The position numbers were made by a program, and so were the translations under genes. This document shows, one piece after another, positions 1 through 58,681 of a stretch of 58,681 bases of DNA (positions are counted from its first letter, which is position 1; every line of letters starts with the position of its first letter). The notes beneath the pieces are model-generated. The model searched no databases. It had not been told where the DNA came from and was given only the letters and a program-made list of their open reading frames with translations. The DNA is from Colwellia sp. (GTDB lineage: Bacteria > Pseudomonadota > Gammaproteobacteria > Enterobacterales > Alteromonadaceae), in assembly GCA_026196955.1 (NCBI GenBank), contig JAPHTO010000118.1, positions 1 through 58,681 on the forward strand, given 5' to 3'.

Positions 1-1
1 C

Positions 2-85
2 GGTGAAGGTAAAGCTAAAAAAGGTAAATGTGGCGAAGGTAAATGCGGTGAAGGTAAAGCTAAAGATAAAAAATGTGGTGGTTAA
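2..85 (+). CDS. HvfA-like cysteine-rich RiPP precursor, C-terminal part (5' end outside window)
   Basis: Only the last 27 codons are inside the window. They read as a Gly/Lys/Glu/Cys low-complexity tail with KGKCG, EGKCG and EGKAK units, ending KKCGG and TAA. Repeated EGKCG pentapeptides are the hallmark of HvfA-type precursors. In the characterised Haemophilus system a DUF692 multinuclear iron oxidase (HvfB) and its partner HvfC modify these cysteines to oxazolone/thioamide pairs that bind copper. The assignment rests on the motif only; the signal peptide and the partner genes are not visible. No DUF692 gene follows, since a terminator comes next, so the maturation genes must be upstream or elsewhere. 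Confidence 0.7.
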   Translation, partial: GEGKAKKGKCGEGKCGEGKAKDKKCGG

Positions 86-112
86 TTCACTAGCTTAAAT
101 TTTCAAATCAAT

Positions 113-142
113 AAAAAACGAGTTATCTAGCTCGTTTTTTTT
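113..142 (+). terminator. Rho-independent terminator after the HvfA-like gene
   Basis: A-rich arm ending ACGAG, an 8-nt loop, then CTCGT followed by a long T run. The A and T tracts make it usable in both directions, so it may also end the minus-strand lipoprotein transcript whose stop codon is at 180. Confidence 0.85.
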
Positions 143-179
143 ATTGGTGAATTAATTTTTATAAATTTGAATGGCTAGG

Positions 180-698
180 TTACTTAGGCTTACCTACATA
201 ATAATATACTGTCCATTTTTCACTAAACACACTGTCTAACGGGACAAAATGAGCTGATATACTTGCTTTACTTGTTGTGCTGTTAAAAGTGGTTTTTTTC
301 CCTTTATCATGGCTTCTAGGCTCTTCTATAACTTGCCAATCGTTAGTTAAACATTTTTGTGTTGTATTAATCGCTGCTTGGTAATAGCCAATAGCCGTTT
401 TCTCATCATTTGCTGAAATATTACAAGCATAAGTTGTATTTTCACCACCCCATGACCAAATATGGCAGTTCTCGCCAACTAGGTTATATTTTGCTTTCCA
501 CGTGTTACTTGTTTTGGCTTTAATTTTTGTCATTTTGACTTGTTCAAAGCCGGTATCGTAAGCTTTGAGCAAAGCAGATATTTTCTGACACGGGCTAGTT
601 ACAGGTGCTATTTTTTTTTGGGCAATGGTATTTTGGTTTACACAAGCACTAAGTGTCGTACTTGATAATATGATAAAAAGCTTTGTTATGTTATTCAT
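180..698 (-). CDS. Predicted lipoprotein of unknown function
   Basis: This 172-residue protein starts with a short positive segment and a hydrophobic stretch ending in the lipobox-like TLSAC at residues 15-19. It is therefore probably cleaved by signal peptidase II and lipid-anchored. Four further cysteines lie in the mature part (residues 37, 78, 92 and 115), which could form disulfides in the periplasm. I do not recognise a family. It faces the convergent HvfA-like gene across a bidirectional terminator and is divergent from the yehS-like gene, with about 135 bp of shared promoter region. Confidence 0.75.
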   Translation of the reverse strand: MNNITKLFIILSSTTLSACVNQNTIAQKKIAPVTSPCQKISALLKAYDTGFEQVKMTKIKAKTSNTWKAKYNLVGENCHIWSWGGENTTYACNISANDEKTAIGYYQAAINTTQKCLTNDWQVIEEPRSHDKGKKTTFNSTTSKASISAHFVPLDSVFSEKWTVYYYVGKPK

Positions 699-833
699 GA
701 AAATAGCTTCCTGCTATCACAATAAGTTAATGATGAGATGATACAAAATTATCGGTGATTTTAATAGTGATTAAAAACTGATAAAATTGTTATCTCTCTT
801 TATTTTAGTAAACTTTCTCATTTAGGAATTCTT

Positions 834-1520
834 TTGAACAATAATGATGTCCTGCGCCGTTTGCGTTACACCTTTAATTTTAATGATAAGCAAATGATGG
901 CGCTGTTTGCCTCTGCGAATATGGCGGTGAGTCGTGAGCAAATAAGCCAGTGGTTAAAAAAAGATAATGACATTGACTTTGTTGCTTGCTCTGATGTTGA
1001 ACTTGCTAGCTTTCTTAATGGCTTTATCAATGAAAAGCGTGGTAAAAAAGAAGGGCCACAAGCCATCGCGGAAAAAAGGCTGACTAATAATATCATTTTA
1101 ACTAAATTAAAAATCGCGCTAAATTTAAAAGCAGAAGAGCTAATCGCTTTACTCGATAGTGTCGATTTTAGGTTGAGTAAGCCAGAGTTAACGGCATTTG
1201 CTAGAAAGCCTGAACATAAAAATTATCGTATCTGTAAAGATCAGGTGTTACGGAATTTACTTCAAGCAATAGATAAGAAATATCATGTAGCGAGAACGGC
1301 AAAAATTATTAAAGATGACTCAAACAAAAAAGCATTTAGTCATAAGAACACGGTTAAAAAGAGTGTTAAAAGCAAGGATGAGCCTAGAATTGATGGTGCA
1401 AGACCTAATGCGAGTGCTATCTATGTTAATCCAAAAAGTGAAAAAGAAGCTAAAGATAACGCTAGACGCAAAACTTTAAAGCTTAGACCTGAAGATATTT
1501 ATAAACAATCTGACAAATAA
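834..1520 (+). CDS. yehS: DUF1456 family protein, YehS-like
   Basis: Two tandem copies of the DUF1456 unit are visible: residues about 3-68 (NNDVLRRLRYTFN onward) and about 84-150 (NNIILTKLKIALN onward). This is the architecture of E. coli YehS, whose function is unknown. The protein is 228 residues, about 70 longer than E. coli YehS; the extra part is a Lys/Arg-rich, probably disordered tail from residue 152. The start is TTG, chosen because AGGA lies 6 nt upstream and the first domain begins immediately after it. A strong terminator follows. Confidence 0.85.
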   Translation: MNNNDVLRRLRYTFNFNDKQMMALFASANMAVSREQISQWLKKDNDIDFVACSDVELASFLNGFINEKRGKKEGPQAIAEKRLTNNIILTKLKIALNLKAEELIALLDSVDFRLSKPELTAFARKPEHKNYRICKDQVLRNLLQAIDKKYHVARTAKIIKDDSNKKAFSHKNTVKKSVKSKDEPRIDGARPNASAIYVNPKSEKEAKDNARRKTLKLRPEDIYKQSDK

Positions 1521-1536
1521 CTAAGATTGAATTATT

Positions 1537-1568
1537 AAAAAGCCCAAACATGCATGTTTGGGCTTTTT
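1537..1568. terminator. Bidirectional terminator between yehS and ycaO
   Basis: Perfect 14-bp stem, AAAAAGCCCAAACA with its complement, around the loop TGCA. It is flanked by A and T runs on both strands and lies between two convergent genes. Confidence 0.9.
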
Positions 1569-1597
1569 ATTTTAAGTAGAGCTGTAAAGGTTAACTG

Positions 1598-3337
1598 TTA
1601 TGACCAATTAGCTCTTTTAGCAGCTTGTAACTTTTCATAGCCTTCAAGTAGCTTACCATGGGTTTTAAATCCTTCTAGGCCAAGCCCCGGGCAATGCAGA
1701 CCATCAAAGATTATTTTTCCTTCAACTATCGCCAAACAGTTCTCGCTCATTTCTTTACCGTACATTAAAGCCAGTGAAGTCATATACGGTGCGTATTCTC
1801 TATCACCGCTCCACTTTATTTCTAATAGGGCTTGTAAGCAGCGGTATTTGCGGGTGTTTTCCTCACTATTTTGATCAAGGTGTAATGCCCAATTTACCCA
1901 ATCTATAGCTTGTTCGTCTTGCGCGGCTAGGGCTAACATAGCTTTAATTTCACCAATGCGAAGATCAAACCAAGTGGTGCAAGGATCTGGGGCTAAGCCG
2001 ATAAATTCTGCAGCAGCCATAGCATCGTTATAGCCACCTTGCTCAAGGCCTTCTAAGACATCTAGCCACTCATCAGCGCCTAAGTCTTTAAGTGTTAAAA
2101 ATGCTTCTCTAAATAATGCGCCGTCATTATTATTATTCCAAACAATTTCATCTACTGGGTAGATATCAGACATACCAGGCACTAAGATTCTACAGGCATA
2201 GACATTTAAGTGTTTGTAGTCAGAGATATAAATATCAAAATCCATGTCATGAATGACTTTGACAAGGTTATCGTATTCGGTACCAGTATCGGCATCAAAA
2301 TCCCAATCAACAAAACTATAATCAGGTGTATCTTTAAAAAAGTCGTAAGAAATAAAACCACTTGAGTCGATAAAGTGCAGCTCGATATTATGAGGCGAGG
2401 CAATTTCTTCTTCGTCAAAGCTTGGCGGCTGAAAAACATCAAGTTGCTCTAGGCTTCTACCTTGTAATAACTCAGTTACTGTACGCTCCAGTGCCACCTC
2501 AAAGCTTGGGTGAGCACCAAATGAAGCGAAAACACTACCGTCTTTTGGGTTGATTAAAGTAACACTCATGACTGGGTATAAACCGCCCAGTGAAGCATCA
2601 CACACTCTCAAATGATAGCCATGGCTTTCTAGCTCACGAATATCAGCTAATATAGTTGGAAAACGCTCTAATACAGAGATAGGTACTTCCGGTAAACAAA
2701 TACCTTCGGCAATGATTTTGTTTTTTACATAGCGTTCAAAGACTTCTGATAAACTTTGCACGCGGGCTTCATTTTGGGTGTTGCCTGCTGACATACCATT
2801 ACTGACAAATACGTTAGCGATCACACTGACCGGAATGTAAATATCTTGCTGATCGCGCTCTCTCGTATAAGGCAACGCACAGATGCCACGTTCGCCCGCA
2901 CCTGAGTTCATGTCATAAAGCTTATCTACGGTTATTTCATTATTAGGATCAAAATATTGCCATAAGCCATCATCCATAATGCCACTTGGTATAGAATCAT
3001 CTTCGCTAAAAAACCATTTTTCGTTAGGGTAATGGACGAATTCATCATTACTGATCTTTTCGCCAAGATAAAAGTCAGCAAAAAAATAATTACAACTTAA
3101 GCGTTCAAAATACTCACCTAAAGCACTTGCTAAACATGACTTAGCCGTAGAGCCTTTACCATTGGTAAACATTAAGCCACAGCTTTTATCTTTTATATGT
3201 ACTGAAAAACAGTTTTTTACCGGATTTAACCATGAGGCTTCTTCTATATCAAAGCCAAAAGAGATGAGTTTTTCTTGCATGCCGGCAATAGACGTTTCTA
3301 ATGCACAGTCTTTGCCTTTGATAAATGTTTGTTCCAT
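1598..3337 (-). CDS. ycaO: YcaO, RimO-associated YcaO-domain protein
   Basis: 579 residues, close to the 586 of E. coli YcaO, which is implicated in RimO-dependent beta-methylthiolation of ribosomal protein S12. The YcaO ATP-binding fold is supported by acidic signature segments SALGEYFERLS, QSLSEVFERYV and ALERTVTELLQGR in the N-terminal two thirds. The last ~170 residues are helical and TPR-like, as in the E. coli protein, and the C-terminus ends KRANWS without the PxPxP tail of azoline-forming YcaO enzymes. Together with its length, this argues for the housekeeping RimO-associated type rather than a RiPP cyclodehydratase, even though an HvfA-like RiPP lies 1.5 kb away. It is monocistronic. 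Confidence 0.9.
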   Translation of the reverse strand: MEQTFIKGKDCALETSIAGMQEKLISFGFDIEEASWLNPVKNCFSVHIKDKSCGLMFTNGKGSTAKSCLASALGEYFERLSCNYFFADFYLGEKISNDEFVHYPNEKWFFSEDDSIPSGIMDDGLWQYFDPNNEITVDKLYDMNSGAGERGICALPYTRERDQQDIYIPVSVIANVFVSNGMSAGNTQNEARVQSLSEVFERYVKNKIIAEGICLPEVPISVLERFPTILADIRELESHGYHLRVCDASLGGLYPVMSVTLINPKDGSVFASFGAHPSFEVALERTVTELLQGRSLEQLDVFQPPSFDEEEIASPHNIELHFIDSSGFISYDFFKDTPDYSFVDWDFDADTGTEYDNLVKVIHDMDFDIYISDYKHLNVYACRILVPGMSDIYPVDEIVWNNNNDGALFREAFLTLKDLGADEWLDVLEGLEQGGYNDAMAAAEFIGLAPDPCTTWFDLRIGEIKAMLALAAQDEQAIDWVNWALHLDQNSEENTRKYRCLQALLEIKWSGDREYAPYMTSLALMYGKEMSENCLAIVEGKIIFDGLHCPGLGLEGFKTHGKLLEGYEKLQAAKRANWS

Positions 3338-3700
3338 GGTTTTTCCGAATAAGTCACGTAAAGTTAGCCGATTATTATAGCTGAAATTATTACCTTGCTG
3401 AAAATTTAAATGACATAAAATCGTTGTATTTACTTCTTAATTGCAATCATTGCGAGATGACATGATAAAAAAGGCAAAAATTTAATAACCCACAAAGCAA
3501 CATTTGATGCAGTTAAGATCACTATAAATAGCGAATAATATCAAGACTATGAAAAAATAGTGAATAAGCTGTTTCCTGTTATTGCTGCTAACTTTTATAA
3601 GAAAATAACGGTATTTCAATCGATTAAGATATTTGTGATGAACAAATTACTTCATTATTCTTTCTTGCCCATAAGTGATTTTTTGCCAGATAGCTAAACT
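3338..3700. other. Intergenic region between ycaO and the FNR-controlled gene
   Basis: About 360 bp with no ORF that I can support on either strand. It should contain the minus-strand ycaO promoter. The sequence is very AT-rich, and I see no convincing stem-loop RNA or repeat before the FNR site at 3701. Confidence 0.6.
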
Positions 3701-3741
3701 TTGATATAAATCAAAGCGTCCTTGCTTTGTCTTGTTAGAAT
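3701..3741 (+). promoter_or_regulatory. Class II FNR-type promoter
   Basis: TTGAT-ATAA-ATCAA at 3701-3714 is a perfect match to the FNR consensus TTGAT-N4-ATCAA. A -10 hexamer TAGAAT (5 of 6 matches) lies at 3736-3741. This predicts transcription starting near 3748, putting the FNR site centre at about -41, the class II activator position. The predicted start coincides with the upstream ATG at 3748, so translation more likely begins at GTG 3799. Confidence 0.8.
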
Positions 3742-3798
3742 CAGAAAATGGCGATTTTATGTTGCTGTGATATTACTAATCAAGAGAGATGTATTCCT

Positions 3799-4209
3799 GT
3801 GTCAAATAACAAAAAGAACGAGCAAGCTAAAGAACAGAAACCAATCGTTTATTCGTGTTCGGGTTGTTCGAACCTTGCGCAAATGGCGCATAATATTTCG
3901 TTGAACCTAGATGGTGATGGCATTGCTGAAATGTCATGTGTGTCAGGTGTTGTCGGTAAAGTTGGCCCAATTATGGACTTAGCTAACTCTGGACGGCCTA
4001 TCATTGCTATCGACGGCTGTGGCTTGTCTTGTACTAAATCTTGTCTTGAAGCAAGTGGCTTAAATGCAGACTATTATTATCAAATCAGTGATTTAGGTTT
4101 TGAGAAACGTAGTAAGTGGAATGATTCTCTTACTGAAAATACCATTGCGATGAAAAGCATCTACGATAAGTTGTTTGAAGAAGGTATTGGCTTTAAAACA
4201 AAGAAATAG
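3799..4209 (+). CDS. DGC-domain putative zinc-binding protein
   Basis: The 136-residue product has the cysteine pattern of the DGC family (PF08859): YSCSGCSN near the N-terminus, a MSCVSGV motif, then IDGCGLSCTKSCLE. These cysteines probably bind zinc or another metal; no enzymatic role is established. The reading frame is open back to an ATG at 3748, but that lies on the predicted transcription start. The GTG at 3799 has AGAGAG upstream and gives the family's usual short lead-in before YSCSGC. The perfect FNR site upstream suggests expression under oxygen limitation. The gene stands alone, with a terminator after it. Confidence 0.85.
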   Translation: MSNNKKNEQAKEQKPIVYSCSGCSNLAQMAHNISLNLDGDGIAEMSCVSGVVGKVGPIMDLANSGRPIIAIDGCGLSCTKSCLEASGLNADYYYQISDLGFEKRSKWNDSLTENTIAMKSIYDKLFEEGIGFKTKK

Positions 4210-4217
4210 CTTTTAAG

Positions 4218-4257
4218 AAGTTAAGTATCGAATTTTAACACTCGATACTTAACTTTT
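4218..4257 (+). terminator. Terminator after the DGC-domain gene
   Basis: 14-bp perfect stem AAGTTAAGTATCGA with its complement, a 10-nt loop, and a short T run. It lies between convergent genes. Confidence 0.75.
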
Positions 4258-4352
4258 GATTTTGCCGACAACTTGCCATTTATATTCATATAACCTAATC
4301 AGTAAAATTTAGCCTAATAGTAAATTCACTGTTATGGATTAAGGCACTTTGG

Positions 4353-5495
4353 CTAGTATTCTACCCAATGGGCATAATGTTCATTCTTCCCTAGCTGAGC
4401 CTGACTACCTTTTAGAGAGAAATCATAACCGCATAAAGAGAACTTGCCACGAAAGGCGAGAGCTTGGATCAGTGCTTGGCTGTCCAGCGGTGAAAAACTG
4501 GCAAAATACTCAGTGTTGGCGCCGTTTTTACTTTCTATATCCACAGTTAATGTACGTATTGGTTTACCCTTATTAAAGCTGATTTGGTGACAACTTTCGT
4601 CACCTTGAGCGCTGATTTGTGACCAAAGTTGTGGTGTGTCTACTTCATCCGCTTGCCAGCCAATGATCACGCCTTGGTGCTGAGATAAATACAACGTAAA
4701 ATTATCAGGCATCGCTAACGGATGTTCGCGCGCGATAGTTTCACTGATGCTCTTCTGGGGGGGCTCAGAGATGCTTTCAGTGTCATTAACGCTGCTGGCA
4801 TTGATAAACGTAACAAGCCATGAGAACAATACAGAAGCTAAAACGATTACCACTAGTACTATTACCGCGATTTGAGCTTTCTTATTGCTTAATAGTTTCA
4901 AGCGAATAAGCTCGCCAAGATCTGCCTGTTGTGCGTTAAGTTGAGATGTTTGTTGGTGATCGCTTACATTGTAGCTTGTATTGGCTTGCTGAGCGCTTTG
5001 TTGCTCATCAAGACTCATGATGCTTTCACCTGCCAAGCTTGGTTCGATTCGAAACTTTGCCGATTTTCCTTGGTGAGTTGCTTGTTGATACTCAGACATA
5101 TCGACTGGGCCAATATAGCCTAAGGTATAACTTTGTTTAGTTGCCTGTTGTTTGCTTGGATAGGTGAGTAACACCGCAGAGCTCAATGCAGGAATAAGTA
5201 ATAAATAGTAGCTACTGTGTTGCTCAGAAAAAATGATAATGAGTGCAACTAGAGCGAAACTCACACTTGGAGCAAATAACCAGTTTTTATTCAGTTTGGC
5301 GTCATGTAAGCGGCGTAAGCTCGTTAAACCAAGCGCAGCACTAAACAGTAAACTGATCAGTAGCGAAATCACTAGCTTACCGGTAAAGGCAGAAGCGAGC
5401 ATAATAAAGATAAGATATATGGCGCAGGCGATGGCAAAAAATCGAGTTCGATTATCAAAACCTTGTAAACAAAAAAGTGACCTTAATAATTGCAC
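4353..5495 (-). CDS. DUF805-like membrane protein with C-terminal extracytoplasmic region
   Basis: 380 residues. The first ~125 form a multi-helix membrane domain with the RRLHDAKLNKNW signature typical of DUF805 proteins. A polar linker rich in Gln and Ser (about 140-195) follows, then one more membrane helix near 205-230 (IAVIVLVVIVLASVLFSWLV), then a ~150-residue soluble part. The start is GTG, supported by GGAG 5 nt upstream. The function is unknown. The C-terminal part may be periplasmic and is not a domain I recognise. Confidence 0.7.
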   Translation of the reverse strand: MQLLRSLFCLQGFDNRTRFFAIACAIYLIFIMLASAFTGKLVISLLISLLFSAALGLTSLRRLHDAKLNKNWLFAPSVSFALVALIIIFSEQHSSYYLLLIPALSSAVLLTYPSKQQATKQSYTLGYIGPVDMSEYQQATHQGKSAKFRIEPSLAGESIMSLDEQQSAQQANTSYNVSDHQQTSQLNAQQADLGELIRLKLLSNKKAQIAVIVLVVIVLASVLFSWLVTFINASSVNDTESISEPPQKSISETIAREHPLAMPDNFTLYLSQHQGVIIGWQADEVDTPQLWSQISAQGDESCHQISFNKGKPIRTLTVDIESKNGANTEYFASFSPLDSQALIQALAFRGKFSLCGYDFSLKGSQAQLGKNEHYAHWVEY

Positions 5496-5533
5496 AATGT
5501 CTCCATGAGAAATTTAAAACTGAGAAAATAAAA

Positions 5534-5836
5534 CTAGTGTACTCTGTACGGCGGTATTTCAATATTCTCTAATGCTAAGCCGTATAAGGTTAAGGTTGCG
5601 TTGTTGCTAGACTCACCATCACCACTAAATTCAATATCAAACAAGCTAAGCCAATTTAAGCCATGCCTTTTGGTAAAGGTTAAACGACTTGAGCGCCTAG
5701 CAATAGCAATAAATTGTAAACTGTTTTGATCACAATAATGTTTTGCGTGTTTGCGTGCGGCTTCGGCTATTTTTCTTAGATAAATAAAGTACCAACAAAT
5801 TAGGCAAAAGAGTAATAAATAATAAATATTTTCCAT
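5534..5836 (-). CDS. DUF3301 family protein
   Basis: 100 residues: one N-terminal membrane helix (IYYLLLFCLICWYFIYLR) followed by a small soluble domain with the RKHAKHYCDQ segment seen in DUF3301 proteins. It follows the DUF3549 gene by 31 bp on the same strand, the standard pairing in Alteromonadales and Vibrionales. No function is known. Confidence 0.85.
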   Translation of the reverse strand: MENIYYLLLFCLICWYFIYLRKIAEAARKHAKHYCDQNSLQFIAIARRSSRLTFTKRHGLNWLSLFDIEFSGDGESSNNATLTLYGLALENIEIPPYRVH

Positions 5837-5867
5837 AGCGTTTGATTTGCCTTAAGTTATTGTACCG

Positions 5868-6926
5868 TTATGCTTGATGAAACAAGTGCCCAATTGCCTT
5901 TGATAACGCTTCGCTACGCTCTGGCGCTCTCATACATTGAAAAACAACTGGTCGCAAAGCAGGGATCGCAACCAAGTCTTTAAATATACCATTAAAAAGC
6001 GATTGATCTTCACAAGCGACTAGGTGCTCAAAAAATGCCATTAAATTATCAATATTTGCCAGTGCTAACCAACAGCGTCCAGATAAAGTGATCAATAAGT
6101 CAGCGGCAAGAGATTGCTGTTGCAATAACTGATGGATTAATTGCTCGACATGTGGATGATGACAATTACTGGCTAAACTACGTAACAGGTGCTGCTGCCT
6201 TGGCAATGTTTGCTCATTGGCGGTTGCTTTTAAAGAATTTTTAAATGATTCAATGAGGCTATCGAGTAAAGTAAGTGGCAGTGCTTCATTTTCTAGGGCG
6301 CCGCATAAAGGGAATAACACCTCATTTGGCAAATACGGTAATGCTTTGCTAAGTAACTCGCTATGGTTATCTTTTATACTTTCTTTTTCATTTAAACGAG
6401 CGACAAAATCACTCATGCCTTGCACACCAATCCCTTGCCAATTTTGCCAAGTTGTTTTGTCGTTTAAATAGCTGATAAAGGGGGATAAGTGTTCACTAGC
6501 AGCTTGGTTTAATTCAAGTTTAATCTTGCTATTCAAAGACGCTAACTTGTACTGAGCAGGGGTGAACAAATAAGGATTTCCCTTCAATAATTCTTCTTGT
6601 TGTTGGTTAGCATCTTGGGTTAAATCCGAGCCAAGCGCTTCAACAATAATGGCGATAAAGTGATTTCTAGCCCCCTGATTTAATAACCCTCGCTCATCAA
6701 GAGGTAACTTCAGCAGCCATAAATAAGGTTGTGGAGATTGCTTTTGCCAAAACACTATGGCTATACATGCGTGCCCTTGGGATGGTGTTGGGTAAGGAAT
6801 TTGATTTTGCTCAATTTTTTCAAATTGCTCTTTAGATAGTTTATCTATTTTACGGCCAACATCATAAAGACGATATTGTGAATTTGAGGATTGTAAAAGT
6901 TGTGAAATTGTATCAATAGTATCCAT
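5868..6926 (-). CDS. DUF3549 family protein
   Basis: 352 residues, soluble, largely helical, with no signal peptide. The N-terminal segment (TISQLLQSSNSQYRLYDVGR) and the position beside DUF3301 and truC match the DUF3549 family. The function is unknown. It is divergent from truC with about 100 bp between the start codons. Confidence 0.85.
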   Translation of the reverse strand: MDTIDTISQLLQSSNSQYRLYDVGRKIDKLSKEQFEKIEQNQIPYPTPSQGHACIAIVFWQKQSPQPYLWLLKLPLDERGLLNQGARNHFIAIIVEALGSDLTQDANQQQEELLKGNPYLFTPAQYKLASLNSKIKLELNQAASEHLSPFISYLNDKTTWQNWQGIGVQGMSDFVARLNEKESIKDNHSELLSKALPYLPNEVLFPLCGALENEALPLTLLDSLIESFKNSLKATANEQTLPRQQHLLRSLASNCHHPHVEQLIHQLLQQQSLAADLLITLSGRCWLALANIDNLMAFFEHLVACEDQSLFNGIFKDLVAIPALRPVVFQCMRAPERSEALSKAIGHLFHQA

Positions 6927-7029
6927 AACTGCCGTATTAATTAGTCGATAAAGTGCATTTGTCTTTAGCGGACATTATAAGGATAATAGCGCCATTAACC
7001 TAGTAAAAACTCCTTGGAAGTATCGCTTT

Positions 7030-7836
7030 ATGCGCATTGAAGAGCCTTGTTTACCTGAAAAGCCTATACTCACCATTTTATATCAAGACGATTATTTAGT
7101 TGCCGTAGATAAGCCTGCGGGGTTATTTGTTCATCGTAGTTTCATGGATAAAGATGAAATATATTTTGCTCTGCAGCTAGTACGGGATCAAATTGGTCAA
7201 TATGTTTACCCTGTGCATAGGTTGGATAGGCCAACATCAGGGGTATTATTATTTGCGTTAACCAAAGAGGTTGCGCAAAAACTGAATGAGGCCTTTGCAA
7301 AAAAGTCAGATAGCTTTGATGAGTTAGGTGAAAGTGAAGCGACTCAGTTAACGAAAACCTATTACGCTTTAGTGCGTGGGCATTTACCGATAACGGCTCA
7401 GCGTGAGCTGATAGATTATCCGCTCAAAGAAAAGCTAGATAAACTTGGTGACAAAAATGTTAGTCGAGATAAAGCGCCACAATCAGCCCAGACTTATTAT
7501 CGCGTGATGAAACAGGCAAGTTTGCCGATTGCTGTTGGTAAATTTACTAGTGTTCGCTATTCTTTGGTTAAACTAAATCCTATTACTGGCCGACGTCATC
7601 AAATTCGTCGTCATTTGGCTCATCTCAGGCACCCTATAATCGGTGATATCAATTATGGGGATAACAAGCAAAACCCGTTTTTTGGTCAACACTTTGGCTT
7701 TAAACGGTTAATGCTCATTGCTCAGTCATTAAGTTTTATTCATCCGGTCACAGAGCAATTGATTACTGTCACTGCTGATTTTGATCAGCAGTGGCAGCAA
7801 GTCTTTAAAAGGCTAGGGTGGCAGGTAGAGGCTTAA
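7030..7836 (+). CDS. truC: tRNA pseudouridine(65) synthase TruC
   Basis: 268-residue RluA-family pseudouridine synthase that isomerises U65 in certain tRNAs. The catalytic-Asp motif HRLDRPTSGVLLFAL lies near residues 74-88, and the C-terminal signature GRRHQIRRHLAHLRHPIIGD is intact. No S4 RNA-binding domain precedes the catalytic domain, as expected for TruC. The stop codon overlaps that of the convergent RND permease gene. Confidence 0.92.
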   Translation: MRIEEPCLPEKPILTILYQDDYLVAVDKPAGLFVHRSFMDKDEIYFALQLVRDQIGQYVYPVHRLDRPTSGVLLFALTKEVAQKLNEAFAKKSDSFDELGESEATQLTKTYYALVRGHLPITAQRELIDYPLKEKLDKLGDKNVSRDKAPQSAQTYYRVMKQASLPIAVGKFTSVRYSLVKLNPITGRRHQIRRHLAHLRHPIIGDINYGDNKQNPFFGQHFGFKRLMLIAQSLSFIHPVTEQLITVTADFDQQWQQVFKRLGWQVEA

Positions 7837-10800
7837 CTCCTTGTTAAACGTTTTGCAAAAACATTTGCATGGAAGAAACCTATGCTGGTATTTCTGGCCA
7901 TTTTGGTGAAAATTAAATAACACCAAGGCACTAAAAATAAACTGGTGATGGTGGAAAAAGTTAAACCACCAATTATAGCTATGGCTAAAGGGGAGTATGA
8001 TGGGCCATCACCACCTATTTGTGTGGATCCTAAAGCGAGTGGGATCATACCTAGCACAGTTGTAGCCACTGTCATTAATACCGGTCGTAAACGCGTAATG
8101 CAAATATCACAGATCACTTGCTCTAATTCGGTAATCTTGGGCGTCATTTGGTTTATTTGATCAATGAGCACTATGCCGTTATTCACCACAATGCCCATCA
8201 GTATCAAGATACCAATCATCCCCATCACTGACATGCTAGTGCCTGTGATAAAAAAGAACCAAAACACACCAACGATAGAATAGATAATAGAGCTGATGAT
8301 CGCTGCTGGTAGTAATAAAGATTCAAATAAGGCAGCCATGACGATGTAAATCATGGCTAATGCCAAGATCATATTGGTGATCATAATTTGTTGATCAGCT
8401 TGTTGGCGGTTAAAACCTTGACCTAGTTTCCAGCTATAGCCTTGAGGTAGCTCAATAGCATTCATCGCTGTGGTGATGCGTTTTTCTGCTTGCTCCATCG
8501 TAATATCATCTAAGTTTGCGCCTATGGTCAGTGCTGTTTGGCGATCTTCACGATAAATTGCTGTTAACCTAGGTTGCACTTTAAAGTGCGCCACATTTTC
8601 TAAAGTGATGTTTTGCCCGTCTATCTGAGCGATAGGCAGTTTTTTCAATTGGCTTAATGAGTACTTAAGGCGTTGATCATAGAGTAAGCGTATTTTTACT
8701 TCGCCATTGGGATCATGCCTGAAACTTCTTAATTCTAAACCACGTAACGCTGTCCCGACTATTTGAGCAACTTCATTAGAGTTTAGCCCCAACTGGCTGG
8801 CCTTAATCCTATCAATTATCAATACCATTTCTTTTTGGTGTTGAGATACATCACTGCGCACATCTGCTAGGCCGTCAATATGATCAAGCATAGGAACTAC
8901 TTGGTTGGCGAGTGTTATTAATAAGTCGGTTGAGGGGCCAACTAGACTCATACTAACACCACCGCTTTTAGCGCTTTGCCAGCCAAAGTCAGGCTTTGCC
9001 TCCGCAAAATTTGGCATGTCTTTTCTAATGCGCGCCTTGAGCTCTGTCATAGAAATATCGCGATCTTCTTTCAGTAATAAGGTTGAAGAGGCTCTTTCAC
9101 CGCTGTAATAGCTGTAAACAGAGTCAATATAAAACTCTTCTTGGTGTTCATATAGGTACTCTTCAAAACGATCAACCATAGCTTCAACATGCTCAAGTGG
9201 AAATTGTCCTTCAACATGGTAGCGCATGTATAAACGAGTACCGTCTTGATTATCCATATTATCAGAGGTGATTGCGCCCATGGGAAGAGCGGTACTGACT
9301 AAAATAAGCAGGGCAATTAAAGCGGTAATTTTAGGGTGCGCTAACACCCAAGTTAAACTACTTTTATAGCGAGCTTGCAAGCGGCTTGGCTTATTCGCTA
9401 CTGATCCAGCTTTTGTATTGTTGAGCTTATCAAGTGATATTTTGCTTAATAATAAAGGCAGTAAGGTTTTAGCGATTAATAATGAAGCCGCTAAGGATAT
9501 ACAGATTGCGATAGCAACATGCTCTAAAAACACCGTTAGTTGTACTTTTTCGCCAATAATATTAGGTAAAAATACAATCATGGTGGTTACTGTACCTGTC
9601 ATCACTGCCAGAGAGACTTTATCAACACCTTGTAAAATATTACTGGTTTTATTGGCTTGTGGCTTTTTGCTGTGCTGTGCTGAAATAGACTCAGTGATCA
9701 CTACTGAATTATCAACCAACATACCAACAGCAAGTAGTAAGCCCATCATAGATAATACATTAAGGGAATAACCAAGAAGATACATAATGGCTAACGTGAT
9801 GCAAATTGAAAAAGGCACTGAAGCGACAACTAACAATGTTGCAGTGGTATTGCGCATAAATAAATACAGTACGGCAAAAGATAACAGCGCACCAATAGCG
9901 CCTGCTGTTAATAAGTCACCTAGTGAATCGGTAACCCCTTTGGCTTGGTCTTCCATCATGAAAATATTCACGCCATCAAACTGTCGACTACCACGAATAC
10001 TTTCAACGGATTCAACAACACGCCCCGCCACTTCAACTAAATTAGCACTTGATTCTTTAAATACATTAACACCAATAGCATAGTTTCTATCTAGGTGGCG
10101 ACCATCAACTTGCTCAGGTTTTTCAAATGCTATGCTGGCAATATCACCAAGATAAACATTATCGTTAACTTTTAATGCCCGTATATCACTTAACTTGGTA
10201 AACTCACCTTTGGGACTAATACGAATACTGGCTTGCTCAGATTTTAACGAGCCGGCATTAATGGTGAAGTTCTCTTTTTGTAGCATTAAGGTGAGTTGCC
10301 TGATGTCAACATTATGGCTGGCCATTCTGTCACTCAATAAGCGGATTGAAATCTGGCGAGGATCAACGCCATATAATTCAACCTTAGATACTCCAGCTAA
10401 GCGCTCAAGTGGTTTTTTAAGGTAATTATTTAATAACTGATAGCTATTTTTTAACTCTCGCTCGCTCGAAATACGTAGTGTTAAAATGGGCATATCCGCG
10501 GTGGAAAATTGATAAACAAATATTCGCTGCAAATCTTCCGGTAGCAGGTGTCGAATGGCATCAATTTTTTCTCTTGCTTCAATCGCTTTGCCCGTTAAGC
10601 TTCGCTCCCACTCCACTTCAATACCTATTTGCGCACCATGCTCTGTTGAGTTTGAATTAAGACGAATTATGCCTCCCATGGTGGACAACGCTTCTTCTAA
10701 GGGTTTAGTGACTAACCGCTCGACTTCTGCTGGTGTTGAGGCTTGATAAGGCGCATTTATCATCATTTCAGGAATATCAATTCCAGGCCACTTCTCTAAA

Positions 10801-10931
10801 GGCAATAACTGTGTCGCCGCAAACCCCATTAACAACATGGTTAAACACAGCATAAAAGTGGTAACTGGTTTCTTTAATGCTAACGACGTTAAATTGATGG
10901 TGGATGATTTCTCACTGGCTTGCTTAGACAT
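7833..10931 (-). CDS. RND efflux permease, second permease of the operon
   Basis: 1032-residue HAE-type RND proton antiporter with 12 predicted membrane helices and two large periplasmic loops. The TM4 motif is VDNSVVITESI and TM10 has VVNNGIVLIDQIN. The second Asp and the Lys of the AcrB relay are therefore replaced by Asn, while one Asp remains in each helix; this is common in SwrC-like RND proteins. Its start overlaps the end of the preceding permease by 8 bp, so the two are translationally coupled. It probably forms a mixed or alternative trimer with the partner permease, as in MdtBC or MuxBC. Substrates are unknown, and no TolC-like gene is nearby. Confidence 0.88.
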   Translation of the reverse strand: MSKQASEKSSTINLTSLALKKPVTTFMLCLTMLLMGFAATQLLPLEKWPGIDIPEMMINAPYQASTPAEVERLVTKPLEEALSTMGGIIRLNSNSTEHGAQIGIEVEWERSLTGKAIEAREKIDAIRHLLPEDLQRIFVYQFSTADMPILTLRISSERELKNSYQLLNNYLKKPLERLAGVSKVELYGVDPRQISIRLLSDRMASHNVDIRQLTLMLQKENFTINAGSLKSEQASIRISPKGEFTKLSDIRALKVNDNVYLGDIASIAFEKPEQVDGRHLDRNYAIGVNVFKESSANLVEVAGRVVESVESIRGSRQFDGVNIFMMEDQAKGVTDSLGDLLTAGAIGALLSFAVLYLFMRNTTATLLVVASVPFSICITLAIMYLLGYSLNVLSMMGLLLAVGMLVDNSVVITESISAQHSKKPQANKTSNILQGVDKVSLAVMTGTVTTMIVFLPNIIGEKVQLTVFLEHVAIAICISLAASLLIAKTLLPLLLSKISLDKLNNTKAGSVANKPSRLQARYKSSLTWVLAHPKITALIALLILVSTALPMGAITSDNMDNQDGTRLYMRYHVEGQFPLEHVEAMVDRFEEYLYEHQEEFYIDSVYSYYSGERASSTLLLKEDRDISMTELKARIRKDMPNFAEAKPDFGWQSAKSGGVSMSLVGPSTDLLITLANQVVPMLDHIDGLADVRSDVSQHQKEMVLIIDRIKASQLGLNSNEVAQIVGTALRGLELRSFRHDPNGEVKIRLLYDQRLKYSLSQLKKLPIAQIDGQNITLENVAHFKVQPRLTAIYREDRQTALTIGANLDDITMEQAEKRITTAMNAIELPQGYSWKLGQGFNRQQADQQIMITNMILALAMIYIVMAALFESLLLPAAIISSIIYSIVGVFWFFFITGTSMSVMGMIGILILMGIVVNNGIVLIDQINQMTPKITELEQVICDICITRLRPVLMTVATTVLGMIPLALGSTQIGGDGPSYSPLAIAIIGGLTFSTITSLFLVPWCYLIFTKMARNTSIGFFHANVFAKRLTRS

Positions 10932-13900
10932 TAGTTACTCCCGCAAACTTTTTATTTTCATCAATTGCTATTTCATCAGCCTTTTGGACAAACTTTTTAT
11001 GATCAAATAAGTGATATAAAACGGGGAGCACTACTAAGGTTAATAGGGTGGATGATAATAAGCCGCTGATAACGGTAATGGCCATCGGCGCTCTTAATTC
11101 AGCACCTTCACCTAAGCCTATTGCCATTGGTACTAAACCTAAAGTGGTTGTTAACGTTGTCATGATTATTGGGCGGAGTCGAGAGGTTGCTGCTGTTTTA
11201 ATTGCCTCAACTTTATCGCTACCTTGAGCGCGTAATTGATTGATTCTATCAACGAGTACAATGGCATTATTAACGACAATGCCTGCAAGCATAATCAAAC
11301 CGATAAAGACGATGACACTGATATTAGTGCCAGTGAGAAATAAACCATAAATAGAGCCAACCCCAGCAAGTGGCACGCTAAAGAGTATTAATAGTGGGTG
11401 TAATAATGACTCAAATTGCGAGGCCATCACTAAATAAACAAGAAATACCGCTAGGGTAAGTGCCATTAACATTGAGTTGAATGAATTCTGCATTTCTTCA
11501 CTTTGACCACCAAATGTTGCAACCACTGAAAAAGGTAAATCAAGTGCTTCGATGTGCTGGCTTGCACTGGCAAGCGCTGAGTTTTGATCGCCCATAGCAA
11601 TGTTAGCACTGATCACCGCTACGCGTTGTTGGTTAATACGGTTGATTTGTGCAGGGCCTACTGTTTCAACAATATCGCTAATACTCGCGAGGGTAATAGG
11701 GAAGTCACTGCTAGGATTTATGACTAACTCTTGTAAGTCATTAATTGAATCTCGCTCGGCAAGATTACTGCGCACTAAAATATCAATTTTTCTATCTAGT
11801 AAAGTGTATTTACTCGCTACATTCCCACCAATTTTAACAGCCAGTAAGCGCGCAATATCGGGTGTGTTTAAGCCAAGTTGTGCTATTTTTTGTTGGTTAA
11901 AGTGAATTGCTAACTCAGGTTGCCCTTTGCGTTGGCTATTGGCAACATCGACAAATTGTTCATCTTGATCCATAGCTTTAGTGAGTTGCTTTGAATATTT
12001 TTTCAATTCATCTAAATCATAACCGGCTAGTTCAATACTCATAGGCTTGCTAAAGGTAAATAGCTCAGGGCGATTTAGCGAGGTAGTGGCGCCAACAATA
12101 CTGCGAGCATATTGCCTAATTTTCGCCATAACGGCTTGTTCATCTGCGCTGTCGTGAAGGATCACTTGTAAGCGTGCTTGATGCTCACCACCTTTATCTG
12201 CGCTACTGGTCATTAAACTACCACGACCTGTTAATGAATAAGTGCTTTTAACTCTGTCATCATTTTGTAGCTGTTTTGCGACTAAGTTGATGGCTTGATC
12301 TGTTTTGGCTAAAGGAGTGCCTGGCGCTAATTCTATATCAAAATAAAATTCACCTTGTGAAAGAGGCGGCAGTAACTCGACACCAATTTTAGGCAATATT
12401 AGGCTTGCTGAGCCTGCGAATAATAAGCTTACAAACAAGGTTTTAATGCTGTGGTTTAAGGCAATATTTAACAGTTTTTGATAAACGGCCGCAAGTAAGT
12501 CAAAAACCTTATTAAAGCCTTTACTTATAGGCTGCATGATAAATGACAAGCCTTTTCTCATACCGTAAAAGCCGATTAAAATTACACGCATTGCTAACAT
12601 AGGTATATAAACAAATAATACTTTAAATGGCAGCGTTATTAGCCAAGTGATTTTTTGCATTACAAGCATTTGCTTAAAAGCAATTTTTTCTATCTTTTTT
12701 GCATTATCCTCTTGTGCCGGAGGAGAGACTTGTCGAGACGCGAGCATGGGAATAAGGGTTAGTGCTACCGCTAAAGAGGCGATTAACGCGAAAGCAACGG
12801 TCATGGCTTGATCTGCAAATAACTGTCCAGCAACGCCTTCAATAAAAATAAGTGGTACGAACACAGCTAGCGTGGTTAGTGTTGAAGCAACAATGGCGCC
12901 GCTTACTTCTTTAGTGCCTTTTCTCGCCGCTTCGACAACATTCAAGCCTTGCTCTTTATAACGAGAAATATTTTCAAGTACGACAATAGCGTTATCAACT
13001 AACAAACCTGTGGCTAAAGCGATACCGCCTAAAGACATAATGTTGAGGCTGATATCATTGCCATACATCATGTTAAAGGTGGCAATTACTGATACTGGGA
13101 TAGATAAGGAAATAATCAGGGTGGGCACTATGGCGCGTAGAAATAAATACAACACCAGCATAGCAAGTAAACCACCAATAATAGCGGCGGATTTCACTTC
13201 ACTGATGGCATTACTAATGAAAGTAGATTGATCATACACCACGGTTAGTTGGTATTGATCGCCTGATTTTTTGCGGATACTGTCCAGTTTATCGTTGATA
13301 AGTTTTGCCACTTGTACTGTATTTGCATCACCTTCTTTATAAATGGCTAATTCAACCGCTTCCCCTGCGTTAATACGAGTAACATCAGTTCGCTCTTTAT
13401 AGCCATCAACGATACGAGCGATGTCATTTAAGTAGATGATTTTATCATTTTCACGGTAAACGACTAACTGGCCTATTTGCTTAATATCGGTAAATTGATT
13501 AAGTGTGCGTACTAGGTATTGGGTATTACCATCAATGAGTTTTCCTGCCGAAATATTGATGTTTTCAGCGTTAATACGATTAATAATTTGCTGGCTGGTC
13601 AGGTTTAATTGCGCCAATTTATGTTGATCAATTATGACTTGATATTCTTGCTCAAGGCCTCCGCCTAACTTAACTGATGCGACACCTAGTAATGATTCAA
13701 GCTGGCGTTTAATGTCATATTCACCGTAAGTTCTTAACTTGGTTAAGCCGGCGACTGAAGTGTCTTTACTTTGTAAACCTAGTCGAATAATAGGATCTAG
13801 TGATGGGTTAAATTTTAGAATAAGTGGCTTTTCAACATCTAAGGGCAGGGTGATCAAGTCAAGCTTCTCACGCACTTCTAAACTGGTAATATCCATTGCG

Positions 13901-14196
13901 GTTTGCCACTCAAACTCTAATAGCACATCTGACTGGCCTGCTTTGGAAATGGAACTGATTTTTCTAAGACCTTTAACCACACCAACAGCTTCTTCTATCG
14001 GTTTGGTGATCAGCTGCTCAATTTCACCTGGCGCAGCACCAGTATAATTGGTGCGCACTGTCAGGGTTGGATAAGTTAATTCAGGCAGTAAATTTACCGC
14101 CAAACGTGAAAGGCCAACCAAGCCAAATAAAATGACGGCAAAAGTAAACATCCAAACCGTTACGGGGCGTTTTATTGCAGTATCGACTAAACTCAT
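10924..14196 (-). CDS. RND efflux permease, first permease of the operon (long form)
   Basis: 1090-residue RND permease. The TM4 motif is VDNAIVVLENI (D401), and TM10 has VVNNAIVLVDRIN. The segment between TM6 and TM7 (about residues 490-575) is some 50 residues longer than in AcrB. It includes a hydrophobic run at about 517-546, so it may add an amphipathic or membrane hairpin. A good AGGA lies upstream of the ATG. The adaptor gene is upstream on the same strand, but a structured repeat of 264 bp sits between them. Confidence 0.88.
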   Translation of the reverse strand: MSLVDTAIKRPVTVWMFTFAVILFGLVGLSRLAVNLLPELTYPTLTVRTNYTGAAPGEIEQLITKPIEEAVGVVKGLRKISSISKAGQSDVLLEFEWQTAMDITSLEVREKLDLITLPLDVEKPLILKFNPSLDPIIRLGLQSKDTSVAGLTKLRTYGEYDIKRQLESLLGVASVKLGGGLEQEYQVIIDQHKLAQLNLTSQQIINRINAENINISAGKLIDGNTQYLVRTLNQFTDIKQIGQLVVYRENDKIIYLNDIARIVDGYKERTDVTRINAGEAVELAIYKEGDANTVQVAKLINDKLDSIRKKSGDQYQLTVVYDQSTFISNAISEVKSAAIIGGLLAMLVLYLFLRAIVPTLIISLSIPVSVIATFNMMYGNDISLNIMSLGGIALATGLLVDNAIVVLENISRYKEQGLNVVEAARKGTKEVSGAIVASTLTTLAVFVPLIFIEGVAGQLFADQAMTVAFALIASLAVALTLIPMLASRQVSPPAQEDNAKKIEKIAFKQMLVMQKITWLITLPFKVLFVYIPMLAMRVILIGFYGMRKGLSFIMQPISKGFNKVFDLLAAVYQKLLNIALNHSIKTLFVSLLFAGSASLILPKIGVELLPPLSQGEFYFDIELAPGTPLAKTDQAINLVAKQLQNDDRVKSTYSLTGRGSLMTSSADKGGEHQARLQVILHDSADEQAVMAKIRQYARSIVGATTSLNRPELFTFSKPMSIELAGYDLDELKKYSKQLTKAMDQDEQFVDVANSQRKGQPELAIHFNQQKIAQLGLNTPDIARLLAVKIGGNVASKYTLLDRKIDILVRSNLAERDSINDLQELVINPSSDFPITLASISDIVETVGPAQINRINQQRVAVISANIAMGDQNSALASASQHIEALDLPFSVVATFGGQSEEMQNSFNSMLMALTLAVFLVYLVMASQFESLLHPLLILFSVPLAGVGSIYGLFLTGTNISVIVFIGLIMLAGIVVNNAIVLVDRINQLRAQGSDKVEAIKTAATSRLRPIIMTTLTTTLGLVPMAIGLGEGAELRAPMAITVISGLLSSTLLTLVVLPVLYHLFDHKKFVQKADEIAIDENKKFAGVTNV

Positions 14197-14233
14197 GAGA
14201 ATTCCTTTAGCTACTTATAGGTAATTATTATTA

Positions 14234-14497
14234 GAGGCTGTTGAACTTTGCTGATTATTTTTGCAGCAGTTTATTAGCCTTTTATACAAGGCAGAGCTTA
14301 TGTTTCGTAGTCACTCTACGCTAATAAGTGATAACGCAGTAGAAATGGCTAATAAACGCTGTCCTTCGGATCCGTTTAAATGCTTCTTGCTCTTTGTTAC
14401 TAGGAACTTACATAGAACGACTATGTTACATTCCTAGCGCCGCGATCAAAAAGCATTTAATTCGAACAAAATTTAAACATGAAAGTTCAGCAGTCCC
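14234..14497. repeat. Structured MITE-like element, copy 1
   Basis: 264 bp flanked by TA on both sides (14232-14233 and 14498-14499). The terminal inverted repeats pair 14236-14249 with 14482-14495, with two G-T pairs. Internal stems: 14264-14279 with 14347-14361 (one bulged A); a hairpin at 14297-14328; 14376-14389 with 14447-14460 (one mismatch); and a hairpin at 14400-14437. CTCTTTGTT and GCCGCGAT flank the last hairpin. A second, diverged copy at 57441-57753 keeps the same plan with different stem sequences. There is no ORF. It lies between the adaptor and permease genes of one operon, and its right end forms the adaptor's stop codon. Confidence 0.85.
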
Positions 14498-15615
14498 TAG
14501 TGCGCTTTGACAATGGCTGTTTCATTATCTGATGCATCGTTATTTTCAATAGCATCTGAGTTGTTGAGGACTTCTACTAAGGCATCGGCTTTAAGGTTAT
14601 GCTGGCCATTAACAACCACGAGATCTCCTTCAGCAATGTCACCAGAAATCTCAGTAATTTGCTCTTCAACAAAACCTTTAGTTACGGTAATTTCTACCGC
14701 TTTATTATCTCTTACTAAGTAGATTTTACTGGTGTTGTCTAAAGTAATAATAGCGTCACTTGCAATGGTAAAGGCATCATCATGGGTAGCAAAAGTTAGC
14801 GCTATTTGCGCAAACATACCCGGTTTTAATTGCTGATTTGAGTTATCTATAGACAGGATCACTTTAAAAGTACCACTTCGTTGATCAATGACAGGTGAAA
14901 TTGAACGAATATTGGCCTGAAAGACTTTATTTTGGCGCGCACTAAAGCTCAGCAATGCTTGTTGATTTAATTCAACATTACTTAATTGGTGCTCTGGTAA
15001 ATAAACCACGGCTTGCAAGCTTGATGGATCTACGATGTGAAATAATTTTTGATAACCTTGGGTGAAATGACCTGGCTTAACATAGCGATGAGAAATATAA
15101 CCTGAAATAGGGGCTATAATTTGGCTATCTTGCAAATCAAGCTCTGCTAACTTTCTCGCGGCAACGGCAGCTTGATGTTGATATTTGAGCTTGTCAGATG
15201 CTTGTGCACTCACGAGCTTTTTCTTAGCCATTAATGATAAACGTTGCAACTCTTGATTAATGCCTTCTAATTCAGCGTCAGCTTTATCAAGCGCGAGTTG
15301 GTAACGGCGAGGGTCAATTTTTGCTAATACTTGTCCTTTTTCGACATAGTCACCTTCTTCAATATCAAGTTGTTCAATAATGCCTGTTACTCGGGTGATA
15401 ATGTCTGCTTCAGTGCGAGATTCAAGTGTTGCGGTAGTGTGAAAGTTGGCAGAAATGCTCCCGCGCTCAATACTGGCAACCGTAACTGGAATGGCAAATT
15501 CTTTTTCTTCTTCTTTTTCTACCTTGGCGGTTGTTTCGCTACAGCCACTTAGTAATAGAGTGTTTATTGCTAGCGCTGCGATAATAAGTGCTTTTTGAGG
15601 ATTAATAGTTAGCAT
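14497..15615 (-). CDS. RND efflux periplasmic adaptor (membrane fusion lipoprotein)
   Basis: 372 residues with lipobox LLSGC at about residues 21-25, then the usual barrel-sandwich/lipoyl, hairpin and beta-barrel domains. The lipoyl halves are visible as TRVTGIIEQLDIEEGDYVEKGQ and IIAPISGYISHRYVKPGH. It should link the two permeases downstream to an outer-membrane TolC-type channel encoded elsewhere. The stop codon is TAG, made from a flanking TA and the first base of the repeat element, so the last residues may differ from those of relatives without the insertion. Confidence 0.88.
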   Translation of the reverse strand: MLTINPQKALIIAALAINTLLLSGCSETTAKVEKEEEKEFAIPVTVASIERGSISANFHTTATLESRTEADIITRVTGIIEQLDIEEGDYVEKGQVLAKIDPRRYQLALDKADAELEGINQELQRLSLMAKKKLVSAQASDKLKYQHQAAVAARKLAELDLQDSQIIAPISGYISHRYVKPGHFTQGYQKLFHIVDPSSLQAVVYLPEHQLSNVELNQQALLSFSARQNKVFQANIRSISPVIDQRSGTFKVILSIDNSNQQLKPGMFAQIALTFATHDDAFTIASDAIITLDNTSKIYLVRDNKAVEITVTKGFVEEQITEISGDIAEGDLVVVNGQHNLKADALVEVLNNSDAIENNDASDNETAIVKAH

Positions 15616-15692
15616 TTTCTTGTCCGTAGGTTAAAGCTATTTTAGTTGTCTTTAAAAATAGCACACGCTATGCCAACAAGTGATAACACTTA

Positions 15693-15709
15693 TGTAACAA
15701 GGAGTTACA
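15693..15709. promoter_or_regulatory. Candidate operator upstream of the RND adaptor gene
   Basis: The inverted repeat TGTAAC-N5-GTTACA lies 77 bp upstream of the adaptor start codon. A second GTTACA follows about 15 bp further out. The spacing and symmetry suit a dimeric repressor such as a TetR-type pump regulator, but no such gene is adjacent. Confidence 0.35.
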
Positions 15710-15819
15710 AGTTTTTAGTCGGTTTGTTACAACCTTAAGTTAGTGAAATAGCTAACTATTTGGTGAAAATGCTCAGTATTTAGTAAGGGGATTTTATCTT
15801 TTATAGTAAATATTGTTAA

Positions 15820-16239
15820 CTATTGTGGCGGAGCGGTAATGGTGACTGCGTTAATGTCTTGCTCAATTAAATGTGCATAGAGGTGAATAGTGCGAGCGGT
15901 ATTATTATCATTTTCTTTTTTGCCTTTGATGGCCACGCCTGTGGTGACAAAGGGAGTGGCGTAACTCGCTCTTTGCTGAGCGAATGCTAGCATCATGCTT
16001 TGATCGGCTGTCATAGGTCTGTTCAATAATGACATCATTAGTTGATGATCAGAGCTTAACGGTTTTTTGATGCTGTTTTTATTTATGGGTGAAAACTTTG
16101 TCTGTGTGAAATTGTTATTGATAAAACCTTGCGCATAGCCATTGTCTGAAAAATATTGGTTGCCCACTTGCTCGGTTGAACTACAAGCAAAAAGTGACAA
16201 ACAACACAGTAAGCAAATAATGGTTTTAGTCGGGTACAT
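15820..16239 (-). CDS. Predicted small lipoprotein
   Basis: 139 residues, beginning with a hydrophobic signal and lipobox LFACSS at about residues 16-21, so probably lipid-anchored. The remainder is polar with no recognised domain. It could share a promoter region with nothing else: the RND operon promoter lies downstream of its stop, and a LysR gene is 240 bp upstream on the same strand. Function unknown. Confidence 0.7.
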   Translation of the reverse strand: MYPTKTIICLLCCLSLFACSSTEQVGNQYFSDNGYAQGFINNNFTQTKFSPINKNSIKKPLSSDHQLMMSLLNRPMTADQSMMLAFAQQRASYATPFVTTGVAIKGKKENDNNTARTIHLYAHLIEQDINAVTITAPPQ

Positions 16240-16479
16240 AACAGGCCTTCAATAGATAATAACTTTCTCTATCTAGGTAAGGGCAAGTGTTATGCCAGTT
16301 GAACTTTTGACACTCAATATAGTTATTTTTATTCAGCTAGGTTTTTGAAAATTAATAACAAATAAACTTATTGAATTTTCTATCATTGACCATTGTTGTG
16401 AAATAAAAGTGATTTACGACCTTCATTAAGTGATTAAATAATAACCGTCAAATTTTTGCCTCTTTAGCTATTAATCCCA

Positions 16480-17421
16480 TTATTTACCCTTTTCATTAGC
16501 AAGGGTAGCTTCTAGCCATTCTTTAAAGGCGGTAACGGGGGCATAATCTTGTTTATCATTTGGCGTGACTAAGTAGTAGCCCTTTTGTGAACTTAACGGT
16601 TGCTTGCAAATGATCATAAGCTCATTGCGTACTAGCTCATTTTCAATTAAGAATTTGGGCAATAACGCGACACCAAGCCCTGCAATAGCGGCATTAGTAG
16701 CAATGGAGAACTGCTCAAAATGCATACCTTGTTTAGCCTTGCTTTGTGCGTCAAGATTGTGTGCTTCAATTAAGTGCTCTTCAAACCATTGCTGCCAATC
16801 ATCAGGCCTGGTAGATATATGCAAAAGCGGTTGGTCAATTAAACTTGCGCATATATTGGTCGCTTTTGCTAAACCTGTTTCGTTAAAAAATTTTGGCGAA
16901 CAAACAGGAATTGTTTCTTCACTCATTAAGAATGAGCAGTGAGCATGAGCCCAGTTTTCTTGACCAAAATGTATCGCACAATGAATATCTTCAAAACTGA
17001 AATCAAAGGGGGATAGCTTACTGATGGTATTTATGGTGATTTTCGGATTTTTGGCTAAAAAATCGGGCAGCCTTGGCATTAGCCAGCGAGAGCCAAACAT
17101 AGGCAAAATGGCTAAATTAAGCACGCCACCTGTTGGATTCGTCATCACATTCAAAGTCGCAGAGCGAATGTGGCTTAATGCCCCATGAATTTCTTTCGCA
17201 TATAACTTTCCAACTTCTGTTAAGGCGATTGTTTGCTTATGCCGTTGAAATAGAGTTATTGATAATTGCTGCTCTAGCGCCGTTATTTGTCTACTGATGG
17301 CACCTTGTGTGAGTGATAACTCTTTAGCGGCAGCTGTAAAGCTACCTGTTCGTGCCGCAGCATCAAAGGCAGCCAGCATACTGGTGCTAGGGAGTAAACG
17401 TTTAGAATTTTTAGCAGTCAT
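16480..17421 (-). CDS. LysR-family transcriptional regulator
   Basis: 313 residues, with an N-terminal winged helix-turn-helix (AFDAAARTGSFTAAAKELSLTQGAISRQITALE at about residues 14-46, motif interrupted here only by family variation) and a C-terminal substrate-binding fold. It resembles the GcvA-like branch. It is divergent from the KamA-like gene across 338 bp containing a 19-bp palindrome, so that gene is the most likely target. The ligand is unknown. Confidence 0.88.
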   Translation of the reverse strand: MTAKNSKRLLPSTSMLAAFDAAARTGSFTAAAKELSLTQGAISRQITALEQQLSITLFQRHKQTIALTEVGKLYAKEIHGALSHIRSATLNVMTNPTGGVLNLAILPMFGSRWLMPRLPDFLAKNPKITINTISKLSPFDFSFEDIHCAIHFGQENWAHAHCSFLMSEETIPVCSPKFFNETGLAKATNICASLIDQPLLHISTRPDDWQQWFEEHLIEAHNLDAQSKAKQGMHFEQFSIATNAAIAGLGVALLPKFLIENELVRNELMIICKQPLSSQKGYYLVTPNDKQDYAPVTAFKEWLEATLANEKGK

Positions 17422-17759
17422 ATTGTAAAAACTTCATAAGTGTAGATAGCTAAGTTAAGTATACCTGTCTGACTCTTTCAATGTCATTACAAAAAGTAAT
17501 GAGTTAATGAAATAAAGTCGTTTGAAAATAAGCTACCTTTGTCTGATTATAGCAGCACGTTTTTTACACTGTAATCAACATAGTGTTAGTAAAAACATAA
17601 GCTAATGAGACTTGTTATCATTTGTTTGTGTTTTTATGCGTTGATTGTGAATATTTTATCAGCGTTCAATATATATTCATTGTGGTGAGTACAGGTAATA
17701 CCATACAAAAACAGTGGTTATGTCAATACATGACTATATTTTCAAACGGAGAGTAAACT
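17422..17759. promoter_or_regulatory. Divergent LysR/kamA-like control region with palindrome
   Basis: 338 bp without an ORF. TCATTAC-AAAAA-GTAATGA at 17484-17502 is a perfect 7-bp inverted repeat with the T-N-A symmetry of LysR sites. It lies about 62 bp from the LysR start codon and 260 bp from the KamA-like start. GGAG at 17748-17751 is the ribosome binding site of the latter. The remaining 200 bp could hold a long leader, but I find no clear RNA fold. Confidence 0.5.
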
Positions 17760-19412
17760 ATGTCAGATTCTAGTGCGCAGCAACAAATAGACGTTGCTGT
17801 TGTTGATCCTAAAGTGCTTGAAAAAGAAGCTTGTCAACCCAGTGGTGCAGTACATGTGCGCCAACGTGGTATTAATGATATTACGGCGTTAGATGTGGAG
17901 CAAATGCAAGATATCTATGGTTATAGTGATGAAGTACGTAAAATCATAAAAGATGAAAACTTGTTGCCAACAGGTTTATTAAGTCGCTTACATGCTTCTT
18001 ACCCTCAGCATTCGGGCTTGATGGATAAAGAAGCTCATATGTTTGATGAGAAAGATCAATACACAGGCCTTTCTGGTTTTCGTCGTGTGGTAGAAATTTT
18101 AACGGCGAATAATATTGATATTGGTGATATTGAAGAGCGTGAACTCTTTGTTGAAGTTTATCGTTTCTTGGCAACCAAACACAGTTTAAACAGTATTGAC
18201 TGGACTAACTTTTATGAAGATTCAGTGTTTCAACTGGTAATGCCACAACCCAATATGATCAACAAAAAAACGGTTGCTGATTATATGGGAGCGAGCATAG
18301 AAGAGAAGAAAAAAATTGTCAGTGACTATCAAGAAAAAACCAGTCCTCATGATGGTAATCAACAGCTGAACAAGCCTTGGTTTGAAAATGAAGAAGGTGA
18401 AATTGAGTTCCTAGACGGCTCTCAGCATAAATATCCACAATGTCAGTTAATTTTTGATAAAACTACACAAAATTGTTTCTCTTTTTGTACTTATTGTTTC
18501 CGTCATGCACAAGTGCGTGGTGATGAAGATATGTTTATTCAAAAAGAAATAGATCAAATTCATCGTTACTTGAAAGTGCACACTGAAGTGACTGATATGT
18601 TGATTACGGGTGGTGACGGTGGCTATATGCCAGCCTCTAGATTAGAGCAATATGTAACACCATTAATGGAAGATAGAGACTTGTTGCACATAAAAACCGT
18701 GCGTTTAGCAACGCGTTCACTAACTTTCCAACCGGAAATGATCTTAAGTCCTAAGTACGACAAGATGCTTGCGGTATTCGATAAGCTGCATGAAAATGGT
18801 ATTCAATTGGCATGGATGGCACATTTTTCAACGCCACGTGAGTTATTAAACCCAACGACAATTGCTGCTATTCGTCGTTTACAACGACATGGCGTTGTTA
18901 TTCGTAGCCAAAGCCCTATGATGAACCATATCAGCTTATTTGAAGACAAAGACGGCAATATTGACATTGATCGCAGTGCACAAAACTGGATTGATTTGGC
19001 GAATATTATTGGCACTATGTTGATTGGCTTTCACTCGATGTACTGTGCGCGTCCAACGGGCGAACATCATTACTTTACTGCGCCATTAAGTGCGGTTAGT
19101 AAAATATTTGATAAAATTTATCGTGAACTTCCGTCAATTAATCGTCCAACGCGACATATATCTATGACGACTTCAGCCGGTAAAATTTCAATTATGGGTG
19201 AGTGTGAAGTAAGAGGTGAGCGTGCGTTTGCGTTAATGTTTACTGAAGGGCGTAATATGCAGTGGTTAGACAAGGTATTTTTAGCTAAATATGATGAAAC
19301 GACTAACGATGTGAAATTACTCAAGCCACTTGAAGGTGACAGCTTTTTCTTCGAAGAAGAGCTAGCACAAATTGAGCATGATCTTGCTGAGGCTTTAAAT
19401 AATAGACTTTAA
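17760..19412 (+). CDS. KamA-family radical SAM protein (lysine 2,3-aminomutase-like)
   Basis: 550 residues. The radical SAM cluster motif CxxxCxxC is at C239, C243 and C246 (NCFSFCTYCFRH), followed by GGDGG at 284-288 for SAM binding. A Lys in TSAGK (K475) sits where aminomutases hold PLP. Known relatives move an amino group between adjacent carbons of lysine or glutamate. This one carries about 230 residues before the cluster, more than clostridial lysine 2,3-aminomutase, so the substrate should not be assumed. A possible role is making beta-amino acids as compatible solutes, but that is inference. It stands alone, divergent from a LysR gene. Confidence 0.85.
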   Translation: MSDSSAQQQIDVAVVDPKVLEKEACQPSGAVHVRQRGINDITALDVEQMQDIYGYSDEVRKIIKDENLLPTGLLSRLHASYPQHSGLMDKEAHMFDEKDQYTGLSGFRRVVEILTANNIDIGDIEERELFVEVYRFLATKHSLNSIDWTNFYEDSVFQLVMPQPNMINKKTVADYMGASIEEKKKIVSDYQEKTSPHDGNQQLNKPWFENEEGEIEFLDGSQHKYPQCQLIFDKTTQNCFSFCTYCFRHAQVRGDEDMFIQKEIDQIHRYLKVHTEVTDMLITGGDGGYMPASRLEQYVTPLMEDRDLLHIKTVRLATRSLTFQPEMILSPKYDKMLAVFDKLHENGIQLAWMAHFSTPRELLNPTTIAAIRRLQRHGVVIRSQSPMMNHISLFEDKDGNIDIDRSAQNWIDLANIIGTMLIGFHSMYCARPTGEHHYFTAPLSAVSKIFDKIYRELPSINRPTRHISMTTSAGKISIMGECEVRGERAFALMFTEGRNMQWLDKVFLAKYDETTNDVKLLKPLEGDSFFFEEELAQIEHDLAEALNNRL

Positions 19413-19474
19413 TACTCTTGGTATCAGCTAATGCTTATCTGAAAGTTATTATTTAAAATTTATTATTCAAAAAT

Positions 19475-19504
19475 AAAAAACCAGTCAAATGACTGGTTTT
19501 TTTT
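19475..19504. terminator. Bidirectional terminator between the kamA-like gene and dacA
   Basis: A run, CCAGTC, loop AAAT, GACTGG and a T8 run. It serves both convergent genes. Confidence 0.9.
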
Positions 19505-19524
19505 GTGATGAAAAATGGCTTATT

Positions 19525-20733
19525 TTACCCAAACCATTGCGCAAATAATTGCTTGATGTAGTCCATCAATTTAGAAAAGAAGCTACCTTCATTAATTTCT
19601 TCTAAGGCAACTAATGGATATTCTGCAATATCTTCACCATCAAGTTGTAAGAAGAGTTTACCAACAACAGTACCTTTGGCTAATGGAGCTTCAAGCTCTT
19701 GGTTTAACTCAAAGTTAGCTTTTAAATTTTTACGCTGACCACGAGGAATAGTGATAGTAGTATCCATTAAAATACCGAGATCTACTTGTTGCTTGTCGCC
19801 AAACCAGATGCGATTGCTGGCAAACTTTTCACCGGCTTTGTAAGGGCTAATGGTTTCAAAAAAGCGGAAGCCGTAATTTAATAATTTCTTACTTTCTACC
19901 TTACGCGCACGCTCACTTTCAGTGCCCATCACTACGGTCACTAAACGCATATCGCCTTTCGTTGCTGAGGTAACTAAGCTGTATCCTGCATTAGATGTGT
20001 GACCCGTTTTCATGCCATCAACATTTAAGCTTTTATCCCATAATAAGGAGTTACGGTTATATTGCTTAATATTGTTGTAGGTAAACGATTTTTGCTTATA
20101 AATAGCGTATTCATTTGGTACTTCGCGAATAATGGCTGAAGCTAAGGTTGCCATATCTCTTGGTGTTGTCATATGAGATGAGCTATCGAGGCCGTGGCTG
20201 TTTTCAAAAAACGAGCTCGACATGCCTAACTGCTCAGCATGTGCGTTCATTAAGTCGGCAAAGGCGCTTTCGCTACCCGCAATATGCTCAGCCATTGCGA
20301 CACAGGCATCATTTCCAGAGGCAACTATTATTCCTTGGTTTAATAAGTTAACAGGAACTTCAGTGCCCACTTCAATAAACATTTTCGATGAATCAGGGAA
20401 GTTCTTTGCCCAAGCATTTTCACTGATCATCACTTTATCATTGTTAGAAATATTACCATTCTCTAACTCTTTACCTATGATGTAGCTCGTCATCATTTTG
20501 GTTAAACTCGCCGGAGCTAACTGCATATCAGCATTGCTTTCAGCGATAACTTTACCCGTACTGTAATCGATTAAAATAAAGCCTTTGGCGTTGATTTGTG
20601 GTGCGTCGGGAATAATAGTAACGGCATTGGTTAATGGCGATACTAATAAGGTTGCGCTCAGCACAACACCACTGAAAAAATTGAGTATTTTATTTATGGG
20701 CTTGTTTAGGTGTTTAGGCATTTTATTTGGCAT
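19525..20733 (-). CDS. dacA: D-alanyl-D-alanine carboxypeptidase DacA (PBP5 type)
   Basis: 402 residues; trims the terminal D-Ala from peptidoglycan pentapeptides in the periplasm. It has a signal peptide with hydrophobic core at about 20-37 and all three penicillin-binding motifs: S76-LT-K79, S139-G-N141 and K242-T-G244. The C-terminal PBP5 beta domain is followed by an amphipathic tail (FFSKLMDYIKQLFAQWF) that anchors it to the inner membrane. It is the last gene of the cell-wall cluster, about 120 bp after rlpA. The ATG at 20733 gives a long N-region; an internal ATG at residue 5 is possible. Confidence 0.93.
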   Translation of the reverse strand: MPNKMPKHLNKPINKILNFFSGVVLSATLLVSPLTNAVTIIPDAPQINAKGFILIDYSTGKVIAESNADMQLAPASLTKMMTSYIIGKELENGNISNNDKVMISENAWAKNFPDSSKMFIEVGTEVPVNLLNQGIIVASGNDACVAMAEHIAGSESAFADLMNAHAEQLGMSSSFFENSHGLDSSSHMTTPRDMATLASAIIREVPNEYAIYKQKSFTYNNIKQYNRNSLLWDKSLNVDGMKTGHTSNAGYSLVTSATKGDMRLVTVVMGTESERARKVESKKLLNYGFRFFETISPYKAGEKFASNRIWFGDKQQVDLGILMDTTITIPRGQRKNLKANFELNQELEAPLAKGTVVGKLFLQLDGEDIAEYPLVALEEINEGSFFSKLMDYIKQLFAQWFG

Positions 20734-20853
20734 ATGTGAATAATAATTTAGTGGTAACAGTTTAACGAAGACAATATTTTAGGAAGTATATCATCTCAAA
20801 TAGGCTTGGCTATGGTAGAAGTAAGCTAAATTGTATTTTAATTGTTAGAAAAT

Positions 20854-21675
20854 CTACAAACCCTTCAAATAAGCATTGGGATAGCCATTTTCTTGCAACT
20901 GTTTTAACAGGGTATTTTGTTGTTTTTCATCAGCAATTGGGCCAAGCTGTATACGGTAAATGCCTCCTTGCTCAGGAAAGTTCACCGTTTGAGAGTATTT
21001 TTTAGCTAATGTGCTAGCCGTATTTTTTGCTAGCTCAAGCTTGCTGGTGGCAAAAACTTGAATCACTTGCTTTTGGCTTACTGTTGAAATTGCGCTTGAT
21101 TGAGCGCTTTGCTCTTTTTCAACTTTTGTCTTACTTACTGTCTGTGCTTTTTTACTCTTGTTACTAAACTCGGTAATTGCGGTTACTTTTACCTTGGCCG
21201 TCCCTGTTTTTAGCATATCAAGCTTATAAGCGGCGCTATAAGATAAATCTATAATACGACTTTGATGGAAAGGGCCGCGATCATTAACGCGAACGATGAC
21301 AGACTTATTATTGGCTAAATTGGTGACTTTTACATAGGTGGGTAGTGGCAAATTTTTGTGGGCGGCACTCATGCTGTACATATCATAAATTTCACCATTT
21401 GAAGTAAGGTGACCATGAAACTTTTTACCGTACCAAGAAGCGATGCCTACTTGCTCAAAATCTTTTGCGCTGCCTAGTACTTTATAGTCAATACCACGCA
21501 CACGATAATCTTTGTTACCACCGCGACTGTGTGGCTCTGCGCGCGCGATAGCATCGGTTAATTCAGCTTGATTTGGGGCTCTTGAAGGCGTGCTGTCATT
21601 AGCATCTTTATAGCGCCCTGTGCTGCATGCCGATAACGCAAAACAAACTACGAATAAGGTAATGACTTTTTTCAT
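20854..21675 (-). CDS. rlpA: Septal ring lytic transglycosylase RlpA
   Basis: 273 residues; a lipoprotein that cleaves denuded glycan strands at the septum. Lipobox ALSAC is at residues 13-17. The double-psi beta-barrel carries VGIASWYGKKFHG, TSNGEIYDMYSMSAAHK and VRVNDRGPF, which include the catalytic Glu and Asp positions of this family. A C-terminal SPOR domain of about 70 residues (VIQVFATSKLELAKN onward) targets it to denuded peptidoglycan. It begins directly after the rodA stop. Confidence 0.93.
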   Translation of the reverse strand: MKKVITLFVVCFALSACSTGRYKDANDSTPSRAPNQAELTDAIARAEPHSRGGNKDYRVRGIDYKVLGSAKDFEQVGIASWYGKKFHGHLTSNGEIYDMYSMSAAHKNLPLPTYVKVTNLANNKSVIVRVNDRGPFHQSRIIDLSYSAAYKLDMLKTGTAKVKVTAITEFSNKSKKAQTVSKTKVEKEQSAQSSAISTVSQKQVIQVFATSKLELAKNTASTLAKKYSQTVNFPEQGGIYRIQLGPIADEKQQNTLLKQLQENGYPNAYLKGL

Positions 21676-22791
21676 TTAGGTATGAAATCTACGATGAGTG
21701 CTGATAGCCATTAGCATGCCAAATCCTGCTAATAATGTCACCATCGATGTGCCACCATAGCTAACTAAAGGCAGCGGCACCCCAACAACGGGTAGCAAAC
21801 CTGACACCATGCCAATATTAACGAATACATAAACAAAGAAAGTTAAGGTTAAACTGCCCGCCAATAGTTTAGTGAAGGCATGCTGAGCATTAACTGCAAT
21901 CCACAAACCTCGCATAACGATAAATAAATAAACAGACAATAAAACCCCAACACCAATTAAGCCAAACTCTTCACTAAACACAGAAAAAATAAAATCAGTG
22001 TGACGTTCAGGTAAGAACTCTAATTGTGACTGTGTTCCTTGTAAGTAACCTTTGCCTTCAAGACCACCCGAGCCAATAGCAATTTTAGACTGAATGATAT
22101 GATAGCCTGAGCCAAGTGGATCTTGCTCGGGATTGAGAAAAGTCATAACCCGTTGCTTTTGGTAATCCTTCATAAGGAATATCCACAAAATTGGCGCAAA
22201 GGCTGAAGCAAGCCCTGCACAAATACTGATCAGTTTCCAACTAGCACCCGCAAGAAAAATAACAAAAATACCTGAGCTGGCTATCAGCAGTGACGTGCCT
22301 AAATCAGGCTGTTTAGCAATAAGGAGTGTCGGTAGTAACACTAATATAAAAGCAATCACTATTGTTGATAGTTTTACGGGTAAGTTCTCTTGACTAATAA
22401 ACCATGCAACCATGATAGGCACGATTAATTTCATGATTTCTGACGGCTGAAATTTCATAAAGCCCAAATCTAACCAACGTTGTGCCCCTTTGCCTACATG
22501 GCCAAAAAGCAGCACAGAAACTAACATCAGAATACCTAATACGAAGACAGGTACGGCCCATTTTCGATAGGAAAGTGGCGGAATTTGCGCAATGACTAAC
22601 ATAATAAACAAGGCCACCCCTAAACGTATGGCTTGTCGATAAACAATATCAATACTTTGACCACCAGCGCTATAGACAATAAAGAGCCCCAGCGCCATTA
22701 ATGACAATATACCCAGCAATAAGGGGAAGTCTATATGGAGCTTTTGCCACAGGCTGCGTACTTGTTGTTGATCTTGGCCGCTGCTACGCAT
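21676..22791 (-). CDS. rodA: Peptidoglycan glycosyltransferase RodA
   Basis: 371-residue SEDS-family polytopic membrane protein with about 10 helices. Near the C-terminus GVPLPLVSYGGTSM is the SEDS signature. With PBP2 it polymerises glycan for side-wall elongation. Its ATG overlaps the mrdA stop in a TAATG arrangement, implying coupled translation of the two subunits. Confidence 0.95.
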   Translation of the reverse strand: MRSSGQDQQQVRSLWQKLHIDFPLLLGILSLMALGLFIVYSAGGQSIDIVYRQAIRLGVALFIMLVIAQIPPLSYRKWAVPVFVLGILMLVSVLLFGHVGKGAQRWLDLGFMKFQPSEIMKLIVPIMVAWFISQENLPVKLSTIVIAFILVLLPTLLIAKQPDLGTSLLIASSGIFVIFLAGASWKLISICAGLASAFAPILWIFLMKDYQKQRVMTFLNPEQDPLGSGYHIIQSKIAIGSGGLEGKGYLQGTQSQLEFLPERHTDFIFSVFSEEFGLIGVGVLLSVYLFIVMRGLWIAVNAQHAFTKLLAGSLTLTFFVYVFVNIGMVSGLLPVVGVPLPLVSYGGTSMVTLLAGFGMLMAISTHRRFHT

Positions 22792-24797
22792 TAATCTGCC
22801 TCGTTATTGTAAATAAGATTATTTGCGTGATCATGTCCGTGTTGATTGGCTGTCATAATCTCAGTATTTGTGGTGGGGGTATCAAGGCTAGAGGTGATCA
22901 CTCTTGAGCCAAAATATTGATCCATAATTTGTCTAGCAACAGGTCCAGCATTAGTACCGCCACCACCTTTGGCCACATTTTCAATGGCGACAGCCACCAC
23001 TATTTCTGGCTTTTTATAAGGCGCAAAGGCAATAAACATGGCATTATCGCGCTTACTTTCTTGAGTTGTTTCCGCATCGTATTTTTCATCTTGTTTAATA
23101 CGAGCAACCTGCGCTGAGCCGGTTTTCCCCGCCGCATCGTATTGGGTACCTTTAAAAGCGGAATGTCCTGTTGCGTCAACTCTTTGCACGGTTCTGTGCA
23201 TGGCGTTTAGCACCACATCCCAGTTTTTATGCTGTTTTAACACTAACGGCGCTTGCTCTTCATAGTTAACGGCAACAAAGGCATTATTCTTTTCGCTGAT
23301 TTCTTCATTGGGATTTATATCAGTGATTGTCTCGCTGGTCGCGTGAAGAAAGTGAGGCACTTTTCTATGCCCACGATTAACTAAGGTTGTTACGGCTTGA
23401 GTTAGCTGCAAAGGGGTCACTGTCCAATAACTTTGTCCTATACCAACCGATAATGTTTCACCTGTGTACCAAGGTTTATTGTAGCGTGCTCGCTTCCAGC
23501 CAACACTTGGCATAATGGCTTTACTTTCTTCATGAATATCAATACCGGTATAATCGCCAAAACCAAAACGCTCCATCATGGCGCTGATCTTGGTGATCCC
23601 CAGCTTAAAGGCTAAGTCGAAGAAATATATATTGCAGGACTGTTCAATGGCTTTGTTTAAATCAACCCAGCCATGACCCCATTTTTTCCAGTCACGATAT
23701 TTATTGGGTAAGCCCTCTAACTGGTACCAACCGGGATCCCAAACTTTGCTGCTTGGGGTGATCATTTTTTCTTCTAACCCTGTTAAAGCAAGAAAAGGTT
23801 TTACTGTTGAGGCGGGTGGGTAGCCTTGAACACTGCGATTAATCAGCGGAAGGTTTTTTGAGTTGAGTAATTTTTTATAGTTTTTAGAGCTAATACCATG
23901 CACAAATAAGTTGCCATCATAACTTGGGTTTGAGTACATGGCTAAGATGCCACCCGTGCGAGGATCCATAGCAACGACGGCGCCACGTTTGCCTGAAAGC
24001 GCACGTTTAGCAATCATCTGTAATTCAATATCTAGAGTTAAGGTTAAATCTTTCCCTGGCGTTGGCGGCGTGAAGTCTAAAGTGCGAATAACACGACCTT
24101 GGTTATTTATCTCAACCTCTTGATGACCAATTTTGCCATGCAAGATGTCTTCATAGTATTTTTCTATACCTAATTTGCCGATACCGTGTGTTGCTGCATA
24201 GTTTTCTGATTTTCCGGCCAATTCTAGTTTATTCGCATCTTTGCGATTAATACGGGCAACATAACCCAAGCTATGCGTGGTTAGATCGCTAAAAGGGTAA
24301 TATCGCTTTAAGCGGGCATCCACAAAAACACCTGGAAATTTATGCTGATTTACCGAAAAAAGTGCTACTTGCTGTTCACTTAATCTAGGATGTAAATCCA
24401 CTTGCTTAAAGCGTCGCTTTCGTTTTACGGCGTTAAAAAACTTAGCTTGCCTGTCTTCGCTTATTGATAACAGCTGACTCACTTGCGTGATGCTAGCTTT
24501 CAGATCATCTACATCTTCGGGGATAACCGCTAAGCTATAGACAGGTTTATTGTCTGCTAGAATTACCCCGTTTCTGTCATAAATTAGTCCACGATTTGGC
24601 GCGACAGGTAAGAGCTTTATTCGATTAGAGTTGGAGCGAGTTTGATATTTTTCAAAAGAGTTTACTTGTAGTGTATAAACGTTACTAAATAGCACCAATA
24701 GCAGTACTAGAACACCAGCAAAAGCAATAAAAGTTCGACGAGCAAAAAGGTTTGCTTCAGCGCTGTGATTACGAATAATAACGCGACGAGGAGCCAT
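22791..24797 (-). CDS. mrdA: Penicillin-binding protein 2 (elongation transpeptidase)
   Basis: 668 residues from the preferred ATG; an in-frame TTG three codons earlier is less likely because it crowds the AGGG ribosome site. It has a single N-terminal membrane helix (FIAFAGVLVLLLVLFSNVY), a pedestal domain, and a transpeptidase domain with S330-TV-K333 in PPASTVKPF, a QSCN motif and AGKTGSAQ. It crosslinks peptidoglycan in the elongasome with RodA, encoded next. Confidence 0.95.
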   Translation of the reverse strand: MAPRRVIIRNHSAEANLFARRTFIAFAGVLVLLLVLFSNVYTLQVNSFEKYQTRSNSNRIKLLPVAPNRGLIYDRNGVILADNKPVYSLAVIPEDVDDLKASITQVSQLLSISEDRQAKFFNAVKRKRRFKQVDLHPRLSEQQVALFSVNQHKFPGVFVDARLKRYYPFSDLTTHSLGYVARINRKDANKLELAGKSENYAATHGIGKLGIEKYYEDILHGKIGHQEVEINNQGRVIRTLDFTPPTPGKDLTLTLDIELQMIAKRALSGKRGAVVAMDPRTGGILAMYSNPSYDGNLFVHGISSKNYKKLLNSKNLPLINRSVQGYPPASTVKPFLALTGLEEKMITPSSKVWDPGWYQLEGLPNKYRDWKKWGHGWVDLNKAIEQSCNIYFFDLAFKLGITKISAMMERFGFGDYTGIDIHEESKAIMPSVGWKRARYNKPWYTGETLSVGIGQSYWTVTPLQLTQAVTTLVNRGHRKVPHFLHATSETITDINPNEEISEKNNAFVAVNYEEQAPLVLKQHKNWDVVLNAMHRTVQRVDATGHSAFKGTQYDAAGKTGSAQVARIKQDEKYDAETTQESKRDNAMFIAFAPYKKPEIVVAVAIENVAKGGGGTNAGPVARQIMDQYFGSRVITSSLDTPTTNTEIMTANQHGHDHANNLIYNNEAD

Positions 24798-24880
24798 TAA
24801 CAGCAAGCCCTAGACGGCAAAAGCTTAGGATTTTTGCCACGGTTAATATTTCGTTTGTTCACATCACCAAGCGCCATTTG

Positions 24881-25351
24881 TTATTCTCTGTGGTATGGGT
24901 GGTTGTTGTTGATACTCCATGCACGGTATAAGCTTTCAGCAATAAGAATTCTAACCATAGGATGTGGTAAAGTCAGTGGAGATAATGACCATTTTTGTTC
25001 GCTGGATTTAATGCAGGCTGGCGCTAAACCTTCAGGCCCACCCACAAGTAAAGCAACATCTCTGCCATCAAATTGCCAACGTTCAAGCTGTTTAGCAAGT
25101 TGTGGTGTATCCCAAGGTTTGCCCTCTACTTCTAAGGTGACAATGCGGCTACCTTTGGGAATGGCAGCAAGTAACTGCTCACCTTCTTTTTCTAAAATGC
25201 GGGCTATATCAGCATTTTTTCCACGTTTTCCGGCCGATATTTCAACCAAGTCAAAGGTTAAATCACGAGGAAATCGTCTAGTATATTCACTAAAGCCTTG
25301 GATGACCCAAGCGGGCATTTTAGTGCCAACTGCGTATAAGGTTAGTTTCAT
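24881..25351 (-). CDS. rlmH: 23S rRNA pseudouridine(1915) N3-methyltransferase RlmH
   Basis: 156 residues, the normal length for this SPOUT-class enzyme, which methylates pseudouridine 1915 in helix 69 of 23S r[14 protein letters not shown] at about residues 101-111 and the C-terminal [18 protein letters not shown] form the SAM-binding knot. It follows rsfS by 19 bp and precedes mrdA by 83 bp on the same strand. Confidence 0.96.
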
Positions 25352-25370
25352 AAATAAATTTATTATGCCT

Positions 25371-25694
25371 TTAGTCTTCAGCCCACAGTTGTTCTAAGTT
25401 GTATTTGTCTCTTTGTTCATCTGTCATCACATGAACGATAATATCGCCTAAATCAACTAATGCCCATTCGCCAACATCATTGCCTTCAATGCCTTTTGGC
25501 TCAGCGCCTTGTGCACGGCATTCAGTCGCAACTGATTGGGCTATTGATTTTACATGGCGGTTTGAATTGCCTGAGCAAATAACCATGTAGTCAGCAAAGC
25601 TGGCTTTGTCGGTGATGTTGAGGGAGATAATATCTCGACCTTTCATGTCTTCAAGTTTTTCGATTACAAATGCGTTAAGTGCTTCGGTTTGCAA
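25371..25694 (-). CDS. rsfS: Ribosome silencing factor RsfS
   Basis: 107 residues, typical for the family (E. coli 105). It binds ribosomal protein L14 and blocks subunit joining during starvation. The signature [19 protein letters not shown] at about 32-50 and [15 protein letters not shown] at about 76-90 are clear. It is paired with rlmH downstream and nadD upstream, as usual; the 128-bp gap to nadD contains no ORF. Confidence 0.96.
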
Positions 25695-25822
25695 GGTATT
25701 TTCCTAATCTATGGTTTATTGTTTCATGCTGAGTTAAATCACCGATATTTACCGTACTTAAGTACAGCGGGCAATCAACTAACAAATAATTATACGAATA
25801 ATAACATTTTTATCTGTCAGGG

Positions 25823-26518
25823 TTAACGGTAAAGCTGATTTTTGTTGATAAAAGCTAAAACCTTGTCGGCAAGTAAATGTTTGCAGCTTTGATTATTTGC
25901 GAGACGCGCTCGAATGTCAGTGGAGGAGATATCAAGGTTTATCTTTTGTTTTATGCAGGAAAGCGGCTTGCTGCCTTTGTTAAGGTTAAAATCTTCTACC
26001 GTGCTAGGCACAAAAATAATACCGCCACTGTCTTTTTCGTTAAGTGCCGCCAGTGTGTTTGCTTGGTGGTTAGCCAGTAATAATTCAGTGTCTTGATTGA
26101 AGCAAGCTAGTTGATAATTAGGTCTGCTGTTCACAACGAGATGACATAAGGACAATATTTCTTGGTATTTATGCCAGCGAGTAAAAGTGAGTAAGGAATC
26201 TAAACCAATAATAAAAAATAAGCGTTGTTTAGGGTAACTTTGCTTTAACGTTTTTAGCGTATCAACTGTGTATGAGTTGCCCGTTCGGTTTAGCTCTCGT
26301 TGATCACAGTAAAACCTTTTTTCATCGGCACAGGCTAACGTCACCATTTCAGCGCGCTGCTTGGCACTGACGTTAGGCGTTGCTTTGTGTGGTGGAATAT
26401 TTGCAGGAATTAATAAGACTTTATCAAGTGATAAATAGTCAGCGACCACTTTGGCTGGCTCAGTATGCCCTAAATGAATAGGATCAAAAGTCCCCCCTAA
26501 TATGCCAATATCAGCCAT
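25823..26518 (-). CDS. nadD: Nicotinate-nucleotide adenylyltransferase NadD
   Basis: 231 residues; converts nicotinate mononucleotide and ATP to deamido-NAD. The nucleotidyltransferase motif GGTFDPIHLGH begins at residue 8, and the C-terminal ISSTDIRARL motif is intact. It starts 2 bp after the holA stop, so the two are cotranscribed. Confidence 0.95.
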   Translation of the reverse strand: MADIGILGGTFDPIHLGHTEPAKVVADYLSLDKVLLIPANIPPHKATPNVSAKQRAEMVTLACADEKRFYCDQRELNRTGNSYTVDTLKTLKQSYPKQRLFFIIGLDSLLTFTRWHKYQEILSLCHLVVNSRPNYQLACFNQDTELLLANHQANTLAALNEKDSGGIIFVPSTVEDFNLNKGSKPLSCIKQKINLDISSTDIRARLANNQSCKHLLADKVLAFINKNQLYR

Positions 26519-26520
26519 GA

Positions 26521-27582
26521 TTAACTGTATTCATAATTTAGCGAAAAGTGCTCTGTAGTCTCACCTTGATACAGGGTTATACAAAGATCTGCTAATAAGA
26601 TAAAGCTATTAAATTCGCTGCTGGTTTTTGTCAGTAAGTCAATATCAGCTAAGCGTGATAAAGCGCGTTTGACATTGGCAAGACTGATATGAGTCAGCGC
26701 GTGTTGATATAAAGGCTTGCGCTTGTCCCAAATACGATATTCCTTATAGATATCGTTTAGCGGGCAGTCATCATTCAATTTAGTTAACATAGCATAAAGC
26801 TGGTTGATTTCTTTATGAAACACCCAAATTAGTTGCCCAGCCGCAGCACCTTCTTGCTGCATTTGATCTAACATTGCGATGCACTTTTTACAGTTTCCTT
26901 GTAATAAGGCATCAATAATTTGAAAAGGATTAAACTTTGCTTGATTGATAACTAAGTGCTCAGCATCACTAAGGCTAATTTGCTGATTTGCACTGAAAAG
27001 TAATGAGAGCTTTTGTAGCTCTTGGGCTAAGGCAGGTAAATTTCCTTCAAATAACTCAATGAGTAATACAGATAATTCCGGCGATAAATTTACCTTTAGC
27101 GCTCTGGCTTGGTTTTGTAACCAACGCGGTAATGCTTTGGCGTCAATGTCATATAAGGGGAGGTAACAGCCTAGCTTTGTCAGTGTTTTAAACCATTTTC
27201 GATTAGCACTGGGGCCATCAAGTTTAGGGCCGTGAAAAATGAAAATAACATCTTGTAAGGACGCGTTTTTCTCAATAATTTCACTTAATGCTAATAGCAT
27301 TTTATTGCCATTGTCACCGATTTTTATGGTGGTAAATTCGACTTCTATAATACGTTGGCTAGCAAATAAACTCATTGATTGGTATTCATCAATGAGTTGT
27401 TGCCAATCAAATTTATTGTCGCTTGTAAAACGAATGAGCTCAGTGAAACCTTGCTGTTGAGCATGATGTTTAATCATAGCCAAGCTGTCATTCTTCTGCC
27501 AAGGCTCATCACCAAAAACCAACCACACAGGCTTAAAACCTTGATTTACTGTTTGTGCTAGTTGGTTATGATAAATTTTCAT
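26521..27582 (-). CDS. holA: DNA polymerase III subunit delta
   Basis: 353 residues, close to E. coli HolA (343). It is the clamp-loader subunit that opens the beta sliding clamp. Recognised from the N-terminal IYHNQLAQTVNQGFKPVWLVFGDEP and the fold order AAA-like, lid and collar domain. It lies between lptE and nadD, the standard neighbourhood. Its clamp-loader partner dnaX is also in this window, about 25 kb away. Confidence 0.93.
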   Translation of the reverse strand: MKIYHNQLAQTVNQGFKPVWLVFGDEPWQKNDSLAMIKHHAQQQGFTELIRFTSDNKFDWQQLIDEYQSMSLFASQRIIEVEFTTIKIGDNGNKMLLALSEIIEKNASLQDVIFIFHGPKLDGPSANRKWFKTLTKLGCYLPLYDIDAKALPRWLQNQARALKVNLSPELSVLLIELFEGNLPALAQELQKLSLLFSANQQISLSDAEHLVINQAKFNPFQIIDALLQGNCKKCIAMLDQMQQEGAAAGQLIWVFHKEINQLYAMLTKLNDDCPLNDIYKEYRIWDKRKPLYQHALTHISLANVKRALSRLADIDLLTKTSSEFNSFILLADLCITLYQGETTEHFSLNYEYS

Positions 27583-27642
27583 TTTAGCCTATTTCTATAA
27601 CGTCTTTTAAGTCGGTAATATGTGCCAATAAAAAGCTAGACT

Positions 27643-28167
27643 TTATCGCTGAATTCTTGCCATATCACGTAGGATCTTATCGGCGGCAGATTTTCTCATT
27701 TCACTTAACAAAAGCGACAATTCACGTGATTTTGCTAAAGCTAGGTTAGGATCATCTTGATAATCTCGATTGAGCTCGAAACGAAAATCTAATGTCTCTT
27801 CATTGTTAAAACGTAATTGATAATGTACTGCATAAATGAGCTCATATTCAGCAACTTGCCCATTTTGAAATACTGATAGAGTACGTCTATCGAGCTTATC
27901 TGGCATGATGCGTAACTCAGGGTTTTCAATATTCTTTTGCTTTAATACGTTAACTTGATTACGTGCTAAATGCTGTTTGACCAAACGCGTTAACTCACCA
28001 TGAACATCATTAGAGCTAACGTATAAGGTTTGCAAATCATCATCGAGCAAATAATCTCCTCTTAATTGGAAACCGCAGCTAGCAACTAAGCTTGTTAGGC
28101 AAAGTAACATGAAGAGCTTATTAAGCTGCCAGGTTTTCAAAAATGAGCTCGCTTTATGCCAATACAT
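27643..28167 (-). CDS. lptE: LPS assembly lipoprotein LptE
   Basis: 174 residues from the ATG at 28167. A TTG at 28182 would extend it and overlap leuS by 14 bp; neither start has a strong ribosome site. The lipobox is SLVASCG, followed by the family's GFQLRGDY opening. LptE plugs the LptD barrel and helps place lipopolysaccharide in the outer leaflet. It lies directly after leuS, as in most gammaproteobacteria. Confidence 0.92.
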   Translation of the reverse strand: MYWHKASSFLKTWQLNKLFMLLCLTSLVASCGFQLRGDYLLDDDLQTLYVSSNDVHGELTRLVKQHLARNQVNVLKQKNIENPELRIMPDKLDRRTLSVFQNGQVAEYELIYAVHYQLRFNNEETLDFRFELNRDYQDDPNLALAKSRELSLLLSEMRKSAADKILRDMARIQR

Positions 28168-28168
28168 A

Positions 28169-30835
<2,667 letters not shown>

Positions 30836-31013
30836 TCAAACTTTAGAAAAGTTAACTGTAAATATCGTATTGAACACGCAATAAACTTGAATTTAAATTA
30901 TCGCGATAGAATACCTTATCTCAGTGTATAACAACAAGCTAATTTGCTGATTTTGTCTATACTTAATAGTATTACCTAATGAGAGCAAAACACTGGGATA
31001 ATAGGATTGAGCT

Positions 31014-31499
31014 ATGATAGAAAAAAAAGAATATTTGATGGAAGTGTATCAAAACCTTAATGCTTGGTTAAATGAAGCAAAAGAAATACAAAAACCTAAA
31101 ATTAACGAGCTATTAAAGCAAGCAAAGCTTTATGGCAAAGCGCTCGGTACTATGTCTGAAGAAAAACTTTCGCAATTCACTGATAATTTGCGCCATGATT
31201 TACATGACTTTTATCAGCAAAATCAATCACAAGCTAAGCACTCTATTTATTTAGGACTACTTAACGAGTCTTTATGGGCAAACCTTGCACAGCTCACTGA
31301 TAAATCGCAGGTAGAGTGGTCAGAATTGGTGGATGATTTTGAACATGATGGTATTTATCATACGGGTGATGTCATCGGTTTTGGGGAGCTTGTTTGTCAA
31401 CAGTGCCAAGAAACCATCACGGTCATGCATACTAGCGAAGTGGGCCTTTGTGCTAAATGCGGTGGTGAGGATTTTACCCGATTACCCCTTAATCCTTAA
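31014..31499 (+). CDS. ybeL: Zinc-ribbon protein of the YbeL (DUF1451) family
   Basis: 161 residues. A helical N-terminal part precedes a C-terminal zinc ribbon with two Cys pairs: CQQC at about 127-130 and CAKC at about 144-147. E. coli ybeL is also encoded beside leuS in divergent orientation, which supports the assignment. Function unknown. Confidence 0.85.
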   Translation: MIEKKEYLMEVYQNLNAWLNEAKEIQKPKINELLKQAKLYGKALGTMSEEKLSQFTDNLRHDLHDFYQQNQSQAKHSIYLGLLNESLWANLAQLTDKSQVEWSELVDDFEHDGIYHTGDVIGFGELVCQQCQETITVMHTSEVGLCAKCGGEDFTRLPLNP

Positions 31500-31594
31500 T
31501 TTCATTATTGTTATCGCTTAATATTGTTAGTAAAGAATTTAGCGAGTACACTAACTATATTGCAATTATAAGCCTATTTTCTTCAAGGATCTTC

Positions 31595-33988
31595 ATGACA
31601 ACACCCTCTGTCTCACAGTGTAAACTTACTTCTTCACAACTCAGTTCAACAATTTCAGCGCAACTATTTTCTTCGACTCAAAGTGCTAGCAATATAAAGC
31701 AAGCATTTGTTGGACACGAGCGTGCTAAAGAAGCATTGGAATTTGGTTTATCCATGTCAGCGATTGGTTTTAATGTTTTTGCTATGGGAGAGCATGGTAC
31801 TGGCAGACAGACATTAATAAAGCAAATGTTAACCGCTTTAGCAAAAGAGCAACCAACCCCAGCAGAGTGGTGTTATATCAATAATTTTGATGAAAATCAT
31901 GCCCCTTTTAAATTGTATGTAAACCCGGGTGATGGCAAGCAGCTTTTATCTCGTATGAATAAGTTTATCGATGAATTGATGGACTTGTTTCCTGAAATTT
32001 TTGATAACCCAGGTTATCAAAGGCAAAAATCAGCCATTGATCGAGAGTTTAATAAACAATATGACCAAGCGATTGCGGCTGTCGAGGATATCGCACTTAA
32101 AAACAATGTGGCTTTATATGAAGAAAATGGTGAGGTAGGGTTTTCACCGTTAGTGGACGGAAAACCGTTAAATGATAAAGAGTTTGCCAATATTGAAGAG
32201 AGTGAAAGAGCAAAATTTTACCAACTCTTGGCTGAGCTTGAGAATGTCTTAGCAGAGCAACTGCTTGAATTACCACTATGGAAGCGTATTTCATCAGATA
32301 AAATGCGCAAACTAAAATATGACACGGCTGAACAAAGCATTGCCCCTTATTTAAAAGAGCTTGAGCAAGAGTTTGCAACCAATCAAGGGGTATTAAAATA
32401 TTTAGGTAAGGTGAAAGCACATATTGTTGATGCGGTGTTAGAAATATTAGTCAGCGAAGAAGAAGACTCGGCTAATGACAAAGACTTGCGAAAACTCATG
32501 GTAGAGCGTTTTTTACCTAATTTGCTTGTACCGCGTGATGTTAATGATGGTGCTCCTGTGGTTTATGAGCAAAACCCCACGTATCAAAATCTATTTGGCC
32601 ATGTCGATTTTGCAAGCTTTCAAGGTAGCAGCTATACCAGTTACCGATTAATTCGTCCCGGCGCTCTGCATAAAGCTAACGGTGGCTATTTGTTGCTTGA
32701 TGCTGACAAACTACTGACACAGCCGCTAGTATGGGCTCGATTAAAATTAGCGCTAAAAACAGGGCAGATCACCATTGAAAACCCCTATTCAGAATTAACA
32801 CAACCGGGTGCTTATAGCTTACAACCAGAAAAAATTCCTTTGCAAGTAAAGGTGGTGTTACTCGGTGATGCTGAAATTTATTATACTTTGCAAGACTATG
32901 ATCAAGAATTTACTGAGCTTTTTAGGGTGTTAGCGGACTTTGATCGTCATTTAGTGAAAAATGATGACAACTTGATGGCATTTGGTAACTTAATACGTCA
33001 ACGTGCCTTTAAGCATGCCTACCCTGAAATAGATGATCAAGCCGTTTTAGAGTTGGTGCGTTATGCGTTAAGACGCGCTGAGCATAAGCATAAAATTTCA
33101 GCCAATATTGTGCAGGTGAATGATTTATTAGACGAAGCCAATTATTGTTGGGGGAAGGCTGGTGCAAAGGGCAAGCTAACGGCGGAACATATTGCTTTAG
33201 CACTAGCTGCGAAAAAGAGAAGAATAGGGCGATTAAGCGAAACTTGGCTTGATGAAATAAAAGAGCAGCAAGTACTGATCCATACTGACGGCGAGTTTGT
33301 CGGTAAGGTAAATGGTTTAACGGTATTAGAAATTGGCGATAGCGTTTTCGGTACGCCAGCACGTATCACTGCGACAGTGTATGCTGGCAGCCAAGGTGTT
33401 ACTGATATTGAACGAGAGGTTGATTTAGGTAAATCAATTCACTCGAAAGGTGTATTACTGTTAACAGGGTATTTAGGCCATAAGTACGGGCAAGGTTTTC
33501 CTGTTTCCATCTCTGCCAATATCGCTATTGAACAATCTTACGGGCATATTGATGGTGATAGCGCCTCAATGGCTGAACTTTGTGCGTTAATATCAGCAAT
33601 TACCTTATTACCTATTTGTCAAAGCTTAGCTATTACAGGGTCAATTAATCAGCATGGAGAAGTGCAATCTATTGGCGGCGTGAATGAAAAAATTGAAGGC
33701 TTTTTTCAACTATGTAAAGACAAAGGCTTAACGGGTAAACAAGGGGTGATTATCCCTAAAACCAATATCGTTAATTTGATGCTAAATAGTGATGTTATTG
33801 ATGCTGTTGAACAAGGAGAGTTTGCTATCTATGCGGTAGAAACGATTGACCAAGCGTTAGAGTTACTGATGTCAAATAAGGCTGGAACACTTAATAGCAC
33901 TGGGCGCTATCCTCGAAAATCAATTCATGCCTTAGCATTAGATAAGCTTGAAAAATTCGCTGAATTGCTTGATGGCTCTGAAGAATAA
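31595..33988 (+). CDS. LonB-like ATP-dependent protease (YcbZ/LonH family)
   Basis: 797 residues from the ATG at 31595, which has AAGGA 5 nt upstream; the frame is open further upstream but that extension is Ser/Ile-rich and unlike the family. The order is an AAA-type ATPase domain and then a Lon protease domain. The nucleophile S656 lies in DGDSAS and K699 in NEKIEG, 43 residues apart as in E. coli Lon. The P-loop at 65-73 is GEHGTGRQT, with Arg in place of the usual Lys, so ATP use may differ; I believe this is common in the YcbZ group. No membrane segment is present. Confidence 0.88.
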   Translation: MTTPSVSQCKLTSSQLSSTISAQLFSSTQSASNIKQAFVGHERAKEALEFGLSMSAIGFNVFAMGEHGTGRQTLIKQMLTALAKEQPTPAEWCYINNFDENHAPFKLYVNPGDGKQLLSRMNKFIDELMDLFPEIFDNPGYQRQKSAIDREFNKQYDQAIAAVEDIALKNNVALYEENGEVGFSPLVDGKPLNDKEFANIEESERAKFYQLLAELENVLAEQLLELPLWKRISSDKMRKLKYDTAEQSIAPYLKELEQEFATNQGVLKYLGKVKAHIVDAVLEILVSEEEDSANDKDLRKLMVERFLPNLLVPRDVNDGAPVVYEQNPTYQNLFGHVDFASFQGSSYTSYRLIRPGALHKANGGYLLLDADKLLTQPLVWARLKLALKTGQITIENPYSELTQPGAYSLQPEKIPLQVKVVLLGDAEIYYTLQDYDQEFTELFRVLADFDRHLVKNDDNLMAFGNLIRQRAFKHAYPEIDDQAVLELVRYALRRAEHKHKISANIVQVNDLLDEANYCWGKAGAKGKLTAEHIALALAAKKRRIGRLSETWLDEIKEQQVLIHTDGEFVGKVNGLTVLEIGDSVFGTPARITATVYAGSQGVTDIEREVDLGKSIHSKGVLLLTGYLGHKYGQGFPVSISANIAIEQSYGHIDGDSASMAELCALISAITLLPICQSLAITGSINQHGEVQSIGGVNEKIEGFFQLCKDKGLTGKQGVIIPKTNIVNLMLNSDVIDAVEQGEFAIYAVETIDQALELLMSNKAGTLNSTGRYPRKSIHALALDKLEKFAELLDGSEE

Positions 33989-33992
33989 TAAC

Positions 33993-34058
33993 AGCCGTTT
34001 AACCCATTGTTAAACGGCTATGTAAATAATAGTCACGGCAAAATAGTGACTATTATTT
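33993..34058. terminator. Two tandem hairpins between lonB-like gene and cytochrome b561 gene
   Basis: First stem AGCCGTTTAA with its complement (33993-34019, 7-nt loop). Second a 13-bp stem AAATAATAGTCAC with its complement (34024-34058, 9-nt loop) followed by a T-rich stretch. They lie between convergent genes and probably end both transcripts. Confidence 0.65.
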
Positions 34059-34068
34059 GTTGTGTATT

Positions 34069-34620
34069 TTACTCTTTTCTTTCCGGTAGCATTCTCGTTA
34101 ATGTGTCATCTTTTTGTACATAATGGTGAATGAGCGCTGCTAATGCGTGTAAGCCAATAATAAAATAACCAATTTGACCAACAAGTTCATGTATATCATG
34201 GATTTTGCCACCAATGTCTTTATTAACAGCCATTAACGGTGGTAATTCTAAACCAAAAAATGGGATAGGCTTACCAAAGGCACTTAACATGAACCAGCCT
34301 GCGATAGGCATAGCAATCATAAATATGTATAGCACAAGGTGTGCGCCTTTTGCTGCTATGTTCTGCATTGGGGATGGAGGCGGAGTGATTTTGGGAGATA
34401 CTTGTGTAAATCGAAAATAAAGTCGAATTATCACCATTACTAGCACTAAAAGTCCTAACATGAAATGCCACATTTTAAATAAGTCGCGCATTTCTGTGCC
34501 TTTTTCAAAGAAGACTCGACATTCAATAAAAGCAAACGTTGCTGCTATCAGTATAAACATGAGCCAGTGCATTTTAATTGAAATGGAGCCATAGCGACTC
34601 TCAGTATTTTTTAAAGTCAT
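34069..34620 (-). CDS. Cytochrome b561 family protein
   Basis: 183 residues from the ATG at 34620, which has an AGAG ribosome site; the frame is open 29 codons further but that part lacks membrane character and is probably untranslated. Four membrane helices carry His residues suited to two b-type hemes: KMHWLMF, KMWHFMLGLL and the C-terminal GLHALAALIHHYV. It transfers electrons in the inner membrane, possibly superoxide to quinone as proposed for E. coli CybB. The chemoreceptor gene upstream is on the same strand. Confidence 0.88.
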   Translation of the reverse strand: MTLKNTESRYGSISIKMHWLMFILIAATFAFIECRVFFEKGTEMRDLFKMWHFMLGLLVLVMVIIRLYFRFTQVSPKITPPPSPMQNIAAKGAHLVLYIFMIAMPIAGWFMLSAFGKPIPFFGLELPPLMAVNKDIGGKIHDIHELVGQIGYFIIGLHALAALIHHYVQKDDTLTRMLPERKE

Positions 34621-34716
34621 AGTATTCTCTTTAAAGTGGGAACTCTTAGGTATTATCATACCAAAATCCTCCCCAGAGGAAAGTGTTAAAATACAAACAC
34701 CTTGCACTGGTTTGTT

Positions 34717-36234
34717 TTAACTTTTAGGAATAAATGTCTTGGCTAAATCGGCTATACCTTCAACGCTTTTGGCGAGAAGTTGCATTTGTTGGGCGACATT
34801 TTCAGTTTCAGACCAAGTTTTTTCTGTTGTTTGTCCAATGTCATTAATGTGAGTAGTTATTTGTGTTGAAACGACACTTTGCTCTTCTGCTGCAGTGGCA
34901 ATTTGTGTCGCAGCATGGCTAATGTTTTGCATCTTTTCTACAACAGCATCAATTTTGTTATGTGATGTTTGGGCACTTTGCACACAAAGGTTAGCTTCAT
35001 CTTTATTTTTATTCATCAGCATAACCCACTGTTCAATGGTGTTGAGCATATGGGTTAAGCGTTGATGAATTTCTTTTGCGGAGTCTTGTGTACGAGAAGA
35101 TAAGTTTCTAACTTCATCGGCTACTACGGCAAAACCGCGGCCATGCTCGCCTGCACGTGCAGCTTCAATGGCAGCGTTTAAGGCGAGTAAGTTAGTTTGA
35201 TCGGCAATTGACTGTATGTCTTCCATGAGCTCGCCAACACCATTTGCTGATTGCGTTAAACTGTCAGCTGAGCTTGAAGCATTTTCAACAGCCGTAGCTA
35301 AATTTTGTATTTTATCGGTAGTGTGATAAATATCTTGTTGTGCATGTTCACATTGGGTAAAGGTATTTTCTAAATCACTGGCTGCTGCAATGGTATTTTG
35401 AGCTATATCATCGGTAGATGCCTGCATTTGCACCATAGCGTCGCTCAGTTGCTCTATGCCATTTTTTTGCGCCACTAAGGTTTTTCTGCTTTCGTCTAAG
35501 CCATGGCTTACCCTATTCATTACTTTTTTGATGGGTGTGGCGGCATCTAATGTGCGCTCTAAAATTGCTTTGATTTTGGTTTTCATCAGTGAAAAATTGA
35601 AGTCAAAAACGCTTGCGGTTCCTTTACCAAAGTATATTTTACGAGAAATAGAGTCGAACATGGTTTGCATTTTTTGAGCACGTTTTGCCGTGGGAATAAT
35701 ATCAGACCAAAAAACGAGGATAGGGGTTAAAGCACTTGCTGCTGCAATAATTGAAGCATTAAGGCCAAGTTTTGTATAAATAAAACCTTGGGCAATAACA
35801 GAAAGAAGCACTAAAAAGAGAAACTTATGGTTTTTGGTGAACTCAAAGGTGAGCCATTTTTTGTCATTATTAAGACCGTTGTATATGCTGCTAGCACTTT
35901 CTTGTAATGCCGTGTTAGCGACTTTGCTAATTGCTTGATACCCTGTTACTTGGCCGTTTTCATATTGGGGTGTAGTAAAAGTGTCTAGCCAAACATCTTG
36001 CTGATTTTTGTCTTTTATGTGTAGCACACCATGCCATGAAAAACCTTTTGACAGCGTCTTAGATAACTCTTCAATTACGCTACTTGGCATATTAGCATGC
36101 GTTAATTGCTTTATATTTTTATCTAGCAACTCAGCGCTTTCATAGCCTGTTATTTGACAATATTTTTCATTTACATAAGTAAACTGGCCACTGAGATCGG
36201 TGACAGAGATTAGTTGCTGGTTTGATGATGGCAT
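34717..36234 (-). CDS. PAS-domain methyl-accepting chemotaxis protein (Aer-like)
   Basis: 505 residues. The N-terminal PAS domain ([19 protein letters not shown] onward, about 10-115) is followed by two closely spaced membrane helices at about 140-180. The cytoplasmic signalling domain has the invariant hairpin [19 protein letters not shown] and [13 protein letters not shown]. This is the layout of Aer-type redox or oxygen receptors, although flavin binding cannot be judged here. A near-FNR site lies 66 bp upstream of the start codon. Confidence 0.9.
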
Positions 36235-36299
36235 ACTTTAATTCACATTGCTTAAGGTGAAAATTCAAAAGAAGATACCAGTAAATTTGAGCTTGTACT

Positions 36300-36313
36300 T
36301 TGATCTACATCGA
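36300..36313 (-). promoter_or_regulatory. Candidate FNR-like site upstream of the chemoreceptor
   Basis: Read on the plus strand, TTGAT-CTAC-ATCGA differs from the FNR consensus by one base. A weak -10 (TATCTT on the minus strand, 36272-36277) lies at a class II distance from it. One mismatch and a weak -10 keep this tentative. Confidence 0.35.
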
Positions 36314-36364
36314 TAGTTAGTAACATTTATGCTAATGCTACTAACCCGTTAGAAAAGGTGGAGA

Positions 36365-36976
36365 TTAAAAGCGATAAGCAAGGCCTATTGATATTTGGCT
36401 ATCAAACCACACTGCACCGTCAAAATGCGCTAAACAGTTGTCATTTTCACAAAATAATGTTTCATCATCTTTGGTTAACGTTGCATAAGCCCTAAGCTCT
36501 GTGATCAAGGCTAAATTGTCACTAAATTCATAGCGAGTGCCTAAGGATGCAGTTAATGACGGGTAGACAACATTATCAAAGTCACTATCAAAATAGGTTG
36601 CTCCAATACCAATACCAAAGGTGGTGGTATAGCTTCTTTCTTTAAAAAGCGCTACACCGCTAAAATGGGCATAGAGCGTATCAAAAGAATGCGTTGATTG
36701 ACTGATATTATCGGTAAAATCACGGGTAATATAGTTAATTAATACTTGTCCTTGACCTGTTGGCGAGTCTTGCCAAGCGATAGCTAAACCAACATTAGGC
36801 TCATCTGTGGTTGCTAATGTAGTTGTGTTATCGCCGCCATTTAATTTGGGACTAAAGGTATAACCAACAATGGGCATGACTTCATATTCTGTAGCGGTTG
36901 AAAACTGAGAGGTAATTAACATGCTAAGTGTTAATAATAATGACACTGACTGAAGAAGAAGCTTCAATGGGGGCAT
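36365..36976 (-). CDS. Outer-membrane beta-barrel-like protein of unknown function
   Basis: 203 residues. A signal peptide (hydrophobic core LLLQSVSLLLTLSMLI) is followed by alternating hydrophobic and polar segments, and the last residues end in an aromatic: ISIGLAYRF. This is the typical C-terminal signal of outer-membrane barrels. Repeated Gly-rich strands such as TTFGIGIGATYF and ASLGTRYEF support an eight-strand OmpW/OmpA-size barrel. I do not recognise a specific family. Confidence 0.75.
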   Translation of the reverse strand: MPPLKLLLQSVSLLLTLSMLITSQFSTATEYEVMPIVGYTFSPKLNGGDNTTTLATTDEPNVGLAIAWQDSPTGQGQVLINYITRDFTDNISQSTHSFDTLYAHFSGVALFKERSYTTTFGIGIGATYFDSDFDNVVYPSLTASLGTRYEFSDNLALITELRAYATLTKDDETLFCENDNCLAHFDGAVWFDSQISIGLAYRF

Positions 36977-37057
36977 AATTGAGTGTTCCTTGTTATTTTT
37001 TATTATTACTTTAAGCTTACTCGGCTTTTCTTTAATTTCAAGTGCATAGCTATTTTG

Positions 37058-37861
37058 TTACATGTCGGGCAAGGTATTTTCTTTGTGCTCAGGCAAACGT
37101 AATAAGGCTATTAATAACTCCCCACCAAGTTGGTTGGTCACTATGCCTTGCTCTCCGCCAATAGGACTGAGTTGTATGTTACTGAAATGAACGCTGTCTG
37201 TGGTGTCATTATGCGTCGTATTTACTATCAATGTATTGATAGTAATTGCTTGAATGTTTATTTTGGTTTGTGCTTTTCCACGCTTCTTTTTAGTTTGTTT
37301 ATGCTCAACTATTGGCCCTGATTTAGGATGGCTTTTGGCATAGGCCTCAGCGTTTAACTGTGGATTTTGCTCTGCATATAGTTTTGCGCTTATTTCAGGA
37401 TAAAGCTCAGGGTAGTCTTGTGCTAATTGACTTTTAATTTGCGCTATCAACTCCCTATTATTTGTTTGATCTGTATTTTGTTCAATATTTAGGGTGAGCT
37501 TATTTAGGGTGAGCTGAGCAACAGAGATGAGTAAAGTGTGATTTTCTTTAAATGCATTAGTCTTTTTAGCCGTGACTGTAGCTTGTGGCGAGGCTAGCTT
37601 TACACTAGCTTCATCTATAATAAGTGCATATTTAGTTTGATAATTCTCAGGGTTTCCTAGTGTTAATTCACGAAAAGTCCCGAAACCATTGTTGGTTGAA
37701 AAATCAGCTAAACTAAGTTGAGTCGGTTGCTTCGTATAGTATTGTCCCTGCAATTGAATTTGGCTTTTTAAGTATTCGTTTAATGAGCCATTGGCTAAAT
37801 ACCAGAGCATGGTGCTAAAGAAAACTAATAAAGTGAAGGCAAGTACAGCTAATTTATTCAA
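37058..37861 (-). CDS. Membrane-anchored protein with AsmA-like start, unknown function
   Basis: 267 residues. A single N-terminal membrane helix (LAVLAFTLLVFFSTMLWYLA) is followed by a periplasmic part. The segment from 50 to 95 (SLADFSTNNGFGTFRELTLGNPENY onward, broken by a short loop) resembles the opening of AsmA-like proteins. A Pro/Tyr/Glu-rich stretch at about 147-182 reads as degenerate YPE/NPQ units and may be a flexible spacer. It sits 81 bp upstream of the barrel gene on the same strand and could be cotranscribed. Confidence 0.65.
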   Translation of the reverse strand: MNKLAVLAFTLLVFFSTMLWYLANGSLNEYLKSQIQLQGQYYTKQPTQLSLADFSTNNGFGTFRELTLGNPENYQTKYALIIDEASVKLASPQATVTAKKTNAFKENHTLLISVAQLTLNKLTLNIEQNTDQTNNRELIAQIKSQLAQDYPELYPEISAKLYAEQNPQLNAEAYAKSHPKSGPIVEHKQTKKKRGKAQTKINIQAITINTLIVNTTHNDTTDSVHFSNIQLSPIGGEQGIVTNQLGGELLIALLRLPEHKENTLPDM

Positions 37862-37989
37862 AAGATGCTCGTTATTTGCGGTTAATTACTGATATTTTAA
37901 GATAAATTGCAATGCGGGTAAATGCTATGTTTGATACTTTACGTTATAATTTTGTCGCTTCCTTTTTATAAATATTGAGATGTTCATCT

Positions 37990-39090
37990 ATGCCAAACAA
38001 TAATCCGATAGCAAATCGCTTACCCTTGTTTATGTTGCTCTTTTTGCTTGTTGGCATTGTGGTGTATATTCAATGGCCTAAAACAGAGCAAAAAGCGCAA
38101 AAATCACAGCGCATAGTGTCGGTTAGAACTGTTACGGTAGCGTGGGGTGAATTCAAAGACAGTATTGAAGCGGTAGGCACTGCAAGGGCTCATGAGCAAG
38201 TGCTTATTACTAGCAAGTATTCAGATTTGGTAGACAAAATATTTTTTAATGATGGCCAGCTAGTTAAACAAGGTGATGAATTAATTCGTTTGAATAATCA
38301 GGAGGAGTTGGCAAAAGTCAGTGAGCTTGAAGCTAATTTGTCTGAATCTATGGCGCAATTGAAACGTTTTCAAGACTTACTTAATTCAAAAGCAACCTCT
38401 AAATCCTTGGTTGATCAACAAGAGGCTAAAACCAAAGCGATTGCCGCGCAACTGCAAAGCGCACGTACTAAATTAAATGATTTGGTCATTAAAGCGCCCT
38501 TTGATGGCATATTAGGATTTAGAGAAGTAAGTGTCGGTGCATATATAGATGCTGGTAGTGTTATTACCAGTCTTGATGATTTGTCTTTGATTAAAGTCGA
38601 TTTCACTTTGCCAGAGCGATTTTTACCCACCATAAAACTTGGACAATTGGTTGCGGCATACAATGTCGCTTATCAAAATAAAAAATTTACCGGGAAAATA
38701 ACGTCAATAGATAGCCGAGTTAATCCTGTTACACGTACGTTAAAAGTGCGGGCTGAAATTCCGAATGAAAATTTAGCACTACGCCCTGGTATGTTACTTA
38801 ACATTAATCTCGTCAGACAGGTTGAAACCTTATTACAATTACCTGAAAGCACTATTATTCCAATTGAAGATAAACATTTCATTTTTGTTGTTCAGACAAA
38901 TGAAGAACAAATTCAGTCAGCTGTTCGTAAAGAGGTCAAAATTGGTCGTCGTTTACCGGGCACTGTTGAAATACTTGCCGGCGTTAATCAAGGAGAGCAG
39001 GTTGTTGCTCAAGGCGCTTTAAAGTTACGTGATGGCAGTCTTGTTAAGGTGTTGAATCAAGTCGAAAACCAGACAGGAGAAGATGAATGA
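37990..39090 (+). CDS. RND efflux periplasmic adaptor (second system)
   Basis: 366 residues from the ATG at 37990; an in-frame TTG five codons earlier is less likely. A single N-terminal membrane helix (FMLLFLLVGIVVYIQW) anchors it, with no lipobox, unlike the other adaptor in this window. The lipoyl halves and alpha hairpin are clear (IKAPFDGILGFREVSVGAYI). It overlaps the permease gene by 4 bp (ATGA), implying coupled translation. Confidence 0.9.
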   Translation: MPNNNPIANRLPLFMLLFLLVGIVVYIQWPKTEQKAQKSQRIVSVRTVTVAWGEFKDSIEAVGTARAHEQVLITSKYSDLVDKIFFNDGQLVKQGDELIRLNNQEELAKVSELEANLSESMAQLKRFQDLLNSKATSKSLVDQQEAKTKAIAAQLQSARTKLNDLVIKAPFDGILGFREVSVGAYIDAGSVITSLDDLSLIKVDFTLPERFLPTIKLGQLVAAYNVAYQNKKFTGKITSIDSRVNPVTRTLKVRAEIPNENLALRPGMLLNINLVRQVETLLQLPESTIIPIEDKHFIFVVQTNEEQIQSAVRKEVKIGRRLPGTVEILAGVNQGEQVVAQGALKLRDGSLVKVLNQVENQTGEDE

Positions 39091-42000
39091 TTTTATCTGA
39101 TCTGTCGGTAAAAAGGCCTGTTTTTGCTACGGTGATGAACCTGCTTATTATTACCTTTGGCATTGTTGCCTTTTTATTATTACCACTGCGAGAGTATCCT
39201 GATATTGACCCGCCAGTGGTCAGTATTAATACCTCATACCCTGGCGCTTCAGCGGCGATAGTTGAAACCAAAATAACTCAGGTACTCGAAGATAGAATTA
39301 GTGGTGTTGAAGGGGTAAAAACTATCACTTCAAACTCTCGCGTTGGACGTTCATCTATTTCCATTGAGTTTACTTTAGATAGAGATATAGATTCAGCGAC
39401 TAATGATGTTCGCGATAGGGTGTCGCGCGCGCTGAATAATTTACCTGAACAAGCTGACCCGCCTGAGGTGTATAAAGCCAATGATGATGAAAGCGTTATT
39501 GTTTGGTTTGTCTTGCAAAGTGAGACGATGAGCACCTTAGAGTTAACGGATTATGCGAACAGATATATAGTCGACCGATTTTCAGTGGTTGATGGTGTTG
39601 CAAGAGTACGTGTTGGCGGTGGACGTACTTATGCGATGAAAATTTTATTAGATCGAAGCGCTATGGCTGCCCGTAATGTTACCGTACAAGATATTGAGTC
39701 AACCTTGCGTGAGGAGAATATTGAATTACCCGCGGGGCGAGTGGAGTCTATTGACCGAGATTTTTCTATTCGAGTACAACGTAGTTATTTAACCGCACAA
39801 GACTTTGCCACTATGGTAATTAAACGTGCCAAAGATAATTCATTTGTACGTTTAGGGGATATTGCTCACGTTAGTGTTGCAGCTCAAGATGATGAGAATA
39901 TGTTTCGCGGTAATGGTAAGAACATGGTTGGCTTAGGCATTATCAAACAGTCAAAAGCGAATACCTTAGAAGTGGTTAAATCTGCCCGAAAGGAAATGAT
40001 TGCTGTGCGTCAATCACTGCCTATGGGGACGACTATCACCAATAGTTATGATTCCTCTGTTTTTATTCAAGGCTCTATTGATGAAGTGTATAATACGTTA
40101 GTTATTGCCATGTTGATGGTAGTGCTAGTCATTTTCTTATTCTTGGGCAATGTGCGTGCCACACTCATCCCTGCGGTTACTGTCCCCGTCGCATTAATTG
40201 GCTCTATGATGACCTTATCTTGGTTTGGTTTTTCGATTAATTTACTAACCTTACTCGCACTCGTGTTAGCAATAGGTTTAGTGGTTGATGACTCGATTGT
40301 TGTTTTAGAAAATATTTATCGCCGAATTGAAAATGGTCAAACCCCTTTGCTTGCCGCTTATGAGGGAGGCAGGGAAGTTGCCTTTGCTGTTATTGCCACG
40401 ACATTAGTACTTGTGGCTGTTTTTGTGCCTTTAGTGTTTTTATCGGGGAATGTTGGCCGGCTATTTACCGAATTTGCTATTGCAATAGCTGCCGCAGTTG
40501 TTTTCTCAAGTGTTACAGCACTTTCATTAACTCCGATGATGTGCTCTAAAATGTTAAAACATCGGCAACGTAGCTCTTCTTTTGGACAGTTTTTGGATAA
40601 AAGTTTTGCCAAATTTGAAGCGTCTTATGGGCGTGCTTTAGCCAAAAGTATCCATCAACCTGTGCTTATTATTAGCGTTGTAGCGGTTGCACTTATGCTG
40701 GTTTATATGCTTTTTAATAAGCTACCATCTGAGTACACCCCCAAAGAAGATCGCGGTAATTTGTTTCTTATTATGCAAAGTGCAGAGGGAGCAAGTTATG
40801 AAAATAATGTTAAGAATATGCAGCAGATTGAAGAAAAATTATTAGCGTACAAACAACGAGATGAACTTGATCGCGTTATTGTTCGTGTGCCTGGTTTTGG
40901 TGGCACAGGTGGCATTGCCATAATAGGCATGCCTGATTGGGGAGAGCGTAGTTTTGATACCTTTGAATTTATCAATAGAATTAATAAAGAGCTGCACAGT
41001 GTTACCGATGTAAGAGCCTTTGCGATGATGCGTCGTGGCATTGGCGGTGGTGGCAGCAATGCCCCCGTAGCCTTTGTATTGCAAGGTAATACCTATGAAG
41101 AGCTAGCTCAGTGGCGTGATATTGTTATTAAAGAAGCGCAAAAAAATCCTATGCTTTCTGCTGTAAATTCAGATTACAAAGAAACCTATCCGCAGTTAAT
41201 GGTGAAAATTGATCGAGATAGGGCTTATGACTTAGGTGTTCCCGTTGGCGATATCGCTAAAACATTGGAAACCATGTTAGGTCAGCGTCGTGTAACAACG
41301 TTTGTTGAACGTGGTGAAGAATATGATGTGATTGTCGAGGGCGATGAAAGGCAATATCGTAGCCCTGCTGATATTGACAATATTTATGTGCGCTCGCCTA
41401 GCTCAAACGAACTTATTCCCTTAGCTAATTTAATCACTATCACAGAGAGTGCGACCTCGTCACGCTTAAATCGCTATAATCGATTGCGAAGCGTTACCAT
41501 AACCGCCAACTTAGCAGATGGTTACGCATTGGGTGATGCTTTAGACTTTTTGAAAAATATTGCCGATCAACAATTACCTGAAGAAACGCAAATAGCTTAT
41601 AAAGGGCAATCGCTACTATTAAAAGAATCAGGTAACTCCGTCTTATTAGTGTTTTTCTTGGCGTTATTGATCACTTTTTTAGTCTTATCAGCCCAGTTTG
41701 AAAGTTTTATTCACCCTTTAGTTATACTCCTAACCGTGCCTTTAGCTCTTGTCGGTGCCCTAGTGGGGCTTGAGTTTATGGGAATGAGTTTAAATATTTA
41801 CAGTCAAATAGGCATTGTAATGTTGATTGGTTTAGCAGCAAAGAATGGTATTTTAATTGTTGAGTTTGCTAATCAACTGCGTGATAAAGGTGTTGAGTTT
41901 GAGCAAGCCCTAATTAATGCTGCACAGCAGCGATTAAGACCTATAGTGATGACCACCTTTACTACGGTTACAAGCGCAATTCCTTTGGTGCTTGCATCAG

Positions 42001-42185
42001 GCCCAGGTGCAGAAAGTAGAATGGTTATTGGTGTGGTTATTTTTGCTGGCGTGTCTTTAGCCAGTATCTTTACTTTGTTTATTGTGCCGGGTGCTTACTA
42101 TTGGCTTTGTCGTAACACTGGCTCACCACAAGCTATTGCAACTAAGCTTGCCAAAGAGAAAGCACAGTTAGCAGCAGGAGAATAA
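39087..42185 (+). CDS. RND multidrug efflux permease (second system)
   Basis: 1032-residue HAE-1-type permease with the full AcrB-like proton relay: VDDSIVVLENI in TM4 and GLAAKNGILIVEF in TM10, so both Asp residues and the Lys are present. This differs from the two permeases at 7.8-14.2 kb. It works with the adaptor encoded upstream; the outer-membrane channel is not in the window. Substrates cannot be read from sequence. Confidence 0.92.
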   Translation: MILSDLSVKRPVFATVMNLLIITFGIVAFLLLPLREYPDIDPPVVSINTSYPGASAAIVETKITQVLEDRISGVEGVKTITSNSRVGRSSISIEFTLDRDIDSATNDVRDRVSRALNNLPEQADPPEVYKANDDESVIVWFVLQSETMSTLELTDYANRYIVDRFSVVDGVARVRVGGGRTYAMKILLDRSAMAARNVTVQDIESTLREENIELPAGRVESIDRDFSIRVQRSYLTAQDFATMVIKRAKDNSFVRLGDIAHVSVAAQDDENMFRGNGKNMVGLGIIKQSKANTLEVVKSARKEMIAVRQSLPMGTTITNSYDSSVFIQGSIDEVYNTLVIAMLMVVLVIFLFLGNVRATLIPAVTVPVALIGSMMTLSWFGFSINLLTLLALVLAIGLVVDDSIVVLENIYRRIENGQTPLLAAYEGGREVAFAVIATTLVLVAVFVPLVFLSGNVGRLFTEFAIAIAAAVVFSSVTALSLTPMMCSKMLKHRQRSSSFGQFLDKSFAKFEASYGRALAKSIHQPVLIISVVAVALMLVYMLFNKLPSEYTPKEDRGNLFLIMQSAEGASYENNVKNMQQIEEKLLAYKQRDELDRVIVRVPGFGGTGGIAIIGMPDWGERSFDTFEFINRINKELHSVTDVRAFAMMRRGIGGGGSNAPVAFVLQGNTYEELAQWRDIVIKEAQKNPMLSAVNSDYKETYPQLMVKIDRDRAYDLGVPVGDIAKTLETMLGQRRVTTFVERGEEYDVIVEGDERQYRSPADIDNIYVRSPSSNELIPLANLITITESATSSRLNRYNRLRSVTITANLADGYALGDALDFLKNIADQQLPEETQIAYKGQSLLLKESGNSVLLVFFLALLITFLVLSAQFESFIHPLVILLTVPLALVGALVGLEFMGMSLNIYSQIGIVMLIGLAAKNGILIVEFANQLRDKGVEFEQALINAAQQRLRPIVMTTFTTVTSAIPLVLASGPGAESRMVIGVVIFAGVSLASIFTLFIVPGAYYWLCRNTGSPQAIATKLAKEKAQLAAGE

Positions 42186-42331
42186 AGGCGAGAAATAGTT
42201 GCTCGCTAGCATTGGCTTGATAAGCATTATTATCTAATGCAATAGCGCCTATTGAGCCTATTAAATAGAAGTTACTGGTGACATGATAACTCAATAAATT
42301 AGTGTTATTGGTATAACTATTAGGTGTGAAG

Positions 42332-42361
42332 AGTGCCGTCATTTGAAGATAACGGCACTTT
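42332..42361. terminator. Hairpin between the RND permease gene and pheA
   Basis: 8-bp stem AGTGCCGT with its complement and a 12-nt loop. The plus-strand side is followed by a short T run. It lies between convergent genes. Confidence 0.6.
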
Positions 42362-42377
42362 AGAAAGGGGTAGAAGA

Positions 42378-43553
42378 TTAAATTTCGTTGCTTGGAACAC
42401 TGGTTGGACTAATATGTTCGATAGGATAGCAACCTAATACTTTAATGAAATTTGTGTGCTTGGTTATTTCATTAATCGCTTCTTGTAAGGCAAAACTTTT
42501 TAAGTTTGCTTCGACATCAATATAAAACATTTCTTCCCAAGGACGGCCTTGAATAGGGCGAGACTCAAGTTTACACATATTAATACCTTTATCTTTTAGT
42601 ACTAATAAACACTCAACCAAGGCGCCAGCTTTTTGACCTGTTGCTAAAATAATGGCAGTTTTAGCAGGAATTTGTTCAGCAACATCGACAGCTTTTCTTG
42701 CCACAAGAATAAAGCGAGAGTGATTTTCATTTTGGTTGGCTATCGATTTCTCTAATGCTTGTAATTGATATAGTTGCCCACCTTCTTCACTGCCAATCAC
42801 AGCTATGGTGTCGTCTTGCAACTCAGAGACTTTCACCATAGCATCAGCGGTGCTGTCGCAATATTCAATGCGTATATTGGTCTGTTTATCTAAGAAGTTA
42901 CTGCATTGAGCAAAGGGTTGACCGTGGGCGTATATTGTTTTTATTTTATCTAGGCTTGAATTAACAGCCGTTAACAAGCAATGTTCTATCGGTTGGGTAA
43001 TTTCACCCACGATAGATAAATTAGTGTGCTGCAATAAGTCATAGACTTGGTTAATACTACCTGAGCTAGTATTTTCAATGGGCAACATGCCGTAATCGAC
43101 TTGTCCAGACTCAACTTGCTGTAAGATATCGCTAAAGTTTTGACAACCTGATTCAACAATTCTTTCTGCACGTCTTGAAAAATAACGGTGACTTGCTAGG
43201 TAGCTATACGAGCCTTTATCACCTAAAAAAGCAACGCTAACGGTTGGTGTTTGAATGTCGGGGTTAGCCAAACTTTGTAAATAAGCCTGTTGATTAAGTA
43301 CAGAATCTTCAATGATGGTTTGGAAAACACTAGTTACATAGTGAGCATCTAAACCAAGCTCTTTACCTTGTTTAATTAATCGAATTAATAGCTCTTGTTC
43401 ACGCTGTTGATCTCGAATAGGACGAACCTGTTGAACTTTACTTTTTGCAACGTTGAGGGTGAGCGCGCGACGTTTGGCAAATAAGGTTAATAATTCCTTA
43501 TCTAAACTGGTGATCTCTTTACGTATTTCGTTTAAGTCTAATTTTTCGCTCAC
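42378..43553 (-). CDS. pheA: Bifunctional chorismate mutase/prephenate dehydratase PheA
   Basis: 391 residues; makes phenylpyruvate from chorismate. The order is an AroQ chorismate mutase helix bundle (1-90, LDLNEIRKEITSLDKELLTL), prephenate dehydratase (about 105-285, with VAFLGDKGSYSYLA and GMLPIENTSSGSI) and a C-terminal ACT domain with ESRPIQG, the Phe-binding motif for feedback control. The start is GTG with AGGA 9 nt upstream. A promoter and hairpin upstream suggest transcriptional attenuation. Confidence 0.95.
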   Translation of the reverse strand: MSEKLDLNEIRKEITSLDKELLTLFAKRRALTLNVAKSKVQQVRPIRDQQREQELLIRLIKQGKELGLDAHYVTSVFQTIIEDSVLNQQAYLQSLANPDIQTPTVSVAFLGDKGSYSYLASHRYFSRRAERIVESGCQNFSDILQQVESGQVDYGMLPIENTSSGSINQVYDLLQHTNLSIVGEITQPIEHCLLTAVNSSLDKIKTIYAHGQPFAQCSNFLDKQTNIRIEYCDSTADAMVKVSELQDDTIAVIGSEEGGQLYQLQALEKSIANQNENHSRFILVARKAVDVAEQIPAKTAIILATGQKAGALVECLLVLKDKGINMCKLESRPIQGRPWEEMFYIDVEANLKSFALQEAINEITKHTNFIKVLGCYPIEHISPTSVPSNEI

Positions 43554-43593
43554 GTTTATTTCCTACTTTACTTTTTGTGTTCTTCTACCTAAG

Positions 43594-43676
43594 AAAAAAA
43601 CCTTCCGCATGGAAGGTTTTTAATTAAATACTTCACTAGAGCGCTTACTCTAGCGAGCTTGACTAAATTCTGTCAA
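43594..43676 (-). promoter_or_regulatory. pheA promoter and attenuator-like leader hairpin
   Basis: On the minus strand, TTGACA (43671-43676) and TAGAGT (43647-43652) are spaced 18 bp. Some 25 bp after the predicted start comes an 11-bp hairpin, AAAAACCTTCC-ATGC-GGAAGGTTTTT, continuing into a T run (43594-43621). This is a terminator inside the pheA leader. No classical Phe-rich leader peptide precedes it. A 15-codon GTG frame (43589-43636) runs through the hairpin and contains two Phe codons in the T run, but it has no ribosome site. Confidence 0.6.
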
Positions 43677-43712
43677 CACTTTCTTTAGACCATTTTTTAT
43701 TACGACATATAT

Positions 43713-44099
43713 TTAAGGGATACATTGCCAAATAATGGTGAAACTACAGATGGTAGCCACAAACCAAATTAAGCTGCGAAGCTTATCAATATTCATTAAA
43801 TATAAGATGTTATATAACACTCGCGCGCAGACATGTACTACAGCGAGTAACACTATATTTTCGCCTGTGTGATGTGTGGCAATTGCCAATAAAATTGCCG
43901 GGGCAAATATTATTAATGACTCAAAAGCATTTTGATGTGCTGCTAAAGCGCGAGCGCCAAAACCTGTTAACTTGCTTTGTTGTTCACGTGGGTGATTGTT
44001 ATTGTAACCACCTAGTTTGTTCATTGCATAAGCAACAGGGCCTTTTGCTAGCAGTGGTAAAAGTGTCGCGATAAATAAGCACCAAATTAACGTTGTCAT
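43713..44099 (-). CDS. MAPEG family membrane protein
   Basis: 128 residues with about four membrane helices. The segment NPREQQSKLTGFGARALAAHQNAFESL is the MAPEG/YecN-type signature. Bacterial members are glutathione-related or of unknown function. It lies between pheA and the acylase gene on the same strand, but the pheA promoter is separate. Confidence 0.88.
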   Translation of the reverse strand: MTTLIWCLFIATLLPLLAKGPVAYAMNKLGGYNNNHPREQQSKLTGFGARALAAHQNAFESLIIFAPAILLAIATHHTGENIVLLAVVHVCARVLYNILYLMNIDKLRSLIWFVATICSFTIIWQCIP

Positions 44100-44141
44100 T
44101 GTTTTTCCTTTGTTGTTGTTATCATTTTTGTAAATTTACTC

Positions 44142-46559
44142 TTAATAGCTTAGCAGCGTTAGTGTGTATTTTGTTTCACCCGGTAAAAATGGCGAAGGCT
44201 TTCCTTGCTCCCAATCACTATGGCCTTTGCCATAGTATGGGCTCCAAGGATGACTCGCCTGACTTGTTGGCATGTGGAAAATCCCTGTTTCTTCATGCCC
44301 AGGTGACACGACCATTCGCTCAGAAGCGCCAAAAGCCTTCCCTTGAACTTTTGGCATGTAACTGTCTCCTGAGAGTGCATTGGCTGGCATGTCTAACCAT
44401 CGGTCAATAAAAGGTACACCCTTACTTAATGGATGGCGAATGGCTGTGGTATTTTGTTGACCCCAAGTAGCAGCACTAAGTGGCTGCTGATTGCCATCGG
44501 GTGTTGTTTTCATGTCATCAAGGGTTTTTTGTAGTGCATTATTAAAGACTGCTGTCCATGAGGATAATGGCCGCATCATAAAGTTATCATTTTGTTGGTT
44601 AACAAGTTGCCATAATGGCGTTTCTATTTGGTGACGTATGCTTCGAAACTTATAATTTTTATCAAGTTTACTAAGTGTTTCGTTTAACTCACTGAAAACG
44701 AGATCACGTAAATTAAGTCGAAAATTCCTTACCAAGCGGTAACTTACTGAGTCGATATGAGCGCTTAAAGTATCATCATTAGATAAGAGGCTTTTTACTT
44801 CGATAAAATCACTGTGCTGAGCGAGGGCTTGTTCAGTTAACACTTTTGCTAACAAAAAGTCTTGCCAACGTTTTAAGAATAAAGCGCGATCATCTAAACC
44901 TATAGCCAGTAATGCTTTTTCATCAAAGTGCTTTAGCGCTAACAAATCGTCACGAATTTGTCCTGCTCTTGCACCTAAAGCATAACCACCATTGCCTATC
45001 TTATTCAGCATCTCGTCACCAACTACACGTGAATTTGCTGTCCATAAACGGTCATTTGTTGGGTTGAATACGCTAGGGTATTGCTTTGGAGCTAGATAGC
45101 CTTGCCAGCCATTATCACCATGGTGCCAATAGGCTGGTGTTTCACCAAGCTTGCCGAATTTTTTCGGTAGCGGCCCCATTATAGTCCAGCCAATATTACC
45201 CGCTTTATCACCAACCATCATATTCTGTGAGGGGATACCACTTCGTGCCGCTATATTGAAAGCTTGTTCAACATTTTGGGCTAGCTCTAATTCTACTGCA
45301 GTTAAATTCACAGCCTCTTTATCATGAGCAACCCAACGATAGGCGAGTGATTGTCCAAGATGGTTTTCACCGATAACAGGTCCCCAGATAGTTTCTTTAA
45401 TGGTGATTTCTACCGGTTGTTCATCTTTTATGGCAATAATTTGTTTATGGTAGGTAAAGTCAGTTTCACCTTCAGGCGTTAAATACTTGCTACCATCAGC
45501 GGATGTTTGTAATACGATGATATCGCTATAGTCGCCATAACTATTGGTAAACCCCCATGCTATATTGCCATTACTGCCAATCACCATATTGGGCGTGCCA
45601 GGTAGTGTTGCCCCCGTTATACTGACTTTTTGGTTGTTTTTTGGGTACTCAAAACGGGCGCGGAACCAAGTATTAGGAACCCTTATGCTTAAGTGCATAT
45701 CATTAGCGACAATAGCACTACCTGTACTACTAACTTTTCCTGAAATAGCCCAATTATTTGACCCCGGAAATTCATCTGCTTGGTAATTATTGTGACTTAA
45801 TATATGTTCAGTTGATGTTAGATCCGCTTCACTTTTTATCACTGATGCCGATGCAGCTGGCCATGCGTTAGTTGGCATGGGTGCAGGTTTATATTGGCTT
45901 CCATCAATGGCTGCATCCCAAATGCTGCCTTTAGGATCTAAAAAGGCATATACATCGGTGCTTAAAACGGCTTTCATCAATCCTAAGGTGCGCTCTCGTT
46001 GACCATCAGGGTATTGCAAATCAATATACATGCTAAAAACAGCTAATATTGAATCTTCTTCACTCCACTGCACTGGCGCTTGTCGTAGCAATAAGTACTC
46101 AAATGGCTCTGTACTTAAGTGTAAAAGGCCTTGGTTAACACCACGAGTGTATGCATTAAGTAGTTCTTTTTGCTCGGTAGGCAAGGTGTTTACAATTTTT
46201 CTTGCCCTTTCTCTAAAGCGGTGGCGGCGAATAGATTTATCATAATCAAGTGCCACAGCACCAAAGAGGCTAGAAAGCTCTCCTGCAGAGTTACGCCTTA
46301 ACAAGTCCATTTGAAAAAAGCGTTCTTGGGCATGAATAAAGCCAGTTGATACCGCAATATCGACACGACTTTTCGCTTTAATCGTGACGATACCTTGATC
46401 ATCTCGCTCAACGAGAGCCGTGTCTTTGAGGCCAAAAACTGTTTTTTTTCCTTCAAGCAAAGGTAAAGCACTATCAACTTTGCTATATAACCAAGTTGCA
46501 CCAGATGATAGGACTAATGAGCCTACCAATAAAATAGCGATTATTATTTTTTTGATCAT
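44142..46559 (-). CDS. Penicillin acylase family protein (Ntn hydrolase)
   Basis: 805 residues. An N-terminal hydrophobic segment (IIIAILLVGSLVLSSGATWLY) exports it to the periplasm. The autoprocessing site is G/SNNWAISG at about residue 270: the Ser would become the N-terminal nucleophile of the beta chain. Further conserved segments are ANDMHLSIRVPNTW and SNGNIAWGFTNSYGDYSD. Relatives hydrolyse penicillins, acyl-homoserine lactones or other amides, so the substrate is open. It is monocistronic. Confidence 0.9.
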   Translation of the reverse strand: MIKKIIIAILLVGSLVLSSGATWLYSKVDSALPLLEGKKTVFGLKDTALVERDDQGIVTIKAKSRVDIAVSTGFIHAQERFFQMDLLRRNSAGELSSLFGAVALDYDKSIRRHRFRERARKIVNTLPTEQKELLNAYTRGVNQGLLHLSTEPFEYLLLRQAPVQWSEEDSILAVFSMYIDLQYPDGQRERTLGLMKAVLSTDVYAFLDPKGSIWDAAIDGSQYKPAPMPTNAWPAASASVIKSEADLTSTEHILSHNNYQADEFPGSNNWAISGKVSSTGSAIVANDMHLSIRVPNTWFRARFEYPKNNQKVSITGATLPGTPNMVIGSNGNIAWGFTNSYGDYSDIIVLQTSADGSKYLTPEGETDFTYHKQIIAIKDEQPVEITIKETIWGPVIGENHLGQSLAYRWVAHDKEAVNLTAVELELAQNVEQAFNIAARSGIPSQNMMVGDKAGNIGWTIMGPLPKKFGKLGETPAYWHHGDNGWQGYLAPKQYPSVFNPTNDRLWTANSRVVGDEMLNKIGNGGYALGARAGQIRDDLLALKHFDEKALLAIGLDDRALFLKRWQDFLLAKVLTEQALAQHSDFIEVKSLLSNDDTLSAHIDSVSYRLVRNFRLNLRDLVFSELNETLSKLDKNYKFRSIRHQIETPLWQLVNQQNDNFMMRPLSSWTAVFNNALQKTLDDMKTTPDGNQQPLSAATWGQQNTTAIRHPLSKGVPFIDRWLDMPANALSGDSYMPKVQGKAFGASERMVVSPGHEETGIFHMPTSQASHPWSPYYGKGHSDWEQGKPSPFLPGETKYTLTLLSY

Positions 46560-46643
46560 CTTGTTAAAAATGTAAAATTGCGATGTGAATAGAGTAACCG
46601 AATAAGGTAAAAGTGCGAAAGTTTTTGTTGTTTTTATTCTAAT

Positions 46644-46736
46644 GTTAACTTGTACAAAAGTTAACCGCTTGTTTTAGCTTGATAAAGAGAAAAGCTTAAA
46701 AAACTTTAGGTTTTAAAGTTAACCGAATGTTATAAT
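46644..46736 (+). promoter_or_regulatory. Promoter region with three GTTAAC palindromes
   Basis: GTTAAC occurs at 46644, 46660 and 46718; the last two are part of the direct repeat AAGTTAACCG. A consensus -10 TATAAT lies at 46731-46736, and the third GTTAAC is 7 bp upstream of it, inside the promoter spacer. Arrangement suggests regulation of the next gene, but the factor is unknown. Confidence 0.35.
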
Positions 46737-46784
46737 AACGGCTATTATTATTATACAACTGCTCTATGATTTCCGAGGTTTTTA

Positions 46785-47132
46785 GTGACAAATTTAATGT
46801 CAAAACACGTTAAAGTGGGAGAATGGATTTTCGAAATAAAAATGGTTCGCGCATTGAAAGTGGATCAATATGGTCAACCTTATTCAGCTATTGCTAATTG
46901 TAATATTAATGGCGACACCATGTATATTGATGGTTTATTAACCAAGGATAAACAAACCTTTACCAAAGATGATTTCGACTCCTTTACCGAGTTTGGAAAA
47001 ATCATGGATTTGAAGCAGATTTCTTATCATAGATATCAAAATGGCAAATCAGTCACTAAAGACGTTATGGTTGAGCCTAGCGATAATCTAACCAACTTTG
47101 TTACGGATAACACCATACGATTAGTGAAATAA
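46785..47132 (+). CDS. Small conserved-looking protein of unknown function
   Basis: 115 residues, soluble, acidic/basic mixed, with no signal or membrane segment. The start is GTG, supported by GAGG 6 nt upstream; an ATG four codons later (46797) is possible. The product begins KHVKVGEWIFEIKM, suggesting a beta-rich fold. No family recognised. Its promoter region holds three GTTAAC palindromes. Confidence 0.65.
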   Translation: MTNLMSKHVKVGEWIFEIKMVRALKVDQYGQPYSAIANCNINGDTMYIDGLLTKDKQTFTKDDFDSFTEFGKIMDLKQISYHRYQNGKSVTKDVMVEPSDNLTNFVTDNTIRLVK

Positions 47133-47304
47133 CTTTTAGCCTAATAGGTTGGCTTGAAAGCTGGCTATGGCATGTAAAAGATATTCTGTTATATCAAAAT
47201 TGAGAATTAAAAAGAGAAAAGCAACAGGCTGCAAAGGTCTTGTTTCATGCTTTTTTATTGTTAAAATAACCCTCCTATAATCAATCAAATCCAATTTAAC
47301 TATT

Positions 47305-47856
47305 ATGCCTTCACTTCAAGATCAACTTCTTAAAGCTGGTTTAACCACCAAGCAAAAAACGCGGCAAGCAAATGCAGACAAGCGCAAAAAAAATAAGCAA
47401 AAGCGCAGCGGTGTTCAACATGACGCCACACTGCAAGAGCAAGTTAAGCAAGACTTAGTTAAAGCTCAAGCAGCGAAGCAGGCTAAAGATAATGCTTTGA
47501 ATGAACAGGCGAAACAGCAACTTGCTGAAAAAGAGCAAATGCTGCGCATTAAACAGATTTTAGTGCATCATCAAATTAAAAATGTCGATGGCGACAATGA
47601 ATATAATTACACTTTTAATAAGAAAATCAAAAAATTATCACTTGATACCATGACTCATAAAGCATTAGTCAATGGTCGATTATCATTGTGCGGCTTAGAC
47701 GAGATTACTTACATTGTCACCCGTGAAACTGCTGATAAGCTTGCCGAGTTAGATGCAAGTATCGTTTTAGTGCAAAATGATAAGGTGATAGAGGAAAAAG
47801 TTGATGAAGATGATCCTTATGCCGATTACCAAATACCTGATGATCTTATGTGGTAG
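47305..47856 (+). CDS. yaiL: DUF2058 family protein, YaiL-like
   Basis: 183 residues. The N-terminal SLQDQLLKAGL with a following Lys/Arg-rich helical stretch (about 15-90) and a compact C-terminal domain (YNYTFNKKIKKL to the acidic end) matches E. coli YaiL. The family is described as nucleoid- or polynucleotide-associated, with no defined role. Monocistronic. Confidence 0.88.
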   Translation: MPSLQDQLLKAGLTTKQKTRQANADKRKKNKQKRSGVQHDATLQEQVKQDLVKAQAAKQAKDNALNEQAKQQLAEKEQMLRIKQILVHHQIKNVDGDNEYNYTFNKKIKKLSLDTMTHKALVNGRLSLCGLDEITYIVTRETADKLAELDASIVLVQNDKVIEEKVDEDDPYADYQIPDDLMW

Positions 47857-47973
47857 TCAAGTTAATTTGTCCTCATTATTCATGTGAATAGTAATAATAA
47901 TGGCGCAATAATATTACTTTTGTAACTCGTTGTGTAATAATACATATAGAGCAACTTATTTTGTGAGGGTAAC

Positions 47974-48147
47974 ATGGCCCACGAGGATAGAAGTAATATG
48001 TCAAAAAATACTGAATTAAATGCTGCATTTATTGAAGGAAAGCACGCAGAAGAACAAAAATCTGCACAGCAACAGTTAGCTGATGCTCATAGTGAAATTG
48101 CTGATCTTAAGCTACAAATCGCATGGCTTGAACGTTCTTACGAGTAA
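47974..48147 (+). CDS. Small coiled-coil protein, 57 residues, unknown function
   Basis: An ORF below the usual size cutoff, with a strong ribosome site GAGGG at 47965-47969, 4 nt before ATG. The product reads MAHEDRSNMSKNTELNAA, then a Gln/Glu/Ala/Leu-rich helix with heptad-like hydrophobics (QLADAHSEIADLKLQIAWLE) likely to form a coiled coil. A strong terminator follows at 48182. A second in-frame ATG at 47998 is possible. The complete gene unit (ribosome site, ORF, terminator) makes it more than a chance ORF. It loosely recalls SlyX-size proteins, but I cannot name it. Confidence 0.6.
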   Translation: MAHEDRSNMSKNTELNAAFIEGKHAEEQKSAQQQLADAHSEIADLKLQIAWLERSYE

Positions 48148-48181
48148 TGCTTTTTTAAAATAACTCAAATAATTTTTTATG

Positions 48182-48217
48182 AAAGGCTAGTGTAAATAAT
48201 TACACTAGCCTTTTTTT
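48182..48217 (+). terminator. Terminator after the 57-residue ORF
   Basis: 13-bp perfect stem AAAGGCTAGTGTA with its complement, a 6-nt loop, and a run of seven or more Ts. Confidence 0.9.
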
Positions 48218-48362
48218 AGTTAATTATTTTTGCTTCTTTTTGAAAGTTAATTTGTTGACTTTTATTTAGTCGATCATTTATGTGATCCAATACTTGCAAT
48301 ACTGCCTGTTCATGTTATTTTCTTTGCTAATTTTTAATAATAGCAAGTGATAGGAATTTTCC

Positions 48363-48938
48363 ATGCCAAAGGCAAGTGATATAAAGAAAAATGCAGCAAT
48401 AGAACACAATGGTAAGGTATTGATTGTTCGTGATATTACTCGTTCTGTACCTCAAGGTAGAGCAGGTGGTAGTTTATACCGCATGCGTTTGTACGATGTG
48501 GTGACGGGTGGAAAAGTTGATGAAACCTTTAAAGCAGAAGATATGCTAAATTTTGCTGATTTAAGTCGTCGCCCCTCCATGTTTTCATACATAGATGGTG
48601 ATGAGTATGTTTTTATGGATAATGAAGATTACACCCCTTACAACTTAAATAAAGAAAGTATCAGCGAAGAGTTACTGTTTATAAATGAAGAAACTCAAGG
48701 GTTATCAGTGATTATTGTTGATGATGTGCCTGTCGCTATTGATCTGCCTGCCAGTGTTGATTTAGTTATAACTGAAACAGACCCTTCAATTAAGGGAGCT
48801 TCTGCGAGTGCTCGCACTAAGCCTGCAACACTTTCAACAGGCTTAATAGTACAAGTGCCAGAGCATATTTCTACCGGTGATAAAATTAAAGTTAATACCA
48901 GCGAACATAAATTTATGGGTCGTGCTGACTCTAAATAA
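48363..48938 (+). CDS. efpL: Elongation factor P-like protein EfpL (YeiP)
   Basis: 191 residues with the three-domain EF-P fold. The opening [20 protein letters not shown] and the C-terminal [17 protein letters not shown] match E. coli YeiP/EfpL rather than EF-P. The domain I loop reads [13 protein letters not shown], with Arg where EF-P carries a modifiable Lys, as in the unmodified EfpL group. It relieves ribosome stalling at proline-containing motifs. An M14 peptidase gene follows after 29 bp. Confidence 0.93.
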
Positions 48939-48967
48939 ATTTGATAAGCAAAATCTATAGGTAAAAT

Positions 48968-49906
48968 ATGACTGATAACCCCAATTGCTCTATTGGTACT
49001 CCTGGAAAAAAGTGGACTGATACAGAAAAGCAACAATGGTTTGAGCAACAAACAATTAAGCGTTCATATCAAGATGAGGTTGTTAACAAGATTAATGCTT
49101 TATCTTCTTTTTATGATGTTATCCAGTATGGCGCACTAACCATTGATGAACCGCGTTATCCGCTTTTTTCTCTAAAAAGCAAAAACTGGCAAGCGGACAG
49201 AAAAACCGTGTTGGTAACGGGTGGTGTTCATGGTTATGAAACCAGTGGCGTACAAGGAGCACTTCGTTTTTTGAAAAATGAAGCCGATGGGCAAGTTTCT
49301 CATTATAGTGACGCATTTAATATATTGGTTGTGCCATGCGTGAGTCCTTGGGGTTATGAAACTATCAATCGATGGAATCATAAAGCGCTAGATCCTAATC
49401 GCTCTTTTTATGCTGATAGTCCTGCACAAGAATCAGCAGCATTAATGGCATTTATCAGCTCACTTGAGGTGGAAATTTTTGTGCATGTTGATTTGCATGA
49501 AACCACGGACACGGATAACTCTGTGTTTAGACCTGCGCTTTCTGCACGTGATGCCATTGAACAAAAAGCTTGGGATATTCCAGACGGCTTTTATTTAGTC
49601 GGCAATACGCTTAATCCGCAAGCTGAGTTTCAATTAGCTATTATTAACGAAGTAGCAAAAGTGACTCATATTGCACCGGCAGATGAAGATGGCAAGTTAA
49701 TCGGCGTGGAGTTAGAGCAATTTGGGGTAATTAACTATGCTGGCAGAGAGTTAGGCCTATGTATGGGCCTTACGGATGCGAATTATGTCACCACAACAGA
49801 AGTCTATCCTGACAGTCCCAAAGTTGATGATGAAAACTGCATAGTTGCTCAAGTGGCCGCCGTGACAGGGGCGCTAGACTATATACTCTCCAAGAATAAT
49901 CAATAA
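48968..49906 (+). CDS. M14-family zinc metallopeptidase or deacylase
   Basis: 312 residues, no signal peptide, so cytoplasmic. Zinc ligands H88 and E91 lie in GGVHGYETSG and H173 or H177 in FVHVDLHET. The LDPNRSF motif near 141-147 binds the substrate carboxylate in this clan. It resembles the succinylglutamate desuccinylase/aspartoacylase branch and carboxypeptidases alike; the substrate is unknown. It lies between efpL and pgi with short gaps (29 and 17 bp), suggesting cotranscription. Confidence 0.85.
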   Translation: MTDNPNCSIGTPGKKWTDTEKQQWFEQQTIKRSYQDEVVNKINALSSFYDVIQYGALTIDEPRYPLFSLKSKNWQADRKTVLVTGGVHGYETSGVQGALRFLKNEADGQVSHYSDAFNILVVPCVSPWGYETINRWNHKALDPNRSFYADSPAQESAALMAFISSLEVEIFVHVDLHETTDTDNSVFRPALSARDAIEQKAWDIPDGFYLVGNTLNPQAEFQLAIINEVAKVTHIAPADEDGKLIGVELEQFGVINYAGRELGLCMGLTDANYVTTTEVYPDSPKVDDENCIVAQVAAVTGALDYILSKNNQ

Positions 49907-49923
49907 AGTGAAATGCTAATAAA

Positions 49924-51555
49924 ATGCAATTTTTTACTGAAATTAGTACAGTAAAAGCAGGTATCGAGCAGGCAAAAAAACGTCCTATTCAATCCTTGTT
50001 TGAAGAACATGAAAATAGAGCCGAAAATTTTAGTCTTGCTGCCGCCGGTCTATTTTTGGATTACTCAAAACAAAATATCAATGAAGATGAACTTAATAGT
50101 CTTATTGCTTGGGCAAAAGAAAATAATTTAGTTGATAAAATTAAGGGTATGTTTGCAGGTGATAAAATTAATCATACTGAGCAGCGCGCTGTTTTACATA
50201 CCATATTAAGAGCGCCAAGAGAGGTTAAACAGCAGGTACTTACTGAACAGCTTAGTGAACAGGTTATTACTACTGAACAACATATGGTTAACATCGTTGA
50301 TGAGGTCTATCAAGGTAAGCGCTTAAGCTCTACAGGTGCTAAGTTTACCAATGTTCTTGCCATAGGGATTGGTGGTTCATACTATGGTATTAAGGTTGGT
50401 CTTAGCGCCTTACATCCATACCATAGTACTGGCTTGCATGTACATGTATTAGCCAATGTTGACGGAGCAGGGGTAACCGAGAAGTTAGCCAAACTTAACG
50501 CCGCAACAACTTTGGTTGTGGTTATTTCTAAAACCTTCACCACACAAGAAACCTTACTGAATGCCAAAGCAATAAAAGATTGGATGTTGGCTGAGCTTAG
50601 CTCTTCTACCGCGCTTGAAAAGCAGTGGATTGCAGTAAGTAGTAATGTCGAGAAGGCACAAGAATTTGGTTTAAGCCCTGATAATATTTTACCCATGTGG
50701 GATTGGGTTGGTGGTCGTTTCTCACTGTGGTCAGCGGTTGGGTTGCCATTAGCTCTGGCTATTGGTAATGACAACTTTACTCGGTTAAAGCAGGGAGCTT
50801 ACACAATGGATCAGCATTTTAAAGAGGCTGATTTTGAACGAAATATGCCCATACTAATGGCCTTAATTGGTATGTGGAATAGAAACGGGCTAGATTATCA
50901 GGCATTAGCCGTATTGCCATATGATCATGCATTAAGAGCGCTGCCCGGATACTTACAACAAACTGATATGGAAAGTAATGGTAAATCGGTATCAAACCAA
51001 GGTAAAAAATTACCTTGGTTAACTGCGCCTATCGTGTTTGGTCAAGAGGGTACAAATGGTCAACATGCATTTATGCAATTAATGCATCAAAGTGACGAAA
51101 TTATTCCTACTGACTTTATTGTTGCTTTACAAGGTACTAGTGATTTTGAGGAAAATCATAAAGTGCTAGTGGCTAATTGTTTTGCTCAAAGTGAAGCCTT
51201 AATGCAAGGTAAAAGCTTGCAACAAGTTGAAGCTGAATTAAAGGAGCAAGGTGAAAGTGATGAAGAAATTCGGCGTGTCGCTTGTCACAAAACAATGAAA
51301 GGTAACACACCGAGTAACACCTTATTGATGCAATCTCTTTCGCCAGAAGCTCTTGGCGCTATTTTGGCCTTGTATGAGCATAAAATTTTTGTTCAAGGGG
51401 CTCTCTGGCAAATAAATTCTTATGATCAATGGGGAGTAGAATTAGGGAAGCATCTAAGTGAGCAGGTACTTGCATTAATGGCGGATAGTAGTCTTAGCCA
51501 TCAAATGTCACCTTCTAGTGTTAACTTAATTAGAGCATTTGTACAAAAAAAGTAA
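49924..51555 (+). CDS. pgi: Glucose-6-phosphate isomerase
   Basis: 543 residues (E. coli 549); interconverts glucose-6-phosphate and fructose-6-phosphate. Sugar-phosphate and catalytic motifs are present: GIGGSYYGIKVG, METDMESNGKS-type segment with the catalytic Glu, GTNGQHAFMQL with the His, and WGVELGKHL with the Lys. It closely follows the M14 gene. Confidence 0.96.
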   Translation: MQFFTEISTVKAGIEQAKKRPIQSLFEEHENRAENFSLAAAGLFLDYSKQNINEDELNSLIAWAKENNLVDKIKGMFAGDKINHTEQRAVLHTILRAPREVKQQVLTEQLSEQVITTEQHMVNIVDEVYQGKRLSSTGAKFTNVLAIGIGGSYYGIKVGLSALHPYHSTGLHVHVLANVDGAGVTEKLAKLNAATTLVVVISKTFTTQETLLNAKAIKDWMLAELSSSTALEKQWIAVSSNVEKAQEFGLSPDNILPMWDWVGGRFSLWSAVGLPLALAIGNDNFTRLKQGAYTMDQHFKEADFERNMPILMALIGMWNRNGLDYQALAVLPYDHALRALPGYLQQTDMESNGKSVSNQGKKLPWLTAPIVFGQEGTNGQHAFMQLMHQSDEIIPTDFIVALQGTSDFEENHKVLVANCFAQSEALMQGKSLQQVEAELKEQGESDEEIRRVACHKTMKGNTPSNTLLMQSLSPEALGAILALYEHKIFVQGALWQINSYDQWGVELGKHLSEQVLALMADSSLSHQMSPSSVNLIRAFVQKK

Positions 51556-51700
51556 CAAAATAATTGCGTTAAATTACCCTAAATAAGCGTTAAAAAACTG
51601 TTCACTATTAACGCAATAAGGTAAAATATGTTTCGTTAAAAATGGGTTGTTTGTTAACTCATTGAATATTGAAATATACAGTAGAGTTATTTAAATTTTT

Positions 51701-52084
51701 ATGAATGTATTAGTTGTTGATGATAAAAAAAGTGTTCGAGATTGTACTAGCCAAATTTTAATGGCTAAAGGGTACAACGTTGACACTGCTGTTAATGGTT
51801 TGGATGGTTTTGAAAAGGCTCAACAGGGCAATTATCAACTTTTTATTATTGATCATTTAATGCCGTTAATGAATGGTGTTTTATTAAGTAAAAATATTAA
51901 ACAGCTTTCATCTTGCGTTTCTACGCCTATTTTATTTATTACCACACAAGCAAAATCAAGCGTAGAAAACCTACCTGAATTCTCCTTGTTTAGTCGTGTA
52001 TTAACTAAGCCAATCAACGAAGCTGAGTTGTTATCTGCAGTTTCAACCTTGTTGCCAGAAAGTGCTTCTGATATTGCCCTATAA
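51701..52084 (+). CDS. Single-domain response regulator (CheY-like receiver)
   Basis: 127 residues, a receiver domain only, with no output domain. Acidic pocket D7-D8, phosphoacceptor D51 in IIDHLMP, T81/T82, and K103 in LTKP are all intact, so it should be phosphorylatable. No histidine kinase gene is nearby. It lies between pgi and apt with its own upstream gap of 145 bp. Confidence 0.9.
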   Translation: MNVLVVDDKKSVRDCTSQILMAKGYNVDTAVNGLDGFEKAQQGNYQLFIIDHLMPLMNGVLLSKNIKQLSSCVSTPILFITTQAKSSVENLPEFSLFSRVLTKPINEAELLSAVSTLLPESASDIAL

Positions 52085-52158
52085 ATCACTATAAATTTTC
52101 ACTAAATTGCTTTATTCTTTAGCTCATTAACAATGTTAACCTTGGTAAAGAATAAATA

Positions 52159-52704
52159 ATGAATGAACAGCAATTGCTGCAATTACAAGCCGCTATTAAA
52201 ACAGTCCCTGATTACCCTGTACAAGGGATCCTTTTCCGTGATGTAACCAGTTTATTAGAAGATGCAGATACTTTTGCATTAACAATGCGTTTATTAACAG
52301 AAAAATATCAAAATCAAGGATTTACTAAGGTTGTTGGCACAGAGGCACGAGGCTTTTTATTTGGAGCACCATTAGCACTGGCTTTAGGTATTGGTTTTGT
52401 TCCTGTTCGTAAGCCTGGCAAGTTACCTCGGGAAACGTTTGAACAAGCTTATCAGCTTGAGTATGGTGAAGATGTGTTACAAATTCACCAAGATGCTTTA
52501 GCTCCAGATGACAAAGTATTGATTATTGATGATTTACTTGCCACTGGCGGTACCATTGAAGCAACGACTAAATTAATTCGACGTGTTGGCGCGCAAGTCA
52601 AGGATGCGGGTTTTGTTATTTCATTACCTGACTTAGGTGGTGAAAAGCGTTTGCAAGCATTGGATTTATCAATTTTCTCTCTTGTTCAGTATGATGGGGA
52701 GTAG
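52159..52704 (+). CDS. apt: Adenine phosphoribosyltransferase
   Basis: 181 residues (E. coli 183); salvages adenine to AMP with PRPP. The PRPP-binding signature [13 protein letters not shown] is at about 121-133, and the GILFRDVT and [11 protein letters not shown] loops are typical. It lies 66 bp upstream of dnaX, the usual arrangement. Confidence 0.96.
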
Positions 52705-52770
52705 GCTGGAGTAGTTATAACTAGCCGTAGCCGAAAATTATATTATTGAATTTATAAGAAGACAAACAGT

Positions 52771-54900
52771 ATGAGCTATCAAGTATTAGCGAGAAAATGG
52801 CGACCTAAAAAGTTTGAAGAGCTGATGGGACAAGAGCACGTTGTTACCGTATTAGTTAACGCGCTGGCTCAGCAACGGTTGCATCATGCTTATTTATTTA
52901 CTGGTACTCGTGGTGTCGGTAAAACCAGTATTGCTCGAATTTTTGCTAAAAGCTTAAATTGCGAAACGGGTATTACTGCCACGCCTTGTGGTCAATGCGA
53001 TACCTGTTTAGAAATCGATCAAGGCCGTTTTGTTGATCTACTTGAAATCGATGCGGCATCTAAAACCAAGGTCGATGATACCCGTGAAATCCTTGATAAT
53101 GTTCAATATGCACCGACGCGTGGTCGATACAAAGTTTACCTTATTGATGAAGTGCACATGCTGTCTCGCCACAGTTTTAATGCTTTACTTAAAACGCTTG
53201 AAGAGCCGCCTGAGCACGTAAAGTTTATTTTAGCGACCACTGATCCGCAAAAGTTACCAGTGACTGTGTTATCTCGTTGCTTACAATTTCATTTAAAAGC
53301 GTTAACGGTAAAGCAAATCGAAGCCAAACTTGAAGACATATTAACGCAAGAGCAAGTAGCTCATGAAGCTGGCGCGTTAACCTTATTGGCAAAAGCGGCT
53401 AGAGGTAGCATGCGAGATTCACTCAGTCTTACTGATCAAGCTATTGCCCAAGGACAAGGAAATATTGTTTTAGCCAATGTTGTACAGATGCTAGGTGGTA
53501 TTAATCAAAATTGGATTTACAAAATTGTTATTGCTTTATTGAAGCAAGACGGTGAAGACTTGATGGCCATCACCGCAGACATCGCAAGCTGTGCGCCAAG
53601 CTATAATCGTTTGTTTGCTGAGCTCATCCAGCTATTTCATCAAGTTGCTATTTTACAAATGGTTGAACAGCACTTCGATTTATCGCCAGAGCATGCGCAG
53701 TTACTAAAAAAATTCAGTCAAGCAATGTCACCTGAAGACGTTCAGTTGTATTATCAAATTTGTGTTAATGGTCGTAAAGACTTACCTTATGCCGCAGATG
53801 AACAAGCCGCGTTTGATATGACTTTATTGCGATTGTTTGCGTTCAAGCCAATGCAGAAAGTTGACACGTCCATTGAGCAACAAGCAGTGACAAACGTAGC
53901 AGTTGATTTTGATAATGTTGAATTAACTGAGCCAGAAGCTTCTGAAAATATTACAGACGATTTTGTTGAGCCGTCGCAAGTTAATCAAAATAAGCAGATA
54001 CCTGAGCCTGAGCAGACTGTTGATGTTCAACCTGAAAGTATTGAGCCACTAGACTTAGAAAGTGAAGCGCAACAAACAGAGCCCGAAGTGCAACTTGCTC
54101 AAGAGTTGCTAGCGATTGAGCAAGAAGCAGCTCAACTTCATGAGCCTATGCAGGAGCTAACCGATGAAAAACCTTCTACAAGTGTAGAAGGAGCTTTAAT
54201 AGCAGAGCAAGCGAGTGAACAACAAACTCAAGTGGAGACATCTTCGGAGCAAAATGTTCAAGATAGTACGCTTTTTGATAGTCCTGTTGGTGCCGTGCTT
54301 GCGGGTCGAAATATGTTGCGTAGCAGAAAAAAACAATTGGAGCAGCAAGCAAAAAAGCCCCGTGACGTCACAGGGCGTCATGCAACAGCTCAAGAGTTTG
54401 ATAGCAATGCTGAAAAGACTGCCAGCGAAAAGCAAGAAAGCAATAGTGTAGAGCTACCAGCGCCAGAGCAGCCTTATCAAGCCGAGCGCATAGATCCTGC
54501 AATTATCAAAAAAGCTAATCAAGTGGATCAATGGGCGCATATGATCGATTCGATGGAGCTAACGGCGCGTTTAAGACAATTAGCTATTCATGCGACGATT
54601 GATGAAAGCTCGACTGATCAGCATTTGATTTTATCTTTAGATCAAGCCACTAGACACTTATATACTGAGGTGGCACAGCAGCAATTGCAGCAAACTATTA
54701 GCCAGTATTTATCACAAGACATTAGGGTAACTATTAATTTAGTGGCAGAAACTGTCGCGGATCCATTCCAAATACAGTCACATATTAATGATAAACGTTA
54801 TGATTACGCTAAAGAAGTGCTTGAAAAAGATGAGATAGTGCAAGCTTTACAGCAAAATTTTCAGGCAAATTTAGACGAAGAAACTATTACTGCGATTTAA
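52771..54900 (+). CDS. dnaX: DNA polymerase III subunits tau and gamma
   Basis: 709-residue tau, the clamp-loader ATPase and polymerase/helicase linker. The Walker A motif is GTRGVGKTS at 45-53; zinc cysteines are C64, C73, C76 and C79; and DEVHML carries the Walker B motif. Residues about 370-520 are a Glu/Gln-rich linker, and the C-terminal domain follows. A frameshift signal at 54339-54380 should yield the short gamma subunit of 531 residues, ending at TGA 54363-54365. Confidence 0.96.
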   Translation: MSYQVLARKWRPKKFEELMGQEHVVTVLVNALAQQRLHHAYLFTGTRGVGKTSIARIFAKSLNCETGITATPCGQCDTCLEIDQGRFVDLLEIDAASKTKVDDTREILDNVQYAPTRGRYKVYLIDEVHMLSRHSFNALLKTLEEPPEHVKFILATTDPQKLPVTVLSRCLQFHLKALTVKQIEAKLEDILTQEQVAHEAGALTLLAKAARGSMRDSLSLTDQAIAQGQGNIVLANVVQMLGGINQNWIYKIVIALLKQDGEDLMAITADIASCAPSYNRLFAELIQLFHQVAILQMVEQHFDLSPEHAQLLKKFSQAMSPEDVQLYYQICVNGRKDLPYAADEQAAFDMTLLRLFAFKPMQKVDTSIEQQAVTNVAVDFDNVELTEPEASENITDDFVEPSQVNQNKQIPEPEQTVDVQPESIEPLDLESEAQQTEPEVQLAQELLAIEQEAAQLHEPMQELTDEKPSTSVEGALIAEQASEQQTQVETSSEQNVQDSTLFDSPVGAVLAGRNMLRSRKKQLEQQAKKPRDVTGRHATAQEFDSNAEKTASEKQESNSVELPAPEQPYQAERIDPAIIKKANQVDQWAHMIDSMELTARLRQLAIHATIDESSTDQHLILSLDQATRHLYTEVAQQQLQQTISQYLSQDIRVTINLVAETVADPFQIQSHINDKRYDYAKEVLEKDEIVQALQQNFQANLDEETITAI
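54339..54380 (+). promoter_or_regulatory. Programmed -1 ribosomal frameshift signal in dnaX
   Basis: Three parts are present. A Shine-Dalgarno-like GGAG at 54339-54342 lies 8 nt before the slippery heptamer A-AAA-AAG at 54351-54357 (codons 527-529, same heptamer as E. coli dnaX). Downstream is a potential hairpin: either GCCC...GGGC around GTGACGTCAC (54357-54376), or TGACG with CGTCA (54363-54380) at 5 nt spacing. After slipping, the -1 frame reads Ala-Pro-stop. Confidence 0.85.
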
Positions 54901-54980
54901 CAGATTTACTATCTTGTTCGTTAGCCCTTTTGCTATAATGCTGACAACGAGTTTTTAAATAATTTACTTTTTGGAGAATA

Positions 54981-55310
54981 ATGATGATGAAAGGTGGCAT
55001 GGGCAATTTAATGAAACAAGCCCAGCAGATGCAAGCAAAAATGCAAAAAGCACAAGAAGAGCTAGCCAATATGGAAGTTGTTGGTGAAGCCGGTGCTGGC
55101 ATGGTTAAAGTGACGATGACTGGTAGCCATAGCGTTCGTAAAGTTGAGCTTGATGATAGCTTGATGGAAGATGATAAAGACATGATTGAAGATTTATTAG
55201 CTGCAGCAGTAAATGATGCAGTGCGTCGTGTTGAAGAGCAAAATAAAGATAAAATGGGCGCACTAACTGGCGGTATGCAATTACCTCCAGGGATGAAAAT
55301 GCCGTTTTAA
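54981..55310 (+). CDS. ybaB: YbaB/EbfC nucleoid-associated protein
   Basis: 109 residues (E. coli 109); a dimeric DNA-binding protein with a tweezer-like fold. The opening [20 protein letters not shown] and [17 protein letters not shown] match. Three ATG codons in a row (54981, 54984, 54987) follow GGAG at 54973; the first or second is likely used. recR, the usual next gene, is absent; a terminator follows. Confidence 0.94.
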
Positions 55311-55327
55311 TGCTTAAGTGCATGAAT

Positions 55328-55353
55328 AAGCCGACTTTACTGTCGGCTTTTTT
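55328..55353 (+). terminator. Terminator after ybaB
   Basis: AAGCCGAC, a 6-nt loop, GTCGGCTT and a T run. Confidence 0.9.
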
Positions 55354-55464
55354 ATTGGTGTTAATCAAATTATATTCACGAGTATTATTAGGGTTAAGGA
55401 TTGAAATTCTTTGCCGTTAAATAAGTATGCTGTTTTTGGGTTTTATGTGTGAAGTAACAGAGTG

Positions 55465-55941
55465 ATGAAATTTACCATTGGTTTTAGAAATGTAAAACAT
55501 GAAGATATTGATTTTTTGTTGCGGTTGCGAAAACTGTCAATGACGGAGCATTTAGCTCACGCCAAAATAAAATTGACAGATAGCCAGCATCTTGAGCGCA
55601 TAAAAGAGCATTATTATGAGTCGCATATTATTTTACGTGATCGCAAACCTATAGGGTTAATTAAATTTGGCGTGGTTTCGCTTAAAGGCACGAGCAAAAG
55701 TCTACATATTAGGCAATTGCAAATCTTGCCCGATTTTCAAGGACAAGGCATAGGCAGTAAGGTATTGAATGTTATTAAAAAGAAAGCGTTACAGTTGCAA
55801 TTACCTATAACGCTTAATGTGCTATTGAAAAACCCTGCAAGAGGGCTTTATTTACGCCATGGTTTTCAAATAGAAGGCAAGAATAAAGTTGAATTTCAAA
55901 TGCGCTGCCCACTTGCAGTTATTGCCAGCAAAACTGAATAG
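55465..55941 (+). CDS. GNAT family N-acetyltransferase
   Basis: 158 residues from ATG 55465; a GTG immediately before it (55462) is an alternative. The acetyl-CoA-binding motif A region LQILPDFQGQGIGSKVLNVI lies at about 90-109. The substrate is unknown. The gene occupies the place where recR is normally found after ybaB, and ends about 95 bp before the convergent M28 gene; an inverted repeat CCTATG/CATAGG lies between them. Confidence 0.88.
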   Translation: MKFTIGFRNVKHEDIDFLLRLRKLSMTEHLAHAKIKLTDSQHLERIKEHYYESHIILRDRKPIGLIKFGVVSLKGTSKSLHIRQLQILPDFQGQGIGSKVLNVIKKKALQLQLPITLNVLLKNPARGLYLRHGFQIEGKNKVEFQMRCPLAVIASKTE

Positions 55942-56035
55942 CTTAGCCATATATAAGCTTGTTGGTTAACCTATGTTTGTATACCTTTTTGCATAGGCTG
56001 CTTTATATCAAACTGGTTACCATGAGCTAATAGGG

Positions 56036-57412
56036 CTAATAGATAAGTCCTTTGCCTTTCACTAAATTTGTATCAATTCGTGATGGTGTTATTTTTCCGT
56101 CAACTAAAGGTTGTGTCGCAATAGCGATTGCTTTAATCACTTTATGCATAGAAGGTAAGTTTAAAGATGCTAAATCATCACTTACTTGATGATAATGTTC
56201 ATCCTTATCGAGCTGGGTGCTACTAAAACTGTGGGCAGGAACACCAAGTCTTGCCAAGGTAGCGTTATCTGAGCGGTAAAATAAATCTTGCTCAGGGTAA
56301 GGGTCTTGATAAATTTTCATTGTGGTGTCAGCAAGGGCAGCATTTAATTGAGCACCTAAATCAGAGCGCTCCATACCTGTCATCCATACGGTTCCGGCAC
56401 CAAACTTTGAAGGTTTGCCTATCATTTCAATATTGATCATGGCGGTTATCGTCTTTGCATCTAGTTGTTGAGAAAAATAGCGAGAGCCAAAGCCACCTAT
56501 TTCTTCAGCGCTAAAAGCGGCAAACATTAAGGTGCGGCTGTTACCACCTTGCTTTGCAAAGTGTTGCGCTAAATTAATAATGGCTGCAGTACCTGAGGCA
56601 TCATCATCTGCGCCATTATAAACAACATCATTACCTTCTTTATTCTCTTTTGTGCCTAAATGATCATAATGGGCGCTGTACAACACGACTTCATCTTTTT
56701 TAGTATTGCCGGGCAATACAGCTACAACATTGGTTAACTCTGTTGTTGAAATTGTACTACTGGCTTTTACGGATAAACTTTTTATGCGCTCAGCGGAAAT
56801 GTCAGTTAAGGCAATAACAATAGCGCCACCTTGTTGAGAGCTAGGTTTAACGCTGTTAAGTTTTGTTATGCCTTGCGTAAAATAATGTTGATAGCGTTTG
56901 AACATATCTTGATGTGCTGGGTGTAATAGCACTATGTGTTGGCCGCCTTGAGCATTTAATTGGCGTAAGGCTGCACGCATATCATCGTCTTTACCTACAG
57001 TGTGGATTTCAACGTTAGATGGTTTTTTTTCTTTATTATTCATTGTCCAAATAAAGTTTTTGGCAGTACTGGCAAACGCGATATTGTCAGTGGCAATTAC
57101 TTTATTATTCAAGCTCAATGCTATCGTTTTAGGTGTGATTGTTTTAACGCTATATTTTTGATAGAAACCATTATTGCCGGCAACGGGTGAGAGTCCAACT
57201 TCTTCAAAGCGTTTGGTGATATAGTCTGCTGCTTGATGAATGTCGTCAGAAAAATTACTTCGCCCCTTTAGCTCATCACTGGCTAAATAGGTGACATCTT
57301 TAGTGACTTGCGACAGTGATATGGTCGTCGATGTACCTTGAGCAGTACTCGTAAAACTAAGCGTTGCAACTACAAGAAAGCCCCATAATTTTTTATTTTT
57401 TATATTTAACAT
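56036..57412 (-). CDS. Exported M28-family aminopeptidase
   Basis: 458 residues with a signal peptide (LWGFLVVATLSFTSTAQG). Two-zinc ligands are in SAHYDHLG, GADDDASG, SAEEIGG and the C-terminal PAHSFSS. It is a secreted or periplasmic metallopeptidase related to Vibrio/Aeromonas-type aminopeptidases. Its start codon is only 28 bp from the left end of repeat copy 2, so the promoter lies within or beyond that element. Confidence 0.9.
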   Translation of the reverse strand: MLNIKNKKLWGFLVVATLSFTSTAQGTSTTISLSQVTKDVTYLASDELKGRSNFSDDIHQAADYITKRFEEVGLSPVAGNNGFYQKYSVKTITPKTIALSLNNKVIATDNIAFASTAKNFIWTMNNKEKKPSNVEIHTVGKDDDMRAALRQLNAQGGQHIVLLHPAHQDMFKRYQHYFTQGITKLNSVKPSSQQGGAIVIALTDISAERIKSLSVKASSTISTTELTNVVAVLPGNTKKDEVVLYSAHYDHLGTKENKEGNDVVYNGADDDASGTAAIINLAQHFAKQGGNSRTLMFAAFSAEEIGGFGSRYFSQQLDAKTITAMINIEMIGKPSKFGAGTVWMTGMERSDLGAQLNAALADTTMKIYQDPYPEQDLFYRSDNATLARLGVPAHSFSSTQLDKDEHYHQVSDDLASLNLPSMHKVIKAIAIATQPLVDGKITPSRIDTNLVKGKGLIY

Positions 57413-57440
57413 GTTTTTCCTTATAAACGTTCAACAACTA

Positions 57441-57753
57441 GGGGCTGTTGATCTTTCGAGATTGTTTTTGCAGCATTTTGTTGGGTATTTTATACAAGGC
57501 AGAGCCTTTGTAATCTGGTTGTTCAGGACATTATGCTCCTGCATTGTCTAACAAGCTACATCCATGTACCGTCACATAAAAAGGTGATAACGCCGTAAAA
57601 ATGACCAACAAACGCTGCCCGAAGGGTTCGACTAAAAACGTTTTACTCTTTGTTGAGTAGTATTTGCTTAGAGTGACTAGGCTACACACTACTCGCCGCG
57701 ATTAAAACGTTTTTATCTCGAACAAAATTTAACCGCGAAAGTTCAACAGCCCC
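57441..57753. repeat. Structured MITE-like element, copy 2
   Basis: 313 bp flanked by TA (57439-57440 and 57754-57755). Terminal inverted repeats of 18 bp (57441-57458 with 57736-57753, one mismatch). Internal stems: 57470-57484 with 57605-57618; 57626-57645 with 57703-57723 (13 bp plus GTTCGA/TCGAAC); and a hairpin at 57655-57694 flanked by CTCTTTGTT and GCCGCGAT, as in copy 1. A longer variable arm (about 57505-57585) holds two small hairpins. No ORF. The right end forms the stop codon of yaeQ, and the element separates yaeQ from the M28 gene. Confidence 0.85.
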
Positions 57754-58295
57754 TAACCGACAAGTTGTAATTTTTTGGTTTCAATTAACAATGATTGATC
57801 ACCACAGCTTAGCCATAATTGCCCGTCTTGTATACTGCACTGAAATTCCATTGTTCTGGTTAATAACTTGGCTAAAGCGTCTGTAGTACTCGGCTCAAAT
57901 TGCTCAACGCTTAGTTTACTGTATTTGCTTAAGGCCGATTGTGATTGAGACCACCAAGTCTCTACACTTGAGCCATAGCAATAGAGTTTGACTTGCTCTG
58001 CCTTATTACACGCTTTTTTGATGCGTTTCTCATCTATTTGCCCTAGCTCTATCCATAACGCAATTTCATCACTGTAGTTGATTTGCCAAAGGGCTGCTTC
58101 ATCTTCATCGCTAACACCTTTGCCAAATTGTAAATCTGGATGGGCATTCAGCACATAACAAATTAAACGCACCATCAGGCGCTGTGGTGTTTCTGAAGGG
58201 TGTTGTGCTAGGGTTAGTTGCAATGAGTCGTAATAGTTACGATCCATATCGGCTAACTCAATATTCGCTTTATATATTGTTGCTTTAAGTGCCAT
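57753..58295 (-). CDS. yaeQ: YaeQ family protein
   Basis: 180 residues (E. coli YaeQ 181). ALKATIYKANIELADMDRN, LTLAQHPSETPQRLMVRL and IELGQIDEKRIKKAC match the family, which has a PD-(D/E)xK-like fold and was reported to compensate for loss of RfaH; its role is unclear. The stop TAG is composed of TA plus the first base of repeat copy 2, so the final residues (LQLVG) could reflect the insertion. Confidence 0.92.
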   Translation of the reverse strand: MALKATIYKANIELADMDRNYYDSLQLTLAQHPSETPQRLMVRLICYVLNAHPDLQFGKGVSDEDEAALWQINYSDEIALWIELGQIDEKRIKKACNKAEQVKLYCYGSSVETWWSQSQSALSKYSKLSVEQFEPSTTDALAKLLTRTMEFQCSIQDGQLWLSCGDQSLLIETKKLQLVG

Positions 58296-58478
58296 GTTGC
58301 CTGCGTTATTTTAGTTTTATTATTTCGATAAACCTTTGTTGTTATAATAACAGTAAGTGAGCCTATAGGCGTTATATTTTCATAGTGAATAATTGGGATA
58401 AGAAGTATTAATTGAGTAAATGATTCAATAAATGATATGGTGCTAGCAATAAATTAGCTATTTTTCAGTGAGATTATC

Positions 58479-58681
58479 ATGTCAATCCAATCTTTTATTC
58501 CGCCGCAACGCACGTTGATGGGACCAGGCCCCTCTGATGTTAGCCCTAGAGTTTTATCTGCACTTGCCAGACCGACAGTTGGCCATCTTGACCCTACTTT
58601 TGTAGGTATGATGGACGAAGTTAAGTCATTGTTACAATATGCTTTTCAAACCAAAAACACTTATACAATGGCAATTTCAGC
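58479..58681 (+). CDS. Alanine-glyoxylate aminotransferase-like protein, N-terminal part
   Basis: 67 codons inside the window; the gene runs off the right edge. The opening [19 protein letters not shown] and [19 protein letters not shown] is typical of class V PLP aminotransferases of the alanine/serine-glyoxylate type. GTGAG at 58469 is the ribosome site. The substrate cannot be decided from this part. Confidence 0.88.

Follow-up and report, generated by a model that had tools for sequence, protein, structure and literature searches.

Non-autonomous elements with ISSod6-type ends carry two inverted copies of a hairpin selected probably as RNA

Introduction

Two repeat copies on a Colwellia contig share their ends, their TA flanks and several internal landmarks, while the paired arms between these landmarks differ in sequence and remain complementary. 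What kind of element keeps a fold in this way, and is it kept as DNA or as RNA? Both copies lie in the window, by which we mean the whole 58,681-nt stretch analysed here (contig JAPHTO010000118.1 of assembly GCA_026196955.1). Bacterial MITEs are usually viewed as decayed insertion sequence (IS) elements with species-limited interiors. In the repeats described below it is the interior, not the ends, that is conserved, as a covarying hairpin pair found across unlike terminal repeats.

Results

Two elements with TA target sites

Copy 1, of the short class (264 bp), occupies 14234..14497, and copy 2, of the long class (313 bp), occupies 57441..57753. A sequence-only reading of the window had given both ranges exactly, with the shared ends and TA flanks, and the stems and landmarks that it quoted (CTCTTTGTT and GCCGCGAT) are present as written in the window copies. 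Terminal inverted repeats of the form GGGNCTGTTGANCTTT bound both elements, at 14234..14249 (plus strand, one mismatch to the end pattern) and 14482..14497 (minus strand, two mismatches) in copy 1, and at 57441..57456 (plus strand, one mismatch) and 57738..57753 (minus strand, no mismatch) in copy 2. With up to three mismatches allowed, the end pattern GGGGCTGTTGAACTTT has five occurrences in the window, where 0.55 would be expected; four of the five mark the termini of the two copies. TA target duplications flank copy 1 at 14232..14233 and 14498..14499, and copy 2, which is placed by its ends, its TA sites and repeat matches, at 57439..57440 and 57754..57755. For copy 1 an empty site is also seen: its joined flanks match four relatives that lack the element and have a single TA (G022 at 80% identity). 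Neither copy contains an ORF of at least 90 aa in the window's ORF list.

Both copies abut the end of a minus-strand ORF (14497-15615 and 57753-58295), and in each case the duplicated TA supplies the first two letters of the TAG stop, while the terminal repeat adds the third with its first base (14497 or 57753). At the copy 1 site G022 reads TAA where the window reads TAG; insertion into a TAA or TAG stop codon preserves a stop, because the duplicated TA and the first end base rebuild it. Copy 1 sits in a row of consecutive minus-strand ORFs (7833-15615) of 1032, 1090 and 372 aa, efflux-pump-operon-like by size and placement, between the 1090-aa and 372-aa members.

Ends and target site of an ISSod6-like insertion sequence

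Among 197 extracted elements, TA flanks both sides in 160, one side in 35 and neither in two, with the target consensus YTAR; the duplication does not extend beyond TA, since only 15 of the 197 agree at the third base. Perfect ends of the element type, again with TA, bound an 879-bp IS on a viral-classed contig. Its 252-aa transposase has the domains DUF4096 and DDE_Tnp_1, scores 278.6 bits against NF033580 (IS5 family; cut-off 110) and is 100% identical to that of ISSod6 from Shewanella oneidensis. ISSod6-related elements with these two domains belong to the IS427 group. The contig itself, IMG/VR 2791354778_000006 (L139), thus bears an IS whose transposase is identical to that of ISSod6.

An ISSod6-like transposase was found at E<=1e-20 in 15 of 99 genomes, and none was found at this threshold in the host genome. 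Ten stretches around single ends in the host (G000) were also taken in search of a parent IS; the ORFs read in three of them were of housekeeping type, and no transposase between paired ends was seen there. Matching end pairs 700-1300 bp apart occur at 22 of 30 fetched IS loci, 20 of the 22 being flanked by TA on both sides. The left and right ends of these IS loci change in step with each other. Matching changes in the outer stem of the repeat therefore require no fold, since the end pairs of the IS elements show the same through shared recognition by the transposase. Transposition of the IS5 DDE type does not require an inner fold.

Terminal inverted repeats, a target duplication, a length below 500 bp without an ORF of at least 90 aa, and ends in common with an autonomous element (the ISSod6-like IS of relatives and of the viral contig) describe a type II MITE; an internal transposase gene, as in an autonomous IS5 element, is lacking, no ORF reaching 90 aa. 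Both copies are non-autonomous elements (MITEs) with the ends and the TA target of an ISSod6-like IS of the IS5 family. These ends make an ISSod6-like DDE transposase, acting in trans, the most likely agent of movement for the window copies, the IS being present in relatives and not in the host. The repeat has terminal repeats, TA duplication and a spread among marine Gammaproteobacteria in common with ISSod6 and IS5-family elements, and differs from them in having no transposase, whereas ISSod6-like ISs are ~850-885 bp long and encode one. IS630/Tc1 elements, which also target TA, were considered as parents and rejected: DDE_3 was found in two of eight genomes, and the four IS630 copies of G091 do not have these ends.

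Copy number and distribution

The host genome contains 36 matches to copy 2, many of them clipped by contig ends. Matches were found in 53 of 99 genomes in a search of relatives that included the host, among them 36 of 38 other genomes of the same genus, which refutes the possibility, raised by the sequence-only reading, that only two copies exist. With a 264-bp copy as query, 97 of 394 genomes and 23 of 114 genera matched across the order. A pattern scan of named genomes gave at least 118 stretches; among the matches listed are Vibrio, Grimontia, Enterovibrio, Shewanella, Colwellia, Thalassotalea, Litorilituus, Pseudoalteromonas, Oceanisphaera, Psychromonas, Agarivorans and Algicola. Sixteen plasmid records, from Pseudoalteromonas, Vibrio and Catenovulum, match the element, and the phage records searched gave no match.

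One genome from another family of the order (G091) has 53 forward and 59 reverse matches to the ends, none with more than one mismatch and many with identical letters, which looks like recent amplification; no ISSod6-like transposase was found in it at E<=1e-20. Two shorter stretches elsewhere, L129:193-295 (103 bp) and L130:193-254 (62 bp), have the same ends and are apparently internally deleted elements.

A covarying fold

Alignments were made for the short class (51 elements, thinned to 30) and the long class (29, thinned to 23), leaving out five loci with doubtful ends (L027, L036, L117, L061 and L052). Both classes have one layout, in which the ends form an outer stem P1, followed by arm P2, a small stem P3 and arm P4; the fold spans the element from one end to the other, its terminal repeats pairing as the outer stem. 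The long class (304-327 bp) has an extra hairpin of ~49 nt inside the first module.

For covariation, 148 of the 197 elements were kept (250-280 bp, at most four mismatches per end) and reduced to 40 by removing sequences 90% alike. These 40 sequences are 63-90% identical, and 32 of 96 pairs show at least two Watson-Crick types. In an R-scape-style custom script, with a tree-based null that re-places 991 substitutions on the tree, four pairs reached E<0.05 when all column pairs were considered, and all four fall within the structure; when restricted to the structure, nine of 96 pairs were significant, six of the nine in P4. Length outliers were removed from alignments A1 (5 of 40) and A2 (4 of 40). 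A second alignment, of 35 sequences, has two-sided changes in 42 of 77 pairs, amounting to 190 two-sided cells, a total that none of 500 shuffles reached (mean 48), against 24-38 in slid controls. The module is therefore selected as a folded nucleic acid, as this covariation shows. The sequence-only reading had held that the fold itself is selected, subject to significant covariation in many copies; such covariation is present, and the claim stands for the covarying stems, with the outer stem set aside because its matching is explained by shared transposase recognition.

Two inverted copies of one hairpin module

The interior consists of inverted copies of one ~96-nt hairpin, the left arm read on the plus strand and the right arm on the minus strand, 10 nt apart. 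In copy 1 these are module 1 (arm P2) at 14265..14360 in plus sense, a 10-nt spacer at 14361..14370 with the small stem P3, as placed by the fold of aligned elements, and module 2 (arm P4) at 14371..14466 in minus sense, which contains the landmarks mentioned above. A covariance model, R1, was built from 36 P4 arms read on the minus strand and includes no P2 arm. It nonetheless matches P2 of copy 1 on the plus strand, and in this inverted sense only (41.9 bits, E 7.6e-11). Of 34 further loci, 30 have a P2 match to R1 in the inverted orientation, and at E<=1 none has one in the same orientation. Many P4 arms match R1 on their own reverse strand too (23-44 bits), as hairpins do, and P2 does not. 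In one genome (G110) both arms match R1 in opposite directions, 10 nt apart. Compared as sequence profiles without structure, the two arms showed no significant similarity (z 2.1, one shuffle scoring higher); it was the covariance model that decided the question.

A second model, R2, covers a 60-nt core with 15 pairs, 12 of them with two-sided changes, and was built from 43 cores drawn from both arms and from distant matches (alignment A3, from which five of 48 cores were dropped), with the window copies outside the training set. At E<=1 it has exactly four matches in the window, the two arms of each copy. In copy 1 the cores lie at 14283-14342 on the plus strand (57.8 bits) and at 14389-14448 on the minus strand (51.7 bits, held out), where R1 gives 89.7 bits for an arm that was in its own training. 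In copy 2 the module 1 core, including the ~49-nt extra hairpin of the long class, lies at 57491..57598 on the plus strand (35.8 bits, E 3.3e-7); module 2 lies at 57627..57722 on the minus strand (R1, 113.6 bits), with its core at 57645-57704 (minus, 68.8 bits). The fold as first drawn from the two copies thus holds as that of a structured family, and the R1 and R2 matches replace its interior by two inverted copies of one module.

Which strand folds

Where one strand has a G-U pair, the other has an A-C mismatch, and selection on an RNA therefore gives an excess of G-U on the strand that folds. Ratios of G-U to A-C changes were taken over 120 sequences for each arm separately, with stratification by side and pair class. 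Pooled over the whole element there is no asymmetry, and a single plus-strand RNA fold of the whole element was rejected: the pooled count is neutral, and the split by arm revealed opposite signs. The left arm P2 has a ratio of 2.21 (1.18-4.79) and the right arm P4, read on the plus strand, 0.36 (0.19-0.65). The outer stem P1 shows no strand-specific wobble bias (1.18, 0.64-2.03). Random complementary column pairs gave 1.06 (0.52-1.87) and 0.81 (0.50-1.49), and RNase P RNA in the same pipeline (28 of 30 loci, two with incomplete flanks left out) gave 4.91 (2.39-15.14), compared with which the ratios of the element are weaker.

The P4 ratio was 0.25 and 0.42 in two subsets and 0.49 in the long class, with all intervals below 1. 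P2 was close to 2 in both subsets (lower bounds 0.72 and 1.00), and its counterpart in the long class (313-bp) showed no wobble bias (0.93, 0.46-1.68). The subsets, labelled 'genus' and 'other', do not overlap and were divided by locus number, which follows genus only roughly (L121 and L060 against L091). Fold energies of the right arm differ little between the strands. P4 clearly acts as a minus-strand fold, and P2 behaves as a plus-strand fold, in the short class only. The opposite signs share one cause, because the sense strand of each arm is the one running inwards from its own end of the element.

In single-stranded DNA, too, G-T is more readily tolerated than A-C. For both arms, with the exception of the left arm of the long class, the wobble test speaks for RNA against DNA that is double-stranded or cruciform, and the results support a module selected most likely as RNA, each copy being sense inward from its own end of the element. 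Single-stranded DNA for mobility, or RNA, had been left as alternatives by the sequence-only reading; the arms favour the latter, and the former is not needed by an IS5-type DDE transposase acting on the ends.

The core occurs within several kinds of terminal repeat

Across the class R2 matched 74 of 274 genomes and 65 of 222 genera, 72 of the 74 genomes lying outside the window's order. On 30 unrelated loci (99.6 kb) it matched at one locus only, as an inverted pair. A second, inverted copy was present at 24 of 30 distant loci, where many first arms had been in the R2 training, and, at E<=0.01, at 19 of 29 class-wide loci, themselves chosen by R2; in both sets it lies mostly 103-112 nt from the first. 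Clear terminal repeats surround the pair at 23 of 30 distant and 23 of 27 class-wide loci. In the class-wide search for ends the first eight loci had no shuffle control, and L448 and L453, at contig ends, were left out.

Grouped by eye, these terminal repeats fall into about seven or eight kinds, some of them possibly distantly related. Among the 46, 26 have GGGNCTGTT, ten TATACCC, four the CTCTGATT type and two GAGCCTRTC, and single kinds begin TACCAATCC, TACTAACCC, GGTCGTGTC and AGGGGGCGTTC. Lengths of 263-272 bp are found in 19 of the first 23 elements, and the other 23 range over 247-285 bp. The core pair thus behaves as a cassette joined to several transposon ends, since it is found with other terminal repeats, and the occurrence of its relatives in elements whose ends are quite unlike suggests selection on the hairpin itself. 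On 23 IS loci R2 gave a clear match only at L149 (31.6 bits, beside the IS gene) and a weak one at L176 (E 0.34); the interior of the element is not a deleted IS, because the core model is absent from 21 of the 23.

The 73 distinct class-wide cores show two-sided changes in all 15 pairs, with 336 two-sided cells against 113 in shuffles. Cores have diverged to ~63% mean column identity with their pairs retained. Read in sense, the class-wide cores give 23 G-U against 4 A-C events and a ratio of 6.46, figures that lean towards the model, because the alignment is model-fitted and the matches are model-chosen. Tandem G-A/A-G pairs, which are usual in RNA, are frequent in the middle stem, and loop positions that do not pair are conserved from family to family as well as between both arms.

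At six loci (L411, L405, L422, L404, L402 and L400) ERIC-like ends, TATACCC...TTCAAG, surround the inverted module pair. One TATACCC-ended element was searched against E. coli genomes and plasmids and gave no match. Partial matches lie on plasmid records of Azotobacter, Halomonas, Methylophaga and Pseudomonas. One locus (L388, in G178) has a lone module that scores 79.8 bits with R1, with no detectable terminal repeats, and is possibly a decayed or stand-alone copy.

Genomic setting

None of 132 elements lies inside a gene. The 3' end of a facing gene lies at a median distance of 32-46 bp, and in 19 of 126 cases the facing gene ends at the junction. Gene orientation around the elements is nothing special (++ 44, -+ 32, -- 30, +- 26); this absence of preference fits a symmetric element without proving symmetry. 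Promoters and terminators are at or below chance in either copy.

Discussion

Overall, we consider it about 70% probable that these repeats are MITEs with ISSod6-type ends that contain an inverted pair of a selected hairpin, probably an RNA, with a putative role in transcripts. The module itself is probably a structured RNA under selection, carried by several transposon chassis, with a cellular function that we infer. In the proposed mechanism an ISSod6-like DDE transposase would mobilise the element in trans via its ends. A transcript entering from either flanking gene would then, regardless of how the element is inserted, first meet a hairpin in the correct orientation, because the modules face inwards from both ends. 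The element might therefore provide host transcripts with a structured segment, 3' or intergenic, that works in either orientation and may set where these transcripts are trimmed, stopped or protected, and this effect could render insertions tolerable or useful.

The most serious alternative is selection on DNA, with the module folding as a single-stranded hairpin or a cruciform during replication or transposition, for example for recognition by a protein. The end-to-end fold with the terminal repeats as its outer stem would suit it, as would the lack of strand bias in that stem, which double-stranded or cruciform DNA would give, and the failure to find a promoter in either copy. Cruciform DNA, however, predicts no strand-specific wobble tolerance, and the two arms show it with opposite signs; the class-wide ratio of 6.46 resembles that of RNase P, tandem G-A/A-G pairs are frequent, and IS5-type DDE transposition is established to work without an inner fold. 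We regard selection on DNA as unlikely. The paired changes could also be mutational, if quasi-palindrome correction by template switching copied one arm onto the other. Hairpins of the ~96-nt module size are known substrates of such correction, and two-sided changes are common in the element alignments. Template switching would nevertheless yield perfect complements, with neither an excess of G-U over A-C nor opposite signs in the two arms, whereas internal loops persist as mismatches and the unpaired letters of the loops are kept across families and in both arms; we judge it very improbable.

An ordinary MITE with a frozen, functionless palindromic interior, alike everywhere through recent horizontal spread, would account for the plasmid copies in Pseudoalteromonas, Vibrio and Catenovulum and for near-identical copies within one genome (the 53 and 59 end matches of G091). 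It fits poorly with cores that keep their pairs at ~63% mean column identity, with 336 two-sided cells against 113 in shuffles, and with several unlike terminal repeats at a nearly constant element length, and is in our view improbable. The remaining alternative, that the element is a form of the enterobacterial palindrome ERIC, is suggested by the TA-type end, the intergenic position and the folding that they share, by the ERIC-like TATACCC ends of some distant module relatives, and by the letters AAGGC and AACGC, common to ERIC and the module. Real ERIC loci from E. coli fail both models, with best scores of 5.9 bits for R1 (two loci) and 5.0 bits for R2 (three loci), no better than chance. 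These scores rule out ERIC as the same module, and we give a form of ERIC hardly any credence. The preferred reading thus remains a hairpin pair selected most likely as RNA on MITEs with ISSod6-type ends.

Several described families resemble the element in part. ERIC/IRU/RU-1 are short, intergenic and structured with TA ends, and a non-coding role at the RNA level has been proposed for them (PMC2229807). ERIC is given as 127 bp in PMC2759123, compared with 264-313 bp here, and the ends of the window copies differ from it. YPAL/RU-2 of Yersinia (~168 bp, no TA at the ends, 3-26 bp duplications; PMC2229807) is likewise palindromic and intergenic; on this description the element is set apart by its TA-flanked ends, and membership was rejected for window copies that have TA ends and not 3-26 bp duplications. 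Correia/NEMIS, RUP, Chunjie and QMITE are type II MITEs that share only their ends with an IS and form stable folds in transcripts (PMC10969869, in part); the portion available describes each as limited to a single genus and contains no covarying inverted module pair across end classes. REP/BIME/REPIN, with units of 20-40 bp (PMC3733652), are also paired inverted palindromes between genes, and differ from the element with its terminal inverted repeats, TA and 96-nt modules.

Rfam gave no match in the window at curated score; three loci searched at E<=1 gave one chance match below the cut-off, and 20 module loci gave two tRNAs only. The end letters returned only unrelated primer-type matches in the literature. 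We found no description of the interior in the literature searched, which covered few subscription journals and leaves a description elsewhere possible. The sequence-only reading, which knew of no described family, agrees with Rfam and this literature as far as the interior is concerned.

A broader and more tentative proposal, to which we give slightly less than even odds, is that of a mobile RNA cassette spanning the class: an inverted pair of hairpin RNAs that would have been rejoined repeatedly to different transposon ends across Gammaproteobacteria, with length and layout kept, and that would act on neighbouring transcripts independently of orientation. If this is true, the cassette would be a bacterial counterpart of SINEs on DNA transposons, in which the RNA is conserved and the transposon replaceable. 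The inverted pair explains why the repeat can sit in either orientation. It also becomes testable whether such repeats spread by transposase alone or through an RNA that is tolerated or useful in neighbouring transcripts. The two covariance models provide a ready means of finding thousands of unannotated copies.

A minor observation concerns the host draft assembly, in which many contigs (C81, C154, C152, C4, C127, C164, C26 and C130 among them) start or stop within the repeat; the repeat probably fragments this assembly, which is in 167 pieces.
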